Assembly: GCA_030684395.1 (NCBI GenBank) | Contig: JAUXTT010000017.1 | Span: 372,001 to 436,000 of the forward strand | Reading direction: 5' to 3' | Length of the DNA stretch: 64,000 bases | Source: Bacteroidota bacterium | GTDB lineage: Bacteria > Bacteroidota > Bacteroidia > B-17B0 > Aurantibacillaceae | Part shown: positions 1 through 64,000 of the stretch, one piece after another | Layout of the letters: every line of letters starts with the position of its first letter | Numbering within the stretch: the first letter of the stretch is position 1 | Made by a program: the position numbers and the translations under genes | The notes under the pieces: generated by a model | The model's database searches: none | Told to the model about the DNA's origin: nothing | What the model saw: the letters and a program-made list of their open reading frames with translations, nothing else

Positions 1-1571
1 TAAGAAAGCAAAGTAAGCATTTGCACACCACTCATAAGATCCCATGTTTTAACAGACCCATCAATGCAGGAGGTATAAAGTATATTGTTTTTTTCATCAA
101 TCCTTACACAACTTATTTCATCTTTATGTGCTTGCACTATTTTGAATTCTTTCCCTTGTATTTTCCATTCAAGGATTGTTCCTGAAGCATTTACTTTGCA
201 ATTTTGTTTTGTGATATCAGCGCTTAATAACTTTGTTTTATTTACAAAATAGGTGGGATCAAAAGCTGAATACTGTTTCACCGGATTGAGAGAAATGCGG
301 TTAGTGTTTATTGACCAGGTGCCGCTGTAAGTAGCTGCTTTTTTAAAACCGGCTCCCTCTTGTTGGCCAAATACCAAATCCAATTCAGCTAACGAATCGT
401 TCAGATATTTAATAGTGCTGATATGAACGCTTATTCCCGCGTTTCTTTTAGAGGCCGATAATTCCACTACACCCTGACGAATCTCATTGGTTTCCATGTT
501 CCAAAATTTCAACTCTCCATTTGAGGTTCCACTCACGATTTTTTTACCATCGCCACTCAGATCAAAACACGAAATTGCTTGTGACATACTTGAGAACCAA
601 TGAACAGGTTTAAATTGTTGCATGTCCCACAATACAATTTCCTTCGAACTACTACTTGCAAAATACTTTTGGTCAGGGCTGATAGAAAGGCAATTCACCT
701 TTTCTTCATGCAGGTTTAATGTTTCAATGTGTTTTCCCTTTTTTGCAGTATACACATAAATAAATCCTTTATTGGTGGCAGCCAACACGTACGTGTTGGA
801 TACAGCCATTGATGAGTATGACTCAAAGAGTGTTCTGGTAGCAATAGAAAACGGGTGATTGTATTTATTCACTTCTACCTGTTCTTCCATTTTTTTACAT
901 TGGATCAGGTGGGCTGTTTTAAAATATACCAAGGGTAGTTCAGGGTTTACCAAGGCATCCTGTCGTCCACCTAACTTCTGCATGCTCTTTTCTTCAAGAA
1001 CACTAAGATTCGGCTGTTGAAATGCTTGCCCATTCGGATACGCTACAGTGTACCCACAATTAAATGTTTGATGCAACAAGATTAGTTTATCTCTTGAAAC
1101 CAATCCTACATTAAATGAACCGGGTAGATCGGTTGAGAATTTTTCACTAAAATCTCTATTGTTCAATACAATAAAATTACCTCCGCTAATTATTAAAATT
1201 TCATCCTTTGTTCCTTGCGTGCAATTATTAATGGGCTTTACAAAAGAGTTTTCCTTTTTTCCGGTTGAGAGACTCCATTTACAAACCTGATTTTTCTCAA
1301 CTGTTACAAGGAATGAATCATTTTGTGTAAAAAAAATCTGGCCGCAAGGCTCAGCAGTTATAATAGAAATCAATTGTTTATTAGATCGAAGATCCCAAAC
1401 AATGGTTTTTTTATCGAGTCCTGAACTTGCTAGAAGTGTAGAGTTACAACTAAAAACTAGTTTACTTATGTTTTCTGTATGCCCGGATTGTACGGTAAAT
1501 TCAAATTGCTGACCAAACACACCCGTCGTCTTAATCAACACCAACCAAATCAACACTACAACTCTTCTCAT
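1..1571 (-). CDS. WD40-repeat protein, C-terminal part beyond window edge
   Basis: An open frame of 523 codons runs off the left edge without a stop. The start is the ATG at 1571, followed by a hydrophobic signal peptide (VVVLIWLVLI, then a likely cut after VFG). WD40-type blades are visible, with repeats ending in TIVWDL, EIVLWDM, ELKFWNM and VKTWDL, and 'GHTENISKL' or 'HEEKVNCLSISPDQ' style openings. The protein is therefore an exported beta-propeller that probably acts as a binding scaffold. A less regular stretch around residues 100-230 separates the first blade from the rest. In Bacteroidota such propellers are often followed by a caspase-like or other catalytic domain, but that part would lie outside the window, so its function stays open. 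Confidence 0.85.
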   Translation of the reverse strand, partial: MRRVVVLIWLVLIKTTGVFGQQFEFTVQSGHTENISKLVFSCNSTLLASSGLDKKTIVWDLRSNKQLISIITAEPCGQIFFTQNDSFLVTVEKNQVCKWSLSTGKKENSFVKPINNCTQGTKDEILIISGGNFIVLNNRDFSEKFSTDLPGSFNVGLVSRDKLILLHQTFNCGYTVAYPNGQAFQQPNLSVLEEKSMQKLGGRQDALVNPELPLVYFKTAHLIQCKKMEEQVEVNKYNHPFSIATRTLFESYSSMAVSNTYVLAATNKGFIYVYTAKKGKHIETLNLHEEKVNCLSISPDQKYFASSSSKEIVLWDMQQFKPVHWFSSMSQAISCFDLSGDGKKIVSGTSNGELKFWNMETNEIRQGVVELSASKRNAGISVHISTIKYLNDSLAELDLVFGQQEGAGFKKAATYSGTWSINTNRISLNPVKQYSAFDPTYFVNKTKLLSADITKQNCKVNASGTILEWKIQGKEFKIVQAHKDEISCVRIDEKNNILYTSCIDGSVKTWDLMSGVQMLTLLS

Positions 1572-1676
1572 ATGTCTGCAAGTTAGGCCTTATGTGACAA
1601 CAAATGTTGCATGTCTTTCCCCTAATTATAAACATTTCGTAAAACTCTTTGAAAGTTAAATCAATCAAATCACTAC

Positions 1677-2192
1677 TTAATCTTTAAACCAACTCGAATA
1701 CATCAGATAGTTATTTGCAATTCTATCTATTTCCCCGCTCATTAATTCGGGATTGATATCCTTTACTTTTTTTGCGGGAACTCCGGCATAAACACTTCCT
1801 GCTTCCACTTTGGTTCCTTCTAAAACAACAGCACCGGCTGCAATGATAGTATTAGAGCCAATTTCACAATTATCCATTACAATTGCTCCCATCCCAATCA
1901 ATACATTATCATGAACGGTGCAACCATGCACAATAGCATTATGACCAACAGAAACATTATTTCCCAAATACACCTTGGTTTTCTGATACGTACAATGAAT
2001 TACTGCTCCATCCTGAATGTTTACTTTATTTCCCATGCGTATGGAGTTTACATCGCCACGCACAACAGCGTTGAACCAAATACTGCAATCATTTCCCATT
2101 TCCACATCACCAATAAGGGTACAGTTTTCAGCTAAGAAACAATTTTCTCCCATCTTAGGGGATATTCCGTGTACAGATTTTATTAAAGCCAT
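1677..2192 (-). CDS. Gamma-carbonic anhydrase family protein
   Basis: This is a 171-residue left-handed beta-helix protein built from hexapeptide repeats, the usual length for the YrdA/CaiE-like gamma-carbonic anhydrase family. The three zinc-ligand histidines of the family are present: H66 (AVIHC) and H84 and H89 (GHNAIVHG). Hydration of CO2 is possible but unproven, since many family members have no measured activity. The start chosen is the ATG that gives MALIKSVHG. The frame stays open 21 codons further upstream, but that extension is translated from the CACAGAG intergenic repeat and is not family sequence. It stands alone, 105 bases from the WD40 gene, and has no obvious operon partner. 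Confidence 0.9.
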   Translation of the reverse strand: MALIKSVHGISPKMGENCFLAENCTLIGDVEMGNDCSIWFNAVVRGDVNSIRMGNKVNIQDGAVIHCTYQKTKVYLGNNVSVGHNAIVHGCTVHDNVLIGMGAIVMDNCEIGSNTIIAAGAVVLEGTKVEAGSVYAGVPAKKVKDINPELMSGEIDRIANNYLMYSSWFKD

Positions 2193-2211
2193 TCTTTCTT
2201 TATTGCTTTTT

Positions 2212-2307
2212 AACACAGAGTGCGCAGAGATTTCCGCCGCGGCGGAGAGTTGCACAGAGAAAATTTAACTCTGTGTAACTCTGATGGCTCGGTGTTCTCT
2301 GTGTTGT
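2212..2307. repeat. CACAGAG-type intergenic inverted repeat
   Basis: Several AACACAGAG and CACAGAG words on one strand face CTCTGTGTT words on the other. A perfect 12-base palindrome (CCGCCGCGGCGG, 2234-2245) lies in the left half. The same words recur at 35495-35536 and 35661-35710, so this is a dispersed element. It fills the gap between ybeY and the carbonic anhydrase gene. Confidence 0.75.
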
Positions 2308-2311
2308 AGTT

Positions 2312-2728
2312 TTATTTCAATTTCTTTAAACTCTGATCTTCCATTTTACGCATCAATTCTTTCGCTGCTTTTGTTTTATCCTTGTATCCACAGATATGTA
2401 GAACTCCGTGTATCATCACGCGATGCAATTCGTTTTCAAAAGTTGTTTTGTATGTAGCTGCATTATCACGAACTCTTTCTATGCTGATGTAAATTTCTCC
2501 GTTCACAACCTTTGCCTCTCTGTAATCAAAGGTAATGATATCTGTATAGGTATTGTGATCGAGAAATTGTTGATTCATCTTAAGTAAAGACTCATCACCA
2601 CAAAACACATAAGAAAGTTCTCCAAGAATTAATTTCTCTTTTTTAATTACTGTTTTGATCCAGTCTTTCAATTTTGTTTTGTTCTTCAAATTGAAAGTAA
2701 TTTCGTTGTTTGAGAAATGTATTGACAT
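2312..2728 (-). CDS. ybeY: Endoribonuclease YbeY (rRNA maturation factor)
   Basis: This 138-residue protein matches the UPF0054/YbeY family, a metal-dependent single-strand RNase needed for 16S rRNA 3'-end maturation and ribosome quality control. The signature is at residues 107-117 (HGVLHICGYKD), giving ligands H107 and H111. The third ligand position is Asp rather than His, which I recall as usual for Bacteroidota YbeY. The upstream family motif LDHNTYTDIITF (residues 57-68) is also present. The start ATG at 2728 abuts the T-tract of a terminator for the gene upstream, so ybeY is probably expressed from readthrough or from a promoter inside that region. Confidence 0.93.
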   Translation of the reverse strand: MSIHFSNNEITFNLKNKTKLKDWIKTVIKKEKLILGELSYVFCGDESLLKMNQQFLDHNTYTDIITFDYREAKVVNGEIYISIERVRDNAATYKTTFENELHRVMIHGVLHICGYKDKTKAAKELMRKMEDQSLKKLK

Positions 2729-2756
2729 AAAAAAATCCCGTTAAGTTTAACGGGAT
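2729..2756 (-). terminator. Rho-independent terminator between the RsbW-like gene and ybeY
   Basis: A perfect 10-base-pair stem (ATCCCGTTAA / TTAACGGGAT, arms 2747-2756 and 2735-2744) is followed on the minus strand by seven T residues. The T run ends immediately before the ybeY ATG. Confidence 0.85.
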
Positions 2757-2781
2757 CGAAATTAGGTATATTTTTCTTATA

Positions 2782-3198
2782 CTAGTTAAGAGTAAATCGT
2801 AATACTACTGTTTTTCCTCCATCTTCAAACTCAACTTTATCCGCGAGTTGTTTCATCAGGAAAACTCCTCTACCATTATCCTTTTCAAGATTTTCCGGAG
2901 AAGTTGGATCAGGTAAAGAATTATCATCGAATCCTGTTCCTTCATCATGAACAACAAAAGTAATATCTGTTGGTGAAGATTTAAACGAAATATCGAAATT
3001 CTTATTTGGGTTATTCTTGTTTCCGTGAACGATTGCATTATTTACCGCTTCTGTAACGGAGATAATGATGTTTCCGAATTTTTCTTCTCCGATGCTGAAG
3101 ATATCACAAACATCTTCAACCATTCTTTCAACCAAGATCAGATTTTCTGCTTTTGAAGGTAACTTCAGTTTTTGGTCAGGCGCAAGTATCATTTCCAT
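2782..3198 (-). CDS. RsbW-like anti-sigma-factor ATPase/serine kinase
   Basis: The 138-residue protein consists of a single HATPase_c domain. The N box is at residues 50-60 (EAVNNAIVHGN), the G1 box at 85-90 (DEGTGF) and the G2 box at 109-120 (GRGVFLMKQLAD). There is no dimerisation/histidine domain, which places it in the RsbW/SpoIIAB group of kinases that bind sigma factors or phosphorylate anti-sigma antagonists. It follows the DUF4175 gene after 5 bases and is probably cotranscribed with it. A strong terminator lies after it. The two SpoIIE-type phosphatases elsewhere in the window are of the kind that oppose such kinases, but no STAS antagonist or sigma factor is seen here. The target is therefore unknown. 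Confidence 0.85.
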   Translation of the reverse strand: MEMILAPDQKLKLPSKAENLILVERMVEDVCDIFSIGEEKFGNIIISVTEAVNNAIVHGNKNNPNKNFDISFKSSPTDITFVVHDEGTGFDDNSLPDPTSPENLEKDNGRGVFLMKQLADKVEFEDGGKTVVLRFTLN

Positions 3199-3203
3199 GT
3201 ATA

Positions 3204-6200
3204 TTATTTAGTAAAACTGTTAAAGTAGGTGCTCACTTTGTTTTTATAGTAAGGATTTAGTGAAGCGGGAACTGTCTTTAATAATTCCATTTCCTGTTCT
3301 TTTAATCTCTTATACTCTAAAAACAGACTAGGGTTACTAAAATTTTCAATTTTTGCCTCGTTTGATTGTCTTTTTTCGTCTAATTCCTTCTCACGCTCAG
3401 CATTTTCGTGCTCCAGGAGCTTTGTTAAAATTTCCTGCTGGCGCTTAATTGTCTCCTGAGTAATCATTTTATTGACCAATTCGGTCTCCGTTTCTTCCAT
3501 TTTTTCTGTTATATCTCCGCCCGGATTATTGCCGTTTTTCTGCATTTTTTGGAGTGCTTCCTGCATTGCTCTACGAATTGCTTCCTGTTCTGCAGCCATT
3601 TTAGCAAATTGTTCGCTGTTTCCTCCCGGCATCATGCCTCCCATTCCACCTTTTCCGTCTCTTTCTCCTGGTTTTTTGCCATTTGGATTCTTGCCTTGCT
3701 GCTCCAACATCTTCTTCATTTGCTCAATCTGTTTGTTCAGCGATTCCTGCATTTGTTTCATATTGGCCATGCTTTGAGAAGGTTTGTTCCCTTTTCCACC
3801 CGGTTTTTTACAAGATCCGCTGCCGGGTTTCTGGCTTTGCTTTTGTTGAGCCTGCATCTGCATTTGCTCCAAAGATTCGTTCAGCATCAGGGCAAGATTG
3901 TTTATAGAAGTCATTGAGTTTTGCTCACGAACCACAGCTTCACCTGTTTGACGTTCGGCAAGGTGCTCAATTGACTTTTTCATGTTCATTTGAATAGCAG
4001 AGATTTCACGATTAATGGAGGCCGAAACGGCTGGATTTCGCTTACTTAAAGCAAGCAGGGTATCTTCTATCATTTTTGAATCATCTTGCAGTTTTTTTTG
4101 CTTTTGAGCTAACTTAGGGTATTGAGGGTTGTTGTTTTTTGTTTTTTGAGTTTCTTTTACCAAATCTTCCTGTGCAAATGACACGTTCATTAAATTCTCC
4201 ATCACCTGACGAAGTGTTTGCATATCTTCTTCATTTTGATCCTGCTCCATTTGTTCAGATGCCGCTTTCATTTTGTCGCTCATCGACTTCATTTGATTAG
4301 CTGCATTTTTCTGAGATTTGGATGCATTCTTCTTATTGTCTTTCTTTAATTCATCAGAAGCGTTCTGTTGTTCTTTGTCAACGTTTTTTTCCTCTTCTTT
4401 CATGTCAGGAACAGGCATTGGCTCCTCTAATTCCTTATTTAATTTATCCAGCTCTTTTGTATCTTCTTTTAACTTCTCGAACATCTTGTTCATCTCATTC
4501 TGTTTTTGTTCAAGCTGTTTAGCATCTGCATTTTTCTTCTCAGCTTCTTTACTTAACTCCTCTTGTTTCTTAGCCAAATCATCCAATTTATTCGCAATGT
4601 CTTCCATCTTCTGCTCCGCCTCCATCTTCTTGAATTGCTCAAGCGTGCGATCTAACTCTTTCTCAATGTCTTTATTAGACATATTCATTTTCTCCAGATT
4701 TTCCTGCACTTTATTCTTATCCATTTTCTCCATGAGCTTTTGTAACTCTTCGAAGAGTTTTTTCATCTCAGGGGTCATAATGTTCTCAAACAATTGTTCT
4801 AATTGTTTTTGTTTCTCTAAAATACTTTCGTCTGGTTGTTTGTATTCGTTTTGCTGATTTTTATTGAATTCGTTTTGGTTTTTAATATCCTCTATCTTTT
4901 GTTGAAGATTCTTTTGTTTCTCTAGGAGGTTTTCCATTTTCTTTTTCTCTTCCCAGCCTAATTGCTTTTTCTCCAAAACACTTTTGTTAAGATCATTGAT
5001 CTGCTTTTGGAGATCTTTGGCTTGTTTGATACTTGCATCGAGGTCCTTTTTGATCTCGTTATTTTTTTCTGAAGTAGCTTTATCCAGTTCATCCAGAGTT
5101 GGTGCCTTGAATGACATCACGCTTGACTTTGCACTCTTGCTGCCATTCACTCCATCATTGTCCCATACCTCAAAATAGTATTCTACTTTATCCCCCGGTT
5201 TTAATTCCAGCGCCGATAAATTAATTCCATGCACAAAAGCTTGTGATGTGATAGCTCTTTGAATTCCGATAGAAGTATTCTTTTTGACTTCCGTTGCCTT
5301 TTCCGTTGAGTCCTTTGAATAAACTATATAATGAAAAAGCATTTGGTTAAACCCATAATCATCTTTCACCATTCCCGAGAAATAAATATTGTTTGGGTTT
5401 AAAGAATCTTTTCTTTCTTTCAGATCGATTGTTGGATAAGCATCCTGAATTACATTTACCGAATAGTTCACTGAATCCACTCCTGCAATAAATACATTTC
5501 CTGTGGTAACTGAATAGTTACTTGTGCGCATTAATCTACGTGAATATGAAAACTTATTATCACCGATCGGTTTTAAGTTCATTGCAGTATCACTGAAAGA
5601 CAACTTTAAGAATTCGCTGTTCTTCGTTGCAAAATTCCAAATCACCTTTGTTCCTTCGGGCACAATAATATCCCCTGTATTAGCAAGCACCTCATCTTTT
5701 CTTCCCAGATAAGAAGGATATTTAAGCATTACATCAAAATTAACCAAAGCTGGTTTTGGGATTACTTTCAATTCATAAGATTGGGAGTTGAATCCGGCTC
5801 CTGTTAAAACAAAAGGAATATTGTTCTGTACATTTTTAAATGTATATTCAAAAGATGACAGGTTTTCTTTTTGCAGTTTAAACTCGTTTCCGTCAATAGA
5901 AATAAAAACCTCATCCGGAACTTCCTCGCCATTCAACTTAACCTTTAGCACATAATCCTGTTGCTGAATAGCTTTCAGGTCCTTGTTCTCGATCTCAAAA
6001 GTAAATGGTGCTTCTTTCTCGTAATAGGTAGAGTGATTTATAAGGCGTTTAGTTCCCATACTCAAAATGCGTGGTGCTATTATCAATATAGAAATCAATA
6101 CCAACAGCGGAACAACAGCATATTTAAGGTAACGGCGGTTTTGATTAAGATCAATAGCTGCTGTAAAAGGAACAGGTTTTAATTCGTTTATTTTCTGAAT

Positions 6201-6596
6201 AATACTGGCTTCCAATAATGCATCGGAATAACTACTTACTTTGTTTTGTTGTAATTGAAGAACATTTAATAATTTATCCTGAACATTTCCAAAATGTGTT
6301 CCTACTATGCTTGCAGCATCTTCATACGAAATTACTTTCCCTAATTTGTTTAGCTTCAATATAGGAATTACAACGAACCTGGTTAATACATATCCACTGG
6401 AAAGAATAAAGCCGTAGAACAATAATGTTCTGATAGTTGTATTGAATTCCGCAAAATACTCCAGTGAACTTAATGAAAGGTAAAACAACAACAATAGGCC
6501 TGAGCTATACAAAACACCTTTGATAAGTTGGTTTTTGTAATACTTACGTATAAACTCATCTAGTTTTTGGAGAAGTATGTTGTCGTTTTGCGCCAC
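3204..6596 (-). CDS. DUF4175-family membrane protein with long coiled coil
   Basis: This 1130-residue protein has two membrane segments near the N-terminus (about residues 24-45 and 55-80) and a third near 155-175. A beta-rich presumably periplasmic region follows (about 200-490), then a very long Glu/Lys/Gln/Met-rich coiled coil (about 500-930), a Gly/Pro/Lys-rich linker and a final helical part. It fits the DUF4175 family of large envelope proteins of unknown role. The coiled-coil half is of low complexity, which produces long meaningless open frames on the opposite strand. It heads a two-gene unit with the RsbW-like ATPase. No enzymatic motif was recognised, and a structural or envelope-sensing role is only inference. 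Confidence 0.8.
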   Translation of the reverse strand: MAQNDNILLQKLDEFIRKYYKNQLIKGVLYSSGLLLLFYLSLSSLEYFAEFNTTIRTLLFYGFILSSGYVLTRFVVIPILKLNKLGKVISYEDAASIVGTHFGNVQDKLLNVLQLQQNKVSSYSDALLEASIIQKINELKPVPFTAAIDLNQNRRYLKYAVVPLLVLISILIIAPRILSMGTKRLINHSTYYEKEAPFTFEIENKDLKAIQQQDYVLKVKLNGEEVPDEVFISIDGNEFKLQKENLSSFEYTFKNVQNNIPFVLTGAGFNSQSYELKVIPKPALVNFDVMLKYPSYLGRKDEVLANTGDIIVPEGTKVIWNFATKNSEFLKLSFSDTAMNLKPIGDNKFSYSRRLMRTSNYSVTTGNVFIAGVDSVNYSVNVIQDAYPTIDLKERKDSLNPNNIYFSGMVKDDYGFNQMLFHYIVYSKDSTEKATEVKKNTSIGIQRAITSQAFVHGINLSALELKPGDKVEYYFEVWDNDGVNGSKSAKSSVMSFKAPTLDELDKATSEKNNEIKKDLDASIKQAKDLQKQINDLNKSVLEKKQLGWEEKKKMENLLEKQKNLQQKIEDIKNQNEFNKNQQNEYKQPDESILEKQKQLEQLFENIMTPEMKKLFEELQKLMEKMDKNKVQENLEKMNMSNKDIEKELDRTLEQFKKMEAEQKMEDIANKLDDLAKKQEELSKEAEKKNADAKQLEQKQNEMNKMFEKLKEDTKELDKLNKELEEPMPVPDMKEEEKNVDKEQQNASDELKKDNKKNASKSQKNAANQMKSMSDKMKAASEQMEQDQNEEDMQTLRQVMENLMNVSFAQEDLVKETQKTKNNNPQYPKLAQKQKKLQDDSKMIEDTLLALSKRNPAVSASINREISAIQMNMKKSIEHLAERQTGEAVVREQNSMTSINNLALMLNESLEQMQMQAQQKQSQKPGSGSCKKPGGKGNKPSQSMANMKQMQESLNKQIEQMKKMLEQQGKNPNGKKPGERDGKGGMGGMMPGGNSEQFAKMAAEQEAIRRAMQEALQKMQKNGNNPGGDITEKMEETETELVNKMITQETIKRQQEILTKLLEHENAEREKELDEKRQSNEAKIENFSNPSLFLEYKRLKEQEMELLKTVPASLNPYYKNKVSTYFNSFTK

Positions 6597-6662
6597 CTGT
6601 TTTGTTTATCGTCAAGATGTAAATTTAACGAAAAATCCACAGGGATTGGCTAAAAGAAAGTT

Positions 6663-6726
6663 AAAAAAAGCCCCACCCTTCGACTACACTTCGACAAGCT
6701 CAGTGCAGGCATTCAGGGGTCGGGGC
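6663..6726 (-). terminator. Terminator of the giant propeller gene with an embedded repeat
   Basis: On the minus strand GGGGTC-GGGGC/GCCCCACCC arms (6716-6726 with 6670-6678) close a long loop and are followed by a run of seven T (6663-6669). The loop contains TTCGACTACACTTCGACAAG and CAGGCATTCAG, which are shared in part with the terminator at 37094-37153. Confidence 0.7.
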
Positions 6727-6740
6727 ATAATAAAAAGTAT

Positions 6741-9700
6741 TTATTGTTGAATGATAAGCTTTGTGGAGTATACTTTCCCGCCAATATTAGTTTTTAAAAC
6801 ATAAACACCATTTTGCAATGCGGCTGTGTTTACGGTGTTTTTTATCTGTCTGGTTTTCACTTTATAAACCACCTGCCCCAACATGTTTTGAATCTCAAAA
6901 GATGCCTCTGTCTTTAAATCCATGATCTCGATAGTAATGAAATCCGTTGCCGGGTTTGGATATACTTTAATTTGAGAAATTTGATTTCGATCCTCCGATT
7001 TTATACCAACAAGGCTTGAAGGACTTCTGATATTTGATCGTGATGTATTAATTGCGCCTCTCGTTGATACGCAGGCAGTATTCCAAGCAGTATTAATACG
7101 CCAACTAGCTGTATTCACAAAAGTTGCATATTGTGGATCTGTATATGCAATGGAAGATGCACTTATGGACTGAATTGCCGCCCAATTGTTGGTGGAATTA
7201 TCATCTCGCGCGCAAACATAACCCGTCAACGAAGGAACAGGAGTCGACTGACCTTCTATCTGATAATGATTCCAACTAAAATTACCGCTATTGTTCTGCA
7301 TAAACATTGTTTGATGATAAGGGCTCATGGCACTTACATTTCCGCAAGAATCCTTTACTGCCAATTTATATCTCCAGCTGGATACATTTGGGTCGCCATT
7401 TGCCGCGTACAATGCACGCACAGTATCATTAAACTCGCTTAATGAATCATAAGCAATCCACCCAATTAATGCATAATTATTATTAGCTGTATCCCTATAA
7501 ACTAAAAAGGTATCACTTGTTGCATAACCTGTTTTATCCCAGTAAATAATATTATAGCTAGATGTAGTGTCGACTGTAGCCACACAAATACCAGGTGTTA
7601 ATCCGGATGAGCAAAACAAAAATAAGTTATTACATATTGTATCACTACCGCAACTATTGCTTGCTGTTAAACAAATTATTTTTGTTCCGCTGCTTGCAAA
7701 CTGATGAGTTGGGTTTTGAAGATTACTTGCGTTACCATCTCCAAAATTCCAAAACCAATTGGTTGCCTGGCTGGAAGTGTTTGTGAAACTTACATCGGTT
7801 GTGTTTGCGGTAGAGCTAAAACTTGCAATTGGCGCTGCACACACAGTAACTGAATCACACTTTGTATCAGTACCACAACTGTTTGTTGTTGTTAAACAAA
7901 CGTTGTAAGTGCCGGTTGTACTATAAGCGTGTGTGTCAAAAGGGAAAATACTGGCAGAAGACGCATCACCAAAATTCCAACTATGTGTATATGCGTTAGT
8001 TGATGCAAGCCCGTTAAGCTGCACACTTAACCCGTTTGGATTGCTTACAAAATCCGAAACGGGCAATGCGCAATTCACCAGTACCGCTTGTGTAACTGAA
8101 TCAACACCACAGGCATTGTTTACATAAAGCGTAACATTGTATAAACCCGGTTCGCTAAATACATGTGAAGGGTTTGTTGTGTTTGCGCTATTGTTTGCTC
8201 CCGAATTAGGGTCAGAAAAATTCCAGGTCACGTTAGCTGCATTGGGTGATGTGTTTGTAAATGTTGCCGTCATACCACCAACAGTAAAAGTATAAGATGC
8301 TGTTGGGGCAACGCAAGTTACAGTTATTGTATGCGTAACGGTTGCGGTACCACAACCATTGGTAGTAGTAAGTGTTACTGTATAAGTACCCGATGCGTTA
8401 TATACATGTGATGGGTTTTGTTGAGTAGAAGAGATTGCATCTCCAAAACTCCAATTGTAACTTGTTGCATTTGCACTTGTGTTGGTAAAGTTTGCGGTTA
8501 GACCACTTACGCTACTTGTAAATACTGCAGTTGGATTAGAGCAGCCAAAAGTAATGGAACTGCATATTTGATTACTTACACATTCGTTGGTTGCAGTTAA
8601 GCAAACATTGTAAGTGCCGCCATTAGGATAAGTATGCGTTGGATTTGCCAGAGTGCTTGTTGTACCGTCTCCAAAGTCCCATAAATAACTTACCCCGTTT
8701 GTAGTTGTGTTAGTAAATGTAAATGTTTGCCCAACGTTAGAGTTGGTAAAGCTTGCAGTTACGATTGGTGAAGATGGATTATATTCCCATAGGTCTTGGT
8801 CATAAGATCCTTCTACTCCTTTGGCAAAATATCCTTTTGTGCCTATAACAAATGCTTTACAATTATACCTTGCTGAACCTCCGAAGTTTGCTTTTTGTAC
8901 CCAGATATCTGTTGTAGGATTATACTCCCAAAAATCTTGTTTAAAAACAACTCCGTCGCTTCCTGTACCAATGTATCCTTTTCCTCCAATTGCAAAACAG
9001 GCAGCTTCATTTATTACACCGCCGCCATAATTAGCTTTTGGTGTCCAGGTATTAGCAATAGGGTCAAACTCATAAAAATCACTAACAATACCTGCGGCAG
9101 TATTATTAGTTGACCCTGTTCCCACATAACCTTTTGAACCAATGCTAAAACCAACAGATGAACTTCTTCCTGCCCCCGGTACAGACGTACGTTGCAACCA
9201 TGAATCAGTTGACTGATCATATTCCCAAAAATCATTATACCATATAAACGATCCGGTAGACTGGTTTTCATAACCTGTACCCATGTAACCCTTGTTTCCA
9301 ATCGAGAACCCGACTGCTGCATATCTTTTTACAGGAGGAAAATTTGCCTTCTGAATCCATGAATTAGTTACAGGATTATATTCCCAAAAATCATCATGAA
9401 AGCCGGAAATATTATCATGTCCTATTCCCAAGTATCCTTTTGACCCAATAGAAAAACCAGTGGCTCCTTTGCGGGCAACTCCCCCAAAGTTGGCTTTTTG
9501 GGTCCAAACATTAGTAACAGGATCATATTCCCAAAAATCATTGTATTCGGTAATACCATTGGTATTTGTCCCTGTTCCATAATATCCTTTGTTTCCAATA
9601 GAAAAGGCTACACCGTATGCTCGATTAATCCCTGGAAATGACGCTTTTTGTGTCCATGAATCAGGTGCACCGCTTTGTGTAATAACAACAGTGCAAGTAG

Positions 9701-12440
9701 CACTACTTCCATCGCAATCAGTTACCGTGCATGTATAACTACCTGCTACAAGGTTTGTTGCTGTAGCTGATGTTTGAGCGGGTGTAGTATTCCAGGAAAA
9801 TGAATAAGGCGGATTACCTCCCGATGGGCTTGCTGTTGCACTACCGATGCTTGCTCCGTTGCAGTTTACATTGGTTTGGGTGGTGATATTCGCATTTAAA
9901 ATGGAAGTGTATTCATAAAACTCTGCATGAGATGTAGATCCAGTATCAAATCCAAGTCCAATATATCCTTTATTACCAATAGCTAAACCTGAAGCCCAGG
10001 TTACTGCTGTTCCTATAAAGTTTGCGCGCTGTATCCATTGGTCGGTACTTGGATTGTATTCGTAAAAATCATTATAACTGCTTGTACCACCATCTGAAGT
10101 TCCTGTACCCAAGAAGCCCTTGTTTCCAATAGAGAAGCCTGTTGCAAATCCTCTGTATAATGCACCTACATCTGCTTTCTGTAACCATGTATCAGTAATT
10201 GGATTATATTCCCAAAAATCTCTGAGATAATTTAAACTTGTATTCCTTCCTGTTCCAACATATCCTTTATCTCCAATTACGAATCCGGTAGCACCATCTC
10301 TAGCTCCCCCTCCAAAATTTGCTTTTTGTGTCCATTGATTGTTAGCGGGATTATACTCCCAGAAATCTTGCATCATCGTAGCCCCTCCTCCATTTATTCC
10401 TGTTCCTAAATAACCTTTTGCTCCTATAGAAAAGCCAATAGCGCGAGCCCTTTGTGCTCCCAAAAAGGTCGCTTTTGGTGTCCAGATATTTAAGCTTGGG
10501 TCATACTCATAAAAGTCAGTTGTATTATTTCCTGTATTGTCTTCACCTGTACCCACATATCCTTTGGCTCCAATTGAAAAACCAACGGCATACTGACGAG
10601 GATTTCCTCCAACATTAGCTTTTTGAGTCCAAACATTTGTTGTAGGGTCATATTCCCAAAAATCGTTGGTGTAATTTTGTGTTGCACTTGCTCCCGTTCC
10701 TATATAACCTTTATTCCCAATTGAAAAACTAATACCCTTATATCTTAATCCGCCACCAAAGTTTGCTCTCTGCGCCCAGGCGTTTGGTCCACCTGCCGGC
10801 GCAATATTTACAGTGGCTGTAGCAGTAGTGGAAGCTGCATCGGTAACTGTTACTGTATAAATACCAGGAGCAAGTCCTGTTGCGTTTGCAGAGATACTGC
10901 CACCTGGAGTCCATGAATAAGTATAGGGAGGAGTGCCTAAACTTGCAATTGCTGTTGCAGTACCATTACTACCACCTACACAAGAAACATTAGTTGAACT
11001 TACGGAAACATTACAATTTGCATACTTGGCGAAAAAAATATCTGTAAGACCTACGGAACTTAAATTTGCAACCCCTGCTCCCGGGTTAAAGTCAGCAGTG
11101 TTTCTGAAAAAACCAGTTATGTAAGAGTTTCCTATATTATCTACAATTATACCACGAGCATGGTCATCACCGGCACTCCCAATATTTTTTGCATATTGAT
11201 AATTTCCATTAGCATCATATTTTGCAATAAAAATATCCATTAATCCTGCGGAAGTGAGATTAGCGATTCCTGCACCTGGATCAAAATCAGCTGTACCGGT
11301 AAAGCGACCAGTCAAATACGTGTTTCCCTCAATATCAAGAGCAATGTTGCTACCTGTATCATAATCACCTGTAGCCCCCATTCCCTGCGCCCATATATAG
11401 TTTCCGTTTGCATCATATTTTGCAAAAAAGATAGCGTTTGCCCCCCCTGATGTAATATTAGCTACCCCCGCACTTGGGTCAAAATCTACTGTGCCTTCAA
11501 AATAACCTGTCACAAAGCAATCTCCTATGGCATTAACAGCCAATTTGTATCCGTATTCATTTCCGGTGCTCCCCAAATTTTTTGCCCATAAATAATTTCC
11601 GTTTACGTCGTACTTAGCAATAAAGGCATCATCTAAACCTGTCGATGTAAGGTTTACAGTACCCGCTCCCGGATTAAAATCAGCGGTGCCTCTAAAAAAT
11701 CCAGTTATAAAACAATTACCACTTCCATCTAAAGCTATACCATATCCATAATCTGAATTAGCACTTCCAATAGTTTTAGCCCAAATATAATTTCCATTAG
11801 CATCATACTTTGCGAAAAATATATCAGTTTGTCCAACTCTAACTATAACAGCTGTTCCTGGACCCGGATCAAAATCGGTGTCCATTTCTATTTGACCGGT
11901 AATATAAATATTACTGTTCCCATCAATTTTTATGTCATAACTGGTATCAGCATTTATGCTCCCAAAACTCTTTGCCCACAAGTAATTTCCGTTGGCATCG
12001 TATTTTGTAATAAATACATCAGAAAGCCCATTAGAAGTATACGAGGTTGTTCCAGCTCCCGGATCAAAATCAACAGTGCCATAAAAATACCCCGTTACAT
12101 AAACATTTCCGTTTCCATCAACAGCAATGCTCATTCCATCGGTGTTGGTGCTTCCAACACTTTTAGCCCATTGGTACACTCCATTAGCGTCATATTTCGC
12201 TATAAAAAGATCATTTCCCCCAAGTGCCGTTAAGCTAGCCATACCTGCACCCGGATCAAAATCTGCAGTACCACCAAAACTCCCTGTAATATATGTATTT
12301 CCACTTGCATCTACAGTAATTGCACGACCTCGCTCATCCGTGGTACTCCCTACACTTTTGGCCCACTGAAAATTTTGAGCATGAATAGATAAGCTCAAAA
12401 TAACAAGGAAACTTATTAGAAAATAAATTTTTGCTTTCAT
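6741..12440 (-). CDS. Giant T9SS-secreted protein: SBBP, Kelch, SprB and PKD repeats
   Basis: The product has 1899 residues. In order it shows a signal peptide (1-21, ending SIHA), seven SBBP-type propeller repeats marked by (A/V)DF(D/N)PGAG (about 22-470) and a SprB-like repeat (about 475-550). Then come six Kelch blades (about 550-845), a second SprB-like repeat (about 850-920), six more Kelch blades (about 925-1220), five PKD domains with WxFGD-type cores (about 1225-1625), a less defined region, and a type IX sorting domain (about 1827-1899, starting at KVYPNP). It should be exported and anchored or released at the cell surface, probably in adhesion or binding; no catalytic site was seen. 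It shares a transcript with the DUF4907 gene 21 bases upstream. Confidence 0.9.
8785..9665 (-). repeat. Six Kelch-blade coding repeats (second block)
   Basis: Six units of about 50 codons each carry W.(Q/P)KA....R....FSIG.KGY.GTG....DFWEY.P. They encode one complete six-bladed propeller within the giant secreted protein. Confidence 0.8.
9895..10795 (-). repeat. Six Kelch-blade coding repeats (first block)
   Basis: Six units have the same blade consensus as the second block. The two blocks are separated by a SprB-like repeat (about 9670-9895), so the protein carries two independent propellers. Confidence 0.8.
11030..12380 (-). repeat. Seven SBBP-type coding repeats
   Basis: Seven units of about 62 codons each contain [17 protein letters not shown] and end in [15 protein letters not shown]. 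They form a beta-propeller distinct in sequence from the Kelch blocks. Confidence 0.8.
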
Positions 12441-12461
12441 GGTTGTTGATTTGCTTCTTAA

Positions 12462-12821
12462 TTAGTATTTGATTTTCAAACTATCCAATTCCTTTATTTC
12501 GATAGTTGGGGGCATAATGTTTTTTTCGATTTTCTTTTGCATAAGCGTCCCGATTTTTTTCGCTTCAATTTCTGTTTTAAAACCCTTGTTTCCGGATATT
12601 GCCGGGATGTGCGGTTGATGTATGAGCATTTTCCCTTTTTGGTAAATATCAAAACCCCAACCTACATTGGCGGTGTTATACGTTTTGATACTAAATTCGG
12701 ATTGTTTGTTTTTCTTTGTAGTTATCTTTTCATTTGGATTGGTGCCTTTTTGAGCAAAGGAAAAATTACAAGCAAAAAGAAGTAAGATTAAAATTATTTT
12801 CCCTTTTTTAAACTCAAACAT
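12462..12821 (-). CDS. DUF4907-family secreted small protein
   Basis: A 119-residue protein with a signal peptide (1-24, ending SFAQ) and a single domain at about 42-118. That domain matches what I recall of DUF4907: GWGFDIY, HQPHIPAISGNKGF, then a helix and IMPPTI. The function is unknown. It precedes the giant Kelch/SBBP gene by 21 bases on the same strand and is probably the first gene of a two-gene operon. From memory, DUF4907 genes in Bacteroidota often sit beside Kelch-repeat secreted proteins, which suggests a dedicated partner. A well-formed promoter lies 5 bases upstream of the ATG, so the leader is very short. Confidence 0.75.
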   Translation of the reverse strand: MFEFKKGKIILILLLFACNFSFAQKGTNPNEKITTKKNKQSEFSIKTYNTANVGWGFDIYQKGKMLIHQPHIPAISGNKGFKTEIEAKKIGTLMQKKIEKNIMPPTIEIKELDSLKIKY

Positions 12822-12826
12822 AGGAG

Positions 12827-12857
12827 CAAATGTAGAACCAATAAGCTTACTCTACAA
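12827..12857 (-). promoter_or_regulatory. Bacteroidota-type promoter for the DUF4907-propeller operon
   Basis: On the minus strand a TTG (-33 element, 12855-12857) is followed after 20 bases by TACATTTG (12827-12834), an exact TAnnTTTG -7 box. The start codon begins 5 bases further on, which implies a nearly leaderless transcript. Confidence 0.65.
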
Positions 12858-12890
12858 TACTCATTAATGAGTATATTTTATACTTGAAAC

Positions 12891-13622
12891 TTATACTAAA
12901 CCGTTTTTTGAGCAAAAATTGAGCAATTCAACCACGTTTTTGCAGTTCGATTTTTTAAGAATTTTTCGGCGGTGTGTATCAACGGTATGTTTACTCAAAT
13001 GTAGCTTTTCAGCTATGTCATTACTTTTTAAACCTTGTTTTAATAACCTAATGATATCCAATTCTCTATCAGTAAAAAAACTTTGGTATTCTTTAGTTAC
13101 ATACTCTTTGAATTTTTGTTGATCTAGTCCGGGTGCATCAAAACGCCATTCCACTTTATTGGAAATATTTAAAAAAGAAATATCGGTAAGCACAGATAAA
13201 TTGCTGACAATTTTACCCTCAATATCATGTTGATAGATAGTTGACTGACGTAAGACCTTCATGTAATTTCCGTTTTTATGCCTTACTCTATAGTTAAGGG
13301 AAAACCCTACATTACAGGTAACATCATGCTCAGTAGCAAACATAAGGGTTGCTCTCATTAAACGGGTAACAATATCATAATCGTCCGGATGAAAAAAGTT
13401 TGCAACCAATTCAAATGTAAATTCCTCAGGAGCATACCCTAACATTTTTTCGACATCTCTTTGGAAAGAAATTGTTCTTTCTTTAAAATCCATAATGTAA
13501 AAACACTTACCGATTGGCAAAGGGAAATTTTTTATATCAGAAAAAGTTTTGGAAACAACTTCTCTGTGTGAAAGTTTGTCACTTACAGAATGAAGATATT
13601 GATTAATGGCTTTCTTATGCAT
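12891..13622 (-). CDS. PAS-LuxR transcriptional regulator (copy B)
   Basis: A 243-residue regulator with an N-terminal PAS-type fold (about 38-150; HPDDYDIV and YRVRHKNGNYMKV are typical PAS/PAC segments) and a C-terminal LuxR/FixJ helix-turn-helix (about 183-238; recognition helix SKHTVDTHRRKIL). It has no receiver domain or kinase and no membrane segment, so it is a one-component cytoplasmic regulator sensing an unknown ligand. It is clearly paralogous to the next upstream gene and 17 bases from it: the HTH regions share 'HTVDTHRR' and 'ELLNFC'. The pair looks like a tandem duplication. Cotranscription with the hydrolase gene is likely. Confidence 0.88.
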   Translation of the reverse strand: MHKKAINQYLHSVSDKLSHREVVSKTFSDIKNFPLPIGKCFYIMDFKERTISFQRDVEKMLGYAPEEFTFELVANFFHPDDYDIVTRLMRATLMFATEHDVTCNVGFSLNYRVRHKNGNYMKVLRQSTIYQHDIEGKIVSNLSVLTDISFLNISNKVEWRFDAPGLDQQKFKEYVTKEYQSFFTDRELDIIRLLKQGLKSNDIAEKLHLSKHTVDTHRRKILKKSNCKNVVELLNFCSKNGLV

Positions 13623-13639
13623 GCAATAACCTAATTATT

Positions 13640-14380
13640 TCAGATAACACCATTATGCGCGCAGAAATTAAGTAATTCTATGGTGTTTTGAGAATTGGAT
13701 TTCTGCAATAAAACTCTTCGGTGTGTATCAACTGTATGTTTGCTTATAGATAAAATCTTACTTATATCACTGCTGCTATGACCCTGTGCCATCAAGCGAA
13801 TAATTTCAACCTGTCTTTCAGAAAAATAACTGGCAAATGACTTGGTAATGTATTTTCTGAATTTTGCTTTATTCAATCCGATCGAATCGAAATCCCATAC
13901 CACCTTGTTGCCCATATTTAAAAAAGAAATGTCGGTAAGGGTACTGATATTACTTACCAAATTGCCTTCGGTGTTTATTTCGAGTGTTGTTGATGTACGT
14001 AAAACTTTTATATAGTCTCCGTTTTTTTTTCTAAGCCGGTAACACAATTTCAATAAGGTGTCTTTCCTGTTTATTTTATTTTCAACATTGTATAACAAAG
14101 CGGCCGATAAAACCCTTTGTGCTACATTAATATCATCGGGATGATAATTATTTAAAACAAAATCGAATGTGTATTCCTGTTCAGAATACCCAAGCATTTC
14201 TTTAACTCCCTTTTGAAAAGATACTATTTGATCAACATAATTTAAAACATACATACATTGTCCCTTATACAATGTGGCACCGGTTAGTTTTTCTAAATCT
14301 GCTTTGTAAAATTTTTTTTTAGAGAGCGACCCCTGTATGTTATTTATAACTTCATTAAAAGACACTTGTTCCTTTTCCAT
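13640..14380 (-). CDS. PAS-LuxR transcriptional regulator (copy A)
   Basis: A 246-residue paralogue of the gene downstream, with a PAS-like region (about 40-152; NYHPDDINVA, YRLRKKNGDYIKV) and a LuxR-type HTH (about 186-241; SKHTVDTHRRVLL). The start chosen is the ATG at 14380, one base after the TAA stop of the hydrolase gene. An upstream in-frame ATG at 14413 would overlap the hydrolase by 32 bases. The tight spacing suggests translational coupling and a shared role with the hydrolase. The ligand and target promoters are unknown. Confidence 0.88.
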   Translation of the reverse strand: MEKEQVSFNEVINNIQGSLSKKKFYKADLEKLTGATLYKGQCMYVLNYVDQIVSFQKGVKEMLGYSEQEYTFDFVLNNYHPDDINVAQRVLSAALLYNVENKINRKDTLLKLCYRLRKKNGDYIKVLRTSTTLEINTEGNLVSNISTLTDISFLNMGNKVVWDFDSIGLNKAKFRKYITKSFASYFSERQVEIIRLMAQGHSSSDISKILSISKHTVDTHRRVLLQKSNSQNTIELLNFCAHNGVI

Positions 14381-14381
14381 C

Positions 14382-15188
14382 TTAGTGCCCGAATATGAAT
14401 TTATAATACTCAATTAACAGCTCATTAAAGGCTTCCGGTTGTTCCATTTGCGGGCAATGTCCACTATCATCAATTTGGTGAACTTTATTTTTCCAAAGAT
14501 TGGAGAACCCAACACCTTCAATATATTCTTTGCTTATAAAAGAGTCCTTTTCACCATGTATAATGGCCGTTGTGAAATTAATTTTTTTAATTATTGCAAC
14601 TTCATCGGCTATTACACCCTGTGCAACAAAAGCTCCAAAACTTGAGCGTGCCGAAGGGTCGGTTTTCATAATATCCTCTTTCAAAACATCCTTGTGCGTC
14701 TGTATGTGTAGCATACTATCGGCTAAGCGGCTTGCATCTTCATGTGAAATAGTGCCCTGCAACAAAAACGGGAATAAGGGGTTCGGCAAAAAAGCGTTTC
14801 CAAGTGAGTTGACCGAATCTAAAGGAGGTGTTCCAAAAACAAAAACACCGCTGGTGCCTTTTAATTGTGAAGCAACATTTATAGCTATATGACCACCAAG
14901 AGAATGGCCGGCTATAATAAAATTGTTCAGTTTTAACTGGTCAATAACAGAAGTAACTGTTTTCGCATAACCAGGAATAGAATAAATGTTTTCCGGAGTT
15001 TCTGCATAATCAGAATCTCCATGCCCCGGAAGATCAATAGCCACTAAAGGTAAATCAATATTATGAAATTGATTTTGAAAAGTAGAACTACTTAAAGAAT
15101 TTCCATGAAGAAAAACAATTGAATTCTTTTCTAAATTTCCCTTACAATAAATAGTAGTCCCGTTTAAAGACAACTTCTGTGCATTCAT
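14382..15188 (-). CDS. Alpha/beta hydrolase
   Basis: A 268-residue cytoplasmic alpha/beta-hydrolase-fold protein. The oxyanion-region HG is at residues 28-29. The nucleophile elbow GHSLGG places Ser96, with Asp215 (HGEKDSF) and His244 (DSGHCPQ) completing the catalytic triad. The sequence DLPGHGDSD (52-60) is typical of esterase/lipase-like members. The substrate cannot be assigned. It is the first gene of a three-gene run with two PAS-LuxR regulators, so its product or substrate could be what the PAS domains sense. That link is inference. Confidence 0.88.
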   Translation of the reverse strand: MNAQKLSLNGTTIYCKGNLEKNSIVFLHGNSLSSSTFQNQFHNIDLPLVAIDLPGHGDSDYAETPENIYSIPGYAKTVTSVIDQLKLNNFIIAGHSLGGHIAINVASQLKGTSGVFVFGTPPLDSVNSLGNAFLPNPLFPFLLQGTISHEDASRLADSMLHIQTHKDVLKEDIMKTDPSARSSFGAFVAQGVIADEVAIIKKINFTTAIIHGEKDSFISKEYIEGVGFSNLWKNKVHQIDDSGHCPQMEQPEAFNELLIEYYKFIFGH

Positions 15189-15333
15189 GTGTTTACATCT
15201 GTTAGTTATGCTAAGATAAAAAAAAATTAAGCCCTTTTAACTTACCCATAATATTATACCTAAGAACCTAATCTAAGTTGCCTGTTGTCAGCTCAAAATT
15301 AACTTTTCCAATAAAAAAAGGTATATGCTGATT

Positions 15334-15360
15334 AAAAAAGTACCCAAGGGAAATCCCTTG
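15334..15360 (-). terminator. Terminator downstream of the SpoIIE phosphatase gene
   Basis: A 7-base-pair stem (CAAGGGA/TCCCTTG, 15345-15351 and 15354-15360) has a 2-base loop. On the minus strand it is followed by GGTAC and a run of six T (15334-15339). Confidence 0.65.
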
Positions 15361-15393
15361 AATATTGGATTTCACATTGTTTATCCAATATTC
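15360..15393. repeat. Second inverted repeat next to the terminator
   Basis: Arms GAATATTGGAT and ATCCAATATTC (15360-15370, 15383-15393) form a perfect 11-base-pair stem with a 12-base loop, directly abutting the terminator hairpin. The remaining part of the 15189-15416 gap holds nothing else that I recognise. Confidence 0.6.
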
Positions 15394-15416
15394 AGGGCAT
15401 CACAATTAAAGCTTTA

Positions 15417-16628
15417 TTATGCCACAACTGTATTTTCACTTTCCAGTTGCATACTGAACTTACCACACATAATTGCAATATCATCCACGTAAGGGCGGTC
15501 TTTTTTGAAATCGAACACTTCAGTGATTAGGTGCTGATTTATTTGTTTTGGAGTAATGTGTTGATTTTTCTTTAATAAAGAACTTAAACGCTGCACGCCG
15601 TAATATTCTTCTTTCTCATTTTCGGTTTCCACTACACCATCCGTGTAACAAAATAGCAGCGAATCTGGTTTAACCGGAACCAATCCTTCCTTCACCGAAA
15701 AAAGTTCGTCAAACATCCCTAAACCTGTACAGCCAATACGTAAAAGAGAAACTGTTTTCCCGTTTATTAATAATGGCGGATTGTGACCTGCATTGATATA
15801 GGTAAGTGTGCGTGTTTGTATATTGTATTTTCCAATAAAAAAGGTGATAAATTTTTCTCCCTTTGCGCTCAACATAACTTTATTGTTAAGCTCCTTTACT
15901 AATTCTGTAAGGCTACTTGTGTGATTGATAAGTACTCTCAGATTTGCCTGAAAATTACTCATTAACAAGGCTGCCGCTAATCCTTTTCCGGAAACGTCAG
16001 CAACGCAAAACATAAACTCATTTTTATTGAGCCAGATAAAGTCATAATAATCGCCCCCAACTTCCTGATGAGGGAGATAAATAGCATCGAAATTAATCTG
16101 ATCTGTTTTTGGAAGTGATTCCGGGAACAACATATTCTGCATTTGAGAAGCTAACTCCAACTCCTTACGCATAGCAATTTGCTTGATGTTTTCTTTAAAT
16201 AAACGTTTGTTCTCAATAGCAACTACTATGATATTGGTAAGCGTTTGTACAAAAGGTAAATGTTTAATAACCGGGCTAAGCTCTAATTTATCTTCATCCA
16301 AATCCCCAATCAGTACAAAGGCAAGAGGTTGGTTTTTATGATAAACCGGTATGATTATTTCGAAACTGAAATCGTTATTGTTATCAATAATGCTAATCTC
16401 TTTATGCTGTAAAAGATCTCTTTCCACATTGATCTTTTCGTGCTCATCTTTTAGCCCGTATGTTAAAATACATTCCCAGGTTTCATTGAAATTGAAAAGT
16501 GCGAGTTTACCTATATTAAGCTTTTCTCTAAGCGTATCTTCGAAGGTAGCCAGTAGTTCTTTAGTGGAAGCATTGTTGTTGATCGCCTTAGTAACGTCAA
16601 GCAATGAGTTCAACTTAAGTGTACTCAT
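15417..16628 (-). CDS. GAF-like/SpoIIE PP2C-type serine phosphatase
   Basis: A 403-residue cytoplasmic protein with a GAF-like sensor region (about 10-155), a short linker helix (IAMRKELELASQMQNMLFPE), and a SpoIIE/RsbU PP2C phosphatase domain (about 180-390). The metal-binding aspartates sit in GGDYYD (about 190), ADVSGKG, YTDGVVE and DDIAI, so it should be active. Such enzymes dephosphorylate anti-sigma antagonists. The frame extends 13 codons upstream to a GTG; the ATG at 16628 was chosen because homologue-like sequence (LKLNSLLDVTKAINN) starts there. It stands as a single gene with a terminator after it. Confidence 0.88.
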   Translation of the reverse strand: MSTLKLNSLLDVTKAINNNASTKELLATFEDTLREKLNIGKLALFNFNETWECILTYGLKDEHEKINVERDLLQHKEISIIDNNNDFSFEIIIPVYHKNQPLAFVLIGDLDEDKLELSPVIKHLPFVQTLTNIIVVAIENKRLFKENIKQIAMRKELELASQMQNMLFPESLPKTDQINFDAIYLPHQEVGGDYYDFIWLNKNEFMFCVADVSGKGLAAALLMSNFQANLRVLINHTSSLTELVKELNNKVMLSAKGEKFITFFIGKYNIQTRTLTYINAGHNPPLLINGKTVSLLRIGCTGLGMFDELFSVKEGLVPVKPDSLLFCYTDGVVETENEKEEYYGVQRLSSLLKKNQHITPKQINQHLITEVFDFKKDRPYVDDIAIMCGKFSMQLESENTVVA

Positions 16629-16764
16629 TTTGCTTCTCGATTCGTATGGCTTCCTTTCACCTTTCACTTTGCTTATCTATAAAGTAGTATTATTTTACTA
16701 AGTTAATAAATAAGAAAGATAAGTGGGCCAAATTTAGCTACGCAGGTAAATAATAAAGACGAAT

Positions 16765-17460
16765 TTATTGTTTCATCGTCTTAATCCGTTTTTTTGCACC
16801 ATTAGTGTAGGTCAGCTCAATAAAATAGACCCCTTGCTGCAAATAAGCTGTTTCTATAAATTGTTTGTTCGGGGTTTTATCAATAAAGACCAGCTTACCC
16901 AATGCATCAACTATTCTTACCTCTTCAAGAATAGCATCTCCTCTCGTAATAAGCCATATTTTATCAGAAAACGGATTTGGATACAACACCAGTTGGTCTA
17001 TGTTTTCAGTGCTTTGTATCCTTAGCGGATCCACAATAAATATATTAAATTTGGCAGAATCAAGCGTCACGAAACCTGTTGACGCTTCAGCAACAGGCCA
17101 GATAACTACCGTATTTATCCCATTCTTAAATTCTGCACTAACCGGAATCGTATCCTGATGAAATATAGTATCGTTAGCGGCTATGGTATTTCCAAAAGTG
17201 GTACTTGAATCTATAAAAGAAATGGTTGCTCCCTGCGTTCCGGATGAATCGATCCCTACGTAATATATAATATATCCTGAATATACCTGGCTTGAATTGT
17301 TGAATACATCTGCGCCGTATACAATTTGGCCCCCTTGTAATAATGTGTCATTAGAGGCCAGGAAAATTGACGAGTCGTTCATACTCAGTCCCGGCTGGGC
17401 ATAAATAGTACTGCCAAAAGATGCAAACAGGAACGTCAGGATAATAAATGCCTTTTTCAT
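16765..17460 (-). CDS. Small T9SS-secreted protein of unknown function
   Basis: A 231-residue protein with a signal peptide (1-21, ending IYA) and a beta-rich middle part (about 25-145) without a recognised family. The last 75 residues (from VLYPNPFSDK) form a type IX secretion sorting domain ending with KKRIKTMKQ. It should be carried to the cell surface or medium. The middle resembles an immunoglobulin-like fold in its alternation of short strands, but that is a weak impression. It is transcribed divergently from the helical-repeat gene at 17664. Confidence 0.82.
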   Translation of the reverse strand: MKKAFIILTFLFASFGSTIYAQPGLSMNDSSIFLASNDTLLQGGQIVYGADVFNNSSQVYSGYIIYYVGIDSSGTQGATISFIDSSTTFGNTIAANDTIFHQDTIPVSAEFKNGINTVVIWPVAEASTGFVTLDSAKFNIFIVDPLRIQSTENIDQLVLYPNPFSDKIWLITRGDAILEEVRIVDALGKLVFIDKTPNKQFIETAYLQQGVYFIELTYTNGAKKRIKTMKQ

Positions 17461-17663
17461 ATGTATATTTTATGTTGTTTTATAACCATATTAGCAAGAG
17501 ATCCGGTTCAGGAAATATACCCTTTAAACTCTCCGGGATTAGACAGAACTAACTGGAGCAAAGTTATTTCGTACTGGAATTTTTGCATAAGGTAAAGTTA
17601 ACAAGATAATTCATTTTCGTTGTATCAAAATTATTATTATCTTACGTGTTCAATGTAATAAAA

Positions 17664-19124
17664 ATGCAAATACTTGAGGAGATTATCAAAAACCTGAGTA
17701 AGGAAGAGATCAGGAACTTTAAACTTTTTGTTACCCGAACAAATAATAGTAACGAAAGAAAGGATATTATTTTGTTTGATTCATTCAGAAAAACCAGTCA
17801 GGCAATCAACGAAGATAAAATCTTCAAAAAGTTGTATCCTTCCACTGATAAAAACCCTTACTATAGGCTCAAGAACAGATTGTTTGAAGACGTAGGCTTG
17901 AGTTTACTTCTGCTTAACTATAATCAAAATGCAGTAAACTTTGTTCTGAACAATTTCTTACTGGCAAAACTTTTTATCCAAAAAAACAAATGGGAAATAG
18001 CTGTGTTTTATCTGAATAAAGCTGAAAAAAAAGCGAGAGAGATCGAAGAGCCGGCTCTTTTAGAGCTTATTTACAATGAGTACATAAAATTATCGCAGGA
18101 AGTTTTAGAATTAAACCCAAAAGAGTACATCGATAAACGAAGGCAAAACCGTGAAAAGTTGAATCAGATTCAGGAAATAGATGATGTGCTAGCTCTTGTA
18201 ACTTATAATATAAAAGCATCGCAAACATTTGGAACCGGCGACAAAGAAATATACGAACACCTTCAAAAAACCGTTGAATCATTCTCTAACTCAAAAACAG
18301 TGAATGAAAATATTCAGCTCCGGTTTAAATTATATCATGCCGTAAGTAAAATACTTTTGCAACAGCATAATTATATTGCTCTCGAAAATTATCTACAAAA
18401 AACCTACAAAGAATTTTCAACTAAAAAATTATTTACCATCCATAATCATGAAACAAAATTACAGATGCTTACTTATCTCTGTAATTCTCTGTTTCGGAAC
18501 AATAAGATTAACGAGTCTCTGGCGTATGCTAACAAATTGAAAGAGGCCATGAGCGAGTTTAATAAGAGTTTGTATGAGAAGTTTGTTTTTTACTTTTATA
18601 ATATTCTGGTAAACAACTACGCCAAAACCAACTTAAACAAGGCAATTGAAATATTGAACGAAGCTAAGGAAGAGCCTGCCATCAAAAACCACCCTCTTCA
18701 TATTGGTTTTGTATACCTGAACCTTGCTGTTTCGCATTTCGGCTTAAAAGAATACAAACAGTCATTAAAACAAGTTGCTCGTTTATATATGTTGGAGAGT
18801 TATTCGAATTTAGATATCGGGTTCCGGTTCAAGATCGCCGTGTTTGAAATAATGATCAGATATGATATTGGTGACACGGAGTTTGTACTCACAAGATTAG
18901 CCCAGTTTCAAAATGAATTTAAGTCTCAACTAAATCAAAAAGGGTTTGAAAAGGAAAAAAACATGTGTACTTTCATCAAACAACTCATTCTGGGAACTCA
19001 AAAGAGCAATAAAGCAAAACTAAAAGCAGGAATAAAAGCCTTTATTGAAACAAACCATGAGCAGGAGAATACGGAAATTGTAAGTTATAGTGAATGGTTG
19101 GGAACTAAAACAGCCTCCATTTAA
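17664..19124 (+). CDS. TPR-like helical-repeat protein, function unknown
   Basis: A 486-residue soluble protein, almost entirely alpha-helical, with TPR-like helix pairs from about residue 80 to 440 (for example AKLFIQKNKWEIAVFYLNKA, FVYLNLAVSHFGLKEYKQSL). It has no signal peptide and no membrane segment. The N-terminus (MQILEEIIKNLSKEEIRNFK) reads like a small separate helical domain that begins many Bacteroidota proteins of this kind. The ATG at 17664 was chosen over a GTG at 17646. It lies convergent to the T9SS gene that ends at 19143. A protein-protein interaction role is likely; nothing more can be said. Confidence 0.75.
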   Translation: MQILEEIIKNLSKEEIRNFKLFVTRTNNSNERKDIILFDSFRKTSQAINEDKIFKKLYPSTDKNPYYRLKNRLFEDVGLSLLLLNYNQNAVNFVLNNFLLAKLFIQKNKWEIAVFYLNKAEKKAREIEEPALLELIYNEYIKLSQEVLELNPKEYIDKRRQNREKLNQIQEIDDVLALVTYNIKASQTFGTGDKEIYEHLQKTVESFSNSKTVNENIQLRFKLYHAVSKILLQQHNYIALENYLQKTYKEFSTKKLFTIHNHETKLQMLTYLCNSLFRNNKINESLAYANKLKEAMSEFNKSLYEKFVFYFYNILVNNYAKTNLNKAIEILNEAKEEPAIKNHPLHIGFVYLNLAVSHFGLKEYKQSLKQVARLYMLESYSNLDIGFRFKIAVFEIMIRYDIGDTEFVLTRLAQFQNEFKSQLNQKGFEKEKNMCTFIKQLILGTQKSNKAKLKAGIKAFIETNHEQENTEIVSYSEWLGTKTASI

Positions 19125-19142
19125 CATCCATCAACCAAATGG

Positions 19143-20411
19143 TTAATCCCCGATCAACAACTTTTTTGTAACAGTAACTCCGTTTCTCTCTATTTGCAAA
19201 AAGTATATTCCCTGAGTAATTGGTTCAAAGTTGAAATTTTGTTTAGATATTCCGCCCTGCATTTCACCCTGCCACGTACACTCTCCCAAATAATTGTACA
19301 AACGCAAAAAACACTTTTCTCCTGAGGCAATAGTAATTGATACCTCGCCTTGGCTTGGGTTAGGAGATACAATAAAATCCGTTTCAGAAATGATATTATC
19401 TTCAGCTAATCCGATTGGAAGTTGAGCGCAGGGCACAACAAAATAATCGTTCACGTTAGTATGAACCTGTTCCCAGTAATCCAGTTTTTCATCTAAACTT
19501 TTCCATTCTATAGCCCCGCTTGTTTCAAGCGCATCAACTAAGCGGATCATCTTGGAAATACTATCCAGATAGTCTGGTTTTAAAATGTGCCTGAAATTAA
19601 ACATGATAGTTCCGGTGTAAAAAGTATTTGCGGTAGGTATTTGCGACTGAAAATAATTAATATGTTCCATAAAATCGGCAAACAACTGTGTAACGTTGGT
19701 TGTATCTTGTATTACCCATTCGCAACCGTTACCTACACAATAAAGATTACTTGTGTTGTTGGCAAAAAAACCTGCAGGTGTTGGAGAGCCAGGATGCCAA
19801 ACTCCTAAAGAAAACGGATCGTTTACATGTCCTGCGGTTCCTCCTCCCCAAAGTGCTCTTGGTTTCCAGTTTACATTTGTAAATGTATTTCCTGTCAATC
19901 CACTTGTTTTCCAGGTTGGCCAATTTTCACTGGCAGTATAGGTCCAATCAGTTGCCTTATATATGAAACCTCCAACAATGGTAGCAGTGTCAATACCACA
20001 GCTTCTTAACAGACTGTCCAGGTCAGCGTAATTATATGGATTATATCCGGGGTTCGACGAATTCAGGTCAAGGTGATTATGAGGATCAACTTCTACATTG
20101 GGATGGTTCTCCATCATTTCTATAAAATCGTCTCCAAGGGTAGTAGCCTGGTCCCAATTCATGCAAGCCAAAATAAAATTAGATTCGAGCTGCATGTTGT
20201 ATTTAGCGCCATAGTTCACAATAGTGTCTAAAATATGAATCACCCTCGCTTTGGCACTGTCGTATGTTGTTTGATTATTATAGTCAACAAAATTGGGAGC
20301 GCCTCCATCTGTTGTTTCATTATGAGAACCAATATTAAGATATAGTTTGTTTGATTGAGCTGATATACTTATTGCAGCCATTGTACAAATAGAAAATAAA
20401 AGTTTTTTCAT
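19143..20411 (-). CDS. T9SS-secreted protein, possible carbohydrate-active fold
   Basis: A 422-residue protein with a signal peptide (1-18, ending SISA) and a C-terminal type IX sorting domain (about 345-422, starting near VSPNPSQGEV). The 320-residue body begins LYLNIGSHNE and contains VDPHNHLD (about residue 110), a His/Asp cluster that could bind metal, plus several Trp-rich segments. The overall pattern recalls polysaccharide-deacetylase or TIM-barrel enzymes, but I do not recognise a specific family and name no activity. It is a single gene, ending 18 bases from the convergent helical-repeat gene. Confidence 0.75.
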   Translation of the reverse strand: MKKLLFSICTMAAISISAQSNKLYLNIGSHNETTDGGAPNFVDYNNQTTYDSAKARVIHILDTIVNYGAKYNMQLESNFILACMNWDQATTLGDDFIEMMENHPNVEVDPHNHLDLNSSNPGYNPYNYADLDSLLRSCGIDTATIVGGFIYKATDWTYTASENWPTWKTSGLTGNTFTNVNWKPRALWGGGTAGHVNDPFSLGVWHPGSPTPAGFFANNTSNLYCVGNGCEWVIQDTTNVTQLFADFMEHINYFQSQIPTANTFYTGTIMFNFRHILKPDYLDSISKMIRLVDALETSGAIEWKSLDEKLDYWEQVHTNVNDYFVVPCAQLPIGLAEDNIISETDFIVSPNPSQGEVSITIASGEKCFLRLYNYLGECTWQGEMQGGISKQNFNFEPITQGIYFLQIERNGVTVTKKLLIGD

Positions 20412-20519
20412 AAATAAAATAATGAGTTAGAAACTATAGATTAAATATAGGGATCTTCACGAAACAACCAAAATAATTTCGGAGTATGGTTTTATCCCAT
20501 TCAACAAACACAAATTACC

Positions 20520-21809
20520 TTACCAATAACTATCGTTTAAATTAAAACGAACATTTATAATGTTATTGTAGATCGAACCAAAAGTATAGTTGATGTTGAA
20601 ACCAAAATTATAGTTATAATCAGTTTGCAGTTGCTTTTGATTTAGGAGGATCTCCTCGGGAGTAGCTCCTGCTGCACTTAAAAAGAACTGGTCGTTGACC
20701 ATGGTTAAACCTGCCCACAAACCAATACGCAAACCTTTTGCAGGGTTAAAATTAACCGAAGGATAAATGGAAGCATTGTAATTACTCGGGAAATTAAGAT
20801 AGTGAAATCCACCCGCGGAAACATCAACACTTCCCCATTTTTCGATCTGCGAGTATTGCACAACAAAAGCGTGCAATGCAAACCACTGATGGGTGTTGTT
20901 ATATATTGTGCGCTCATAATAATCCTGGTAGCGTCCGCCAATACGATATATAAAACGCAGTTGCCTTCGGGTTGCCTGATCATAAGGGAAAACATTGTAT
21001 TCAATTCCCGGGTAATAACTGGTACTGTTTTTTAAATTTTGTTGAAGTGAAGTAAAATAAGTAGAAAAATGTCCAATGCCAAAATGTTTTCCAACCGAAT
21101 ACACCATTAAGTGATAGGCTCCAGCATTTGATTGTTTACCTGTAATGGTTGTTGTATCATCTACTTTAAACCGTTGCCTGTTGCGGAAATACCAACCACC
21201 TGTTTCTGTTTTAGATTTTTCGGTAGTACGGTTTGCATTTATGTTGGCACTTATTCCCATATCTGAGGAGTACGAATTACCATTGCCATAACCGTTGGTA
21301 TTTAAATTAAATGTCCAGAAATTCCATTTGTCTTTTATTTTTTCGGGATTGGCATTTTTTCCGTTCGTTTTCACTTCATATGTTAGTTCATCTGCCAGGG
21401 GAGTTTTAAGAATATAGGGCAAGAGTCCCTTTTTCATCGCATCCAAAATCCCTTGCTTCACATCCAGGCTGGCAGCATTTGCAGGGGCATTGTACGTAAA
21501 AGTATCCATCATGCTTGCAAACCTCTTCGAGCCCTGAAAGTATAAATTATATGTAGTGCTTCCACCTCCGGTTTGATTAGCAGTGAGCAAAATATATACA
21601 TCTGCCAGACGGCGGTCGCGAACAAAATTTACATAATTAATGTTTTGCCTGTAGAATTGCTGGTCGCAAATACTGCAATCGAAAAAAAGAATTGGAGCTT
21701 CCTTTCGTATACAACTATCCTTACATTCTGCAAGTGAGGTAGTATCAGCCTGAGCGACTATTTTCTGTGTAAACAGAACAAGGAACAGTACTATAAGAAG
21801 CTTATACAT
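20520..21809 (-). CDS. Outer-membrane beta-barrel protein with Cys-rich N-terminal domain
   Basis: A 429-residue protein with a signal peptide and four cysteines close together in the mature N-terminus (ECKDSC and FDCSIC, about residues 28-50). An alpha/beta domain with VRDRRLADVYILLT and QTGGGSTTYNL follows (about 60-105). From about 150 to the end there is a run of amphipathic, aromatic-rich strands ending in ...DSYW, as expected for an outer-membrane barrel recognised by BAM. I recall similar two-part proteins in other Bacteroidota without an assigned function. The ATG at 21809 was preferred to a TTG four codons upstream. Confidence 0.72.
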   Translation of the reverse strand: MYKLLIVLFLVLFTQKIVAQADTTSLAECKDSCIRKEAPILFFDCSICDQQFYRQNINYVNFVRDRRLADVYILLTANQTGGGSTTYNLYFQGSKRFASMMDTFTYNAPANAASLDVKQGILDAMKKGLLPYILKTPLADELTYEVKTNGKNANPEKIKDKWNFWTFNLNTNGYGNGNSYSSDMGISANINANRTTEKSKTETGGWYFRNRQRFKVDDTTTITGKQSNAGAYHLMVYSVGKHFGIGHFSTYFTSLQQNLKNSTSYYPGIEYNVFPYDQATRRQLRFIYRIGGRYQDYYERTIYNNTHQWFALHAFVVQYSQIEKWGSVDVSAGGFHYLNFPSNYNASIYPSVNFNPAKGLRIGLWAGLTMVNDQFFLSAAGATPEEILLNQKQLQTDYNYNFGFNINYTFGSIYNNIINVRFNLNDSYW

Positions 21810-21916
21810 ACTTTTTGGCAAAAGAAGGTTTGTTTTAGTTTCAGCACTAAGGTAAATAATTACCGTACATCATTCCATTCAAAAATGACGAAAGGTAAAA
21901 TATGAGTGATTTAATT

Positions 21917-22873
21917 CTAAAAGTCGTGACTCAACTGATTGGTTGCTTTCTGAAGGATTTCAAAAGCATTCTCAGCCATCAGGTTTTCTTTATCTAATGT
22001 GGGGTTGATTTCTACCATTTCGAAGCAGATGATTTTTTTACTTCTCATGATGTAATAAATCAAATTTCCGGCTTCTTTTTCAGTAATTCCATTTGGCACC
22101 GGTGTTCCTGTTCCTGAAGAGATTCGTGAATCCATACTATCAACATCAAAACTCACGTAAATCATATCACAACCATCAAGGTAGTTCAATGATTCAATAG
22201 CTACACGTTCAACAGCTTTTTTGCGAATCTCCTGTAAATTGAAAACGCGGACTTTATTTTTTTTGATTAAATATTCTTCAGGTGCCTCAAAATCGCGCAA
22301 GGCTATATATACAATATCGTCGTAATTTATTTTAGGGCAAATTCCTCCTAAATTTTTTAGTTTTTCCCAGTATTCGGTGGTTTCGTCATCCAGTTTATTT
22401 ACCTGACGGTCTTTATTATCTTCTCCCAAACTACAGGCAATCGGCATTCCATGCATGTTTCCTGAAGGTGTAGTATAAGGTGAGTGAATATCAGCGTGAG
22501 CATCAATCCAAATCACACCCAGGCGTTTGTTAGGATGTGCCATTTTTAAACCTGCAATGGTTCCCAATGCTGAGCTATGATCTCCGGCAAGTACAATCGG
22601 GATGGAATTTTCCTTTATTATGGTATTTTGAAGTTCTTTTGCAAGCCTTTCATTTAAGGTATAAACTCCTTTTATCCTTTTTGCGTAATCATGAACAACC
22701 GGCTCCAACAGCAACTGGTTCTCATGCTTTATTTCGACACTTTTAAATTTCTTAAAAAACGGGCTTCCAAAATCTAATGCAGCAATTTTAATTGCATCTA
22801 CACCCATGCTCGAACCTCTGGTGCCGGCACCTATCTCTGATTTTACCTCTATTAATTTGATCGGCTTTATCAT
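21917..22873 (-). CDS. Arginase/agmatinase/formimidoglutamase-family ureohydrolase
   Basis: A 318-residue protein with the full binuclear manganese site of the ureohydrolase fold: H99 (GDHS), D124, H126 and D128 (DAHAD), D243 and D245 (DVDSMD). It should hydrolyse a guanidino or formimino compound to release urea or formamide. Which substrate cannot be told from the motifs. The ATG at 22873 was chosen because the family start (IKLIEVKSEIGAGTRG) follows it; the upstream in-frame start is a TTG. It lies 42 bases downstream of the AcpH gene on the same strand but appears to have its own -7 box. Confidence 0.88.
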   Translation of the reverse strand: MIKPIKLIEVKSEIGAGTRGSSMGVDAIKIAALDFGSPFFKKFKSVEIKHENQLLLEPVVHDYAKRIKGVYTLNERLAKELQNTIIKENSIPIVLAGDHSSALGTIAGLKMAHPNKRLGVIWIDAHADIHSPYTTPSGNMHGMPIACSLGEDNKDRQVNKLDDETTEYWEKLKNLGGICPKINYDDIVYIALRDFEAPEEYLIKKNKVRVFNLQEIRKKAVERVAIESLNYLDGCDMIYVSFDVDSMDSRISSGTGTPVPNGITEKEAGNLIYYIMRSKKIICFEMVEINPTLDKENLMAENAFEILQKATNQLSHDF

Positions 22874-22894
22874 AAATCTTCTGTTAATAAGAAG

Positions 22895-22902
22895 CAAAGA
22901 TA
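22895..22902 (-). promoter_or_regulatory. Possible -7 box for the ureohydrolase gene
   Basis: TATCTTTG on the minus strand is an exact TAnnTTTG, 21 bases upstream of the ATG. No TTG was found at the right distance for a -33 element. Confidence 0.35.
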
Positions 22903-22915
22903 ACAAATTATCTCG

Positions 22916-23509
22916 CTATCCCGAAGGCCGGTTCTGCCTGAAATGGGCTATATGTAGCTTCAATTCTTCAAAAAAAGGGACAAAGTTATTGTGTAAAAAC
23001 TCCTGTTTGTCTTTGAAAGTAGAAAGCGAGTCGTACAACGGGAATAACTTCTTTATGCGATGAGTCATACCATGCAAAACCCTTTTTATTCCATCCAGTT
23101 TTGCATACTGCTCAAGGATGTTCTCCTTTATCATATATTCGAAAAAATAAGTGGAACGTTCCGGAAAAATAGCTTTGTGATTTGTTAAAATAGTGTAAGT
23201 GTTAGCCGCAAAAGTTGGTAAAGAAATATCGGAATACAGTGCAAAGTCCCTGGCTAAAAAGTAGTCAAAATAAATATCTATGAGCACCCCGCTGTATTTG
23301 TCGAATTCTTTTGAAAAGTACTTTTTACTGTCTAAAACCAAAGGATGGTGATCGGTAAAGTCATCTATAGAGCGATGCATAAGAATTCCCTGCTTTATTT
23401 GTTCCGGGAAATCCCTGTAGCGATCACCCTTTACTGCATCCGCAATAAAATTTCCAACCATCAAACCATGGTCAGGATACGACAGATATAAATGCGCCAG
23501 ATAATTCAT
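22916..23509 (-). CDS. acpH: Acyl carrier protein phosphodiesterase
   Basis: A 197-residue protein matching the AcpH family: it starts MNYLAHLYLS, then has GNFIADAVKG (about 19-28) and HRSIDDFTDHHP (about 45-56), which supply the His/Asp metal-site residues of this HD-like fold. It removes the phosphopantetheine arm from acyl carrier protein. Its length is as expected for the family. It is divergent from the histidine kinase gene, with only 64 bases between the start codons. Confidence 0.88.
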   Translation of the reverse strand: MNYLAHLYLSYPDHGLMVGNFIADAVKGDRYRDFPEQIKQGILMHRSIDDFTDHHPLVLDSKKYFSKEFDKYSGVLIDIYFDYFLARDFALYSDISLPTFAANTYTILTNHKAIFPERSTYFFEYMIKENILEQYAKLDGIKRVLHGMTHRIKKLFPLYDSLSTFKDKQEFLHNNFVPFFEELKLHIAHFRQNRPSG

Positions 23510-23537
23510 CTAATACTATTACAAGGTACGGACTTTT

Positions 23538-23565
23538 TTTGGTTAGCACGAATAGTGTACATTTG
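23538..23565 (+). promoter_or_regulatory. Bacteroidota-type promoter for the TPR histidine kinase
   Basis: TTTG (23538-23541) is followed after 16 bases by TACATTTG (23558-23565), an exact TAnnTTTG box. It lies 8 bases before the ATG at 23574. Confidence 0.55.
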
Positions 23566-23573
23566 TTTCGCTA

Positions 23574-25526
23574 ATGAAGGTCTTCCTCTTATATATTCTT
23601 TTCTTCCTGCTTTTATGTTTGAAAGCATTTCCGCAAGGCGACGTTCCATCTATGTTGAAAAACAAAAACAACAAAGAAAAACTGGAAATAATAAAATCCT
23701 TAACTGGAGATCAATTCAGGGATGAATACAACTCCGTTTCTCTTGCGATTTCCGAAATCAAACAAACCGCGGAAAAAAACAATAATTTTTCGCAACTCAC
23801 TCAAATAGAACTTTTGTACGGGGCAATGTTTTATTACAACAAAAAGTACGATAAAGCCATTCCTGTGCTTAACAATCTTCTACACAACTCTACTTTGCTT
23901 TCAGGCCACGATAGCGTGAAAGTATATTATTTTTTAAAAAACAGTTATATAGGTATCAAAAATTCCGGGAAGGCTTTTGAATGTCATAAAATAATTGAAT
24001 CCATCCGAAAACGACTAAAAAATATTGATGGTAATTTATTGGAACCTCCTTTAAGCATGTTATACAAGGAAATGGGAATGTATCCTAATGCTATAGCTGA
24101 ATTAAAAAACGAATTTGAATCGAATGCTTCAAAGTACAGCGGCAACAATCTTACGCTTGCCCAATACTATAATAATTTGGGAGTGTTCTTCAACTTATGG
24201 AATAAGTATGATAGTGCTTATGTCAATTTTTTGAAAGCGAATGAATTGATAAACAAAGAACTCATAAAAAGACCTGCCGACGACCACTTGTTATTTTTTG
24301 CAGGGCTAACAGAAGGGAATATGGGAAGCACTTTTTTGGGACAAAAAAGATACAGGGATGCCATTCCTAAGTTACAAAAAGATATTTTCTGGAGTTTAAA
24401 AACCAATAATATTGAAAGTGCTGCCAACTCATTTTCAGGTCTGGCGTCATGTTACTCAGGCTTAGGGCAACATGATCTGGCAAGGCACTACGTAGACACT
24501 GCTTTTGTTTTGTATGCGCAACTAGAAAATTTTAAAGCCAGCCTAAAAGCTCATAAAACAAATGCTGAAATATATAAAGCTGCAAAAAATTACAAGCTGG
24601 CGACAGAAGAATATGAAATCTATAATCAATTAAAAGATTCTGTACTGGAGGCAGACAAACATACTCAATTGATTAACGAACAGGTAGCTTTTGAGTTGGA
24701 TGAAAAAGTAAATCAATTGAAGGAACAAAAACTAAAGCTGGAAGAAAACGAACGCGCATTGGAAAAAAACAAGTCGGATAAAATATTGCTTACATCGCTC
24801 TCTGTGGCGATTGCGACCATAAGCATTATTTTATTTTTAGGCTACAAAAACTCCACGAAGAAACAAAAGGAGCTGGCAATAAAAAACGAAGAGATCTCCG
24901 CTAAAAATAAATTGATAGAACAATCCCTTGCCGAAAAAGAGGCGTTGATTAAAGAAGTTCATCACCGTGTAAAAAACAATTTACAGATCATTTCGAGCTT
25001 GTTGCGTCTTCAATCTGCCAAACAAACCGACGATCGCGTACAGGAAATGTTTGAAGAAAGCGTAAAGCGCATTCAATCCATGGCACTGGTTCATGAGCTA
25101 CTTTACAAAAACAAAACTTTGATTTCTATTCCCATTCACACCTATATAGAAAATTTAGCTGCCGGCTTAAGGCTGGCCTATGGTTTAAATGGCACTGTAC
25201 ACATTGAAGCTAAAAGTGATTTTATCCAGTTAGATATTGATACAACTATTCCATTGGGGCTCATCATAAATGAACTTGTTACCAATAGTATTAAACATGC
25301 TTTCGATAAGAAAGGTGGTAAAATAGAAGTTCATTTCAAAAGCAATAACAATAAATTTCATTTACTGGTTCAGGACAACGGAAAAGGTTTACCGGAGAAT
25401 TTTGAAAGTATAAAAGAAAATAGTTTAGGAATGGAACTGGTAGAAGCACTTTCCGACCAAATCAATGCGGTTTACAAATACTCTTCCGATAAAGGAAGCC
25501 GGTTTGAATTTGAGTTTGAGGTGTAA
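23574..25526 (+). CDS. TPR-containing sensor histidine kinase (HisKA_2/HWE-like)
   Basis: A 650-residue protein with a signal peptide (1-20, ending AFPQ), a periplasmic TPR-like helical array (about 30-370), a coiled coil, one membrane helix (about 404-424) and a second coiled coil. The kinase core follows: HisKA_2 with the phosphoacceptor motif VHHRVKNNLQ (His463/464), and HATPase_c (about 540-650; N box NELVTNSIKHAF, G1 DNGKGLP, then LGMELVEAL). It should sense something through periplasmic protein contacts and pass phosphate to a response regulator. None is encoded next to it, so it is an orphan kinase here. Confidence 0.88.
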   Translation: MKVFLLYILFFLLLCLKAFPQGDVPSMLKNKNNKEKLEIIKSLTGDQFRDEYNSVSLAISEIKQTAEKNNNFSQLTQIELLYGAMFYYNKKYDKAIPVLNNLLHNSTLLSGHDSVKVYYFLKNSYIGIKNSGKAFECHKIIESIRKRLKNIDGNLLEPPLSMLYKEMGMYPNAIAELKNEFESNASKYSGNNLTLAQYYNNLGVFFNLWNKYDSAYVNFLKANELINKELIKRPADDHLLFFAGLTEGNMGSTFLGQKRYRDAIPKLQKDIFWSLKTNNIESAANSFSGLASCYSGLGQHDLARHYVDTAFVLYAQLENFKASLKAHKTNAEIYKAAKNYKLATEEYEIYNQLKDSVLEADKHTQLINEQVAFELDEKVNQLKEQKLKLEENERALEKNKSDKILLTSLSVAIATISIILFLGYKNSTKKQKELAIKNEEISAKNKLIEQSLAEKEALIKEVHHRVKNNLQIISSLLRLQSAKQTDDRVQEMFEESVKRIQSMALVHELLYKNKTLISIPIHTYIENLAAGLRLAYGLNGTVHIEAKSDFIQLDIDTTIPLGLIINELVTNSIKHAFDKKGGKIEVHFKSNNNKFHLLVQDNGKGLPENFESIKENSLGMELVEALSDQINAVYKYSSDKGSRFEFEFEV

Positions 25527-25528
25527 AT

Positions 25529-26092
25529 TTATTTAATATTAAACCCCAATCCGAAAGAAAAACTCAACTCATTCAAAGGAACAATAGAGTCGTCCGCCAG
25601 GTGTTTACCCACATTATAACGCGCATTGATAAACAAATGAAACCACTTTGGTGCGTAATAATTAAATCCTGCAATTGGTGATATCAAAGGATTATACGCA
25701 GTTGCACCTGCCGCAACACCCTGAGCCATTATTCCTCTTTGTGTATAAGCTAACCCTGTTTGCAATCCAATAAAAGGGTCGAATTGTTTTTTTGCAAAAT
25801 GATAAGCTGCCCCGCTATATATACTGTGATTTTGTTTCAACGTTTTATCTCCGTTCATGGAGTTAAAAAAATACATTCCATCTCCACGTAAAGAAATTCT
25901 GTCGTCAACATAATATTCAATATTCCCCGTGAGGTATAAATTATTGAGTTTGTTAGCCGGCATGTAACCTGTTGCAAAAGTTAAGGTTGTTCTGAATAAC
26001 CCTTTGCTGGCTACCGTTTCATTTTCCTGAGCGCTGATGCTCATTCCAAACAAGAACAACAACAGTACTGCCATTTTTTTTATCGTCCCCAT
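25529..26092 (-). CDS. Small outer-membrane beta-barrel protein
   Basis: A 187-residue protein with a signal peptide (about 1-21, ending SISAQ) and about eight alternating amphipathic strands, typical of small OmpW/OmpX-sized barrels. The last residues are GLGFNIK. The function is unknown. Its first 13 bases overlap the end of the upstream barrel gene, so the two are almost certainly cotranscribed. It ends 2 bases from the convergent histidine kinase gene. Confidence 0.72.
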   Translation of the reverse strand: MGTIKKMAVLLLFLFGMSISAQENETVASKGLFRTTLTFATGYMPANKLNNLYLTGNIEYYVDDRISLRGDGMYFFNSMNGDKTLKQNHSIYSGAAYHFAKKQFDPFIGLQTGLAYTQRGIMAQGVAAGATAYNPLISPIAGFNYYAPKWFHLFINARYNVGKHLADDSIVPLNELSFSFGLGFNIK

Positions 26093-26706
26093 AAATTTCC
26101 TAATCTATAATTTAAACTTAAGGTCAACAGTATATGTCCTTCTAATCCAAAACCTTCGTGTTTTTCAATTTCCAAATGCTTTACCCCATTCTCATCTTTA
26201 ATGTGTGAATGGAGATCACTTCCCAAATGATTCATGTATTGCGCCATCAGGGTTGCGTCAAAACGCTCGCTTAAGTTATAATGTGTTCCAAGCCCTAATT
26301 GCACCGCACTACTCCATCGGTCTTTATACTGAGCGTCAATTAGGGAATATACTTTTGTGTAATCAAAACAATGTCCTGCCGCGACAAAGGGCGAGAATTT
26401 TTTAGATTGAAGAGGGTTCTTACCCAAATAAAACAATACCGACCAGCCAATGTGCCCGTCTCTTCTATATCCCAAGCCGTTCAGATCCGTTGTAAGATAA
26501 TCAGTGAACCAATCCGTGTTTACACGTTTTCCCAGGCGAATTCTGAATTGCCCGCCAAATCCGGTACCCGGAGAACCCGCATCAGTAAATAAACTGGTAG
26601 TGTTTCTTACTCCCAGAGAAAATTGACCCCCTTCTTTTTGAGCGTTTACTGTAAAGGCACAAAAAACTAAAAGGGCAATGAGTATTCTACAATTAATTCT
26701 GATCAT
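26080..26706 (-). CDS. Outer-membrane beta-barrel protein
   Basis: A 208-residue protein with a signal peptide (1-22, ending TVNAQ) followed by amphipathic strands with many Gly and aromatic residues (for example GFGGQFRIRLG, WSSAVQLGLGTHYNL). It ends in LTLSLNYRLGNLWGR and resembles small porin-like outer-membrane proteins. It is the first gene of a two-gene unit with the smaller barrel downstream (13-base overlap). Neither has a recognised substrate. Confidence 0.72.
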   Translation of the reverse strand: MIRINCRILIALLVFCAFTVNAQKEGGQFSLGVRNTTSLFTDAGSPGTGFGGQFRIRLGKRVNTDWFTDYLTTDLNGLGYRRDGHIGWSVLFYLGKNPLQSKKFSPFVAAGHCFDYTKVYSLIDAQYKDRWSSAVQLGLGTHYNLSERFDATLMAQYMNHLGSDLHSHIKDENGVKHLEIEKHEGFGLEGHILLTLSLNYRLGNLWGR

Positions 26707-26824
26707 ATATTAATTAACGAAGATAAACATATTTATATTGTGATGAAAAGCATACAATATCTAAACCCATTAAGCGTTGTAGGTCTATTTCTATTTGTGA
26801 TGTATTTATAGTATTTTCGTGCTC

Positions 26825-27442
26825 ATGTTCAGGAATCTCTATCTGGCAATATTTGTTTTTGTTTCTTTTGTTGCTCTGGCGCAACCTAAGGGAGAATACG
26901 ATGCTAAAAAAGAGATCACCTACGACGGCAAGCGCTACCGTGTTTTTAATAATTATATTACCGTTGGAGGTGGAACAGAGTATAATACTTTTATTGGCGG
27001 CAATAATCTTAACCTGGGAGGCGATTTTAATTTCCACATTCAACAGATCTATTTTCAAGCCGGCGGGTTTTTGGCAGGAGGGTCTTTTGGCAATTGGAAT
27101 CACGCCCAACTTCATGCAGCTATTGGTAAGCGTTTTGAAATGAAAAAATTTAATATGGCCGGCTATTTAGGCGGTTCGTTTTCGAGTATTAACAGGCCTT
27201 ATTACGATACTACTACTCAGTCATACATTTCAAGAAGTTTAAGACCTTTGGGCCTTCACGCTTCTGTACAATTTACCTATAAATTTAAATACGATGTTGG
27301 TGTTGGCATTTGTTTATTCAGTGATATTAATAAAGCGCAAAGTGTTTATGGTCTTAGGGTAGAGTTATATTTTTCAAGTGCTTTTTTAGGTTATCGTTCG
27401 CACAAAGACGAAGAAAACAGTGTGTTGAAAAACGCAGATTAA
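26825..27442 (+). CDS. Secreted or outer-membrane barrel-like protein, unknown
   Basis: A 205-residue protein with a signal peptide (MFRNLYLAIFVFVSFVALAQ) and a beta-strand-rich body (ITVGGGTEYNTFIGG, IYFQAGGFLAGGSF, YLGGSFSSINR, YDVGVGICLF) that suggests a small outer-membrane barrel. It continues past the last strand with a charged tail (SHKDEENSVLKNAD). The ATG at 26825 was preferred to the GTG at 26819. Between it and the minus-strand barrel pair (26707-26824) no clear promoter motif was found. Confidence 0.7.
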   Translation: MFRNLYLAIFVFVSFVALAQPKGEYDAKKEITYDGKRYRVFNNYITVGGGTEYNTFIGGNNLNLGGDFNFHIQQIYFQAGGFLAGGSFGNWNHAQLHAAIGKRFEMKKFNMAGYLGGSFSSINRPYYDTTTQSYISRSLRPLGLHASVQFTYKFKYDVGVGICLFSDINKAQSVYGLRVELYFSSAFLGYRSHKDEENSVLKNAD

Positions 27443-27445
27443 TTA

Positions 27446-28759
27446 TTACTCTTTCCCTCTTACTTCATCAAGTGCAGTTTTATATACTTTTAAAACCCTT
27501 TCGCGCGCAAACTTGTGATCAACGATGGGTAGCGGATAATTTAGCTCCTGAAATTCGGGAACCCATTTCTTAATATATTCAAATTTTGCGTCAAACTTTT
27601 TAGCTTGTTCATGTGGATTAAATACCCTGAAGTAAGGTGCGGCATCACAGCCACAACCCGCTGCCCATTGCCAGCCTCCGGAGTTTGCTGCTAGATCAAA
27701 GTCATTCAGTTTCTCTGCAAAATACGCTTCGCCCCAACGGTAATCAATCAATAAATGTTTAGTTAAAAAACTTGCAACTATCATTCGAACACGGTTGTGC
27801 ATAAATCCTGTTGTGTTTAATTCACGCATTCCTGCATCTACCATAGGATAGCCCGTTTGGCCTTTGCACCATGCCTCAAATTCCCTTTCATTGTTGCGCC
27901 ATTTGATATGCTCATAATCCTTTTTAAAACAACTGTGTTCAACATGTGGAAAGTGATAAAGGATCATCATGTAAAAATCCCTCCAGATCAGTTCATTTAC
28001 ATATTGTTCATTCAAAGGTAAAGCCCATCTTACTAATTTACGAATACTAATTGTTCCAAAACGCAAGTGCATGCTCAAACGTGAAGTTCCTTTTACAGCA
28101 GGGAAGTCCCGCGTTTCCTTATAGTGAACAACAAGGCCTCTTCCAATTTTTGGAGGATCTACGATTATGTCAGTTTTTTCAAATCCCATCGCTTTAAGAT
28201 CGGAAATCTGTTTTACTGCTTCCTTATTAAAATTAGCGAAGTACTTTTTACATGGATAAGAGCTGCTATAGAAATCATTTAACTTCTGTATCCACTTTTT
28301 ACTGTAAGGAGTAAAGATCGTATAAGGCTTTCCATCATCCTTCACCACTTCGCCTTTCTCGAAAATGCATTGATCTTTATATGTGTGAAACGAAACTCCG
28401 TTTGCCTTTAAAAACACTTCTATGCTTTGATCCCTTGCAATAGCATATGGTTCGAAATCATGGTTCGTGTATACACTCTTTATCCTGTTATTTTTAATCA
28501 AACGCTTATATACTTGTAATGGTTCACCTATCTCCACCCACAAGTTTAGTCCAAGAGCATTTAATTCAGCATGCAGTTTGCTGATTGTTTTATGAATAAA
28601 ATCAACGCGCTTATCATGTTTGTTTCCCAGTTTCTTTAATATACTTGTATCAAAAACAAAAAGAGGTTGCACATTTTTATTTTTTGATAAGGCATGGTAC
28701 AAGCCTGCATTATCCTCCAAACGCAGATCTCTTCTGAACCAAAAAACAGTTAACTCCAT
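27446..28759 (-). CDS. phr: Deoxyribodipyrimidine photolyase
   Basis: A 437-residue DNA photolyase/cryptochrome. An N-terminal antenna domain begins VFWFRRDLRLEDN. The C-terminal FAD domain carries LIWRDFYMMIL, TGYPMVDAGMREL, HNRVRMIVASFL and NDFDLAANSGGWQWAAGCGCD, all hallmark segments of class I enzymes. It repairs cyclobutane pyrimidine dimers using light. The frame stays open upstream to 28921, but that extension overlaps the divergent recX gene and is not family sequence, so the ATG at 28759 was chosen. A TAAATTTG box at 28802-28809 (minus) could serve as its promoter. Confidence 0.92.
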   Translation of the reverse strand: MELTVFWFRRDLRLEDNAGLYHALSKNKNVQPLFVFDTSILKKLGNKHDKRVDFIHKTISKLHAELNALGLNLWVEIGEPLQVYKRLIKNNRIKSVYTNHDFEPYAIARDQSIEVFLKANGVSFHTYKDQCIFEKGEVVKDDGKPYTIFTPYSKKWIQKLNDFYSSSYPCKKYFANFNKEAVKQISDLKAMGFEKTDIIVDPPKIGRGLVVHYKETRDFPAVKGTSRLSMHLRFGTISIRKLVRWALPLNEQYVNELIWRDFYMMILYHFPHVEHSCFKKDYEHIKWRNNEREFEAWCKGQTGYPMVDAGMRELNTTGFMHNRVRMIVASFLTKHLLIDYRWGEAYFAEKLNDFDLAANSGGWQWAAGCGCDAAPYFRVFNPHEQAKKFDAKFEYIKKWVPEFQELNYPLPIVDHKFARERVLKVYKTALDEVRGKE

Positions 28760-28834
28760 AGTACGGGTAAAGATAGAATATTCTTTACATCGTTTATATT
28801 TCAAATTTAAATTTCGTACTTTCATCTCATCATA

Positions 28835-29314
28835 ATGGAAGAGAGAACGAAAAAAAAATATTCGCCGCAGGAAGCATTTCTGAAAATTCAGAGTTGGTGT
28901 GCTTATCAGGAACGTTGCCAACAGGAAACCCGCGACAAACTATATGACTACGGTTTGTGGCCGGAAGCTGTGGAAAATATTATAGCGGATCTTATTACAC
29001 AGAATTTCATTAATGAAGAACGTTTTGCCAAAGCATTTGCCGGTGGAAAATTCCGCGTTAAAAAATGGGGAAGAGTAAAAATAAAAATTGCTTTGAAGCA
29101 AAAAAAAATATCTGAATACTGTATTAAAAAGGCCATGCAGGAAATCGATGATAATGATTATATAAAAACCATCCAACTTGTTTTACAAAAAAAAGGCAGG
29201 GCGCTTCAGGAAAAAAATCCAATCAAAAGAAAATACAAATTACTTCAATATCTTTATTCCAGAGGGTTTGAGCAAGACTTGATACTGGATGTGATGAAAG
29301 AGGAAGGTCAATAG
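28835..29314 (+). CDS. recX: Regulatory protein RecX
   Basis: A 159-residue protein made of three-helix repeats typical of RecX, the modulator of RecA filaments. Recognisable parts are AFLKIQSWCAYQERCQQETRDKL (first repeat, about 14-36), LITQNFINEERFAKAFAGGKFRVKKWG (about 53-79) and LLQYLYSRGFEQDLI (about 138-152). It is divergent from the photolyase gene with 75 bases between starts, so two DNA-repair genes share one control region. There is no recA in the window. Confidence 0.88.
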   Translation: MEERTKKKYSPQEAFLKIQSWCAYQERCQQETRDKLYDYGLWPEAVENIIADLITQNFINEERFAKAFAGGKFRVKKWGRVKIKIALKQKKISEYCIKKAMQEIDDNDYIKTIQLVLQKKGRALQEKNPIKRKYKLLQYLYSRGFEQDLILDVMKEEGQ

Positions 29315-29322
29315 TATTTCCA

Positions 29323-29424
29323 GCAGATTTCGCGGATTTACGCAGAGGAGAAAAATTGAACACAGAAAAAATTTAATTAACTCATAGAGTTTTTTAAAAA
29401 TCTGCGCTGATCAGCGAAATCTGC
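29323..29424. repeat. Inverted repeat in the recX/PD40 convergent gap
   Basis: Arms 29323-29346 (GCAGATTTCGCGGATTTACG...) and 29401-29424 match in inverted orientation at 20 of 24 positions. The 54 bases between them include another ACACAGAA word. The element fills the convergent gap and may also terminate transcription, but there is no clean T-tract directly after an arm. Confidence 0.65.
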
Positions 29425-29435
29425 GGGACATTTGT

Positions 29436-30299
29436 TTACTTGTTACTAACCACCGTTAGCCATCGTCCATTAGCACTAAAAGCAAATCGCGTTATATTGT
29501 TGATCCCGAATGCAGAAAAATCTCCTAACTCTACCCAGGTTTTAAATTCATCATTATAGCGCATGATTTTACTTCCATCTGATTTGATAAGCCCCATCGT
29601 TTTGTCCCAGATAAAATCTTCTATACCACTTTTTGTTGATACATATTCTTCTGAGCGTTTCAATCTTGTATTATAAATGCGCACCATATTCGCGGTTTTT
29701 TCCTTTGTACAATAAAAGAAAGAGAAATTCTTTACTGGCCGGAAAGAACGCGTTGGTTCATTTGCAATCCAAACATCTTTTTTGTTTTTGACATCATACA
29801 CATGCAAACTGTGTGGGTTTGTAAGTTTATAATACAAAATGGAATCCTTATTTAGCCAATAGTAATAACCAACGGAATCCTCTTCCATTACCATAGTAGT
29901 GGCTAATTTCCCATGAAGATCGTATTTATACAGGCGCTGAGTTGAATCCGCCTCTACAACCACTGCGGAAAAGTATTTATTATCAGGCGCAACTACAGGA
30001 GAGTACTCACTAACCGGAGTTGCGGTGAGTTGTTTAACTTTTTTCGATCCAAGAGAATAAGAGTAAACATCCGATTGTTTGTCTTCTTTTATGGAAACAT
30101 AAAGTAAAGATTTGCCATCAGGAGTAAAAGCAGGCTGGTTATCATAGCCGGGGCGATTGGTAATGTTTACACCCTTTTTAATGATAACTGTATTCCCGGT
30201 TTTTTTTATTTCGAACAAATAAATATCACTCTCAGGCAACTGAGCAAACCCTTGAGTTGATAAGATAATTGTCACTAGTACTCCGAGTATCTTTTTCAT
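29436..30299 (-). CDS. Secreted PD40/TolB-like propeller protein
   Basis: A 287-residue protein with a signal peptide (1-19, ending GFAQ) and a beta-propeller of the PD40/TolB type. The repeat AFTPDGKSLLYVSIKEDKQSDVYSYSL is characteristic (about residues 57-83), followed by VVAPDNKYFSAVV and FAFSANGRWLTVVSNK at the end. It probably binds a protein or small ligand in the periplasm. It is first in the order PaiB-like, PAP2 only by position, since the genes are 26 bases apart and read in the same direction. Confidence 0.75.
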   Translation of the reverse strand: MKKILGVLVTIILSTQGFAQLPESDIYLFEIKKTGNTVIIKKGVNITNRPGYDNQPAFTPDGKSLLYVSIKEDKQSDVYSYSLGSKKVKQLTATPVSEYSPVVAPDNKYFSAVVVEADSTQRLYKYDLHGKLATTMVMEEDSVGYYYWLNKDSILYYKLTNPHSLHVYDVKNKKDVWIANEPTRSFRPVKNFSFFYCTKEKTANMVRIYNTRLKRSEEYVSTKSGIEDFIWDKTMGLIKSDGSKIMRYNDEFKTWVELGDFSAFGINNITRFAFSANGRWLTVVSNK

Positions 30300-30325
30300 T
30301 TTAATTTTTCTTTATTTCGACAAAC

Positions 30326-30943
30326 TCAATCCAACACGTTAAATCTACGCATCATGTCTGCAACCAATTTACTTTTATGATCTCCGCTATCTATCAAATG
30401 TTGCATCACGCTCAACAAATCTTCTTTAGGTTTATTTTGGTTGAATTTTATTTTTGACTCTACTTCTTTTACTTCGATCTCAATAAAAGTTATTTCACGG
30501 GAAAGTGCTTGCTTATATTCGGCAGGCAGTTGCTGATGATGTTCTGTTTTTCCACCTTCAAAAAAAGCAACCGTTTCCTGCAATAAGTTGAGCACCTGAT
30601 CTTCGTTACTTACGACTCTCGCAATTCCTTTTACATGAACTGCAGCATAATTCCACGTAGGAACATTACGTTGATTCTTATACCATGTTGCAGAAATATA
30701 TGCATGAGGACCTGTAAAAACTGCCAGTACTTCTTTGCCTGCTAAAACCCCGGCATGTGGATTTACTTTTGCCAAATGAGTAAACAGCCTGAACTTTCCG
30801 TTCTCTTCTCTGCATAAAAAGGGTAAGTGAGTTGCAAAAGGATAAGCACTATCAGAAGAAATTAGCAATCCAAAGGCATTCTCTTTTATAAGTTCGATCG
30901 CTATTTTCGGGTCACTATTTTTGTAGTACGGAGGTATATACAT
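30326..30943 (-). CDS. PaiB-like FMN-binding protein
   Basis: A 205-residue protein matching the PaiB/FMN-binding negative regulator family (split-barrel flavin fold). It begins MYIPPYYK, the family start, then has NAFGLLISSD and ATHLPF, and the conserved region HAYISATWYKNQRNVPTWNYAAVHVKG at about 95-121. In Bacillus PaiB represses protease and sporulation genes, but many members may be flavin enzymes, so the role here is not fixed. It starts 2 bases after the PAP2 stop codon and is probably cotranscribed with it. Confidence 0.85.
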   Translation of the reverse strand: MYIPPYYKNSDPKIAIELIKENAFGLLISSDSAYPFATHLPFLCREENGKFRLFTHLAKVNPHAGVLAGKEVLAVFTGPHAYISATWYKNQRNVPTWNYAAVHVKGIARVVSNEDQVLNLLQETVAFFEGGKTEHHQQLPAEYKQALSREITFIEIEVKEVESKIKFNQNKPKEDLLSVMQHLIDSGDHKSKLVADMMRRFNVLD

Positions 30944-30945
30944 AA

Positions 30946-31521
30946 TCAGGTTAAAGATGAAAACAGTTTTTTATCGAGAACTAAAAACAATCTATGCATT
31001 AATATGGCACTTACAATTCCAATACAGGCTCCAACAAAAAGATCGGAAGGATAATGTACGCCCAAATAGATACGCGTGTAACAGATCAGTAGTGCCCATA
31101 ATACACATACAATTTTTAACCACCTATTCATAACAGGAAATAATAAAATTACAATTGTAGCTAATGCGAAACTATTTGCAGCGTGTCCTGAAACAAAACC
31201 ATACTGCCCGCCTTTGTATCCCTCAACCGTATGAACCTGTGTGCCTATTTCTGTATTATGTGTTGGACGATACCGTTTAACGGATTTCTTCACCAAATTA
31301 GAGCCTTGATCCGAACAAAGTATCATAATAGGCAAAATCAAAAGAAACAAAGAACTTCTTTTTTTGTATTTTCTTACTAAGAAAAACACCACCAATAAAA
31401 AAAGTGGTGTCCAGGTAGGAAAATACGTAAGCACAGGAATAACCGCATCCAGGGCTTCGTTATGAAAACCATTCAGTTTCAGGAAGAGTGCCCTGTCAAT
31501 ATTTTCAAACGTTTCAAACAT
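30946..31521 (-). CDS. PAP2-family membrane phosphatase
   Basis: A 191-residue integral membrane protein with about five or six helices and the three PAP2 motifs: KSVKRYRP (Arg83, Pro86 region), SGH (111-113, catalytic His113) and TRIYLGVHYPSD (Arg150, His156, Asp160). It would remove phosphate from a lipid, for instance undecaprenyl pyrophosphate or lipid A-type substrates, at the membrane surface. The ATG at 31521 was chosen over a GTG at 31554 that would add an atypical leader. It heads a short run with the PaiB-like gene. Confidence 0.87.
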   Translation of the reverse strand: MFETFENIDRALFLKLNGFHNEALDAVIPVLTYFPTWTPLFLLVVFFLVRKYKKRSSLFLLILPIMILCSDQGSNLVKKSVKRYRPTHNTEIGTQVHTVEGYKGGQYGFVSGHAANSFALATIVILLFPVMNRWLKIVCVLWALLICYTRIYLGVHYPSDLFVGACIGIVSAILMHRLFLVLDKKLFSSLT

Positions 31522-31567
31522 AAATTCTAGTACAGGCCCCTCGTCAAATGACACGCTGATGGTACTG

Positions 31568-31702
31568 TCCCGATAGCTATCGGGAAAACAGATCTAAGGT
31601 GATTTAATGGTTATATCTTGATAGTGATTACCTTTCTGTAATGCCCCAATGAAGAGTCCCTTTTTATCATCCGTGTTAATTCATAATCCCGAGCTATCGG
31701 GA
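31568..31702. repeat. Pair of CCCGATAGCTATCGGG-type palindromes
   Basis: An 18-base perfect palindrome (TCCCGATAGCTATCGGGA, 31568-31585) and a related hairpin (TCCCGA-GCTA-TCGGGA, 31687-31702) lie 101 bases apart in the divergent gap between PAP2 and the M42 peptidase. Each is preceded or followed by ACTGT (GTACTGTCCCG and CGGGACTGTG). The remaining gap (31522-31816) holds no recognised gene. Confidence 0.75.
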
Positions 31703-31816
31703 CTGTGTCATCTGTGTTCTATTCTTTCCGCTATGTGGGTTAAATATTTCGTTAAAAATAGCTTTTTTCTTACGACAAAAAAAACTAAATTAGAGGCTTG
31801 TTTAATACTTAACCCT

Positions 31817-32926
31817 ATGTCGAAATCTAAAAAGGAAAAACACAAACCCTCTATAATAAATGCCAACTCGCTAAAGTTTTTGGCAGCATACATTAACAAC
31901 CCATCTCCAACCGGATTTGAGTGGGAAGGGCAAAAAATCTGGTTGAATTATATCAAGCCATACATCGATGATCACTTTGTAGATAATTACGGAACTACTG
32001 TTGGTGTTATTAACCCACAAGCTCCATACAAAGTAGTAATTGAAGCTCATGCGGATGAAATCTCCTGGTTCGTACATTATATTACAAAAGACGGTTTCAT
32101 TTATTTGAAACGTAATGGCGGAAGTGATCATCAGATAGCTCCATCCAAACGTGTAAACATCCACACAAAAAAAGGAATTATTAAAGCAGTTTTCGGATGG
32201 CCTGCAATACATGTAAGAGATGCTGCCAAAGAAGAAACTCCCACACTAAAAAATATTTTTCTTGATTGCGGTTGTAAAAGCGATAAAGAAATTGAAGAAC
32301 TCGGCATACACGTTGGATGTGTGGTTACATACGAAGATGAATTCATGGTGCTGAACGATCGCTATTATGTTGGCCGCGCATTAGATAATCGTGTTGGTGG
32401 ATTTATGATCGCAGAAGTTGTCCGTTTGTTGAAAGAGAAAAAAGTGAAACTTCCATTTGGCCTGTATATTGTAAACTCTGTTCAGGAAGAAGTTGGTTTA
32501 CGTGGTGCTGAAATGATCACACAACGCATTAAACCAAATGTAGCAATCGTTACCGATGTTACTCATGATACACAAACTCCAATGATGAGCAAAGTGGTAA
32601 GCGGAGATATTGCTTGCGGTAAAGGACCTGTTCTTACTTATGGGCCTGCGGTTCACAATAATTTATTAGATATGATTATTAGCGCTGCAGAAAAAAATAA
32701 AATTCCCTTTCAACGTGCCGCGGTTTCAAGAGCAACCGGAACAGATACAGATGCTTTTGCTTATTCTAATGGCGGCGTAGTTTCTTCTTTGATCTCTTTA
32801 CCCTTGCGTTATATGCACACAACAGTTGAGTCGGTTCACAAAGACGATGTGGAAAGTGTGATCCAACTGATTTTCGAATGCGTGAAAGCAATTAAGAATA
32901 ATCAGGATTTCAGGTATATCAAGTAA
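31817..32926 (+). CDS. M42-family metallopeptidase (glutamyl aminopeptidase/TET-like)
   Basis: A 369-residue protein with the M42/TET co-catalytic metal site: H78 and D80 (EAHADE), the bridging Asp in ALDNRVGG, the catalytic Glu pair in NSVQEEVGLRGA, Asp in VTDVTHDT and a final His in LRYMHTTVESV. It should be a cytoplasmic aminopeptidase forming a dodecameric shell. The open frame continues 56 codons upstream, through the palindrome-containing intergenic DNA, without family resemblance; the ATG at 31817 fits the homologous start. A four-gene plus-strand run begins here. Confidence 0.9.
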   Translation: MSKSKKEKHKPSIINANSLKFLAAYINNPSPTGFEWEGQKIWLNYIKPYIDDHFVDNYGTTVGVINPQAPYKVVIEAHADEISWFVHYITKDGFIYLKRNGGSDHQIAPSKRVNIHTKKGIIKAVFGWPAIHVRDAAKEETPTLKNIFLDCGCKSDKEIEELGIHVGCVVTYEDEFMVLNDRYYVGRALDNRVGGFMIAEVVRLLKEKKVKLPFGLYIVNSVQEEVGLRGAEMITQRIKPNVAIVTDVTHDTQTPMMSKVVSGDIACGKGPVLTYGPAVHNNLLDMIISAAEKNKIPFQRAAVSRATGTDTDAFAYSNGGVVSSLISLPLRYMHTTVESVHKDDVESVIQLIFECVKAIKNNQDFRYIK

Positions 32927-32941
32927 GAAGGGGGTTAAAAA

Positions 32942-34477
32942 ATGGCCGCAATTTTAGGTTCCATATTAAAAAGGGCAATTGAGTTAAGAGGGAAAATTCC
33001 TTCTAACCGCAAAACCGCTTTGAAACAGCAACTCAGTACTTTAAAAAAGTTAATGAAAAAGGCTGAGTTTACTGCTTTTGGGGAGCACTACAAATTTTCC
33101 GCAAAGCTAAAAGAGAAAAATTTTGTAAGGGCATTTCGTAGTGAAGTTCCTGCGCATGATTATAACAGTATGTTCAAAAACTGGTGGTACCGTTGCCTAA
33201 ACGGAGAACCATTTGTTTGCTGGCCGAATCATATAAAATACTTCGCGTTAAGCTCCGGAACTTCAGAAGCAGCCAGCAAACACATTCCTGTTACCAAAGA
33301 CACCCTTAAGGCAATTACCAAAGCAAGCTCCCGACAAGCATTAGGACTCGCTCACCTTGATCTTCCAAAAGAGTTCTATCAGAAAGGTGTTTTAATGATC
33401 GGTGGTAGTACTCATTTGAGTTTTAACGGAACTTATTATGAAGGAGACCTTAGTGGTATAACAACAGGTAATATTCCATTTTGGTTTCAATTTTTTTGCA
33501 GACCGGGTCCAAAGATTTCACGACACAAAGATTGGAATTCAAAACTAAACGATATTGTGTTGAACGCTCATAAATGGGATATTGGTGTTATTTGCGGAGT
33601 TCCTGCATGGATACAAATTATCTTTGAAAAGATAGTTGAGCATTATAAAGTAAAAACGATACACGATATTTGGCCTAACCTTCGTATATATATAAGCGGA
33701 GGTGTTTCTTATACTCCTTACTTAAAGAGCTTCGAAAAGCTCACTTCCTTTCCATTGATTTTTTTGGATACCTATTTAGCTTCTGAAGGATACATGGCGT
33801 TTGAAACAGGTGTAAACTCTAATGGAGCTATGAAGCTTATGCTGGATAACGGAATCTTTTTTGAGTTTATTCCTTTCAATGAAGAAAACTTTAATTCGGA
33901 CGGAGATCTTATTTCGAACCCAAAAACATTGTTGGTAAACGAAGTAGAAGAAGGTGTTGAATACGCGCCGCTTATCTCTACCTGTTCAGGTGCATGGAGA
34001 TATTTGATAGGTGATACACTTAAGTTTACAAATGTTGAAGAAAATGAAATACGAATCACCGGAAGAACCAAACATTTTTTGAGTATGTGCGGAGAACACC
34101 TGAGTGTAGATAACATGAACAAAGCCGTTGTTCTCACTTCTGCGGATTTGGGAATTGAAATAAAAGAATACACCGTATGTGGTGTACCATACAAAGGATT
34201 ATTTGCTCATCACTGGTACATTGGAACCGATATGACAATTGAATCAGAGAAAGTAAAACAAAGAATAGATGAGCACCTGAAAGTATTAAATGATGATTAC
34301 CGTGTAGAAAGAGGTCATGCTTTAAAGGATGTGATTGTTGAAGTTTTACCTCATCAGCGTTTTTTAGATTTTATGGAACACAAAGGTAAGCTTGGTTCTC
34401 AGCATAAATTTCCACGTGTTTTAAAAGGTAAAATGCTGGAAGACTGGGCGAATTTTTTAACCAAAAAAAACAACTAA
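32942..34477 (+). CDS. GH3-family acyl-adenylate ligase
   Basis: A 511-residue protein of the GH3 (auxin-responsive promoter) superfamily, which joins carboxylates to amino acids through an acyl-adenylate. The ATP-binding segment LSSGTSEAASKHIPVT (about 101-116) and the later YISGGVSYTPYLKSF, EGYMAF and ITGRTKHFLSMCGEHLSVD segments are characteristic. Bacterial members occur widely in Bacteroidota but their substrates are mostly unknown. It follows the M42 peptidase gene by 15 bases and precedes the LysE gene by 6, so all are likely one operon. Confidence 0.87.
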   Translation: MAAILGSILKRAIELRGKIPSNRKTALKQQLSTLKKLMKKAEFTAFGEHYKFSAKLKEKNFVRAFRSEVPAHDYNSMFKNWWYRCLNGEPFVCWPNHIKYFALSSGTSEAASKHIPVTKDTLKAITKASSRQALGLAHLDLPKEFYQKGVLMIGGSTHLSFNGTYYEGDLSGITTGNIPFWFQFFCRPGPKISRHKDWNSKLNDIVLNAHKWDIGVICGVPAWIQIIFEKIVEHYKVKTIHDIWPNLRIYISGGVSYTPYLKSFEKLTSFPLIFLDTYLASEGYMAFETGVNSNGAMKLMLDNGIFFEFIPFNEENFNSDGDLISNPKTLLVNEVEEGVEYAPLISTCSGAWRYLIGDTLKFTNVEENEIRITGRTKHFLSMCGEHLSVDNMNKAVVLTSADLGIEIKEYTVCGVPYKGLFAHHWYIGTDMTIESEKVKQRIDEHLKVLNDDYRVERGHALKDVIVEVLPHQRFLDFMEHKGKLGSQHKFPRVLKGKMLEDWANFLTKKNN

Positions 34478-34483
34478 ACTCTT

Positions 34484-35215
34484 ATGTTCGCTGCCATATA
34501 CGAAGGTATCATATTGGGCTTAGTACTGGCCTTTTCTTTTGGTCCGGGGTTTTTTGCACTCATTAATACAGGGATCAAATACGGGTTTAAATCAGGTGCG
34601 GCTTTAGCAGTTGGTATATTTTTAAGTGACCTCGCTTTGGTTGTTTTGATATTTGTATTACTATCTTTTGGAGCACAGGGTATTTTAAATGATCCGAAAA
34701 GTCAATCGTTTATTGGAGTCGTTGGCGGTATTATACTTATCGTTTACGGGTCGTTTAACCTTTTTAGCAAGCCGCCAAAAACAGATGCCCAAATTGACGA
34801 TGCCAATGCGGTAAATCACTTGAATATTGAAGCTGATTTGTATGTGCCGGGCGAAAAAAAATTAATGGAACGCATTCCAAAACCAACAGACAATTTGCCT
34901 CATCCTTTTTTGTTAGGAGTGAAAGGATTTTTTATCAACCTTCTCAATCCATTTGTTTGGATTTTTTGGATGGCAACCGCCACTACAGTTGGAAGCAAAT
35001 TTGAGTTTTCCACACTTAAGATCATGGTGTTTTTTACTTTTACCCTTGGTGTAGTTTTATCTACTGATCTACTCAAAGCATTTGTATCCCATAAAATTAA
35101 GCGGTTTTTAACTTCCCGTTTAATGAAAATCGTGAATATTATTTCAGGTGTAATACTCATTGCATTTGGCTTTTACCTGATCTACAAAATTTATTTTTTA
35201 CCGGAACATGCCTGA
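34484..35215 (+). CDS. LysE-family exporter
   Basis: A 243-residue inner-membrane protein with about six helices. The LysE/RhtB signature FGPGFFALINTGIKYGFKSGAALAVGIFLSDLAL starts near residue 19. A hydrophilic loop lies at about 98-135, followed by GVKGFFINLLNPFVWIFW, the second conserved block. Such proteins export amino acids or related small molecules. Its position behind the peptidase and the GH3 ligase could mean that it exports an amino-acid conjugate; that is inference. The last 8 bases overlap the DUF493 gene. Confidence 0.85.
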   Translation: MFAAIYEGIILGLVLAFSFGPGFFALINTGIKYGFKSGAALAVGIFLSDLALVVLIFVLLSFGAQGILNDPKSQSFIGVVGGIILIVYGSFNLFSKPPKTDAQIDDANAVNHLNIEADLYVPGEKKLMERIPKPTDNLPHPFLLGVKGFFINLLNPFVWIFWMATATTVGSKFEFSTLKIMVFFTFTLGVVLSTDLLKAFVSHKIKRFLTSRLMKIVNIISGVILIAFGFYLIYKIYFLPEHA

Positions 35216-35483
35216 TAAATATGATTACACGCAATTCAAAAAGAAATTGGAAGATGAACATAGCTTTCCATCTGTATATATGTTTAAATTCATTGTTCCT
35301 GCCGACAATCATAAAATAGCCTTAGTAGAAAGCCTCTTTACCGAAGAAGCGAAAGTAAGTCAAAAACAATCTGGCAAGGGAAATTATTTTTCTTTAACCG
35401 CCCGTCAGGTAGTAATGAGCTCCGATGAAATAATCGAGATCTATAAAAAAGCCACGGCTATCGAAGGGTTAATAGCGTTGTAA
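35208..35483 (+). CDS. DUF493 (YbeD-like) domain protein
   Basis: A 91-residue protein of the YbeD/DUF493 family, a small ACT-like alpha/beta fold. Visible segments are FPSVYMFKFIVPAD and SGKGNYFSLTARQVVMSSDEIIEIYKKA. The role is unsettled; it is suspected to be an allosteric or regulatory domain. It starts inside the last codons of the LysE gene (8-base overlap), so it is translationally coupled. The genes behind it are separated by 435 bases of repeat-rich DNA. Confidence 0.85.
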   Translation: MPDKYDYTQFKKKLEDEHSFPSVYMFKFIVPADNHKIALVESLFTEEAKVSQKQSGKGNYFSLTARQVVMSSDEIIEIYKKATAIEGLIAL

Positions 35484-35494
35484 GCTACCTCTTT

Positions 35495-35710
35495 AACACA
35501 GAGTACTCAGAGGTTAAAGAGTTGCACAGAGATTTTACTTTTATTCCTTGACATTAGCAAACAGTTAATTCATCGTCGATAAATATTCTGAAGAATAGCT
35601 TTCTTAATCTGCACATGAACAACTAAACCTGTTTTATTCTCCCTGAATTTCAATAAATAAACTCTGTGTAGCTTCTCCGCCATAGCGGATTCTCTGTGCT
35701 CTCTGTGTTG
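35495..35710. repeat. CACAGAG repeat pair in a 435-base gap
   Basis: Left arm 35495-35536 (AACACAGAGTACTCAGAGG...) and right arm 35661-35710 (ACTCTGTGTAGC...CTCTGTGTT) are inverted copies of the element also found at 2212-2307. The right arm contains CCGCCATAGCGG, a variant of the CCGCCGCGGCGG core at 2234. The gap between DUF493 (ends 35483) and the phosphatase (starts 35919) otherwise holds only one doubtful short frame. Confidence 0.75.
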
Positions 35711-35836
35711 AAGCTTCCCTTTCTCCCAAACTTTTTTTGGTAATTCAAAATCTATTTCAGTTATTTGCATCCACAAATGAAGAATACCATTCAACATATT
35801 TCTTTTATGCATAAAATGCGCACGCGATATTGCCAT
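35570..35836 (-). CDS. Doubtful short open frame across a CACAGAG repeat
   Basis: An ATG-started frame of 88 codons without a recognised domain. Its middle (QHREHRESAMAEKLHRV) is the direct translation of the CACAGAG repeat, so at least that part is not conserved protein. The flanks (ILHLWMQITEIDFELP and NKTGLVVHVQIKKAILQ) look protein-like but match nothing I know. It may be a decayed gene into which the repeat inserted, or chance. It is kept only because it is the sole frame in this gap. Confidence 0.2.
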   Translation of the reverse strand: MAISRAHFMHKRNMLNGILHLWMQITEIDFELPKKVWEKGKLQHREHRESAMAEKLHRVYLLKFRENKTGLVVHVQIKKAILQNIYRR

Positions 35837-35918
35837 TTTATGAATTGTATTATTTGCCTGTAATTACAAGGCGTTCAGAGATTTTCATTTTTTCATTTCC
35901 ATTAAAATTTTCACACAA

Positions 35919-37076
35919 ATGCAGACTTTTTCAGAGCTTGTATTAGACAAGTTAGACACATTGGTGGTTGTTGTAAACAATAGCGGTGATGTTGAGTATG
36001 TAAGTAAGTCCTCCAAAAAGCTGTTGGGCTACGAACCGGAGCAATTGCTCGGAGATCAGTGGTGGATAAAACCCAGACTCTCCGCAAGAGAAGGGCAAGA
36101 AATCAGGGAAAAGATCAAAAATCTTTTACTGCACGATTCGTCCAGTATTTCACAAAGATTTGAGCATGCGTTTAAAACATCACAAGGAATGATCAAATGG
36201 TTTAAATGGAGCTCAACCGTAGTTAATGAAAATCAATTAGTAGGTATTGGACTTGATATAACTGAGAAAAAGCTTTCAGAGCAGCGTATGTTGGAAGTGA
36301 ACCGCTCATTAACCGAAAGAAACAAAGAGATCACGGATAGCATCAACTATGCACAAAAGATACAGCAAGCTATTTTGCCTGACCCTTCCTTCTTGAAAGA
36401 GAAGTTTGCTGATGGATTTGTATTATACCAACCTAAAGACATAGTAAGCGGCGACTACTTTTTCTTTCACGAAACCGAAAGTAAAAAATATGTTGCGGCT
36501 ATAGACTGTACAGGACACGGCGTGCCCGGTGCCATGATGTCGGTTATTGCCAACTCTTTACTGAAAGAAGTATTCTTCAATAAAAAATTAGCAAGTCCGG
36601 AGGAAATTTTGTTTGAATTAGATGAATTACTATTCGAGGCCTTAAACAAAAATAACACCGAAGACATCCGTTATGATGGAATGGATATTTCTTTAATCTC
36701 GGTTGACAAACAAACCAATTTAATGGAGTTTGCCGGGGCAATGCGTCCTATATTCATCATACAGCAAGGTGTGCTCACTGAAATAAAAGGCAGTAAATTC
36801 CCTCTTGGTTTTCACCACTGTAAAAAAGATTTTGTACTGAATACCGTACAATTGAACGAAGGTGATATGATCTACCTTTCATCAGATGGCTATGGCGACC
36901 AATTTGGTGGCGACCGGAATAAAAAAATGAACAGAAGAGCTTTCAAGGAATTGTTACTATCCGTTGCAGATATGAGTGGAGAAGAGCAGGAAGCCTTTTT
37001 AGAATATGCGCACAAAAACTGGAAGCAAGATGAAGAACAAACAGATGATCTTTTGGTGATTGGTGTAAGGGTTTGA
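35919..37076 (+). CDS. PAS/SpoIIE PP2C-type serine phosphatase
   Basis: A 385-residue cytoplasmic protein: PAS domain (about 5-117, with YVSKSSKKLLGYEPEQLLG), linker coiled coil (118-150, ending YAQKIQQAILP) and SpoIIE phosphatase domain (about 160-385). Metal-binding residues are in SGDYFF (178-183), AIDCTGHGVPGAMMS (about 194-208), SSDGYGDQFGG (about 330) and TDDLLVIGV (about 375). It is the second such enzyme in the window, with a different sensor domain (PAS instead of GAF-like). It stands alone between the CACAGAG gap and a shared terminator with the convergent HD gene. Confidence 0.88.
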   Translation: MQTFSELVLDKLDTLVVVVNNSGDVEYVSKSSKKLLGYEPEQLLGDQWWIKPRLSAREGQEIREKIKNLLLHDSSSISQRFEHAFKTSQGMIKWFKWSSTVVNENQLVGIGLDITEKKLSEQRMLEVNRSLTERNKEITDSINYAQKIQQAILPDPSFLKEKFADGFVLYQPKDIVSGDYFFFHETESKKYVAAIDCTGHGVPGAMMSVIANSLLKEVFFNKKLASPEEILFELDELLFEALNKNNTEDIRYDGMDISLISVDKQTNLMEFAGAMRPIFIIQQGVLTEIKGSKFPLGFHHCKKDFVLNTVQLNEGDMIYLSSDGYGDQFGGDRNKKMNRRAFKELLLSVADMSGEEQEAFLEYAHKNWKQDEEQTDDLLVIGVRV

Positions 37077-37093
37077 GTATATAAAAATTAAAA

Positions 37094-37153
37094 GCTGCCC
37101 CGTTCGACTACCTGCCCCTCCGGCAGGCACTCAGCGACCGGCAGCCCTTTTTT
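37094..37153. terminator. Bidirectional terminator with an embedded repeat
   Basis: GCTGCC (37094-37099) pairs with GGCAGC (37140-37145). On the plus strand CC and a six-T tract (37148-37153) follow the stem, and on the minus strand TTTTAATTTTT follows it. Inside lies TTCGACTAC, a CCTGCC/GGCAGG hairpin (37111-37127) and CAGGCACTCAG. It serves the phosphatase and the convergent HD gene. Confidence 0.75.
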
Positions 37154-37160
37154 GTATTTA

Positions 37161-37706
37161 CTATTCCTGAATGTATTGATCGTATTCAATAATTTTTTCT
37201 TTGAGTCGCTGAGCGAGATATTCGTTCCCTTCTCCTAATTCTATCAAAATTAGCAAGGCCTCCTTTTTGTATTTTAGTCTCTTTTCAGCATCCCAAAAGG
37301 CAGGTGGCCTTTGAAGGTTGGTAATCCTGTCGGCAAGTTTAACCGCCCAAACTTCTTTATTGAGTTTTTTAATTCTACCTAAGGAATCCATCATCCGCTC
37401 TTCCTTGGGCAGGTCACTATTTTTAGTTAGCGCAGCAACAGCGTGCGCAACATCTATTCCATACAAATCGGTAAGTTCTTCAAAAGAAGTTGAAGTGTCT
37501 TCCAATGTATCATGTAACAAAGCTACTTTGATGGCAAAATTCGGATCAAACTCTTTAGTATTAAAAGAAGCAATCAATATTTCCATGGCCACATTACTTA
37601 AATGAACAACATAAGGAAGTTCTGTGCCCGGTATCTTTTGGTTTTGCTCAAGATGTTTTGCAGTTGCAAATTTTATAGTTTCCTGATAGATAGTTTGAAT
37701 GTCCAT
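37161..37706 (-). CDS. MESH1-like HD hydrolase (probable ppGpp hydrolase)
   Basis: A 181-residue protein containing only the HD hydrolase domain of the RelA/SpoT family. Metal and catalytic residues match MESH1/SAH: H35 (YVVHL), H65-D66 (LLHDT), E69-D70 and D126 with N130 (KLADRITN). It lacks synthetase, TGS and ACT domains, so it would be a stand-alone (p)ppGpp or related nucleotide pyrophosphohydrolase; MESH1 enzymes also act on NADPH. It is a single gene with a terminator directly after its stop codon. Confidence 0.83.
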   Translation of the reverse strand: MDIQTIYQETIKFATAKHLEQNQKIPGTELPYVVHLSNVAMEILIASFNTKEFDPNFAIKVALLHDTLEDTSTSFEELTDLYGIDVAHAVAALTKNSDLPKEERMMDSLGRIKKLNKEVWAVKLADRITNLQRPPAFWDAEKRLKYKKEALLILIELGEGNEYLAQRLKEKIIEYDQYIQE

Positions 37707-37814
37707 GTTTTATAATTCGGGTAAAATGCAGAACTTTTATTCGAGAATAAATTTAACAATTAAAAGACAAAACACCAGAATGTAATCATTTCCTGTAGTC
37801 TACTAACTGATTCA

Positions 37815-40232
37815 TCACCACTTATACTGTAAAGTAACATACCAATTAATAGGATCAGAAGGAAGTATTCCGGGACCGGGATACCCTTCTGCTCTTCTTG
37901 TAAAATAAGTATTGTTTGTCAGGTTATTTAACCCGCTTGCCAGTGTAAACCATTTCCAGGTATAGTTTACCGACCAGTCCATGACATAGAAAGCGGGAAT
38001 CAACCCTGTTGATCCGTCATTGGCTTTGGGTGTATTGCTTGCATCGCTATATTGTTGTGCCGTGTAGGAATACTGCAAAGTGGTTCCAAATTTTTTAGTT
38101 TTAAAACTTAAGCCTGTTCTACAAATAAACGTTGGGACAAACTCAACCAGTTTATTGGTAAAGGCTGCTTCTTTACTTCCAATGTATCGTGCATCAATGT
38201 ATGAAACGTTTGTAAACAGGCTAAGGTTTTTAGTGGTGTTCTTTTTAAATAATTTCAGGAAATTCAACTCAGCAAAACTCTCAATGCCCACATTTCTGCT
38301 ATCAGAAATATTGGTACGTAAGCGATACAATTGAACACCATCATCGCTTTTCAGGATCGTACCTATTCGATTGTTGTAACGAAGATAAAATACGCTCACA
38401 TCCGCATAAAAGAAATTTTTTACCGAAACACGGTAACCCATATCTGCCGTAAATCCATCTTCATCTTTTAAATTTGGATCCACTTTCAAATTAGGATTAA
38501 TTACACGCATATCATTAAAATTAATGGAGCGGTAATTCTGACTAATATTCAGGTACACTTCAGATATATCTGTTGGTTTAAACACTCCCCCAACACCTGC
38601 CAGTACAAAATTTCTGTCGTTGCGGTTCTTTTCATAATTCTGCTTGAAAAATATCGTGTCACCATTCAACAACGTATTTACTTCATTGTAATACCCCTTT
38701 GATTGTGTTGAGATATACTCATAACGCAAACCGGGCGTAATACTGAATCGTGAATTAATTAACCACAAATTTTCAGTAAATACTGCAATGTTTCTACTTG
38801 GAAAAAAATAATCAGAGCTTTCCAAGCGATCGGGATGAAGGTATTCAAATTCAGGTTTTGAGTTTGCACTTGCTGAACCCTGCTTGCGATAAGTGCTTCC
38901 ACTATAATAACGTGAACCGATTAAAAAGACTGAATTGCCTTTAAGAAATTTGTAACGGTGTAAAAATCTCAACTCTGATCCAACATTTTTGTAATCGTCC
39001 TGTAGCAAATCTCTGTTCTTTGTTGTATCATCCGGTCTGTCGGCACGTCCCAAAAAACCAAGGGCATCTCTACCCGCAAGCAGACCAAAAGAAACCCAAC
39101 TTAATTTTGTTCTGTCATTTATTTTGTAATTTAATTCGGTAGCGAATAAATTCCAATCTACTTTAAACCAGTTTCGCGGGCGCTTGCTTGCACTCGGGTC
39201 TTTATAAAAATCTTTGTCAGTAAGCCCGCCTGCTTGTTGAGCGAGGTAGTGATTGTAGGTGTATTCCACTTTAATACTTATGCTCTCGTTGATTTGGTAT
39301 TTAAGTGATGCATGTGCAGTTTGCTGATCGAATGCAGATCTTGGTCTCCAGCCAGTACCTTGTTTGTATTGAACAAATGTATAATAAGAGAGCTTTTTTA
39401 CTTTTCCATAAAAGGAATTAAAACTATTCAAGAACCCAAAGGAACCCAATGTTTGTCTGGAGATTACGTTGAATTTTTTTATTGCTTCATCTCCGTTCTT
39501 AAAACGAAAATTAATAAAACCTCCGAACTGTGTACCGTACTGCAAACTCGCTGCTCCACGTATGATCTCAATCCGTTCAACCGCTTCTGAAGGCGGAGAG
39601 TAATAACTCTCAGGGTAACCTAAAGCATCCGCACTTATATCATACCCGTTTTGGCGGGTATTAAAATTAGAAACACGATTCGGATTTAAACCTCTTCCTC
39701 CTATGCCCAATTGCAGACCGGCTCCGTCATTCTCAAAAATATTGATCCCCGCTACCTTTGCAAAAAGTTGCCTTTGATTATTGGTAGCCAAATTAGCATT
39801 CAGGTCTCCAATCAAAACCACTTCCGTCTTTTTTCCGGCATAGATTGCTGTTCCCTCTACATTATTCAACCGTGTAATCCCGAAATTATTTTCCTTTGCC
39901 GCTTCTATATTTACTTCCTGCAAGTCTTTAATATCACTTTCCAAAATAATAACAATGGAAGTGTCAGCCTGAACGGTAAGAATAAAGTTCTTTTTCTTAA
40001 ATCCGGTTTTACTCACAATAAACGAATGTTTTCCATTAGAAACAGAAAAGAATGATGTTGAGCTGTCACAATTACCGATAATCTTCTTGTCCATATTAAT
40101 TATGCAGCCGGCAATAGGATTACCCTTAACAGAATCTGCATACAAGGTCATTGTAACTTTGTACTCCTGGGCCATCAAGGACAGAGAAAAACAACACAGA
40201 AGGCTAAAAATATAAAGAGATCTCGTTAGCAT
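37815..40232 (-). CDS. TonB-dependent receptor, FecA-like
   Basis: An 805-residue outer-membrane receptor: signal peptide (1-21), carboxypeptidase-regulatory-like beta domain (about 22-105), plug (about 125-240; QLGIGGRGLNPNRVSNFNTR, ERIEIIRGAASLQYGTQFGG), then a 22-strand barrel ending ...WYVTLQYKW. The segment EGTAIYAGKKTEVV and the plug resemble Bacteroidota receptors annotated as ferric citrate (FecA) type. No N-terminal signalling domain of the FecA/FecR type is present. Its ATG overlaps the stop of the HTTM gene (TAATG), so it is the last gene of a four-gene operon. Confidence 0.88.
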   Translation of the reverse strand: MLTRSLYIFSLLCCFSLSLMAQEYKVTMTLYADSVKGNPIAGCIINMDKKIIGNCDSSTSFFSVSNGKHSFIVSKTGFKKKNFILTVQADTSIVIILESDIKDLQEVNIEAAKENNFGITRLNNVEGTAIYAGKKTEVVLIGDLNANLATNNQRQLFAKVAGINIFENDGAGLQLGIGGRGLNPNRVSNFNTRQNGYDISADALGYPESYYSPPSEAVERIEIIRGAASLQYGTQFGGFINFRFKNGDEAIKKFNVISRQTLGSFGFLNSFNSFYGKVKKLSYYTFVQYKQGTGWRPRSAFDQQTAHASLKYQINESISIKVEYTYNHYLAQQAGGLTDKDFYKDPSASKRPRNWFKVDWNLFATELNYKINDRTKLSWVSFGLLAGRDALGFLGRADRPDDTTKNRDLLQDDYKNVGSELRFLHRYKFLKGNSVFLIGSRYYSGSTYRKQGSASANSKPEFEYLHPDRLESSDYFFPSRNIAVFTENLWLINSRFSITPGLRYEYISTQSKGYYNEVNTLLNGDTIFFKQNYEKNRNDRNFVLAGVGGVFKPTDISEVYLNISQNYRSINFNDMRVINPNLKVDPNLKDEDGFTADMGYRVSVKNFFYADVSVFYLRYNNRIGTILKSDDGVQLYRLRTNISDSRNVGIESFAELNFLKLFKKNTTKNLSLFTNVSYIDARYIGSKEAAFTNKLVEFVPTFICRTGLSFKTKKFGTTLQYSYTAQQYSDASNTPKANDGSTGLIPAFYVMDWSVNYTWKWFTLASGLNNLTNNTYFTRRAEGYPGPGILPSDPINWYVTLQYKW

Positions 40233-41563
40233 TAATAAGGAAGTATCCAGGTCTTGTTTTTAAAGTCATCTTTCAAACTTGAAAGATCTATGGAAGAATC
40301 AACAAATCTTCGGCTACCTCCACCATTCAGGGTTACAAAAGCATCAGCCTTTACAGCAAAGTTTTCCATTCCTTTTTTTTCGAAATCATTCTTAATGATG
40401 CGGGCATATTGCAACATCATATCGGGTTGCGTGCACATCATTTTTTCCTGCATCGGAGTGAGGTAATCACAATTGCTTATCTCAATTTTTTTTCCACTCG
40501 TTTTATCCTCCACATAAAAAAAACTCGTCCCTGCCTTTTCCATCAACATAACCCGCCAGGAAAAACGAAAACCTTGTTCTGTCCAAAATAGTTTTCCTGG
40601 GTAAGCAATGTACCTGAAGGGCATCAGTAATTGAAAAAAGAAGAACAGACCCATTACATAAAAAAATATTCTGCGTTTAAAAATTGAATTAGAATACTGC
40701 TTTGTACTTGTATGTGTATTAAGGTCGGGCAAAAAACTCAGGAGTTTTTTGTGAAACTCTTCGGGAAAGAAAATAACTGTGAGAGCAATCATAATATACG
40801 GAAACATCCCAATATTAAACAAAGCACGTGTTGCGAGGTGAAATACTATCACAAAAAAATAGGCAATAAAAATGGTTTTGCGCCTTACCAATAAAAAAGG
40901 GATAAACAAGTCGTATACGCAACCAAACCAACTAAAGAAATACGCTACCCATAATTCATCCATTAAGCCTCCCACAACGGGAAGGTGATTTTGAGCAGGC
41001 AACCATATTCGCAAAGGCTGTGCCTCAAATAACCAATCGTAATTCAATTTAGCAACTCCTGCGAAAAAATAAACTATCAATACCTGAAACTTAATTGTCC
41101 ATATCCAATAGTTAGAAACGCTTTTCAACGAACTTCTTTTAAAAAAGAGGTTGTCCAGAGAATATGCTTTTGCTGCCGGAAGAAAAATAATGAGAAAACT
41201 CACCAGGCTAATAAAGTAGTAGTGGTTGAGATAATTGGTTTTGTCTATTAATTCAACGTAAGTGAACAAAAGAAAAAACAGAGTGGTGCTTATACGATAA
41301 AACAATCCTGTCATAATAAACAGAGCAGATATTAACATAAGACAAAAAACCGCATACATTCCGTTTGATGACAAAGGGCTTAGCCACTCAAACCCGTAGA
41401 AAGGAAAAAAGTGTTCGGGTTTAATGTACATATCGTACACCCATCCTTTCATTATAAACCGAAGGGTAGACAAAAACATCAACGCTCCAAAAGCAATTCT
41501 GAAAACTACCAGCGGGGCAATAGATACATCCCTTAACAGATTATTTTTTAGTTTGTTAATCAC
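40232..41563 (-). CDS. HTTM / vitamin K-dependent gamma-carboxylase-like membrane protein
   Basis: A 443-residue integral membrane protein with several helices and the HTTM (horizontally transferred transmembrane) domain. LIDKTNYLNHYY (residues 105-116) corresponds to the region of human gamma-glutamyl carboxylase that carries the catalytic lysine (here Lys108). YFFAGVAKLNYDWL is the second conserved block. A soluble C-terminal part (about 330-443) follows the last helix. It starts with GTG, 8 bases inside the imelysin gene, and ends one base into the receptor gene, so translation is tightly coupled. The reaction in bacteria is unknown; menaquinone-dependent oxidation or carboxylation is a hypothesis. 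Confidence 0.82.
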   Translation of the reverse strand: MINKLKNNLLRDVSIAPLVVFRIAFGALMFLSTLRFIMKGWVYDMYIKPEHFFPFYGFEWLSPLSSNGMYAVFCLMLISALFIMTGLFYRISTTLFFLLFTYVELIDKTNYLNHYYFISLVSFLIIFLPAAKAYSLDNLFFKRSSLKSVSNYWIWTIKFQVLIVYFFAGVAKLNYDWLFEAQPLRIWLPAQNHLPVVGGLMDELWVAYFFSWFGCVYDLFIPFLLVRRKTIFIAYFFVIVFHLATRALFNIGMFPYIMIALTVIFFPEEFHKKLLSFLPDLNTHTSTKQYSNSIFKRRIFFYVMGLFFFFQLLMPFRYIAYPGKLFWTEQGFRFSWRVMLMEKAGTSFFYVEDKTSGKKIEISNCDYLTPMQEKMMCTQPDMMLQYARIIKNDFEKKGMENFAVKADAFVTLNGGGSRRFVDSSIDLSSLKDDFKNKTWILPY

Positions 41564-42659
41564 CGTCGGTATCCTGATATGTAATTACAATTCCTAATGC
41601 GGAAGGCATGTCGGCTTTTAAAAGCACTACCAATCTTTGAAGTTCTGTATATGCCACATCAACAGGAGCCTGATTATTCACCACAGAGTTGTCCAGTGTT
41701 TCGGGGATCAGATTGATTTTTTCTTTTACCACTGTAAACTGATTGGTGATGGTTGCATTCAACGATGCTCCGTTGTATTGTGCGTTTAGAAAGTCGAGGT
41801 AATCATCAAACCCTTTTCCTGAATTTCCTAAATAAATTTTTTCTAAAGACTCCACATGCTTTTTCAACAATACCAAAGATGCTTTAGAATAATAAGCCTC
41901 ACATTTTTCCGGCAACACAACGCCTAATGTTTTTTTGCCCAAAGGAATTCCCACACGATAGTTTTTCGTGATCTCCAAATCCTGATTGAGCTGATTTACC
42001 AATAAACCAACAGAACTTCCTATATCACTTCCATTGCTTGAAATAAAAGTAGTGCGATAAGAAGAATTCCATTGATTTACTATAGATGTTGCTTTCGTTT
42101 TTAATTCTGCTACCAAAGCGATTAAATATCCGGATCTTTTAACTGCGTTTGAATCAATTGTAAAATGGTCGAGAATTTGTTGATCTGTTTTCCCTTTTCC
42201 GTACAATAAATAATCTAAGGCCGGATAGCCCTTAGCGTCAAAATTAGAAGCCATGTTCAAATCATAAACCTCCGTATTGATATTTGAATTTATCTGGGGT
42301 GTATCGCATGGAAATGTATTTGCTCCTGATCTGAAAACCTCACTCTCTGCCGGACCAAACTCAAAAGCAGAAACCACCTCAAAAGATAAATAAACATTCT
42401 GAAACTTTGCCCTCAACGAAAGGAGGTTTGCATTGTTTTTGTTGGAAATAAAAGTGGTAGTTGCAAGCTCCAGTGAATCGACACTTGATTTATAAGAAAT
42501 ATACGAAGGAATAATAATGTTATCGGCCATATTGGTCAATAACTCTGTTTTATTAAAATCGTCTTTCTGCTCTTCTTCTTTGTCCTTGTTTTTTTTACAC
42601 GCAGTAAAAATCAAAGAAAAACTTACGGCACTTATTATTAACAGTCTTTTATTTTTCAT
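41556..42659 (-). CDS. Imelysin-family lipoprotein
   Basis: A 367-residue lipoprotein (lipobox LIFTAC, Cys21) with the two four-helix-bundle halves of the imelysin/peptidase M75 family. At the site of the GxHxxE motif it has GYPALD (144-149), so the His and Glu are replaced by Pro and Asp; metal binding at that site is unlikely in the usual way. Family members are linked to iron uptake and many are not proteases. It sits between DUF4856 and the HTTM gene in one operon and probably hands the substrate to, or assists, the receptor at the outer membrane. Confidence 0.85.
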   Translation of the reverse strand: MKNKRLLIISAVSFSLIFTACKKNKDKEEEQKDDFNKTELLTNMADNIIIPSYISYKSSVDSLELATTTFISNKNNANLLSLRAKFQNVYLSFEVVSAFEFGPAESEVFRSGANTFPCDTPQINSNINTEVYDLNMASNFDAKGYPALDYLLYGKGKTDQQILDHFTIDSNAVKRSGYLIALVAELKTKATSIVNQWNSSYRTTFISSNGSDIGSSVGLLVNQLNQDLEITKNYRVGIPLGKKTLGVVLPEKCEAYYSKASLVLLKKHVESLEKIYLGNSGKGFDDYLDFLNAQYNGASLNATITNQFTVVKEKINLIPETLDNSVVNNQAPVDVAYTELQRLVVLLKADMPSALGIVITYQDTDGD

Positions 42660-42724
42660 TTTCTAAAAAATTCAACAAGGATTGATACTATTGCGATCAA
42701 CCCTTGTTACTAAACAAAAAGATT

Positions 42725-43855
42725 CTACAATTTCGTTGCATCCAAACCAAAGATACTTGCCATTTCATTAATAGCATTATCCATATTGGTTGTTGTTACC
42801 TGATACATGTTTGATCCAAAATAACCTAACAAAGTATTTATCTGAGCATCAGTAATTGTTTTTGAAGGATTGTATTTAAATGCTTTAATAAAACCAAGAC
42901 CTTCTGACAATGCATGATTGCGTTTCCCATCATCAGCAAAATTTGTTTTTGCTTGTTTTACATAAGTAATGAAGCGCCCTGCTGCAACTTTTTCCCATGT
43001 TTTGATCACTATATCTTTTTGAGCATCACGAACCGTATTGTCTTTGTTAGTTATAGCAGCACGTCCTTTAAGGAAGGCATTCATCATAGTTACATTAACA
43101 GAAGTTGCACTGTTTACATTTGGAGCATCTAAAGCATTACTCACCGAATTACAATAGCTTCCCCAGTTTTTTAAACCGGTAACAGTAGTCGGAAAATCAA
43201 CAGGCACTCCGAAGTATCCGAAAGCCTCATCCCAAGCGTGCTCCTGAGCAGTGGTTCCATTTGTTACAGTAGAGTTATCATAAGAACTAATATTGGTTAA
43301 AATAGTTGTCGCCTGATTATAAAATACTGCTGCCATCAAGCCTTTTTCTACAAACTCCTTGTATTCTACGCCGTTCCCATCAACAATGTATGCAGCTGTT
43401 CCGGAAGTTAACTTACCTGCCGTACCGTTAGAAGCTGTAGGAGTAGTTTGTGTAACAGTTCCAAGGTCGGTTAAATTACTTTCAATTTCAGATTGGAGAT
43501 TATAGGTGTTAGCTGTTTTGTCTTTTAATTGAAATCCACTTGTATTAAGTGATGGATCCACAATAAACTGGCTATTTAGGTTAGCATACATATCTTTCAT
43601 TTTCTGCGCATCCAAAACAGGGGTAGCTGTTGATGTGTGTGCTGTTTTAATATAGGTTGTGATTTCTCCTAACATTGCAATCCGCTTAGTAGAAGATGAA
43701 AAATCTACCGAAGTAAAGTTATAAGTTGTTGGAACCGTATAAGTAGGTGTTGATGAAGTCGGTGATGGCTCCGGAGTTTTATCCTTTTTACACGAGACAG
43801 ATAACATCGCTACAGGTAGTGCAATTAAAAGTGTTTTCTTAAATGATAATTTCAT
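42725..43855 (-). CDS. DUF4856 lipoprotein
   Basis: A 376-residue lipoprotein (lipobox LSVSC, Cys22) with a Pro/Thr/Ser linker after the anchor and a helical body. The segment AWDEAFGYFGVPVDFP (about 208-223) is what I recall as the DUF4856 signature. The overall arrangement of two helical repeats resembles the imelysin neighbour. It is the first gene of the four-gene operon, 65 bases upstream of imelysin. The function is unknown; the company suggests an iron- or metal-related periplasmic or surface role. Confidence 0.82.
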   Translation of the reverse strand: MKLSFKKTLLIALPVAMLSVSCKKDKTPEPSPTSSTPTYTVPTTYNFTSVDFSSSTKRIAMLGEITTYIKTAHTSTATPVLDAQKMKDMYANLNSQFIVDPSLNTSGFQLKDKTANTYNLQSEIESNLTDLGTVTQTTPTASNGTAGKLTSGTAAYIVDGNGVEYKEFVEKGLMAAVFYNQATTILTNISSYDNSTVTNGTTAQEHAWDEAFGYFGVPVDFPTTVTGLKNWGSYCNSVSNALDAPNVNSATSVNVTMMNAFLKGRAAITNKDNTVRDAQKDIVIKTWEKVAAGRFITYVKQAKTNFADDGKRNHALSEGLGFIKAFKYNPSKTITDAQINTLLGYFGSNMYQVTTTNMDNAINEMASIFGLDATKL

Positions 43856-43898
43856 AAATTATATATATTGTTATTTAGATTGATTTTAAACTTCGTGG

Positions 43899-43906
43899 CA
43901 AATGTA
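43899..43906 (-). promoter_or_regulatory. -7 box upstream of the DUF4856 operon
   Basis: TACATTTG (exact TAnnTTTG) lies 43 bases before the ATG on the minus strand. No convincing -33 TTG was found. The adjacent sequence TACCTAAAATAGGGTA (43930-43945) is an imperfect inverted repeat that could be an operator. Confidence 0.45.
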
Positions 43907-43976
43907 GATACAATGGCAGGAGTGCGCCATACCTAAAATAGGGTATTTTAACAAAAACTGAGATTTATCAGTGCTT

Positions 43977-44192
43977 TCAGACTTTTCTGAATCGGGGCAA
44001 GATGCGCCCTTTCACATTCACCTCTTCGGTAAACATACTTAAAGGTCTAACCCAAAGGTTGTTACCCTCTTCCTGGTAAAGAGCTTTGTAAATAACGAGT
44101 GTCTCTAGTGTTTCAGAATGTTTAGCAATTCCGATCACTTCATACTCATTTCCTTTGTAGTGTTTGTATTTACCTAATAGAATACTTTGCAT
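43977..44192 (-). CDS. DUF1653 domain protein
   Basis: A 71-residue protein that matches the small DUF1653 family over its whole length: GKYKHYKGNEYEVIGIAKHSETLE and YQEEGNNLWVRPLSMFTEEV. The function is unknown. It is 11 bases downstream of the DNA glycosylase gene on the same strand and is probably cotranscribed with it. Confidence 0.85.
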   Translation of the reverse strand: MQSILLGKYKHYKGNEYEVIGIAKHSETLETLVIYKALYQEEGNNLWVRPLSMFTEEVNVKGRILPRFRKV

Positions 44193-44203
44193 TATCCCGA
44201 AAA

Positions 44204-44830
44204 TTATTTTGTTGTGAGGGGTGCGTTATCCTTATGTCTCCATAAATATTTGCAAGCAATTGTTCGGTAAGGGCTCCATTTTTCGGCTATCTTATGCATG
44301 TCGGATTTTAGTTCTTTCTTTTCAGAATTTACTCCATATAGTTTTTTTATCGCAGTTTGAATTCCCAAATCGTCTTCCGGGAAAACATCTTCACGCCCCA
44401 AAGTAAACATTAGAATCATCTGAACCGTCCATTTGCCAACACCTTTGATTTGGGTAAGGTGCTCAATCAAATCTTCGTCCTTTAATTTCTTCAGCTTTTT
44501 GTATTCCAAACCTTCTTCCAAAGCAAACTTAGCTATGTTCTGAATGTATCCTGCTTTTTGATACGACAAGCCAACTCCCCTAAGTTTTTCCACATTCATT
44601 TTAATAACCAGTTCCGGTTTTGGGTCTTCATTTGGAAATAAGGTAACAAAGCGTTTCCAAATGGTATCAGCCGCTTTTACTGATAGCTGTTGGCTTACAA
44701 TAGAGCCCAACAAGGAACCATACAGGTCGGTATCGATTTTGTGGTCAATTGCACCATGAGTATCAATAACCTTTTTCAGCTTCTTGTCTTTACTCAAATG
44801 TGAAAGTATGTTTGCTTTAACCTTAGCCAT
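44204..44830 (-). CDS. HhH-GPD DNA-3-methyladenine glycosylase
   Basis: A 208-residue base-excision glycosylase of the AlkA/HhH-GPD superfamily. It has the SIVSQQLSVKAADTIWKRF segment (about 43-61), the helix-hairpin-helix LTQIKGVGKWTVQMI (125-139) and the catalytic Asp154 in FPEDDLGIQ. It has no iron-sulphur cluster cysteines, so it is of the AlkA/Mag type and not of the MutY/Nth type. Expected role: removal of alkylated purines. Its ATG overlaps the stop of the M1 peptidase gene (TAATG), a tight coupling between unrelated functions. Confidence 0.88.
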   Translation of the reverse strand: MAKVKANILSHLSKDKKLKKVIDTHGAIDHKIDTDLYGSLLGSIVSQQLSVKAADTIWKRFVTLFPNEDPKPELVIKMNVEKLRGVGLSYQKAGYIQNIAKFALEEGLEYKKLKKLKDEDLIEHLTQIKGVGKWTVQMILMFTLGREDVFPEDDLGIQTAIKKLYGVNSEKKELKSDMHKIAEKWSPYRTIACKYLWRHKDNAPLTTK

Positions 44831-46773
44831 TATTCTTTTACAAACTTAAGTGTTTTTATCTGCTCATTATCGGTTGAACTCAAAGTAATAAAATACATTC
44901 CCTGACTAAGTTCCTGAATAGAAATTACATTTTCTACAGATGAAATGCTTCCGCTTTTAATCATTTTTGTTGTTACATCAAATAATGCATAATGAATCGT
45001 TTTTTGCACAGGCATACTGATCATTACTTTTTCTTTTGCCGGATTTGGGAATAGATGTACCGAGGCTGCAAATAATTCATTTTCGCTGAGGCCAACAAGG
45101 CTTGCGTCCTGGGTTACCGTTCCTTTATTCAATACCCAGTTGTTAGGATCGGTTGTAACATTGGTTACGGTACCGCCAACAGAAAAAGTATAATTTTCAA
45201 TAGCTTGTGTTTGATCAAACTTCACAACAGTATCGCCGATAGAGCGGGTTAATTTATATTCCAAAGGCGTGATAAACAAAGGTGTAACACCGGACATAGA
45301 AACAGTTTCTGTGTTCTTCAAATAAAAAGTATTCCCTACCTGATTCCATCTTACTGTAAAAGTAGGGTAACCTTCGCCAAAAATCCACTGGTTAAAAAAC
45401 TGGGTAAGATCAAGCCCTGTGGTAGTTTCTGCCACCGTTTTAAAATCGTTGATGGATGCTGTTCCGTTCCCAAACTGAGTTTGGTAGTTCTTAAGTACAG
45501 TAAAAAATAAATTATCGTCATTAATTACAAAACGAAGTGTATGAATAATTGCACAACCTTTGTCGTAAGATAAACGCGAACTGAAAATACGGTTGATACT
45601 TGTTGTATCAGGATTGTAAACACTTCCACCCGGTTGACTCATTACATTATTATGTACCTGCAACATATTTGCCGGTGCATTGGCGGCATCAAATTGTTCC
45701 AGTGCCAATTGTTCTGAATAGGATGCAAAACCCTCGTTCACAAAAATATCGTTCCAGGTACGGCAAGTAACATTATCTCCCCACCACTGATGTCCAAGCT
45801 CGTGTGCAATCAATCCGAAGTCAAAAAAGCCCAAAGAGGTCATTGTTTGATGTTCCATACCGCCACTAAAAGGTGCCATACAATGCCCGTACTTCTGATC
45901 ATAAAAAGGATACATGCCGTATATGTCTGAAAAATATTCGATCAGTTCAGCTGTTTGATCAATTATAGTTTGAAATGCCGGAAGTGTTGCAGGATTATCA
46001 TATACATAATTTTGAATCAATATCGAATCAGTCATCCCCGCAGGGTGTGCGTAAATACTGTAATCCACATACTTTGCAACAGCTACTGAAATAAGGTAAT
46101 AATCAATAAAACGGTTGTTTTCCCACTCGTATCTTTTTTTATTTCCAACAGTAACAACATTTTTCAATACGCCGTTTGATCCAACTTTATTGGTAGAATC
46201 AGTTGTAATATAAACATAACTCGAATCGGCTTTATCCTGCAATTGCTGTTTACATGGCCACCATTCAAAAGCTGCATAGGGCTCACTTAATGTCCACGTT
46301 ACCTGATTACCCCAGGAGCCGGAAGTTCCATTGCTCATGCCTGCATCAGAGCCTGAAGGAGGTGTTCCATGATAATAGATAGTTGCATCGATCATGTCGT
46401 TTTGATTCAGAGTTACAGGAAGTGTATACGTAACAGCATCTCCGGCTCTCACTGGCATTAATAAACTACCATTTATTCTGGCTGAATCGATGATCATAGT
46501 ACTGTATAATTCCAACGCATACACATCCAGTGTTGGTGCTACCACTTTTGCAATTGTTCTTACGCTGCCACTAATGTCTTTGTTAATTCTCTCAACATTT
46601 ATATTTAAGTGATTAAACTTCACATCGTATTTATTTTCCAAGGCAACATGCGACATAGGGACGGCTTGAACCTGTGCACTTGAATTTATTTTTGAAATGG
46701 AACAACTATTTTGTGCACCCAAACTTAAAACTAAAAGCCCCGGGCAGATCGCAAATAATAAACGTTTTTGCAT
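44830..46773 (-). CDS. T9SS-secreted M1-family metallopeptidase
   Basis: A 647-residue protein with a signal peptide (1-20), an M1 N-terminal beta domain (about 45-245) and a catalytic domain. The GGMEHQT exopeptidase motif, zinc site HELGHQWWG (about 321-329) and NEGFASY downstream (third ligand Glu) are intact. The C-terminus is a type IX sorting domain (about 570-647, starting VHLFPNPAKE). It is therefore a cell-surface or extracellular aminopeptidase. It is followed by the glycosylase and DUF1653 genes in the same direction. Confidence 0.9.
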   Translation of the reverse strand: MQKRLLFAICPGLLVLSLGAQNSCSISKINSSAQVQAVPMSHVALENKYDVKFNHLNINVERINKDISGSVRTIAKVVAPTLDVYALELYSTMIIDSARINGSLLMPVRAGDAVTYTLPVTLNQNDMIDATIYYHGTPPSGSDAGMSNGTSGSWGNQVTWTLSEPYAAFEWWPCKQQLQDKADSSYVYITTDSTNKVGSNGVLKNVVTVGNKKRYEWENNRFIDYYLISVAVAKYVDYSIYAHPAGMTDSILIQNYVYDNPATLPAFQTIIDQTAELIEYFSDIYGMYPFYDQKYGHCMAPFSGGMEHQTMTSLGFFDFGLIAHELGHQWWGDNVTCRTWNDIFVNEGFASYSEQLALEQFDAANAPANMLQVHNNVMSQPGGSVYNPDTTSINRIFSSRLSYDKGCAIIHTLRFVINDDNLFFTVLKNYQTQFGNGTASINDFKTVAETTTGLDLTQFFNQWIFGEGYPTFTVRWNQVGNTFYLKNTETVSMSGVTPLFITPLEYKLTRSIGDTVVKFDQTQAIENYTFSVGGTVTNVTTDPNNWVLNKGTVTQDASLVGLSENELFAASVHLFPNPAKEKVMISMPVQKTIHYALFDVTTKMIKSGSISSVENVISIQELSQGMYFITLSSTDNEQIKTLKFVKE

Positions 46774-46874
46774 GTTTGTTGATTTTGGGCTAATCTACTG
46801 TTACACAGTTCCAAAAGCAATTTTTTTAGACAGAATTACATAAGTGGCATATAAACAGGATGGAAAGGGTTTAT

Positions 46875-46882
46875 TATATTTG
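46875..46882 (+). promoter_or_regulatory. -7 box TATATTTG fixing the start of the 46887 gene
   Basis: TATATTTGC is an exact match to the Bacteroidota -7 consensus and lies 4 bases before the ATG at 46887. The upstream in-frame ATG at 46860 lies before this box and is thus not the start. Confidence 0.55.
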
Positions 46883-46886
46883 CATT

Positions 46887-47294
46887 ATGAAGACTTCCCT
46901 GCTTTTTTTACTTTTATTCACCTCATTTTTTTGCTGTTCTGCCCAAGAAACATCAAAGGATACTGTTTACTTTAAAAATTTTTCTTATGCTGAAATGAAT
47001 CAATGGGATAGTATAGAAAGGTTATGGACACAAAAATATCTTCAGCCCTTTTTCAAAAAACATAAGATCAAAATAAGTTGCGGAGGATGTTCCCGGTTTG
47101 TTATGGATATTTATTTTGAGGTTAAAGAAGATGGGGTTTGCAAACCAACTATACTTTCGGTTCATAAATGCCATATTGATCTTTCAAAAAAACAAAAAGA
47201 TGAATTAAGTAAATTATTGCTCCAACTCAAATTCACCAACCCATTTTACAATCGTAACCTTCGTTTGACTATCAGCAGAGTTCTAAAATGCTAA
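46887..47294 (+). CDS. Small secreted protein of unknown function
   Basis: A 135-residue protein with a signal peptide (MKTSLLFLLLFTSFFCCSAQ). The body contains SCGGCSRFVMDIYFEV (about 65-80) and ends RVLKC, with further cysteines that could form disulfides. I do not recognise the family. The start at 46887 fits the signal peptide and the -7 box. It is 16 bases upstream of the bestrophin-like gene and probably shares its transcript. Confidence 0.7.
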   Translation: MKTSLLFLLLFTSFFCCSAQETSKDTVYFKNFSYAEMNQWDSIERLWTQKYLQPFFKKHKIKISCGGCSRFVMDIYFEVKEDGVCKPTILSVHKCHIDLSKKQKDELSKLLLQLKFTNPFYNRNLRLTISRVLKC

Positions 47295-47310
47295 ACACCC
47301 CATTATTACT

Positions 47311-48183
47311 ATGATCACTTACGAACCTAAAACATGGTTTAAATTTATATTCAAGTTTCACAAAAGTGATGCGTTTCGTACATTGTTCCCCTCCATGCTG
47401 GCTCTGTGTGCGGTTACTGCCGTGTTTGTTTATTTGGATATTAATTACTTAAAATTCGAACTTAAGAATTCCACGTTTTTCCATCAGGTAATTGGTTTTG
47501 TACTTTCCATGCTTTTGGTATTTAGGATCAACACCGCTTACGACAGGTGGTGGGAAGGAAGAAAACAGTGGGGCTCATTGGTAAACAATTCAAGAAACCT
47601 TGCCCTTAAAATCAACTCCCTTGTTTCGGATGAATACCGCGAAGAGAAAAAACAATTGGGAATCCTTATCTCTAATTATGCACTGAGTCTTAAAGAACAC
47701 CTAAGAGATTCGTATCGTCCTGATGAATTAGAATTCTTTACCAAATTTGAACAAGGTAAACTCGACAAGGCGTCACACAAACCCAATTTTGTTGCAAATG
47801 AAATTTTCAAACGTTTATATGACCTGCATAACCGGTCAATTATTAACTCCGACCACCTGATTGTTATAAATGAAGAGTTGCGTTCGTTGACAGAAGTAAC
47901 GGGTGCCTGTGAACGCATCAAGAATACTCCAATACCATACTCATATAGTTTGTACTTAAAACGGATCATCTTTACTTATGTGGTTACAATGCCCTTTGCA
48001 TTTGCCATTGATTTTGGGTACTTAGCTGTAGCAGTAGTTGCACTTATCTTTTATACCTTTGCTTCTTTAGAATTAGTGAGCGAAGAAATAGAAGATCCTT
48101 TTGGTTTAGACCCTAATGATTTACCTACGGATGAGATTTCAGGTAAAATTAAAGAAAGTGTACACGAAATACTTTCTTTCTAA
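47311..48183 (+). CDS. Bestrophin-like (UPF0187) channel
   Basis: A 290-residue membrane protein of the bacterial bestrophin family. The N-terminal segment (TWFKFIFKFHKSDAFRTLFPSM), the first helix pair (about 25-70, ending VFRINTAYDRWWEGRKQWGSLVNNSRN) and the late helix (VVTMPFAFAIDFGYLAVAVVALIFYTFASLELVSEEIEDPFG) are typical. It should form a pentameric ion channel in the inner membrane; bacterial members conduct cations or anions depending on pore residues. Its last 4 bases overlap the convergent AraC gene. Confidence 0.87.
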   Translation: MITYEPKTWFKFIFKFHKSDAFRTLFPSMLALCAVTAVFVYLDINYLKFELKNSTFFHQVIGFVLSMLLVFRINTAYDRWWEGRKQWGSLVNNSRNLALKINSLVSDEYREEKKQLGILISNYALSLKEHLRDSYRPDELEFFTKFEQGKLDKASHKPNFVANEIFKRLYDLHNRSIINSDHLIVINEELRSLTEVTGACERIKNTPIPYSYSLYLKRIIFTYVVTMPFAFAIDFGYLAVAVVALIFYTFASLELVSEEIEDPFGLDPNDLPTDEISGKIKESVHEILSF

Positions 48184-49061
48184 TTCCCGAATATGGTTCG
48201 CTTTCTAAACACTGCAGGAGTTTCTCTACATTTCATTTTAAATAATCGTGTAAAATAAGAGCTGTCGAAATAGCCTAATCCCGCTGCAATTTCGCTGATA
48301 GAGTAAGAAGTATTCACTAACAAACGCTTAGCTTCCAGTACCACCCTGTCTGTTATTACATTTGTTGATGTTTTATTTATACACGCTTTACAGATCCTGT
48401 TTAAATGTCTTTCTGTTATGTTCAAAAAAGCAGCGTACTCTTTGGGAGATTTGAGGTATTTATATTTTTCATCCACCAATTTTTCGAACTCTTGAAATTT
48501 AGCTAAATAGATCTGTGAGCCCCGTACTAAACTTGTGGGAGCGTATTGCCTGGATAATTCAATGTATATTTCTGATATGAGTAATAGCAGCTTCTGTTTC
48601 CACAAAAGCCTCTCGCTTTTATATTCTTCCAACACAGTATCAAACAATTTCTCTATCTCTTTGAGTCCTTTCTTTTTCATTCGTAAAAAAGGGCTGTTTT
48701 GAAGTGAACTGAAGAACGGGTAATCATTGATTTTATAGGAATTAAAATGAAGATCATAAAATTCTGCGGAATGAAAAAAAACATAACCATCAATGTCTTT
48801 GGAAAGTTTCCAGTTATGGGTTTGCCCGGGTTTCATCAAAAAAACGCTCCCGGGTTTTACTTCATAAGATATAAAGTCAACATCATGAATTCCTTTGCCT
48901 TTGGTAAAAAGAACGGTTAGGTAAAAATCGTGTTTGTGGGGTGTACGAATAAAATGCTGTTGCTTTAAATGCGCGGGCAGTTTATTTGCATAAATAGCTG
49001 CGTTTTCAAAATCATGTCTGAATTGATCTATCTTTAATACAGGTAATTGCCCATTAATCAT
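48180..49061 (-). CDS. AraC-family transcriptional regulator
   Basis: A 293-residue regulator: N-terminal cupin-like arm (about 35-130, with HKHDFYLTVLFTKGKG and PGSVFLMKPGQTHNWKL) and C-terminal AraC double HTH (about 195-290, with EYAAFLNITERHLNRICK and ISEIAAGLGYFDSSYFTRLFK). It is a ligand-responsive activator of unknown target. The ATG at 49061 was chosen over a TTG two codons earlier; a TAAATTTG box at 49065-49072 lies directly before it, so the mRNA may be leaderless. It is divergent from the DUF983 gene (100 bases apart). Confidence 0.87.
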   Translation of the reverse strand: MINGQLPVLKIDQFRHDFENAAIYANKLPAHLKQQHFIRTPHKHDFYLTVLFTKGKGIHDVDFISYEVKPGSVFLMKPGQTHNWKLSKDIDGYVFFHSAEFYDLHFNSYKINDYPFFSSLQNSPFLRMKKKGLKEIEKLFDTVLEEYKSERLLWKQKLLLLISEIYIELSRQYAPTSLVRGSQIYLAKFQEFEKLVDEKYKYLKSPKEYAAFLNITERHLNRICKACINKTSTNVITDRVVLEAKRLLVNTSYSISEIAAGLGYFDSSYFTRLFKMKCRETPAVFRKRTIFGN

Positions 49062-49064
49062 ACA

Positions 49065-49072
49065 CAAATTTA
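49065..49072 (-). promoter_or_regulatory. -7 box of the AraC gene
   Basis: TAAATTTG on the minus strand lies 3 bases before the ATG. No -33 TTG was found. Confidence 0.35.
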
Positions 49073-49136
49073 ATTAAATGTCTGAATTATCCTATTAAGC
49101 GTGTATTTCATTCTGCTCAACAAAACATATCGAACT

Positions 49137-49144
49137 TACCTTTG
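49137..49144 (+). promoter_or_regulatory. -7 box of the DUF983 gene
   Basis: TACCTTTG (exact TAnnTTTG) lies 17 bases before the ATG at 49162. No clear -33 element was found. Confidence 0.4.
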
Positions 49145-49161
49145 TCATAAAACCAGAAGTT

Positions 49162-49524
49162 ATGAAAAAGTCAATGAAAATGATGCTTAGGGGAATAGCC
49201 GGACAAAAATGCCCTTGTTGCGGAAAAGAAAACATCTTCGAAAGGAGCAGGCCATTCTCATTCCAGATTCCGAAAATGAAGGAGAAATGCGAAAAGTGTG
49301 GTTACTATTTTGAAAGAGAACCGGGCTACTTTTTAGGAGCCATGTACGTAAGCTACGGGCTTGCCGTTTTCCAGGGAATACTTACTTTTTTACTTGTTCA
49401 CTTTTTGTTTTCGGGAACGCCTACTATTGGTATATATGTAATTGTGATGTCAGTAATTTTCCTGTTTGCTTTTTGGAACTATAAACTGGCAAGAGTGATT
49501 TGGATATATATTTTTCCCAACTGA
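49162..49524 (+). CDS. DUF983 zinc-ribbon membrane protein
   Basis: A 120-residue protein with an N-terminal zinc ribbon (CPCCGKENIF and CEKCGYYFEREPGYF, four cysteines in two CxxC pairs at about 17-47) and two membrane helices (about 57-80 and 88-108), the DUF983 layout. The function is unknown. It ends 2 bases from the convergent TolC-family gene. The divergent AraC regulator is a candidate regulator by position. Confidence 0.83.
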   Translation: MKKSMKMMLRGIAGQKCPCCGKENIFERSRPFSFQIPKMKEKCEKCGYYFEREPGYFLGAMYVSYGLAVFQGILTFLLVHFLFSGTPTIGIYVIVMSVIFLFAFWNYKLARVIWIYIFPN

Positions 49525-49526
49525 AA

Positions 49527-50846
49527 TTATTTCACCAACTGCCCGTTCGCTCTCAGTAATTCCGTCTCCGCTTTTTTAGTGTTGTAAACAGAGTTGATAT
49601 AACGTGTTTGAGCATCTTCCACGTTTTTTTGCGTTTGAATTGTTTCAAGCAAGTTTGTTTTTCCCAATTTGTACCGTTCCATTGAGATCATTAATACTTC
49701 TTTTGAATCAACTAAATTTTGTTTCTCTAAGTCCATGATTTTCTGATTGGTAAGGTAGACCTGATAGTTTACAAATACAATTCCATCCACTTGTTGTTGC
49801 TTTTGCTCAATCAAATATTTTTGGCTTAGCAAGCGAATCTGCCTTTCTTCTATCAATTTTTTATTTTTGTTTCCGTTAAACAAAAGCCAGCTCGCAGTCA
49901 ACCCTCCATTTAATCCTAACTGACGATTTAAAAATACAAAGCCCGCCTGACTTTGACTACGTGTGAAATTATAGGCCCCGTTTAACTGCACCAAAGGCAT
50001 GTTAGCAGAACGGGCTTCTTTGATGCTTTGTTCAACAATGCTTTGGTTTTTTTGAGTGATCAATAAAGATGTGTTACTGCCGGTAGTTTTTTTAAGTTCA
50101 TCCGCTTTAGGCTGATAATTTATTGTAATTGAATCGGAGGTGGTGAAATCAACATCTGCGGGGCGAACCAAAATCATATTCAGGTTTGCTTTGGCCTGCA
50201 GAATTTGTAATTCCAATTGCATCAACTCACTCTTTGCCTTGTTCTCATCCGATTGAGTAAGTAAAAGATCCACCTTAGAATCTGAGCCTATATCCAGTTT
50301 TAATTTGGCCACTTTTTTTCTTTCCTCATAAAGAGACAAATTCTGCTTTCCCGCTTTTAATAAATTATTCAGGCGAACCACATCATAATATGCAATAATA
50401 ATATTATAAACGGTTTCTTCCATTTGTTCTTTTAATTGAAGTGCTGTTAATTCTTCCGTTAAGTTCAATCGTTTTTTAATGGCAAACATTTTCATTCCGT
50501 CAAAAACTACCCAACCCACATTTACAGAAGCTCCAAAATTATTTGAATTAGCTCCGGGTCTGTCCTGTATAACACCTGTGCTAAATTCCTGATGTGAATT
50601 TACGTTGGCAAATCCCAGATTTCCATTCAGGCCAATAGTTGGCGACATTCCTGCATTTCCGGCGTTATTTTGTGTTTTCGAAATTTCAGTTTCGTTTTTT
50701 GCAATAAGTATGTCGTGATTTTTTTCCAAACCAATCTTAATCGCTTCTTCAATACTCAGCATGCTTTGTGCATGTGTGCTCAGGCTTGCAAAACCAAGCA
50801 AGAAGAAGAGACCTATAGGTAGTATGGCATGCTTTATCTTATTCAT
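49527..50846 (-). CDS. TolC-family outer-membrane efflux channel
   Basis: A 439-residue outer-membrane factor: signal peptide (about 1-27, ending STHAQ) followed by the two halves of the TolC fold with long helices (for example NRQLGLNGGLTASWLLFNG, repeated in the first half as ...GASVNVGWVVFDGMK). It forms the exit duct of the tripartite pump. It is the last gene of the operon, overlapping the RND transporter gene by 8 bases. Confidence 0.9.
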   Translation of the reverse strand: MNKIKHAILPIGLFFLLGFASLSTHAQSMLSIEEAIKIGLEKNHDILIAKNETEISKTQNNAGNAGMSPTIGLNGNLGFANVNSHQEFSTGVIQDRPGANSNNFGASVNVGWVVFDGMKMFAIKKRLNLTEELTALQLKEQMEETVYNIIIAYYDVVRLNNLLKAGKQNLSLYEERKKVAKLKLDIGSDSKVDLLLTQSDENKAKSELMQLELQILQAKANLNMILVRPADVDFTTSDSITINYQPKADELKKTTGSNTSLLITQKNQSIVEQSIKEARSANMPLVQLNGAYNFTRSQSQAGFVFLNRQLGLNGGLTASWLLFNGNKNKKLIEERQIRLLSQKYLIEQKQQQVDGIVFVNYQVYLTNQKIMDLEKQNLVDSKEVLMISMERYKLGKTNLLETIQTQKNVEDAQTRYINSVYNTKKAETELLRANGQLVK

Positions 50847-53800
50847 GTTTATTGCTTAAACTATCCGTTTTTTTATCTCTTACTAAAAATGAATAAATAG
50901 CAGGAATTACATACAATGTAAGAATCATGGAAAGGAGTAATCCTCCAATGATTACAATTCCCATTCCCATACGGCTTTTAGACCCGGCACCCAATGCAAG
51001 AGCAATTGGTAAAGCACCGAATATGGTTGCGAGGCTTGTCATCAAAATTGGCCTTAAGCGTGCAGTTGATGCTTCAATTAATGCATCGCGAACATTTAAT
51101 CCTTTTTTCCTTAATTGATTGGTGAATTCAATAATTAAAATTCCATTCTTTGTTACCAAACCAATTAACATGATCATTCCGATCTCACTAAAAATATTTA
51201 AAGTTTGATTAAAATACCACAATGAAAAAATAGCTCCTGCTAAAGCTGTAGGCACTGTCAGCATAATAATAACCGGTTCCACAAAACTTTCGAATTGTGC
51301 AGCTAATAATAGATAAATGATAACAAGTGCCAATAACAATGCAAACCAGATGTTAGATGAACTTTCCTTATAATCGCGGGAAGCCCCGGTAAGTGAAGTA
51401 GTAAAACTTTCATCCAACAATTTCTCTGCAATTTTTTCCATTTCTTTGATTCCGTCGCCAATAGTTTTTCCTGAAGCTAAACCCGCCGATACAGTTGCCG
51501 ATTGATATCTGTTGAAATGATACAGTTGCGGTGGACTGCTTCTTTCTTTGATACTGATGATGTTATCCAACTGTATCATTTCTCCTTTAGTACTTCTAAC
51601 AAACAGAGACCCAATATCCTTAGGGTCATCACGGTTTACACGTTCAACCTGACCTACCACCTGATATTGTTTATCGCCCATAATATAATAACTAAATCGT
51701 TGTCCGCTTAAAGCCAATTGAATTGTTTGAGCAACATCTGCAATGGAAACTCCTAATGTCTTTGCTTTTTCGCGATTGATCTCTACAACCAATTCGGGTT
51801 TATTAAATTTTAGATTAGCATCGAAGCCCTGAAACACCGGGTTCTTGCCAACCTCTTCTAAAAACTTTGGGAGCTTTTCCTGCAACTTTTTAAAATCATT
51901 TGTCTGTAATACAAACTGCACCGGTAAACCACCACGCGGGCCACCACCCGATGAGATAGTTTGTTCCTGAATCACAAACACTTTCCCTTCCGGAAATAAA
52001 GAAAGATTTCTATTCAGGTAATTAGCAATATCCTGCTGCGATCTTTTTCGGTCTTTCGACTCCGATAACGCAAGCCTTACAAAACCAGTGTTAACCGCAC
52101 CCGATCCTGCAAAACCCGGTGCCGTTACTGTTAAACAAACATTTTTCTCTGGAATAGAATCCGTTACAAATGTTGAAACCCTGTCCATTACTGCATCGGT
52201 TGATTCAAAGGTTGTTCCCTCTGGCATGGTGGTGGTTAAACGTAGCCAGTTCCTATCTTCCAAAGGTGACAACTCTGACTGCAACTGAAATCCAAAAAAG
52301 AAAATACTTCCAACTGATACAATTAAAATAACCAGTGCCCACAATCTTTTTTGAAGAAACCGTGTTACTGAATTTTTAAACCTTGAATCCAGCGCAACAA
52401 AAAAGGGTTCGCTCCAAATATAAAACCTGCTCCTCTTTGTATGATCCTTCCTCACCATCTTTGCATTTAACATGGGAGTTAAGGTGAGCGAAACAAAAGC
52501 AGAGATCAAAACTGATCCTGCTATCACAACACCAAACTCCCTGAACAATCTTCCCACAAATCCTTCTAAAAATATAACCGGCATAAACACGGCGGCTAAT
52601 GTGAGTGAGGTGGAAATTACTGCCATATAGATCTCACGGGTTCCTTCAATAGCAGCTTGTTCGGGCTTCAATCCCTTTTCCATTTTTTTAAAGATGTTCT
52701 CTGTCACAACAATTCCATCGTCTACCACAAGGCCTGTCGCCAAAACAATTGCAAGCAGTGTAAGAACGTTGATAGAATAATCCATCATGTACATAATGAA
52801 GAAAGCGCCGATCAATGAAACCGGAATATCTATTAAAGGCCGGAAAGCTATTAACCAATCACGGAAAAATAAGTATATAATCAATATCACCAATATTATT
52901 GCGATGAGTAAAGTTTCTTTAACTTCTACTATCGATTTTTTTATGAAGCGGGTGTTATCAAGTGCGATGTTAATGGTATAATCTTTCGGCAATTCTTTTT
53001 TTAAGAGGTCGTACCGTTTATAAAACTCTTCCGCTATATCCAGATAGTTTGCTCCTGGTTGCGGAACAAGTGCTACCCCAATCATTGGGATTCCTGATTC
53101 TTTTAGAATGGTCTCTTCATTTTCAGGTCCCAACTCCACTTTTGCAACCTGGCTTAAGCGAACAATATTGGCCCCTTCTTCCTTTACAATTATCATTTCA
53201 AATTCGGGAACCGTACTTAATCTTCCGATTGTATTTACAGTTAACTCAGTCGCATTCCCCTCTATTTTCCCTGATGGCAAATCCACATTTTCCCGGTCAA
53301 GTGCGGTTTTTACATCTAAAGGGGTAAGTTTGTATGCCGCAAGTTCCTTAGGTTTCAAACGAATGCGCATAGAGTACCTTCTTTGTCCCCAGATCTGCAC
53401 GTTACTAACTCCGGATATTGTTTGAAGGTTTTGACCGATAACATTTTCGGCATAATCACTTACTTCCAATAAAGAACGGGTGTTACTTACCAGGGTCATG
53501 GAAATAATTGCATCGCTATTGGCATCTGCTTTAGAAACTACCGGAGGTGCATCAATATCCTGGGGCAATTGCCTCACTGCCTGCGAAACCTTATCACGCA
53601 CATCATTAGCTGCAGCTTCCAGATCTGAGCTTAAATTAAACTCAACGGTAATAATACTCGAGCCCTGATTAGATGAAGAAGAAATCGTTCGGATTCCATC
53701 TATACCGTTAATGGTTTTTTCCAAAGGCTCTGTGATTTGCGATTGAATTACATCCGCGTTTGCTCCTGTATAATTTGTTCTCACAGTAATCACAGGCGGA

Positions 53801-53922
53801 TCGATAGAAGGGAACTCGCGCACTCCTAAAAAGCTATACCCAATAGCACCAAACAACACAATGATGATCGACATCACAGTTGCAAGTACCGGTCTTTTTA
53901 CACTTAACGACGCTAAATCCAT
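50839..53922 (-). CDS. RND multidrug efflux transporter (AcrB/HAE1 type)
   Basis: A 1027-residue inner-membrane proton antiporter with 12 helices in two repeats. The proton-relay aspartates are intact in GLVVDDGIVVTENI (about residues 397-410), and the matching Lys in IGLVTKNGILIIEF (second half). The N-terminus LASLSVKRPVLATVMSIIIVLFG and the porter-domain motifs fit the HAE1 family. It forms the motor of a drug or metabolite pump with the adjacent adaptor and TolC proteins. It lies 2 bases from the adaptor gene. Confidence 0.93.
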   Translation of the reverse strand: MDLASLSVKRPVLATVMSIIIVLFGAIGYSFLGVREFPSIDPPVITVRTNYTGANADVIQSQITEPLEKTINGIDGIRTISSSSNQGSSIITVEFNLSSDLEAAANDVRDKVSQAVRQLPQDIDAPPVVSKADANSDAIISMTLVSNTRSLLEVSDYAENVIGQNLQTISGVSNVQIWGQRRYSMRIRLKPKELAAYKLTPLDVKTALDRENVDLPSGKIEGNATELTVNTIGRLSTVPEFEMIIVKEEGANIVRLSQVAKVELGPENEETILKESGIPMIGVALVPQPGANYLDIAEEFYKRYDLLKKELPKDYTINIALDNTRFIKKSIVEVKETLLIAIILVILIIYLFFRDWLIAFRPLIDIPVSLIGAFFIMYMMDYSINVLTLLAIVLATGLVVDDGIVVTENIFKKMEKGLKPEQAAIEGTREIYMAVISTSLTLAAVFMPVIFLEGFVGRLFREFGVVIAGSVLISAFVSLTLTPMLNAKMVRKDHTKRSRFYIWSEPFFVALDSRFKNSVTRFLQKRLWALVILIVSVGSIFFFGFQLQSELSPLEDRNWLRLTTTMPEGTTFESTDAVMDRVSTFVTDSIPEKNVCLTVTAPGFAGSGAVNTGFVRLALSESKDRKRSQQDIANYLNRNLSLFPEGKVFVIQEQTISSGGGPRGGLPVQFVLQTNDFKKLQEKLPKFLEEVGKNPVFQGFDANLKFNKPELVVEINREKAKTLGVSIADVAQTIQLALSGQRFSYYIMGDKQYQVVGQVERVNRDDPKDIGSLFVRSTKGEMIQLDNIISIKERSSPPQLYHFNRYQSATVSAGLASGKTIGDGIKEMEKIAEKLLDESFTTSLTGASRDYKESSSNIWFALLLALVIIYLLLAAQFESFVEPVIIMLTVPTALAGAIFSLWYFNQTLNIFSEIGMIMLIGLVTKNGILIIEFTNQLRKKGLNVRDALIEASTARLRPILMTSLATIFGALPIALALGAGSKSRMGMGIVIIGGLLLSMILTLYVIPAIYSFLVRDKKTDSLSNKHE

Positions 53923-53924
53923 TT

Positions 53925-54989
53925 TTATTTATCTTCCTTAAGTAATTTAAGTTTTGCTTCTTTTTTTACCGACAATAGTCCCGTGGTTAGCACAGTATCT
54001 CCTTCATTTAATCCTTCTGTAATTTGTATTTTTTCATCTGATCTTATTCCTGTAACAACTTTCACTTCTTCAGCTATACCATTTTTCGACACAATTACCT
54101 TTTGCCCTTTTAATATTGGAATAATACTTTGAGTCGGGATCATAATTGAATTGGATGCAAGTCCAATATTCACAAACACTTTCACAAAGCTTCCCGGGTA
54201 GAAATTTTCTGCCCCTTTATATAATGCGCGAACTTTAATTGTTTTTGTCATTTCATCTACTTTCGGTTCAAAAGCATAAACTTCGGCCTCGCATTCCTTA
54301 TTATCCTGGTAAGAGAAAGAAAGTTTATCCCCCTTTTTTATTTGCTGACTGTATTTTTCCGGTAAAGAAAATTCCACAAACAATGGCTTTACTTGTACCA
54401 AAGAAACTATAACCTGCGATGGACTTACATAAGCTCCTTCGCTGATGTTCTTTAAACCGATGTTCCCACTAAAAGGTGCTTTGATGAGTGTTTTAGCTAC
54501 CTGGGCCGAAACAAAAGCCTGATCTGCTTTTAAGGAGCTCACTTCGTTTTCCTGAATATCATATTCTTCCTGACTGATCCCATTAATTGCAAGCAGTTTT
54601 TTTAAGCGCTCCGTTTTTTGTTCAGCAAGTTTTAATTGTACATTGATCTTTAAAAGTTGGGCCTGCAAATCGGCATCGTTGATCTTAATGATAGGCGAGC
54701 CGGCATTTACCGCTTCCCCTTCCTTAAAATAAATACTTGTTACTTTTCCGGATATTTCAGGCTTGATCTCTACTTCATTTAATGCGCCAATTTTTCCTGT
54801 GGTATAAACCTTATCTGATAAAGCTACGGTTTTAGCAACAAAATAATTTACAGCTACAGGGCCAGCGTTTTTACCTTTCCCGGATTGCAGGATCTTTTCC
54901 TCCTTTTTTGCGAAGAAGATAAACTTGACTCCTATCAGCAAAGCCAAAACAAGTATGATAATGACCCAATTTGGAATTTTCTTTAACAT
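53925..54989 (-). CDS. RND periplasmic adaptor (membrane fusion protein)
   Basis: A 354-residue membrane fusion protein: N-terminal anchor helix (about 7-27), lipoyl/barrel-sandwich domain (IKPEISGKVTSIYFKEGEAVNAGSPIIKINDADL, about 71-104), a short alpha-hairpin (105-155), a second half-lipoyl motif (IKAPFSGNIGLKNISEGAYV, about 168-187) and beta-barrel domains. It links the RND pump to the TolC channel. The spacing is 2 bases on both sides (MarR gene and RND gene). Confidence 0.92.
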   Translation of the reverse strand: MLKKIPNWVIIILVLALLIGVKFIFFAKKEEKILQSGKGKNAGPVAVNYFVAKTVALSDKVYTTGKIGALNEVEIKPEISGKVTSIYFKEGEAVNAGSPIIKINDADLQAQLLKINVQLKLAEQKTERLKKLLAINGISQEEYDIQENEVSSLKADQAFVSAQVAKTLIKAPFSGNIGLKNISEGAYVSPSQVIVSLVQVKPLFVEFSLPEKYSQQIKKGDKLSFSYQDNKECEAEVYAFEPKVDEMTKTIKVRALYKGAENFYPGSFVKVFVNIGLASNSIMIPTQSIIPILKGQKVIVSKNGIAEEVKVVTGIRSDEKIQITEGLNEGDTVLTTGLLSVKKEAKLKLLKEDK

Positions 54990-54991
54990 GT

Positions 54992-55474
54992 TTATTTCTT
55001 TGTTTTCTTATAATTAAAAAATAGATCGTTGGCCGGCAACTGTTTCACATTTTCCGAAGTTTTGGCAAGTACATTCATAAAAGTAACCCTGTCTTTATCA
55101 GAAACTCCTTTAAACATTTCGGCATCCAGTTTTTCGAAAGCCCTGGTAATCTCTTTGGTTTGTTTCTTTCCTTTTTCCGATAAAGAAATAAAATGTTCCC
55201 TTCTGTCCTTTGGGTTTGTTTTGCGTTCGATAAAGCCTGACTTTGCCAATACATCCAGAATCTTTACCATGGCGGTTTTATCTATTGCCAACCGATCACA
55301 AATGTTTTGCTGGCAACAACAGCCATTGTTGTTTTGAATATAATACAACACCGAAAAATACCTCTCTGTGTCCAGATTCTCCAAGCTCTTTGACAAAACA
55401 CCATAGTAGTGTTTAGACACAATAAACATTTTAGTGCCAACGGGAATTTCGATATCCGGATTTTCTTTTGCCAA
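54992..55474 (-). CDS. MarR-family regulator with a Cys-Cys-Cys cluster
   Basis: A 160-residue winged-helix regulator of the MarR family, first gene of the efflux operon and probably its repressor. The DNA-binding segment is LAIDKTAMVKILDVLAKSGFIERKTNPKDRREHFISLSEKGK (about 62-103), with the wing at NPKDRREH. The dimer helices are at both ends. Directly before the HTH it has NGCCCQQNIC (cysteines 52, 53, 54 and 59), which is unusual and could sense oxidants, metals or electrophiles. The start is a TTG; a shorter form from the ATG at 55429 would lose only the first 15 residues. Confidence 0.87.
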   Translation of the reverse strand: MAKENPDIEIPVGTKMFIVSKHYYGVLSKSLENLDTERYFSVLYYIQNNNGCCCQQNICDRLAIDKTAMVKILDVLAKSGFIERKTNPKDRREHFISLSEKGKKQTKEITRAFEKLDAEMFKGVSDKDRVTFMNVLAKTSENVKQLPANDLFFNYKKTKK

Positions 55475-55562
55475 AAAAATTAGTTTAGAAGTATAATAGT
55501 TTGTAAATGTAACTATTAATTATACATTAAATGATTTTTCTCACTTATAATCTATCTTAAAA

Positions 55563-55579
55563 AACGACAAAAAGTCGTT
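55563..55579. promoter_or_regulatory. Short inverted repeat before the YqaE-like gene
   Basis: AACGAC-AAAAA-GTCGTT (6-base arms, 5-base spacer) lies 42 bases upstream of the ATG at 55622, in the divergent region with the MarR gene. It is a candidate operator; an alternative is chance in AT-rich DNA. Confidence 0.35.
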
Positions 55580-55621
55580 ATAATTTGTAATTTAGCGGCA
55601 TAACCAATTAAACCCAAAATT

Positions 55622-56242
55622 ATGAAAGCATTAAAATTACTCGTGGCAGTGATGGGAATAAGTTTGTTATTTGCCTCCTGCAAAAGCAATATGGATCTGA
55701 CTAAACGCCATTATACCAAAGGCTACTATTTCCATAAAAATTCATCTATTGAACAAGCCGCTACGAAAGAAGCTGTTGCCCTAAAAGCAAAAAGCCCAAT
55801 AGTGAACGATATTCCAACGAACAAGGTAGCTTTGACCACAAACGTAAGCAGCAGTCCTGAACTTAAGGGAGGCGTAAAAGAAAATGAGATAACTCAGGGA
55901 TTTTCTAAAGCTGAATCAACTAAAGGTTCAGCGACTAAAGGTACCAGTGTTACCAAAGTACTAAAAGACAAAAAAGCATCCTCTGTTATTCAACAAAAGG
56001 GTAAAAAAACTACTCCGGCCGGCGGAAGCTCAGATGATGTGAAATTAATTTTGTGCATCATTCTTGCTTTATTTATCCCGCCATTGGCAATGTACTTGTG
56101 GGACAAAAACACCGACACTTGGTTTATTGTTGACCTTGTACTTTTTCTTCTTCTTTTCTCCTGGTTTTTTTGGGGATCGCTTGGATTGCTGGGCTTAGCG
56201 TCGGTTGTTATAGCTATTCTAAGAATTCTTGGTGTAATTTAA
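55622..56242 (+). CDS. Lipoprotein with C-terminal YqaE/Pmp3-like membrane segment
   Basis: A 206-residue protein: lipobox LLFASC (Cys20), a low-complexity Ser/Thr/Lys middle (about 50-140), then two hydrophobic segments. The first (LILCIILALFIPPLAMYLWD, about 142-161) matches the YqaE/Pmp3 proteolipid family. The early TKRHYTKGYYFHKN segment is, from memory, usual for Bacteroidota members. Having both a lipid anchor and helices is typical of this group. Pmp3 proteins affect membrane potential and salt tolerance; a stress role is inferred. It is a single gene ending at a strong terminator. Confidence 0.75.
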   Translation: MKALKLLVAVMGISLLFASCKSNMDLTKRHYTKGYYFHKNSSIEQAATKEAVALKAKSPIVNDIPTNKVALTTNVSSSPELKGGVKENEITQGFSKAESTKGSATKGTSVTKVLKDKKASSVIQQKGKKTTPAGGSSDDVKLILCIILALFIPPLAMYLWDKNTDTWFIVDLVLFLLLFSWFFWGSLGLLGLASVVIAILRILGVI

Positions 56243-56260
56243 CCTATTTAAAAAACACAG

Positions 56261-56295
56261 AAAAAGCCGTCATCCAGTTGAGGAGACGGCTTTTT
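56261..56295 (+). terminator. Terminator after the YqaE-like gene
   Basis: A perfect 11-base-pair stem AAAAAGCCGTC/GACGGCTTTTT (56261-56271, 56285-56295) has a 13-base loop and T-rich flanks. The stem includes the A/T tracts, so it can work in both directions. Confidence 0.85.
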
Positions 56296-56344
56296 ATTTT
56301 ATGGAAATTTTGCCCTAACTTCATCTAATAATTAAAATTGCTTT

Positions 56345-59300
56345 ATGAACTTAAAAAAAGTCCTTTCGCTCGCTTTTATTTGCGTTTCCTCTGTGCTCAT
56401 TTCATTGAGCTTTTTGAGTAATACTTATACAAAACCAAAGGCCATTGAACCCTTGGTTTTTGAAAAGGGAAGTGATTATGCCAAGCTTTGGAAACGGGTA
56501 GATTCTCTTACCAATAAAGGTCTTACCAAATCAGCATTAGAAGTAGTAAACGGCATCTATACTTTAGCTAAAAAGGAAGATAACGCTCCACAATTTGTGA
56601 AAGCCATTTTAAAAAGAATGAAGTTGGAGTCGTATATGGAAGAATTTTCTCTTGAAAAATCCATCAATACATTAAGCCTCGAAATTGAAGGGAGTAGATT
56701 CCCTGTTAAGCCCGTTCTTCAAAGTGTTTTAGCTGATGCCTACTGGCAATATTATCAAAACAACCGCTGGAAATTCTTAAACCGCACCAACACTGTTAAC
56801 TTTAAGAATGAAGATGTAAGCACCTGGACACTGAATAAACTACTATCAGAAACCATCAATCTTTATAATGAATCGCTTAAAAACACCGACAGTTTAAAAC
56901 GTACACAAGTTAATTTGTATGACGAGATTCTGGTAAAAGGCACTACCGAAGGACGTTCGTTCAGGCCAACTTTATATGATTTTCTGGCTAACCGTGCATT
57001 GGATTTTTATGAAAGCGGTGAGTCGGATATCAATCGTCCGGCTAATCAATTCAGTATGAATGATTCTGCTTATTACGCTTCGGTAAATCAATTTGTTGAG
57101 CTGGAAGTAAAAAACCCTGACGACACTTTGAATTTAAAATTCTTTGCTGTTAAGATTTATCAAGACCTCCTGAAGTTTCACTTAAATGATAAAAGTCCGG
57201 AGTCATTGATTGATGCAGATCTTAATCGCTTAAGTTTTGTAAACTCCCAGTCGAAAAATGAAAGAAAAGACACTTTGTATTTACGCTCGCTTCATTATCT
57301 GGCAGAGAAATATAAAAGTAATCCTTCTTCTACAGAAGCCTTATTAAGAATTGCACAATGGTATAACAGCAATGCGTATAAATACAAGCCATTACAAAGT
57401 GACGATTATAAATGGCATAATAAAACAGCCCTTGCTTATGCCGAAAAAGCAAAGACTCTTTTCCCGGAAAGCTACGGAGCTAAAGCTTGCAAACCACTTG
57501 TAGAAAATATTAAACGTATGGCGCTTAACGTTACTACCGAAGATGTAAATGAGCCCGGAAAAGCTGCCAGGACATTAATTAATTACACAAACATAAACAA
57601 GGTTTATTTCCGTATTATCAAAAGTGAGTATCATAAAAACCGTAATCTGACAAGAGATCATTATGGAGAAAAGCTGATCAAAAAATATTTGGAAGAAAAA
57701 CCTGTGGCCGATTTTGAATACGAAATGCCAAAAGATGAAGACTACAATCCTCATAGTGTTGAAGTTAAAATTCCTGAACTGGCGCAAGGTTTTTATGTTG
57801 TATTGGCATCTACATCTCCTACTTTTTCATGGGACAAAAACATTGTTACTTACACCGACCTTTGGTATTCCAACATCGCCTACATCAGCAGAAAAAATCA
57901 GGATGGTAGTTTTGACCTGAATGTTTTACAAAGACAAACGGGTGAAGCTATGGGCAATGTAAAAACTACAGTTTGGCAAGAGCGTTACGATTACAAGGAT
58001 CGCAAATACAAAAGAGAAAACAAAGGATCCTACATGTCTGATAAAGATGGTAATGTTCACATTCCATTCATCAGCGAAAATAATTACTCAAGTAATTTCT
58101 TTTTAGAGTTCACCGGCACAGCAGATAATTATTATTGCGACAAAGCATTTTACTCTTACAAACCTTATGATTATGATAAGAACCGTTCGAAGACATTTTT
58201 CTTTACCGATAGGGGAATCTACCGTCCGGGACAAACCGTTCATTTCAAAGCGATACATTTAAGCGGTGACGGAACCACAAATAAACTGCTTCCCAACACT
58301 TCTGTTTATGTTGAATTAAAAGATGTGAATTACCAAACAGTCTCCACACAAACCTTAACCACCAACGATTACGGAACGGTAAGCGGAAGCTTTATTTTAC
58401 CTGAAGGTTTATTGAACGGAGATATGCGTATTCAGGATAGTTATGGAAGCGCTTCTTTTTCAGTTGAAGAATACAAGCGTCCGAAATTTGAAGTAGCGTT
58501 TGAACCGGTGAAAGGAAGTTATAAAATTAATGAAGAGATCAAAGTAACCGGAACCGCTAAAGCATTTGCAGGATATAATATCGACGGCGCAGATGTTTCT
58601 TATCGTGTGGTAAGGAATGTAAGTTACCCGGGTTGGTGGTATTGGTACCGCGGTTATTATGGCAGCAACGAACAGGTTGAGATCAGCAACGGCGTCATGA
58701 AAAGCAATGATACAGGAGCATTTGAAATTAAATTCAAAGCATTACCTGATCCGGGTGTAAGCAAAAAAGAACAACCTACTTATAATTATACCGTTTATGC
58801 AGATGTAACAGATATTAATGGCGAAACGCACAGTTCACAAACTTATGTGTATGTTGGGTACAAAGCATTGAACCTAAATTTATCGATGCCGGAAGAAACT
58901 GATCTTACCAAAGCAGAAAAACTAAAAATTTATGCTACCAACCTCAATGGTGAAGATGAACCTACAAAGGGAAAAGTAACCATGTACTCATTAAAACAAC
59001 CTACACGTTCTTTCAGAGAACGCCTGTGGGCTGAGCCGGATAAAAAATTAATAGGGCAGGAAGAATACTATAAACTGTTCCCTTATGATAAACGTGCCGA
59101 CGAAACCAATAAATACAAATGGGACAGAGACAAACAAGTAGTCGAATTTTCATTTGATACGAAAACATTAAAAGAGATAGACTGGACATCGAACATAAAA
59201 AGCATGAAGCCGGGAGTGTATGTAGTGGAAGCTGTTTGTAAAGATAAATTTGGTGAAGAGGTAAAAGATATTCGTTACGTAACGCTTTACGACACCAATG

Positions 59301-62300
59301 TGGATGATGTTCCTGAAAATAATGTAGACTGGTTTAAAGCCATAAGCGCAACAGTAGAACCAGGAGATAAAGCAAGTTTCATTCAGGCTTCTGATATTAA
59401 AGGTTTAAATTACAAACTGGATATTGAACACGAAGAAAAAATAGTTTCATCAACTATGCAAAAAGCAGGTATGAAACCTTATGAAATGTTGGTGGAAGAA
59501 AAACACAGAGGTAATTTTGTTTATTATATCAGCTTCATTAAAAACAATCGTTTTTATTATCACGCACAAACCGTTTATGTTCCTTACACAAACAAAGAGT
59601 TAGATATAACATTTGAAACCTTCCGTAACAAACTCTTACCGGGACAGGCAGAAGAATGGAAGATGACCATTAAAAATAAAAAAGGTGAAAAAGAAACTGC
59701 TGAGTTATTAGCTTCCATGTACGATGCTTCTTTAGATGAGTTTAGAAGTGCAAGTTGGTATTTCAATATTTTTAATTCCTATTATTCAACACTTCCTCTT
59801 ACTTCCGAAGTAGCTGCAATGACTAACAGCCGTCAGTTCTCAAAAGATCTGGTTACTTATTATGCTATTCCTTACAGAAGTTATGACCACCTTAATAATT
59901 TCGGAATGTATTATTACTCATATCGCGGGTACAAAGATTACGATTATTACAATGAGGGAGCAGACATGGCTATGCCAATGGCCGGCGCATCAATGGATGA
60001 AGTGATGGTAAGTGAAAAGGAAGTATCTGAAAATCAACCAAAGAAAAAAGGTGGGAAACGTGAGGAAACGGTAATGACTAAAAATGCCGAAGCTACGGGA
60101 ATGGTTGCTGCTGATGCAGTTACTGCAACCGGCACTTTTGAAACAACAGTTGCTAAGCCTCCTACAGAAGCTGATAGGAGAGATGGTATTGGCGGAGAAG
60201 TAAAAGCGCGTTCTAATTTCAGTGAAACTGCTTTCTTCTTTCCGCAAATTCAAAGCAATGAAAAAGGTGAGTATGTGGTGAAATTCACTGTGCCTGAATC
60301 ATTGACCAAATGGAAGTTCAAGGGATTTGCTCACACAAAAGACTTAAAGTTCGGACAAATCGAAAAAGAAATTCAGACACAAAAAGATTTAATGGTGCAA
60401 CCTAATGCTCCGCGCTTTTTACGTGAAAACGATAAAATGACTTTCACGGCTAAAGTGGTAAATCTTTCGGATAAAGAAATGACAGGGAAAGCTGACTTAC
60501 TATTATATGACGCGATCACCGATAAAGAGATCAGCACAAAAATGATAGAAGCGCAACATGGCAAATTCTCTACTATAGGAGAAAGAGATTTCTCTGCGAA
60601 AAAAGGGCAGAGTGATCTTTTAGAATGGAACATTTCTATTCCTGAAGGAATTGGTGCTATCAAATACAAAGTAGTTGCAAAAGCCGGAAACTTTACCGAT
60701 GGTGAAGAAATGGTTTTACCTGTGATGACAAACAGTATGCTGGTTACAGAAAGTATGCCTTTACCAATTCGCAGCAACCAAACGAAAGAGTTTAATTTCA
60801 CAAAACTGATCAATCAGAATAATAATTCAACTACACTCCGTAATCACAAAGTAACGCTCGAGTTTACAGCAAACCCTGCATGGTATGCGGTGCAGGCTTT
60901 ACCTTACTTAATTGAATATCCTTATGAGTGTGCTGAGCAAACTTTCTCACGCTACTACGCAAACAGTTTGGCTTCTCACATTGTGAACTCTAAACCAAAG
61001 ATCAAACAGATCTTTGAATCGTGGAAACAAAGTAGTCCGGAAGCATTTTATTCTAACCTTCAAAAAAATCAGGAATTAAAATCATTGATGCTGGAAGAAA
61101 CTCCTTGGGTGTTACAAGCAAAAAGTGAAAGCGAAAGCAAAAAACGTGTTGCCTTATTGTTCGACTTGAACAAAATGGGTAATGAGCTAACCCGTGCCAT
61201 GAATAAACTACAAAAAATGCAGGCAAGTAACGGTGGCTGGCCTTGGTTTGAAGGTGGGCCGGATGACTGGTACATTACACAACACATACTTTGTGGTATG
61301 GGCCATTTAGATAGATTAGGTGTAACAAGTGTTCGTGCCGACAACAAAACATGGAACATGGTAAACAGTGCTGCTAAATATTGTGATGACCGGATTCGTG
61401 AAGAATACGAAGACATTAAAAAGTATGATAAGAATTGGGAGAAAAATAATCACTTAAGTTATACTGCTATTCAATACATGTATGCGCGGAGTTATTTCTT
61501 AGACATCAAAGTAGATAAGCGCAATCAGAAAGCGGTTGATTATTTTACTGCACAGGCTAAAAAATACTGGTTGCAAAACTCTCGTTACATGCAGGGAATG
61601 ATAGCACTTTCACAGCATCGTAACAAAGACACCAAAACTCCTCAGGACATTTTAAAATCATTAAAAGAAAATGCTTTGTATAGTGAGGAAATGGGAATGT
61701 ATTGGAAAGAAAATTACGATGGATTTTATTGGTACGAAGCGCCTATTGAAAGTCAGGCATTGTTGATTGAAGCTTTTGATGAGATCAACAATGATCAGAA
61801 ATCAGTTGACGAATTAAAAACCTGGTTATTAAAAAGCAAACAAACTCAAAACTGGAGTAATACCAAAGCTACTACAGAAGCGGTGTATGCATTATTATTG
61901 CGCGGAACAGACTGGTTAGCTACCGAACCAAATGTAGAAATAACAATGGGTTCAATTAAGCTCGATCCTAAAAATGATCCTAGCTTAAAAGCAGAAGCTG
62001 GAACCGGTTACTTCAAAAAATCGTGGAGCGGAAGTGAAATTACTCCTGACATGGGTAAAGTAAAAGTTGTCAAAAAAGATGAAGGTGTAAGTTGGGGAGC
62101 TGTTTACTGGCAGTACTTTGAGCAACTAGATAAAATTACTCCGCATGCAACACCATTGAAGTTGGAGAAAAAATTATTCCTGCAACAAAACACCAAGAGC
62201 GGTCCGGTGATCACACCAATAACCGAACAAACAAGTTTGAAACCCGGCGACAAAGTAAAAGTACGCATTGAGTTACGTGTTGACAGAGACATGCAATACG

Positions 62301-62575
62301 TACACATGAAAGATATGCGCGCTTCTTGTTTTGAACCTTTAAACGTATTTAGCAAATACAAATGGCAGGATGGTTTGGGATATTACGAAAGCACCAAAGA
62401 TGCCTCCACCAATTTCTTCTTCAGTTATTTGGGCAAAGGAACCTATGTGTTTGAGTACCCAATTGTAGTTACCCATTACGGTAATTTCAGTAATGGTATT
62501 ACAACTATACAGTGTATGTACGCTCCTGAGTTTACGAGCCATAGTGCTGGGATCAGAGTTAAGGTGCAGAAGTGA
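56345..62575 (+). CDS. Alpha-2-macroglobulin family protein with intact thioester motif
   Basis: A 2076-residue envelope protein. After an N-terminal signal/anchor helix (about 1-25) comes a helical TPR-like region (about 40-390), then macroglobulin domains (MG2 region near TDRGIYRPGQTVHFKA, about 621-636). A Tyr/Met/Lys-rich low-complexity linker (about 1186-1262) follows, then the A2M domain (NFSETAFFFPQI..., about 1292 on) and the thioester domain with CAEQ (Cys1529-Gln1532) in YPYECAEQTFSR. The last 150 residues form the terminal macroglobulin-like domain. It should trap or bind attacking proteases covalently in the periplasm. No PBP1C gene, its common partner, is in the window. Confidence 0.9.
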   Translation: MNLKKVLSLAFICVSSVLISLSFLSNTYTKPKAIEPLVFEKGSDYAKLWKRVDSLTNKGLTKSALEVVNGIYTLAKKEDNAPQFVKAILKRMKLESYMEEFSLEKSINTLSLEIEGSRFPVKPVLQSVLADAYWQYYQNNRWKFLNRTNTVNFKNEDVSTWTLNKLLSETINLYNESLKNTDSLKRTQVNLYDEILVKGTTEGRSFRPTLYDFLANRALDFYESGESDINRPANQFSMNDSAYYASVNQFVELEVKNPDDTLNLKFFAVKIYQDLLKFHLNDKSPESLIDADLNRLSFVNSQSKNERKDTLYLRSLHYLAEKYKSNPSSTEALLRIAQWYNSNAYKYKPLQSDDYKWHNKTALAYAEKAKTLFPESYGAKACKPLVENIKRMALNVTTEDVNEPGKAARTLINYTNINKVYFRIIKSEYHKNRNLTRDHYGEKLIKKYLEEKPVADFEYEMPKDEDYNPHSVEVKIPELAQGFYVVLASTSPTFSWDKNIVTYTDLWYSNIAYISRKNQDGSFDLNVLQRQTGEAMGNVKTTVWQERYDYKDRKYKRENKGSYMSDKDGNVHIPFISENNYSSNFFLEFTGTADNYYCDKAFYSYKPYDYDKNRSKTFFFTDRGIYRPGQTVHFKAIHLSGDGTTNKLLPNTSVYVELKDVNYQTVSTQTLTTNDYGTVSGSFILPEGLLNGDMRIQDSYGSASFSVEEYKRPKFEVAFEPVKGSYKINEEIKVTGTAKAFAGYNIDGADVSYRVVRNVSYPGWWYWYRGYYGSNEQVEISNGVMKSNDTGAFEIKFKALPDPGVSKKEQPTYNYTVYADVTDINGETHSSQTYVYVGYKALNLNLSMPEETDLTKAEKLKIYATNLNGEDEPTKGKVTMYSLKQPTRSFRERLWAEPDKKLIGQEEYYKLFPYDKRADETNKYKWDRDKQVVEFSFDTKTLKEIDWTSNIKSMKPGVYVVEAVCKDKFGEEVKDIRYVTLYDTNVDDVPENNVDWFKAISATVEPGDKASFIQASDIKGLNYKLDIEHEEKIVSSTMQKAGMKPYEMLVEEKHRGNFVYYISFIKNNRFYYHAQTVYVPYTNKELDITFETFRNKLLPGQAEEWKMTIKNKKGEKETAELLASMYDASLDEFRSASWYFNIFNSYYSTLPLTSEVAAMTNSRQFSKDLVTYYAIPYRSYDHLNNFGMYYYSYRGYKDYDYYNEGADMAMPMAGASMDEVMVSEKEVSENQPKKKGGKREETVMTKNAEATGMVAADAVTATGTFETTVAKPPTEADRRDGIGGEVKARSNFSETAFFFPQIQSNEKGEYVVKFTVPESLTKWKFKGFAHTKDLKFGQIEKEIQTQKDLMVQPNAPRFLRENDKMTFTAKVVNLSDKEMTGKADLLLYDAITDKEISTKMIEAQHGKFSTIGERDFSAKKGQSDLLEWNISIPEGIGAIKYKVVAKAGNFTDGEEMVLPVMTNSMLVTESMPLPIRSNQTKEFNFTKLINQNNNSTTLRNHKVTLEFTANPAWYAVQALPYLIEYPYECAEQTFSRYYANSLASHIVNSKPKIKQIFESWKQSSPEAFYSNLQKNQELKSLMLEETPWVLQAKSESESKKRVALLFDLNKMGNELTRAMNKLQKMQASNGGWPWFEGGPDDWYITQHILCGMGHLDRLGVTSVRADNKTWNMVNSAAKYCDDRIREEYEDIKKYDKNWEKNNHLSYTAIQYMYARSYFLDIKVDKRNQKAVDYFTAQAKKYWLQNSRYMQGMIALSQHRNKDTKTPQDILKSLKENALYSEEMGMYWKENYDGFYWYEAPIESQALLIEAFDEINNDQKSVDELKTWLLKSKQTQNWSNTKATTEAVYALLLRGTDWLATEPNVEITMGSIKLDPKNDPSLKAEAGTGYFKKSWSGSEITPDMGKVKVVKKDEGVSWGAVYWQYFEQLDKITPHATPLKLEKKLFLQQNTKSGPVITPITEQTSLKPGDKVKVRIELRVDRDMQYVHMKDMRASCFEPLNVFSKYKWQDGLGYYESTKDASTNFFFSYLGKGTYVFEYPIVVTHYGNFSNGITTIQCMYAPEFTSHSAGIRVKVQK

Positions 62576-62597
62576 TTTAGTTTCTTCGTAATTTGTT

Positions 62598-62640
62598 TTA
62601 TAGCGCCTATCTTGCTAAATTAGCGGGATAGGCGTTATAA
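62598..62640. terminator. Hairpin between the A2M and J-domain genes
   Basis: CGCCTATC/GATAGGCG (62604-62611, 62627-62634) extends outward with one G-T pair and A-T pairs to about 14 base pairs. A T-rich tract is lacking after the stem, so termination would be partial or factor-assisted. Confidence 0.5.
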
Positions 62641-62678
62641 TTTGGCGTATAAACAGAAGTTAGAGCGCATTTTAATAT

Positions 62679-64000
62679 ATGACACTACATCGACAAACAA
62701 AAGTCAGACAAAAGAATGCAAACCCTCTTGTCCCTATTGACATTGACTTATCAAAAGCAATAAAAATCAGTTTACCAAAGTTCGACTTTAGTATGGATGA
62801 CTCTCCGACCCAAGACTTGGAGGAATTCTTTGAAATAAAATCAGTAGCTATTTCGCATCACAGAACAACTAGCCGACCAAAAGGATTTAAAGCATACAAA
62901 ACAAATGACCTCAAAATCTTAAGATTCGTTCGATATTCAGATTTTATCTCCAAGCAACATCCATATATTAAATTTGACAACGACTCCATTGAATATTCCC
63001 AGGTTGCGAAAGAACAACCTCTCGCCGAGTACTTTTGGAGATTAAGAGAATCAAAAGATCACAATGCTTATTTAGTTAGTTTCTCTAGTCAAGACATTAC
63101 CTTGTACGACTCAGGGCTCAATGTTTTAAATCAATACAAATCCTCTGAACTTTGTGAAGATGACTATAATTTGAGAACTGTAGAATTGGCAAACGATTTG
63201 AGTTTGTTCTGTTTTACTTGTGTTAGTAAAGCATATATCTTAAACAAAGACTTTGAAATTATTGTTTCGTTTCAAGTTCCACATAAAGACGATTATGAAA
63301 AGCGCAGCAAGAATAGTGAAATCAATCCGTCAATACAAAAACACCTGACAATATTAGGATTGAAGCACCCCTCATCCCAAGAAGAAGTTAAATCAACCTT
63401 TAGAAAACTAATCAATAAATATCATCCCGACAGAAATCCAAATTCTCTAGAAGCAGAAGAAAAAGCAAAAGAACTAATTAATGCTTACGAATATTTATCA
63501 GGTCAAGAAATTAACACTGCTATGGATAGTAATAATCCAGAAGAGTTCTATTGGGTAAATAAGAAAAATTCCTTTTCAACTGAAATAAATGGTTTTACAA
63601 TTGAAATTCAAATTGGTTCTGACCGCCACGAAGATTGGATTTATGGTTCCGGTTTTTCATTCGACAATTCAATGGTTTACTTAGGCTGTTATTCTGGAAA
63701 AATATATGAAACGAACTTAGATGGCTCTGTAAATAAAATTTATATCATTCCCGAAGACGAAAAATGTGACAGTGGTGGCTCGACAAACCCAATTTCATTT
63801 GTTTACGATACAAAAAATCAGAAATACATTCTTTCACACTACTATCTTTACGTTTTAGAAAATGATATTGTAATAAATCACATTAAATGTGGTATCGGAA
63901 AGATAAGATGGTTCAATGACGGTATTATTAAACAGCTTGACAAGGAAATTATCCTTTTTGATCAAAGAGGTAATCTTGTCGGAAATATAGTGTTTAAAAC
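62679..64000 (+). CDS. J-domain protein embedded in propeller-like sequence, truncated at window end
   Basis: An open frame of 440 codons starts at the ATG at 62679 and runs off the right edge. A J domain lies at about residues 222-278: LTILGLKHPSSQEEVKSTFRKLINKYHPDRNPNS with the HPD motif at 249-251, followed by AYEYLSGQE. It has no Gly/Phe region, zinc fingers or signal peptide, so it is a class C J protein that would recruit DnaK. Before it (about 60-215) and after it (about 285-440) are beta-rich segments with WD-like spacing (YLVSFSSQDITLYDSGLNVL, SMVYLGCYSGKIYETNLDGS, RWFNDGIIKQLDKEIILFDQRGNLV) suggesting propeller blades on both sides. The C-terminus is unseen. Confidence 0.85.
   Translation, partial: MTLHRQTKVRQKNANPLVPIDIDLSKAIKISLPKFDFSMDDSPTQDLEEFFEIKSVAISHHRTTSRPKGFKAYKTNDLKILRFVRYSDFISKQHPYIKFDNDSIEYSQVAKEQPLAEYFWRLRESKDHNAYLVSFSSQDITLYDSGLNVLNQYKSSELCEDDYNLRTVELANDLSLFCFTCVSKAYILNKDFEIIVSFQVPHKDDYEKRSKNSEINPSIQKHLTILGLKHPSSQEEVKSTFRKLINKYHPDRNPNSLEAEEKAKELINAYEYLSGQEINTAMDSNNPEEFYWVNKKNSFSTEINGFTIEIQIGSDRHEDWIYGSGFSFDNSMVYLGCYSGKIYETNLDGSVNKIYIIPEDEKCDSGGSTNPISFVYDTKNQKYILSHYYLYVLENDIVINHIKCGIGKIRWFNDGIIKQLDKEIILFDQRGNLVGNIVFK

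Follow-up and report, generated by a model that had tools for sequence, protein, structure and literature searches.

A four-gene operon encoding a DUF4856 lipoprotein, an imelysin-like lipoprotein, an HTTM/VKGC membrane protein and a TonB-dependent receptor lies in the window analyzed here (the whole 64 kb stretch of Bacteroidota DNA), recurs in the same order throughout the phylum, and is preceded by a Fur-box-like site. The operon very probably has a role in iron, and the best overall explanation, favored by a little over even confidence, is a Fur-repressed iron-acquisition operon that includes a GGCX-type enzyme.

For bacterial relatives of the clotting-factor carboxylase, a phylum-wide operon offers a precise and cheap test of function; a conserved operon bearing a mark of iron-starvation control makes a part in iron capture testable for these orphan GGCX-like enzymes. 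If protein carboxylation by this system is real, GGCX-type protein carboxylation would be a widespread bacterial post-translational modification, found beyond animals and having an iron-capture function, and if carboxylation is not real, the GGCX core would serve another reaction.

Gene organization

The four genes and the two upstream elements are listed in Table 1. A 65-base gap, read from the sequence, separates DUF4856 from imelysin, the imelysin gene overlaps the HTTM gene by 8 bases (the imelysin end GGT GAT TAA contains the HTTM start GTG ATT AA), and HTTM and receptor share a TAATG overlap. Coordinates, junctions and Pfam families all agree with the set and spacing described in the first-pass annotation. 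No Rfam family matched between 36000 and 46000 at gathering thresholds.

Table 1. Features of the operon and its upstream region
Feature	Position	Strand	Evidence
DUF4856 lipoprotein, first gene	42725..43855	-	PF16148 1.6e-37
Imelysin-like lipoprotein, IPPA-like	41556..42659	-	PF09375 1.5e-32
HTTM/VKGC protein, GTG start	40232..41563	-	PF05090 1.3e-77 and PF22777 VKGC_lumenal 2.1e-52
TonB-dependent receptor, siderophore/FecA-like	37815..40232	-	PF00593 2.5e-26 and PF07715 plug
Fur-box-like site (predicted) GTTTAAAATCAATCTAAAT	43873..43891	-	17 bases before DUF4856 ATG; 15/19 to Riemerella Fur consensus
Possible Bacteroidota -7 promoter element TACATTTG	43899..43906	-	Read from sequence

Conservation across the Bacteroidota

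All four genes occur together in 73 of 80 related loci, with three of the remaining seven truncated by contig ends. In an even census of 296 Bacteroidota genomes, 61 of 78 HTTM genes are flanked by an imelysin and a TonB receptor, and DUF4856 lies upstream in 56 of these 61 operons (56 of 79 HTTM open reading frames). Species of Spirosoma, Pontibacter and Mucilaginibacter are among the carriers of the operon. VKGC was found in 68 of these genomes and DUF4856 in 50, with both in 46 (odds ratio 117, Fisher p 3e-32, without correction for phylogeny). Adjacency of the families is far beyond chance, the order is kept phylum-wide as expected of the functional unit first proposed, and the case of genes adjacent in this genome only does not hold.

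The receptor is the steadiest neighbor, present in 79 of 80 loci (the 80th is truncated by a contig end) and in 61/61 census operons. It is absent beside two HTTM genes of the operon clade (Persicobacter L104, and L159), and one locus (L184) has only a distant receptor (9e-22). Another locus (L048) has HTTM and receptor without adjoining lipoproteins. In some operons DUF4856 does not adjoin HTTM (in genomes G003 and G018 it is located elsewhere), which makes DUF4856 less likely as the sole substrate of the enzyme. One genome (G047) retains DUF4856, imelysin and receptor in the absence of HTTM, which shows that at least one lineage can do without the enzyme. Clustering of open reading frames of at least 100 amino acids around the 80 loci revealed no extra conserved partner gene. 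The largest neighbor cluster consists of LuxR-type response regulators (18/80 loci, one member checked in Pfam), and 14 of its 21 reading frames lie approximately 3 kb upstream of HTTM.

Probable iron-responsive regulation

Fur-box-like sites were scored as matches out of 19 to the consensus from Riemerella, and the site ahead of DUF4856 is the only one in the 64 kb window to reach at least 15/19. Sites at this threshold lie upstream of 56/76 and 50/56 DUF4856 homologs in two sets, compared with 20 of 680 other upstream regions and 1.3% of shuffles. A FUR-family gene is present in the genome itself, and Fur may bind at the predicted site. The possible -7 element was judged by the Bacteroidota consensus TAnnTTTG.

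Two genes of the set that are separated from the operon also carry the site. One is a DUF4856 that stands alone (L141, 16/19), and the other is an HTTM that belongs to the operon clade but is orphaned (L159, 16/19); in the genome of the latter, a separate operon with an IPPA-like imelysin has a site as well (L264, 16). Scores were only 10-13 at best in the 150-base regions ahead of ten riboflavin-kinase-linked HTTM genes, and no Fur-box-like site was found at the operon lacking HTTM (G047, 11/19), the unlinked DUF4856 of G018, or the lead imelysins of G003 and G018. SerS adjoins seven of the ten riboflavin-kinase-linked genes.

A like-ordered set in Riemerella anatipestifer, RAYM_09779-09794, bears consecutive tags annotated as TonB receptor, vitamin K-dependent gamma-carboxylase, imelysin and hypothetical protein, and all four genes were induced by iron restriction (2.11, 2.64, 3.07 and 2.41 in Table 4 of that study, log2 by its stated cut-off; PMC5609570). 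RAYM_09794 is presumably DUF4856, judging from its position. The iron response is still seen when fur is mutated (2.70-3.07), which means that control in this species does not depend on Fur alone, and the carboxylase appears in the table and goes undiscussed in the accessible portions of the text (PMC5609570). The site found here and the induction published for Riemerella both bear out the proposed link with metal supply.

Relationship to human GGCX

The HTTM protein matches human GGCX at 2e-37 over 434 residues (phmmer), and its predicted model superimposes on GGCX 41-505 with Z 32.2 and rmsd 3.2 over 432 residues at 27% identity. The entire predicted protein shares its fold with GGCX (PDB 9wfc, 9l6q, 9bux) and stops at the residue matching GGCX 505, whereas the remaining lumenal domain, the C-terminal third of the human enzyme, is absent. 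As judged from alignment and predicted structure, HTTM amounts to the catalytic core of the human enzyme.

The catalytic base, GGCX Lys218, corresponds to HTTM Lys172, which is invariant in 35/35 aligned sequences, distant ones included, and the Glu-pocket residues Asn159/His160 correspond to Asn113/His114; all three GGCX residues (roles from PMC12589487) are kept in 16/16 operon-type sequences. Asp153, Trp223, Phe286 and Phe299 are also kept in HTTM, and Tyr395, the third Glu contact in GGCX, is Phe in the window protein and in 4/16 operon-type sequences. Lys217, Asn158, Tyr425, Arg436, Cys99 and Cys450 are replaced, with loss of the propeptide and Gla-backbone contacts (Asn158, Tyr425, Arg436). 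The Lys of the DKTxxxNHYY block, singled out in the first-pass annotation, is present (K108, Lys in 13/16 operon-type sequences) but aligns with human K154 and is not the catalytic base, which lies outside the block. The description of a carboxylase-like membrane protein stands, as the GGCX catalytic core is intact. GGCX-type chemistry by this protein is reasonably probable, and this chemistry likely serves iron uptake.

The Leptospira VKGC, another bacterial GGCX homolog and the only one known to have been studied, reportedly epoxidizes vitamin K without clear carboxylase activity. Leptospira is described as having both a VKOR homolog and a carboxylase homolog in the accessible part of one report (PMC4555120). 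The genome analyzed here differs from the human GGCX system in that VKOR (PF07884) is absent; VKOR is absent from 58 of 60 genomes searched, this one among them, and from 17 of the 18 that bear VKGC, leaving no known recycling of a quinone epoxide. Two futalosine-type PF02621 matches and no match to MenA TIGR00751 were found in the genome, and menaquinone is likely made by the futalosine route.

Proposed mechanism and candidate substrates

Under the favored explanation, Fur would repress the operon at plentiful iron, and the TonB receptor would bring a ferric chelate across the outer membrane, partnered by imelysin and DUF4856 either in that membrane or in the periplasm. HTTM would be a GGCX-type enzyme of the inner membrane with its active site facing the periplasm, where Lys172 would deprotonate menaquinol and O2 would then convert menaquinol to a strong base. 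This base would abstract a proton next to the carboxylate that Asn113/His114 hold in place, allowing CO2 to add. We infer that HTTM both oxygenates menaquinol and carboxylates a substrate belonging to the same system; that this substrate is a protein of the operon is plausible but somewhat short of probable, with imelysin, or the receptor during its passage through the periplasm, as a first guess. The fullest form of the proposal, gamma-carboxylation for iron capture in Bacteroidota, in which menaquinol, O2 and CO2 yield a malonate-type (Gla-like) ligand on a component of a TonB-dependent iron uptake complex when iron is short, is rather improbable and is put forward only tentatively.

The first-pass annotation had suggested that HTTM gamma-carboxylates Glu residues of both lipoproteins for metal binding. 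Gene overlap, an active site expected to be periplasmic, and conserved Glu-pocket residues are consistent with this suggestion, which is nevertheless unlikely and is not supported so far. A conservation scan found no Gla-like Glu cluster in imelysin or DUF4856, with no stretch of 45 residues holding more than two Glu columns that reach 60% conservation, and neither lipoprotein has a Glu-rich linker after its lipid-anchored Cys. These linkers are instead Asp-rich, with Glu at 1.63 in imelysin versus 2.18 in control lipoproteins (lower) and 1.89 in DUF4856 (no difference). The lost propeptide and Gla-backbone contacts also weigh against it, and the lack of a Glu cluster, a Glu-rich linker and VKOR leaves lipoprotein Gla unproven.

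Imelysin Glu339, chosen among hundreds of columns without correction, is the sole candidate for a fixed HTTM-specific Glu. It is present in 103/136 HTTM-linked rows (134 distinct), in 2/2 imelysins with both di-haem peroxidase and HTTM, and in 0/6 that are not HTTM-linked, and it is Lys where HTTM was lost. This pattern favors carboxylation of the lipoprotein, but the residue is not invariant (Ala, Gln and others in 33/136), and five of the six unlinked imelysins come from genomes holding HTTM elsewhere. An invariant Glu of the receptor or DUF4856 that is lost together with HTTM was also sought and rejected, as all are retained in the operon that lacks HTTM (G047).

Alternative reactions and related systems

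HTTM may alternatively carboxylate nothing and instead oxidize menaquinol or reduce ferric iron, as a haem-free stand-in for di-haem peroxidase, though this is decidedly unlikely. The quinone pocket is conserved, and IPPA-like imelysins pair either with HTTM or with a di-haem peroxidase and a second imelysin, the latter arrangement (peroxidase with two CxxCH motifs) occurring within the Bacteroidota at L145, L261-L264 and L272 (PF06537 checked on L145). The Glu-side-chain residues Asn159/His160, however, are kept in every operon-type sequence, and two loci (L104 and L184) carry both enzymes, so the two are not simple substitutes and the plain stand-in is weakened.

Imelysin/di-haem peroxidase/IPPA imelysin operons of P. 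aeruginosa (PA4370-4373) and Leptospira (LruB) share the IPPA likeness with the window operon, and the accessible parts of two reports describe their regulation by Fur or iron (PMC3143127, PMC13066512). Here DUF4856 takes the place of the first imelysin and HTTM that of the peroxidase in the gene set. Placement of the Leptospira VKGC inside the LruB operon was considered and rejected, as the accessible passages show imelysin, di-haem and imelysin with a nearby receptor, and "carboxylase" is absent from both main texts. The EfeUOB/M ferrous transporter shares an M75/imelysin-fold partner, but no EfeU/FTR1 family was found by Pfam among the eight window genes scanned; IPPA is described, in the accessible part of the source, as keeping few EfeM metal-site residues (PMC9174327). 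No paper mentioning DUF4856, or imelysin together with HTTM, turned up in full-text literature searches, and among the open-access journal papers listed in further searches no title or abstract opening describes the operon as a system.

That HTTM deprotonates or carboxylates an imported chelator of the citrate or hydroxycarboxylate type, loosening its hold on iron, is very unlikely: this reading requires no conserved Glu, the receptor is the steadiest neighbor and weakly FecA-like, and the Glu pocket might take a free carboxylate, but the receptor is missing beside HTTM at L104 and L159 and distant at L184, and no relative of GGCX is known to us to use a free chelator as substrate. The label FecA-like is itself weakly supported, as the match to NCBIfam FecA NF041676 stays far below threshold (101.7 bits, cut-off 1100). 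NCBIfam siderophore models also match below their cut-offs, and the weak FecA score means that the sequence supports no more than an iron/siderophore-type receptor.

Family placement of the lipoproteins

The imelysin family profile aligns IPPA 3pf0 through its final residue, including a terminal DGD, and the window imelysin ends in DTDGD. The terminal DGD was rejected as an HTTM tag, since it is shared by six unlinked imelysins, the HTTM-less one and Psychrobacter 3pf0. The window protein has GYPALD instead of GxHxxE, with His replaced by Pro and Glu by Asp, and so falls outside the IPPA family motif, GxxxxE without the His, as given in the accessible part of its description (PMC3143127). The label IPPA-like is used owing to this replacement of the motif Glu, the position being Asp in 78% and Glu in 11% of 136 HTTM-linked imelysins versus Glu in 6/6 unlinked ones.

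DUF4856 is at most a possible hidden imelysin, as its hhalign match (probability 83.7, E 8e-6) covers 112 columns and starts in the signal peptide, and imelysin structures reach only Z 4.9 (3n8u) and Z 4.6 (7q1g) in a comparison where unrelated rows reach 7.8. Cys21 of imelysin is invariant (n=78) and Cys22 of DUF4856 is conserved in 93% of 74 sequences, and the AlphaFold2 model of DUF4856 is mostly helical (pLDDT 91.8).

Gene order and limits of the unit

The four minus-strand open reading frames of the first-pass annotation are present as it described: neighbours are set apart by a gap of 65 bases or overlap by 8 bases and by one base (TAATG). Their claimed grouping holds as a genuine unit found across the phylum, and it carries the signature of iron regulation. 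Their Pfam families are DUF4856, Peptidase_M75 (imelysin), HTTM with VKGC_lumenal, and TonB receptor with plug; HTTM, VKGC, DUF4856 and imelysin have one match apiece in this genome. With 19 aligned HTTM proteins as the query, the 80 best of at least 545 relatives were taken; in this set, which is hence biased to close ones, the order DUF4856-imelysin-HTTM-receptor is complete in 73 loci. DUF4856 does not adjoin in three, HTTM and receptor stand alone in three (two at a contig end, L048 genuine), and the receptor is cut off in one. The genes directly upstream encode an HhH-GPD glycosylase and an M1 peptidase (Pfam). Relatives of the first occur in none of the 80 loci and of the second in two, so the unit stops at DUF4856. 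A LuxR-type response regulator cluster occurs in 18 of the 80, in most cases close to DUF4856 on its upstream flank, and none lies in the scanned part of the window.

A census of 296 Bacteroidota genomes spread evenly over the phylum (completeness at least 90%, every VKGC match inspected) held 78 VKGC matches in 68 genomes, the window counted in, corresponding to 79 HTTM reading frames since one match is split in two. The full order was found for 56 of these; four lack DUF4856 (two at contig ends), one (L184) has the order imelysin-di-haem-imelysin-HTTM-receptor, and 18 are partnerless. On an 84-row tree, some branches of which are long and uncertain, the operon label changes 3 times versus 19.5 when shuffled. 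DUF4856 and VKGC co-occur in 46 of the 296 genomes (VKGC in 68, DUF4856 in 50) and in 16 of 60 closer relatives (18 and 17 singly), two surveys that are not independent because some genomes and records are common to both.

Coordinates of the four genes and of other features in the window and in related loci
Feature	Location	Strand	Remark
DUF4856	43855-42725	minus	
Imelysin	42659-41556	minus	
HTTM	41563-40232	minus	
TonB receptor	40232-37815	minus	
Fur-box-like site	43873-43891	minus	17 bases before DUF4856 ATG; sole match of at least 15/19 in the 64 kb window
Imelysin DGD at extreme C-terminus	41559-41573	minus	76 of 78 operon homologues; one exception is a broken-up gene
M1-family peptidase	44830-46773		type IX secretion C-terminal sorting domain
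Protein with all three GH3-family domains	32942-34477		bacterial; adjoins LysE-type exporter
Riboflavin-kinase-linked HTTM/VKGC	L150:7861-11513, L151, L152, L176-L182		second type in Bacteroidota
G047 operon lacking HTTM	L135:4727-9376		
HTTM/VKGC homologue, Paracoccus albus plasmid	L102:7974-9365		
LuxR-type cluster, example	L064:6905-7567		~3 kb upstream of HTTM

The GH3 family is known for acyl-acid amido synthetases of plants.

Iron and the Fur-box-like site

Sites were scored against the Riemerella anatipestifer Fur consensus (PMC5609570) with a threshold of 15 of 19. Upstream of DUF4856 this is reached in 56 of 76 regions from the 80 loci and in 50 of 56 from the census; as controls, other genes of the 80 loci reach it in 20 of 680 upstream regions, and shuffled sequences in 1.3%. 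No such site was found upstream of the four DUF4856 genes from VKGC-less genomes, in G047 (which keeps the other three genes without HTTM), at the unlinked DUF4856 of G018, or at the lead imelysins of G003 and G018. The site is retained at two unlinked genes, HTTM of G164 (L159), which stands alone, and DUF4856 of G003 (L141). It is also present at three of six di-haem operons without HTTM (L262, L264, L272), the others scoring 12 (L145), 13 (L261) and 14 (L263). For HTTM genes linked to riboflavin kinase, none of ten had a site within 150 bases upstream, and one (L181, scoring 15) reached the threshold when 1,300 bases were scanned.

Table 4 of the Riemerella study lists a TonB receptor (RAYM_09779), a vitamin K-dependent gamma-carboxylase (09784), an imelysin (09789) and a hypothetical protein (09794), with iron-restriction ratios of 2.11, 2.64, 3.07 and 2.41, taken here as log2 in view of the cut-off that the paper gives and of its negative entries (PMC5609570). 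The same genes remain iron-responsive in the fur mutant (2.70, 2.77, 2.92 and 3.07; PMC5609570), and Fur therefore accounts for no more than a share of the regulation in Riemerella. The words carboxylase, HTTM and imelysin are absent from another study of iron in Riemerella. Mutation of the iron regulator MliR in Bizionia lowers a set of genes that includes an imelysin-like one (PMC9478572), which may or may not belong to this operon.

HTTM as a GGCX-type enzyme

HTTM matches human vitamin K-dependent gamma-glutamyl carboxylase (GGCX) at 2e-37 over residues 9-442, and its predicted model (pLDDT 92.0, built with 33 sequences) superposes on GGCX 41-505 with Z 32.2 and rmsd 3.2 over 432 residues; among unrelated rows the highest Z is 6.8. 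In GGCX, Lys218 is the base, and Asn159 and His160 hold the Glu side chain (PMC12589487); these map to K172, N113 and H114. The Lys of the DKTxxxNHYY block, previously singled out, is indeed present as K108, yet it aligns with Lys154, is not invariant and is not the base. All 16 operon-type sequences keep Lys218, Asn159, His160, Asp153, Ala214, Trp223, Gly259, Phe286, Phe299, Ser398 and Met402, 15 keep Phe294, and at the Tyr395 position 12 have Tyr and four, the window protein among them, have Phe. Other residues take the place of GGCX Lys217, Asn158, Met401, Tyr425 and Arg436 and of the Cys99-Cys450 pair. The GGCX core therefore looks active, and judged from these residues GGCX-type chemistry is likely kept and the human mode of holding substrate is not.

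The futalosine route is the probable source of menaquinone, to judge from two PF02621 matches and seven UbiA-family matches (six over the cut-off) in the genome. MenA TIGR00751 has no match there. VKOR is absent from the genome.

Search for a modified Glu

A modification by HTTM is plausible and unproven. It had been proposed that HTTM converts lipoprotein Glu to gamma-carboxyglutamate (Gla), and four sequence tests for a target yielded none. Only Glu229, Glu254 and Glu339 of imelysin reach 60% among 136 HTTM-linked rows (134 distinct). Glu254 also occurs in all six imelysins not linked to HTTM. Glu339 tracks linkage (103 of 136 linked versus 0 of 6 unlinked), being Lys in G047, where HTTM is lost, and Glu in both loci with di-haem peroxidase and HTTM, but it is not invariant, and five of the six unlinked imelysins come from genomes that have HTTM. 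DUF4856 Glu318 and the receptor Glu conserved in at least 85% are retained in G047. No Gla-domain-like cluster was found, any 45-residue stretch having at most two (lipoproteins) or three (receptor) Glu columns conserved at 60%. Across 92, 123 and 123 sequences, with a simple rule used to assign the lipobox, linker Glu after the lipid-anchored Cys was 1.63 for imelysin (p 0.006) and 1.89 for DUF4856 (p 0.18) versus 2.18 in control lipoproteins; linker Asp was about double the control (3.49 and 3.07 versus 1.70). These results make the lipoprotein idea less likely, but only to a degree, since conservation by position may miss targets if the enzyme acts on disordered stretches.

Imelysin and DUF4856

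The imelysin is IPPA-like by sequence: its family profile reaches the last residue of 3pf0, an IPPA structure from Psychrobacter, both end in DGD, and Pro stands in place of the His of the motif. The Glu of the motif, however, is Asp in the window and most HTTM-linked relatives. At this last motif position (residue 149 of the window protein), 78% of HTTM-linked imelysins have Asp; all 6 unlinked and both di-haem plus HTTM imelysins have Glu.

Among the Bacteroidota examined, IPPA-like imelysins occur either alongside another, first imelysin and a di-haem peroxidase (L145, L261-L264, L272) or with HTTM, and both enzymes stand together in Persicobacter (L104) and G310 (L184); PF06537 was confirmed on L145, L104 and L184. 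An IPPA-like imelysin thus appears to act next to an enzyme that uses oxygen or peroxide. HTTM is present in the genomes of five of the six di-haem examples, so both enzymes are often in one cell. Di-haem enzymes of the MauG/MbnH type modify partner proteins and may, by analogy, be a guide to the enzyme beside this imelysin. The DUF4856 model is confident and mostly helical (pLDDT 91.8), with no clear match in the PDB.

Other HTTM settings

Ten of the 18 partnerless census HTTM genes have a riboflavin kinase/FAD synthetase gene directly 5′, and in seven of these ten a seryl-tRNA synthetase gene follows (L150 was assigned to families with Pfam, the other nine with phmmer); the ten form one group in the tree with modest support (83/62). 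The absence of HTTM from between imelysin and receptor in G047 is a natural loss, and that genome also holds an imelysin-di-haem-imelysin operon. G164 has a lone operon-clade HTTM (L159) and an IPPA-like imelysin in a separate di-haem operon (L264), both with a Fur-box-like site. No imelysin, DUF4856 or receptor is among the 17 annotated features around the alphaproteobacterial homologue of Paracoccus albus, which has 32% identity and the base Lys aligned.
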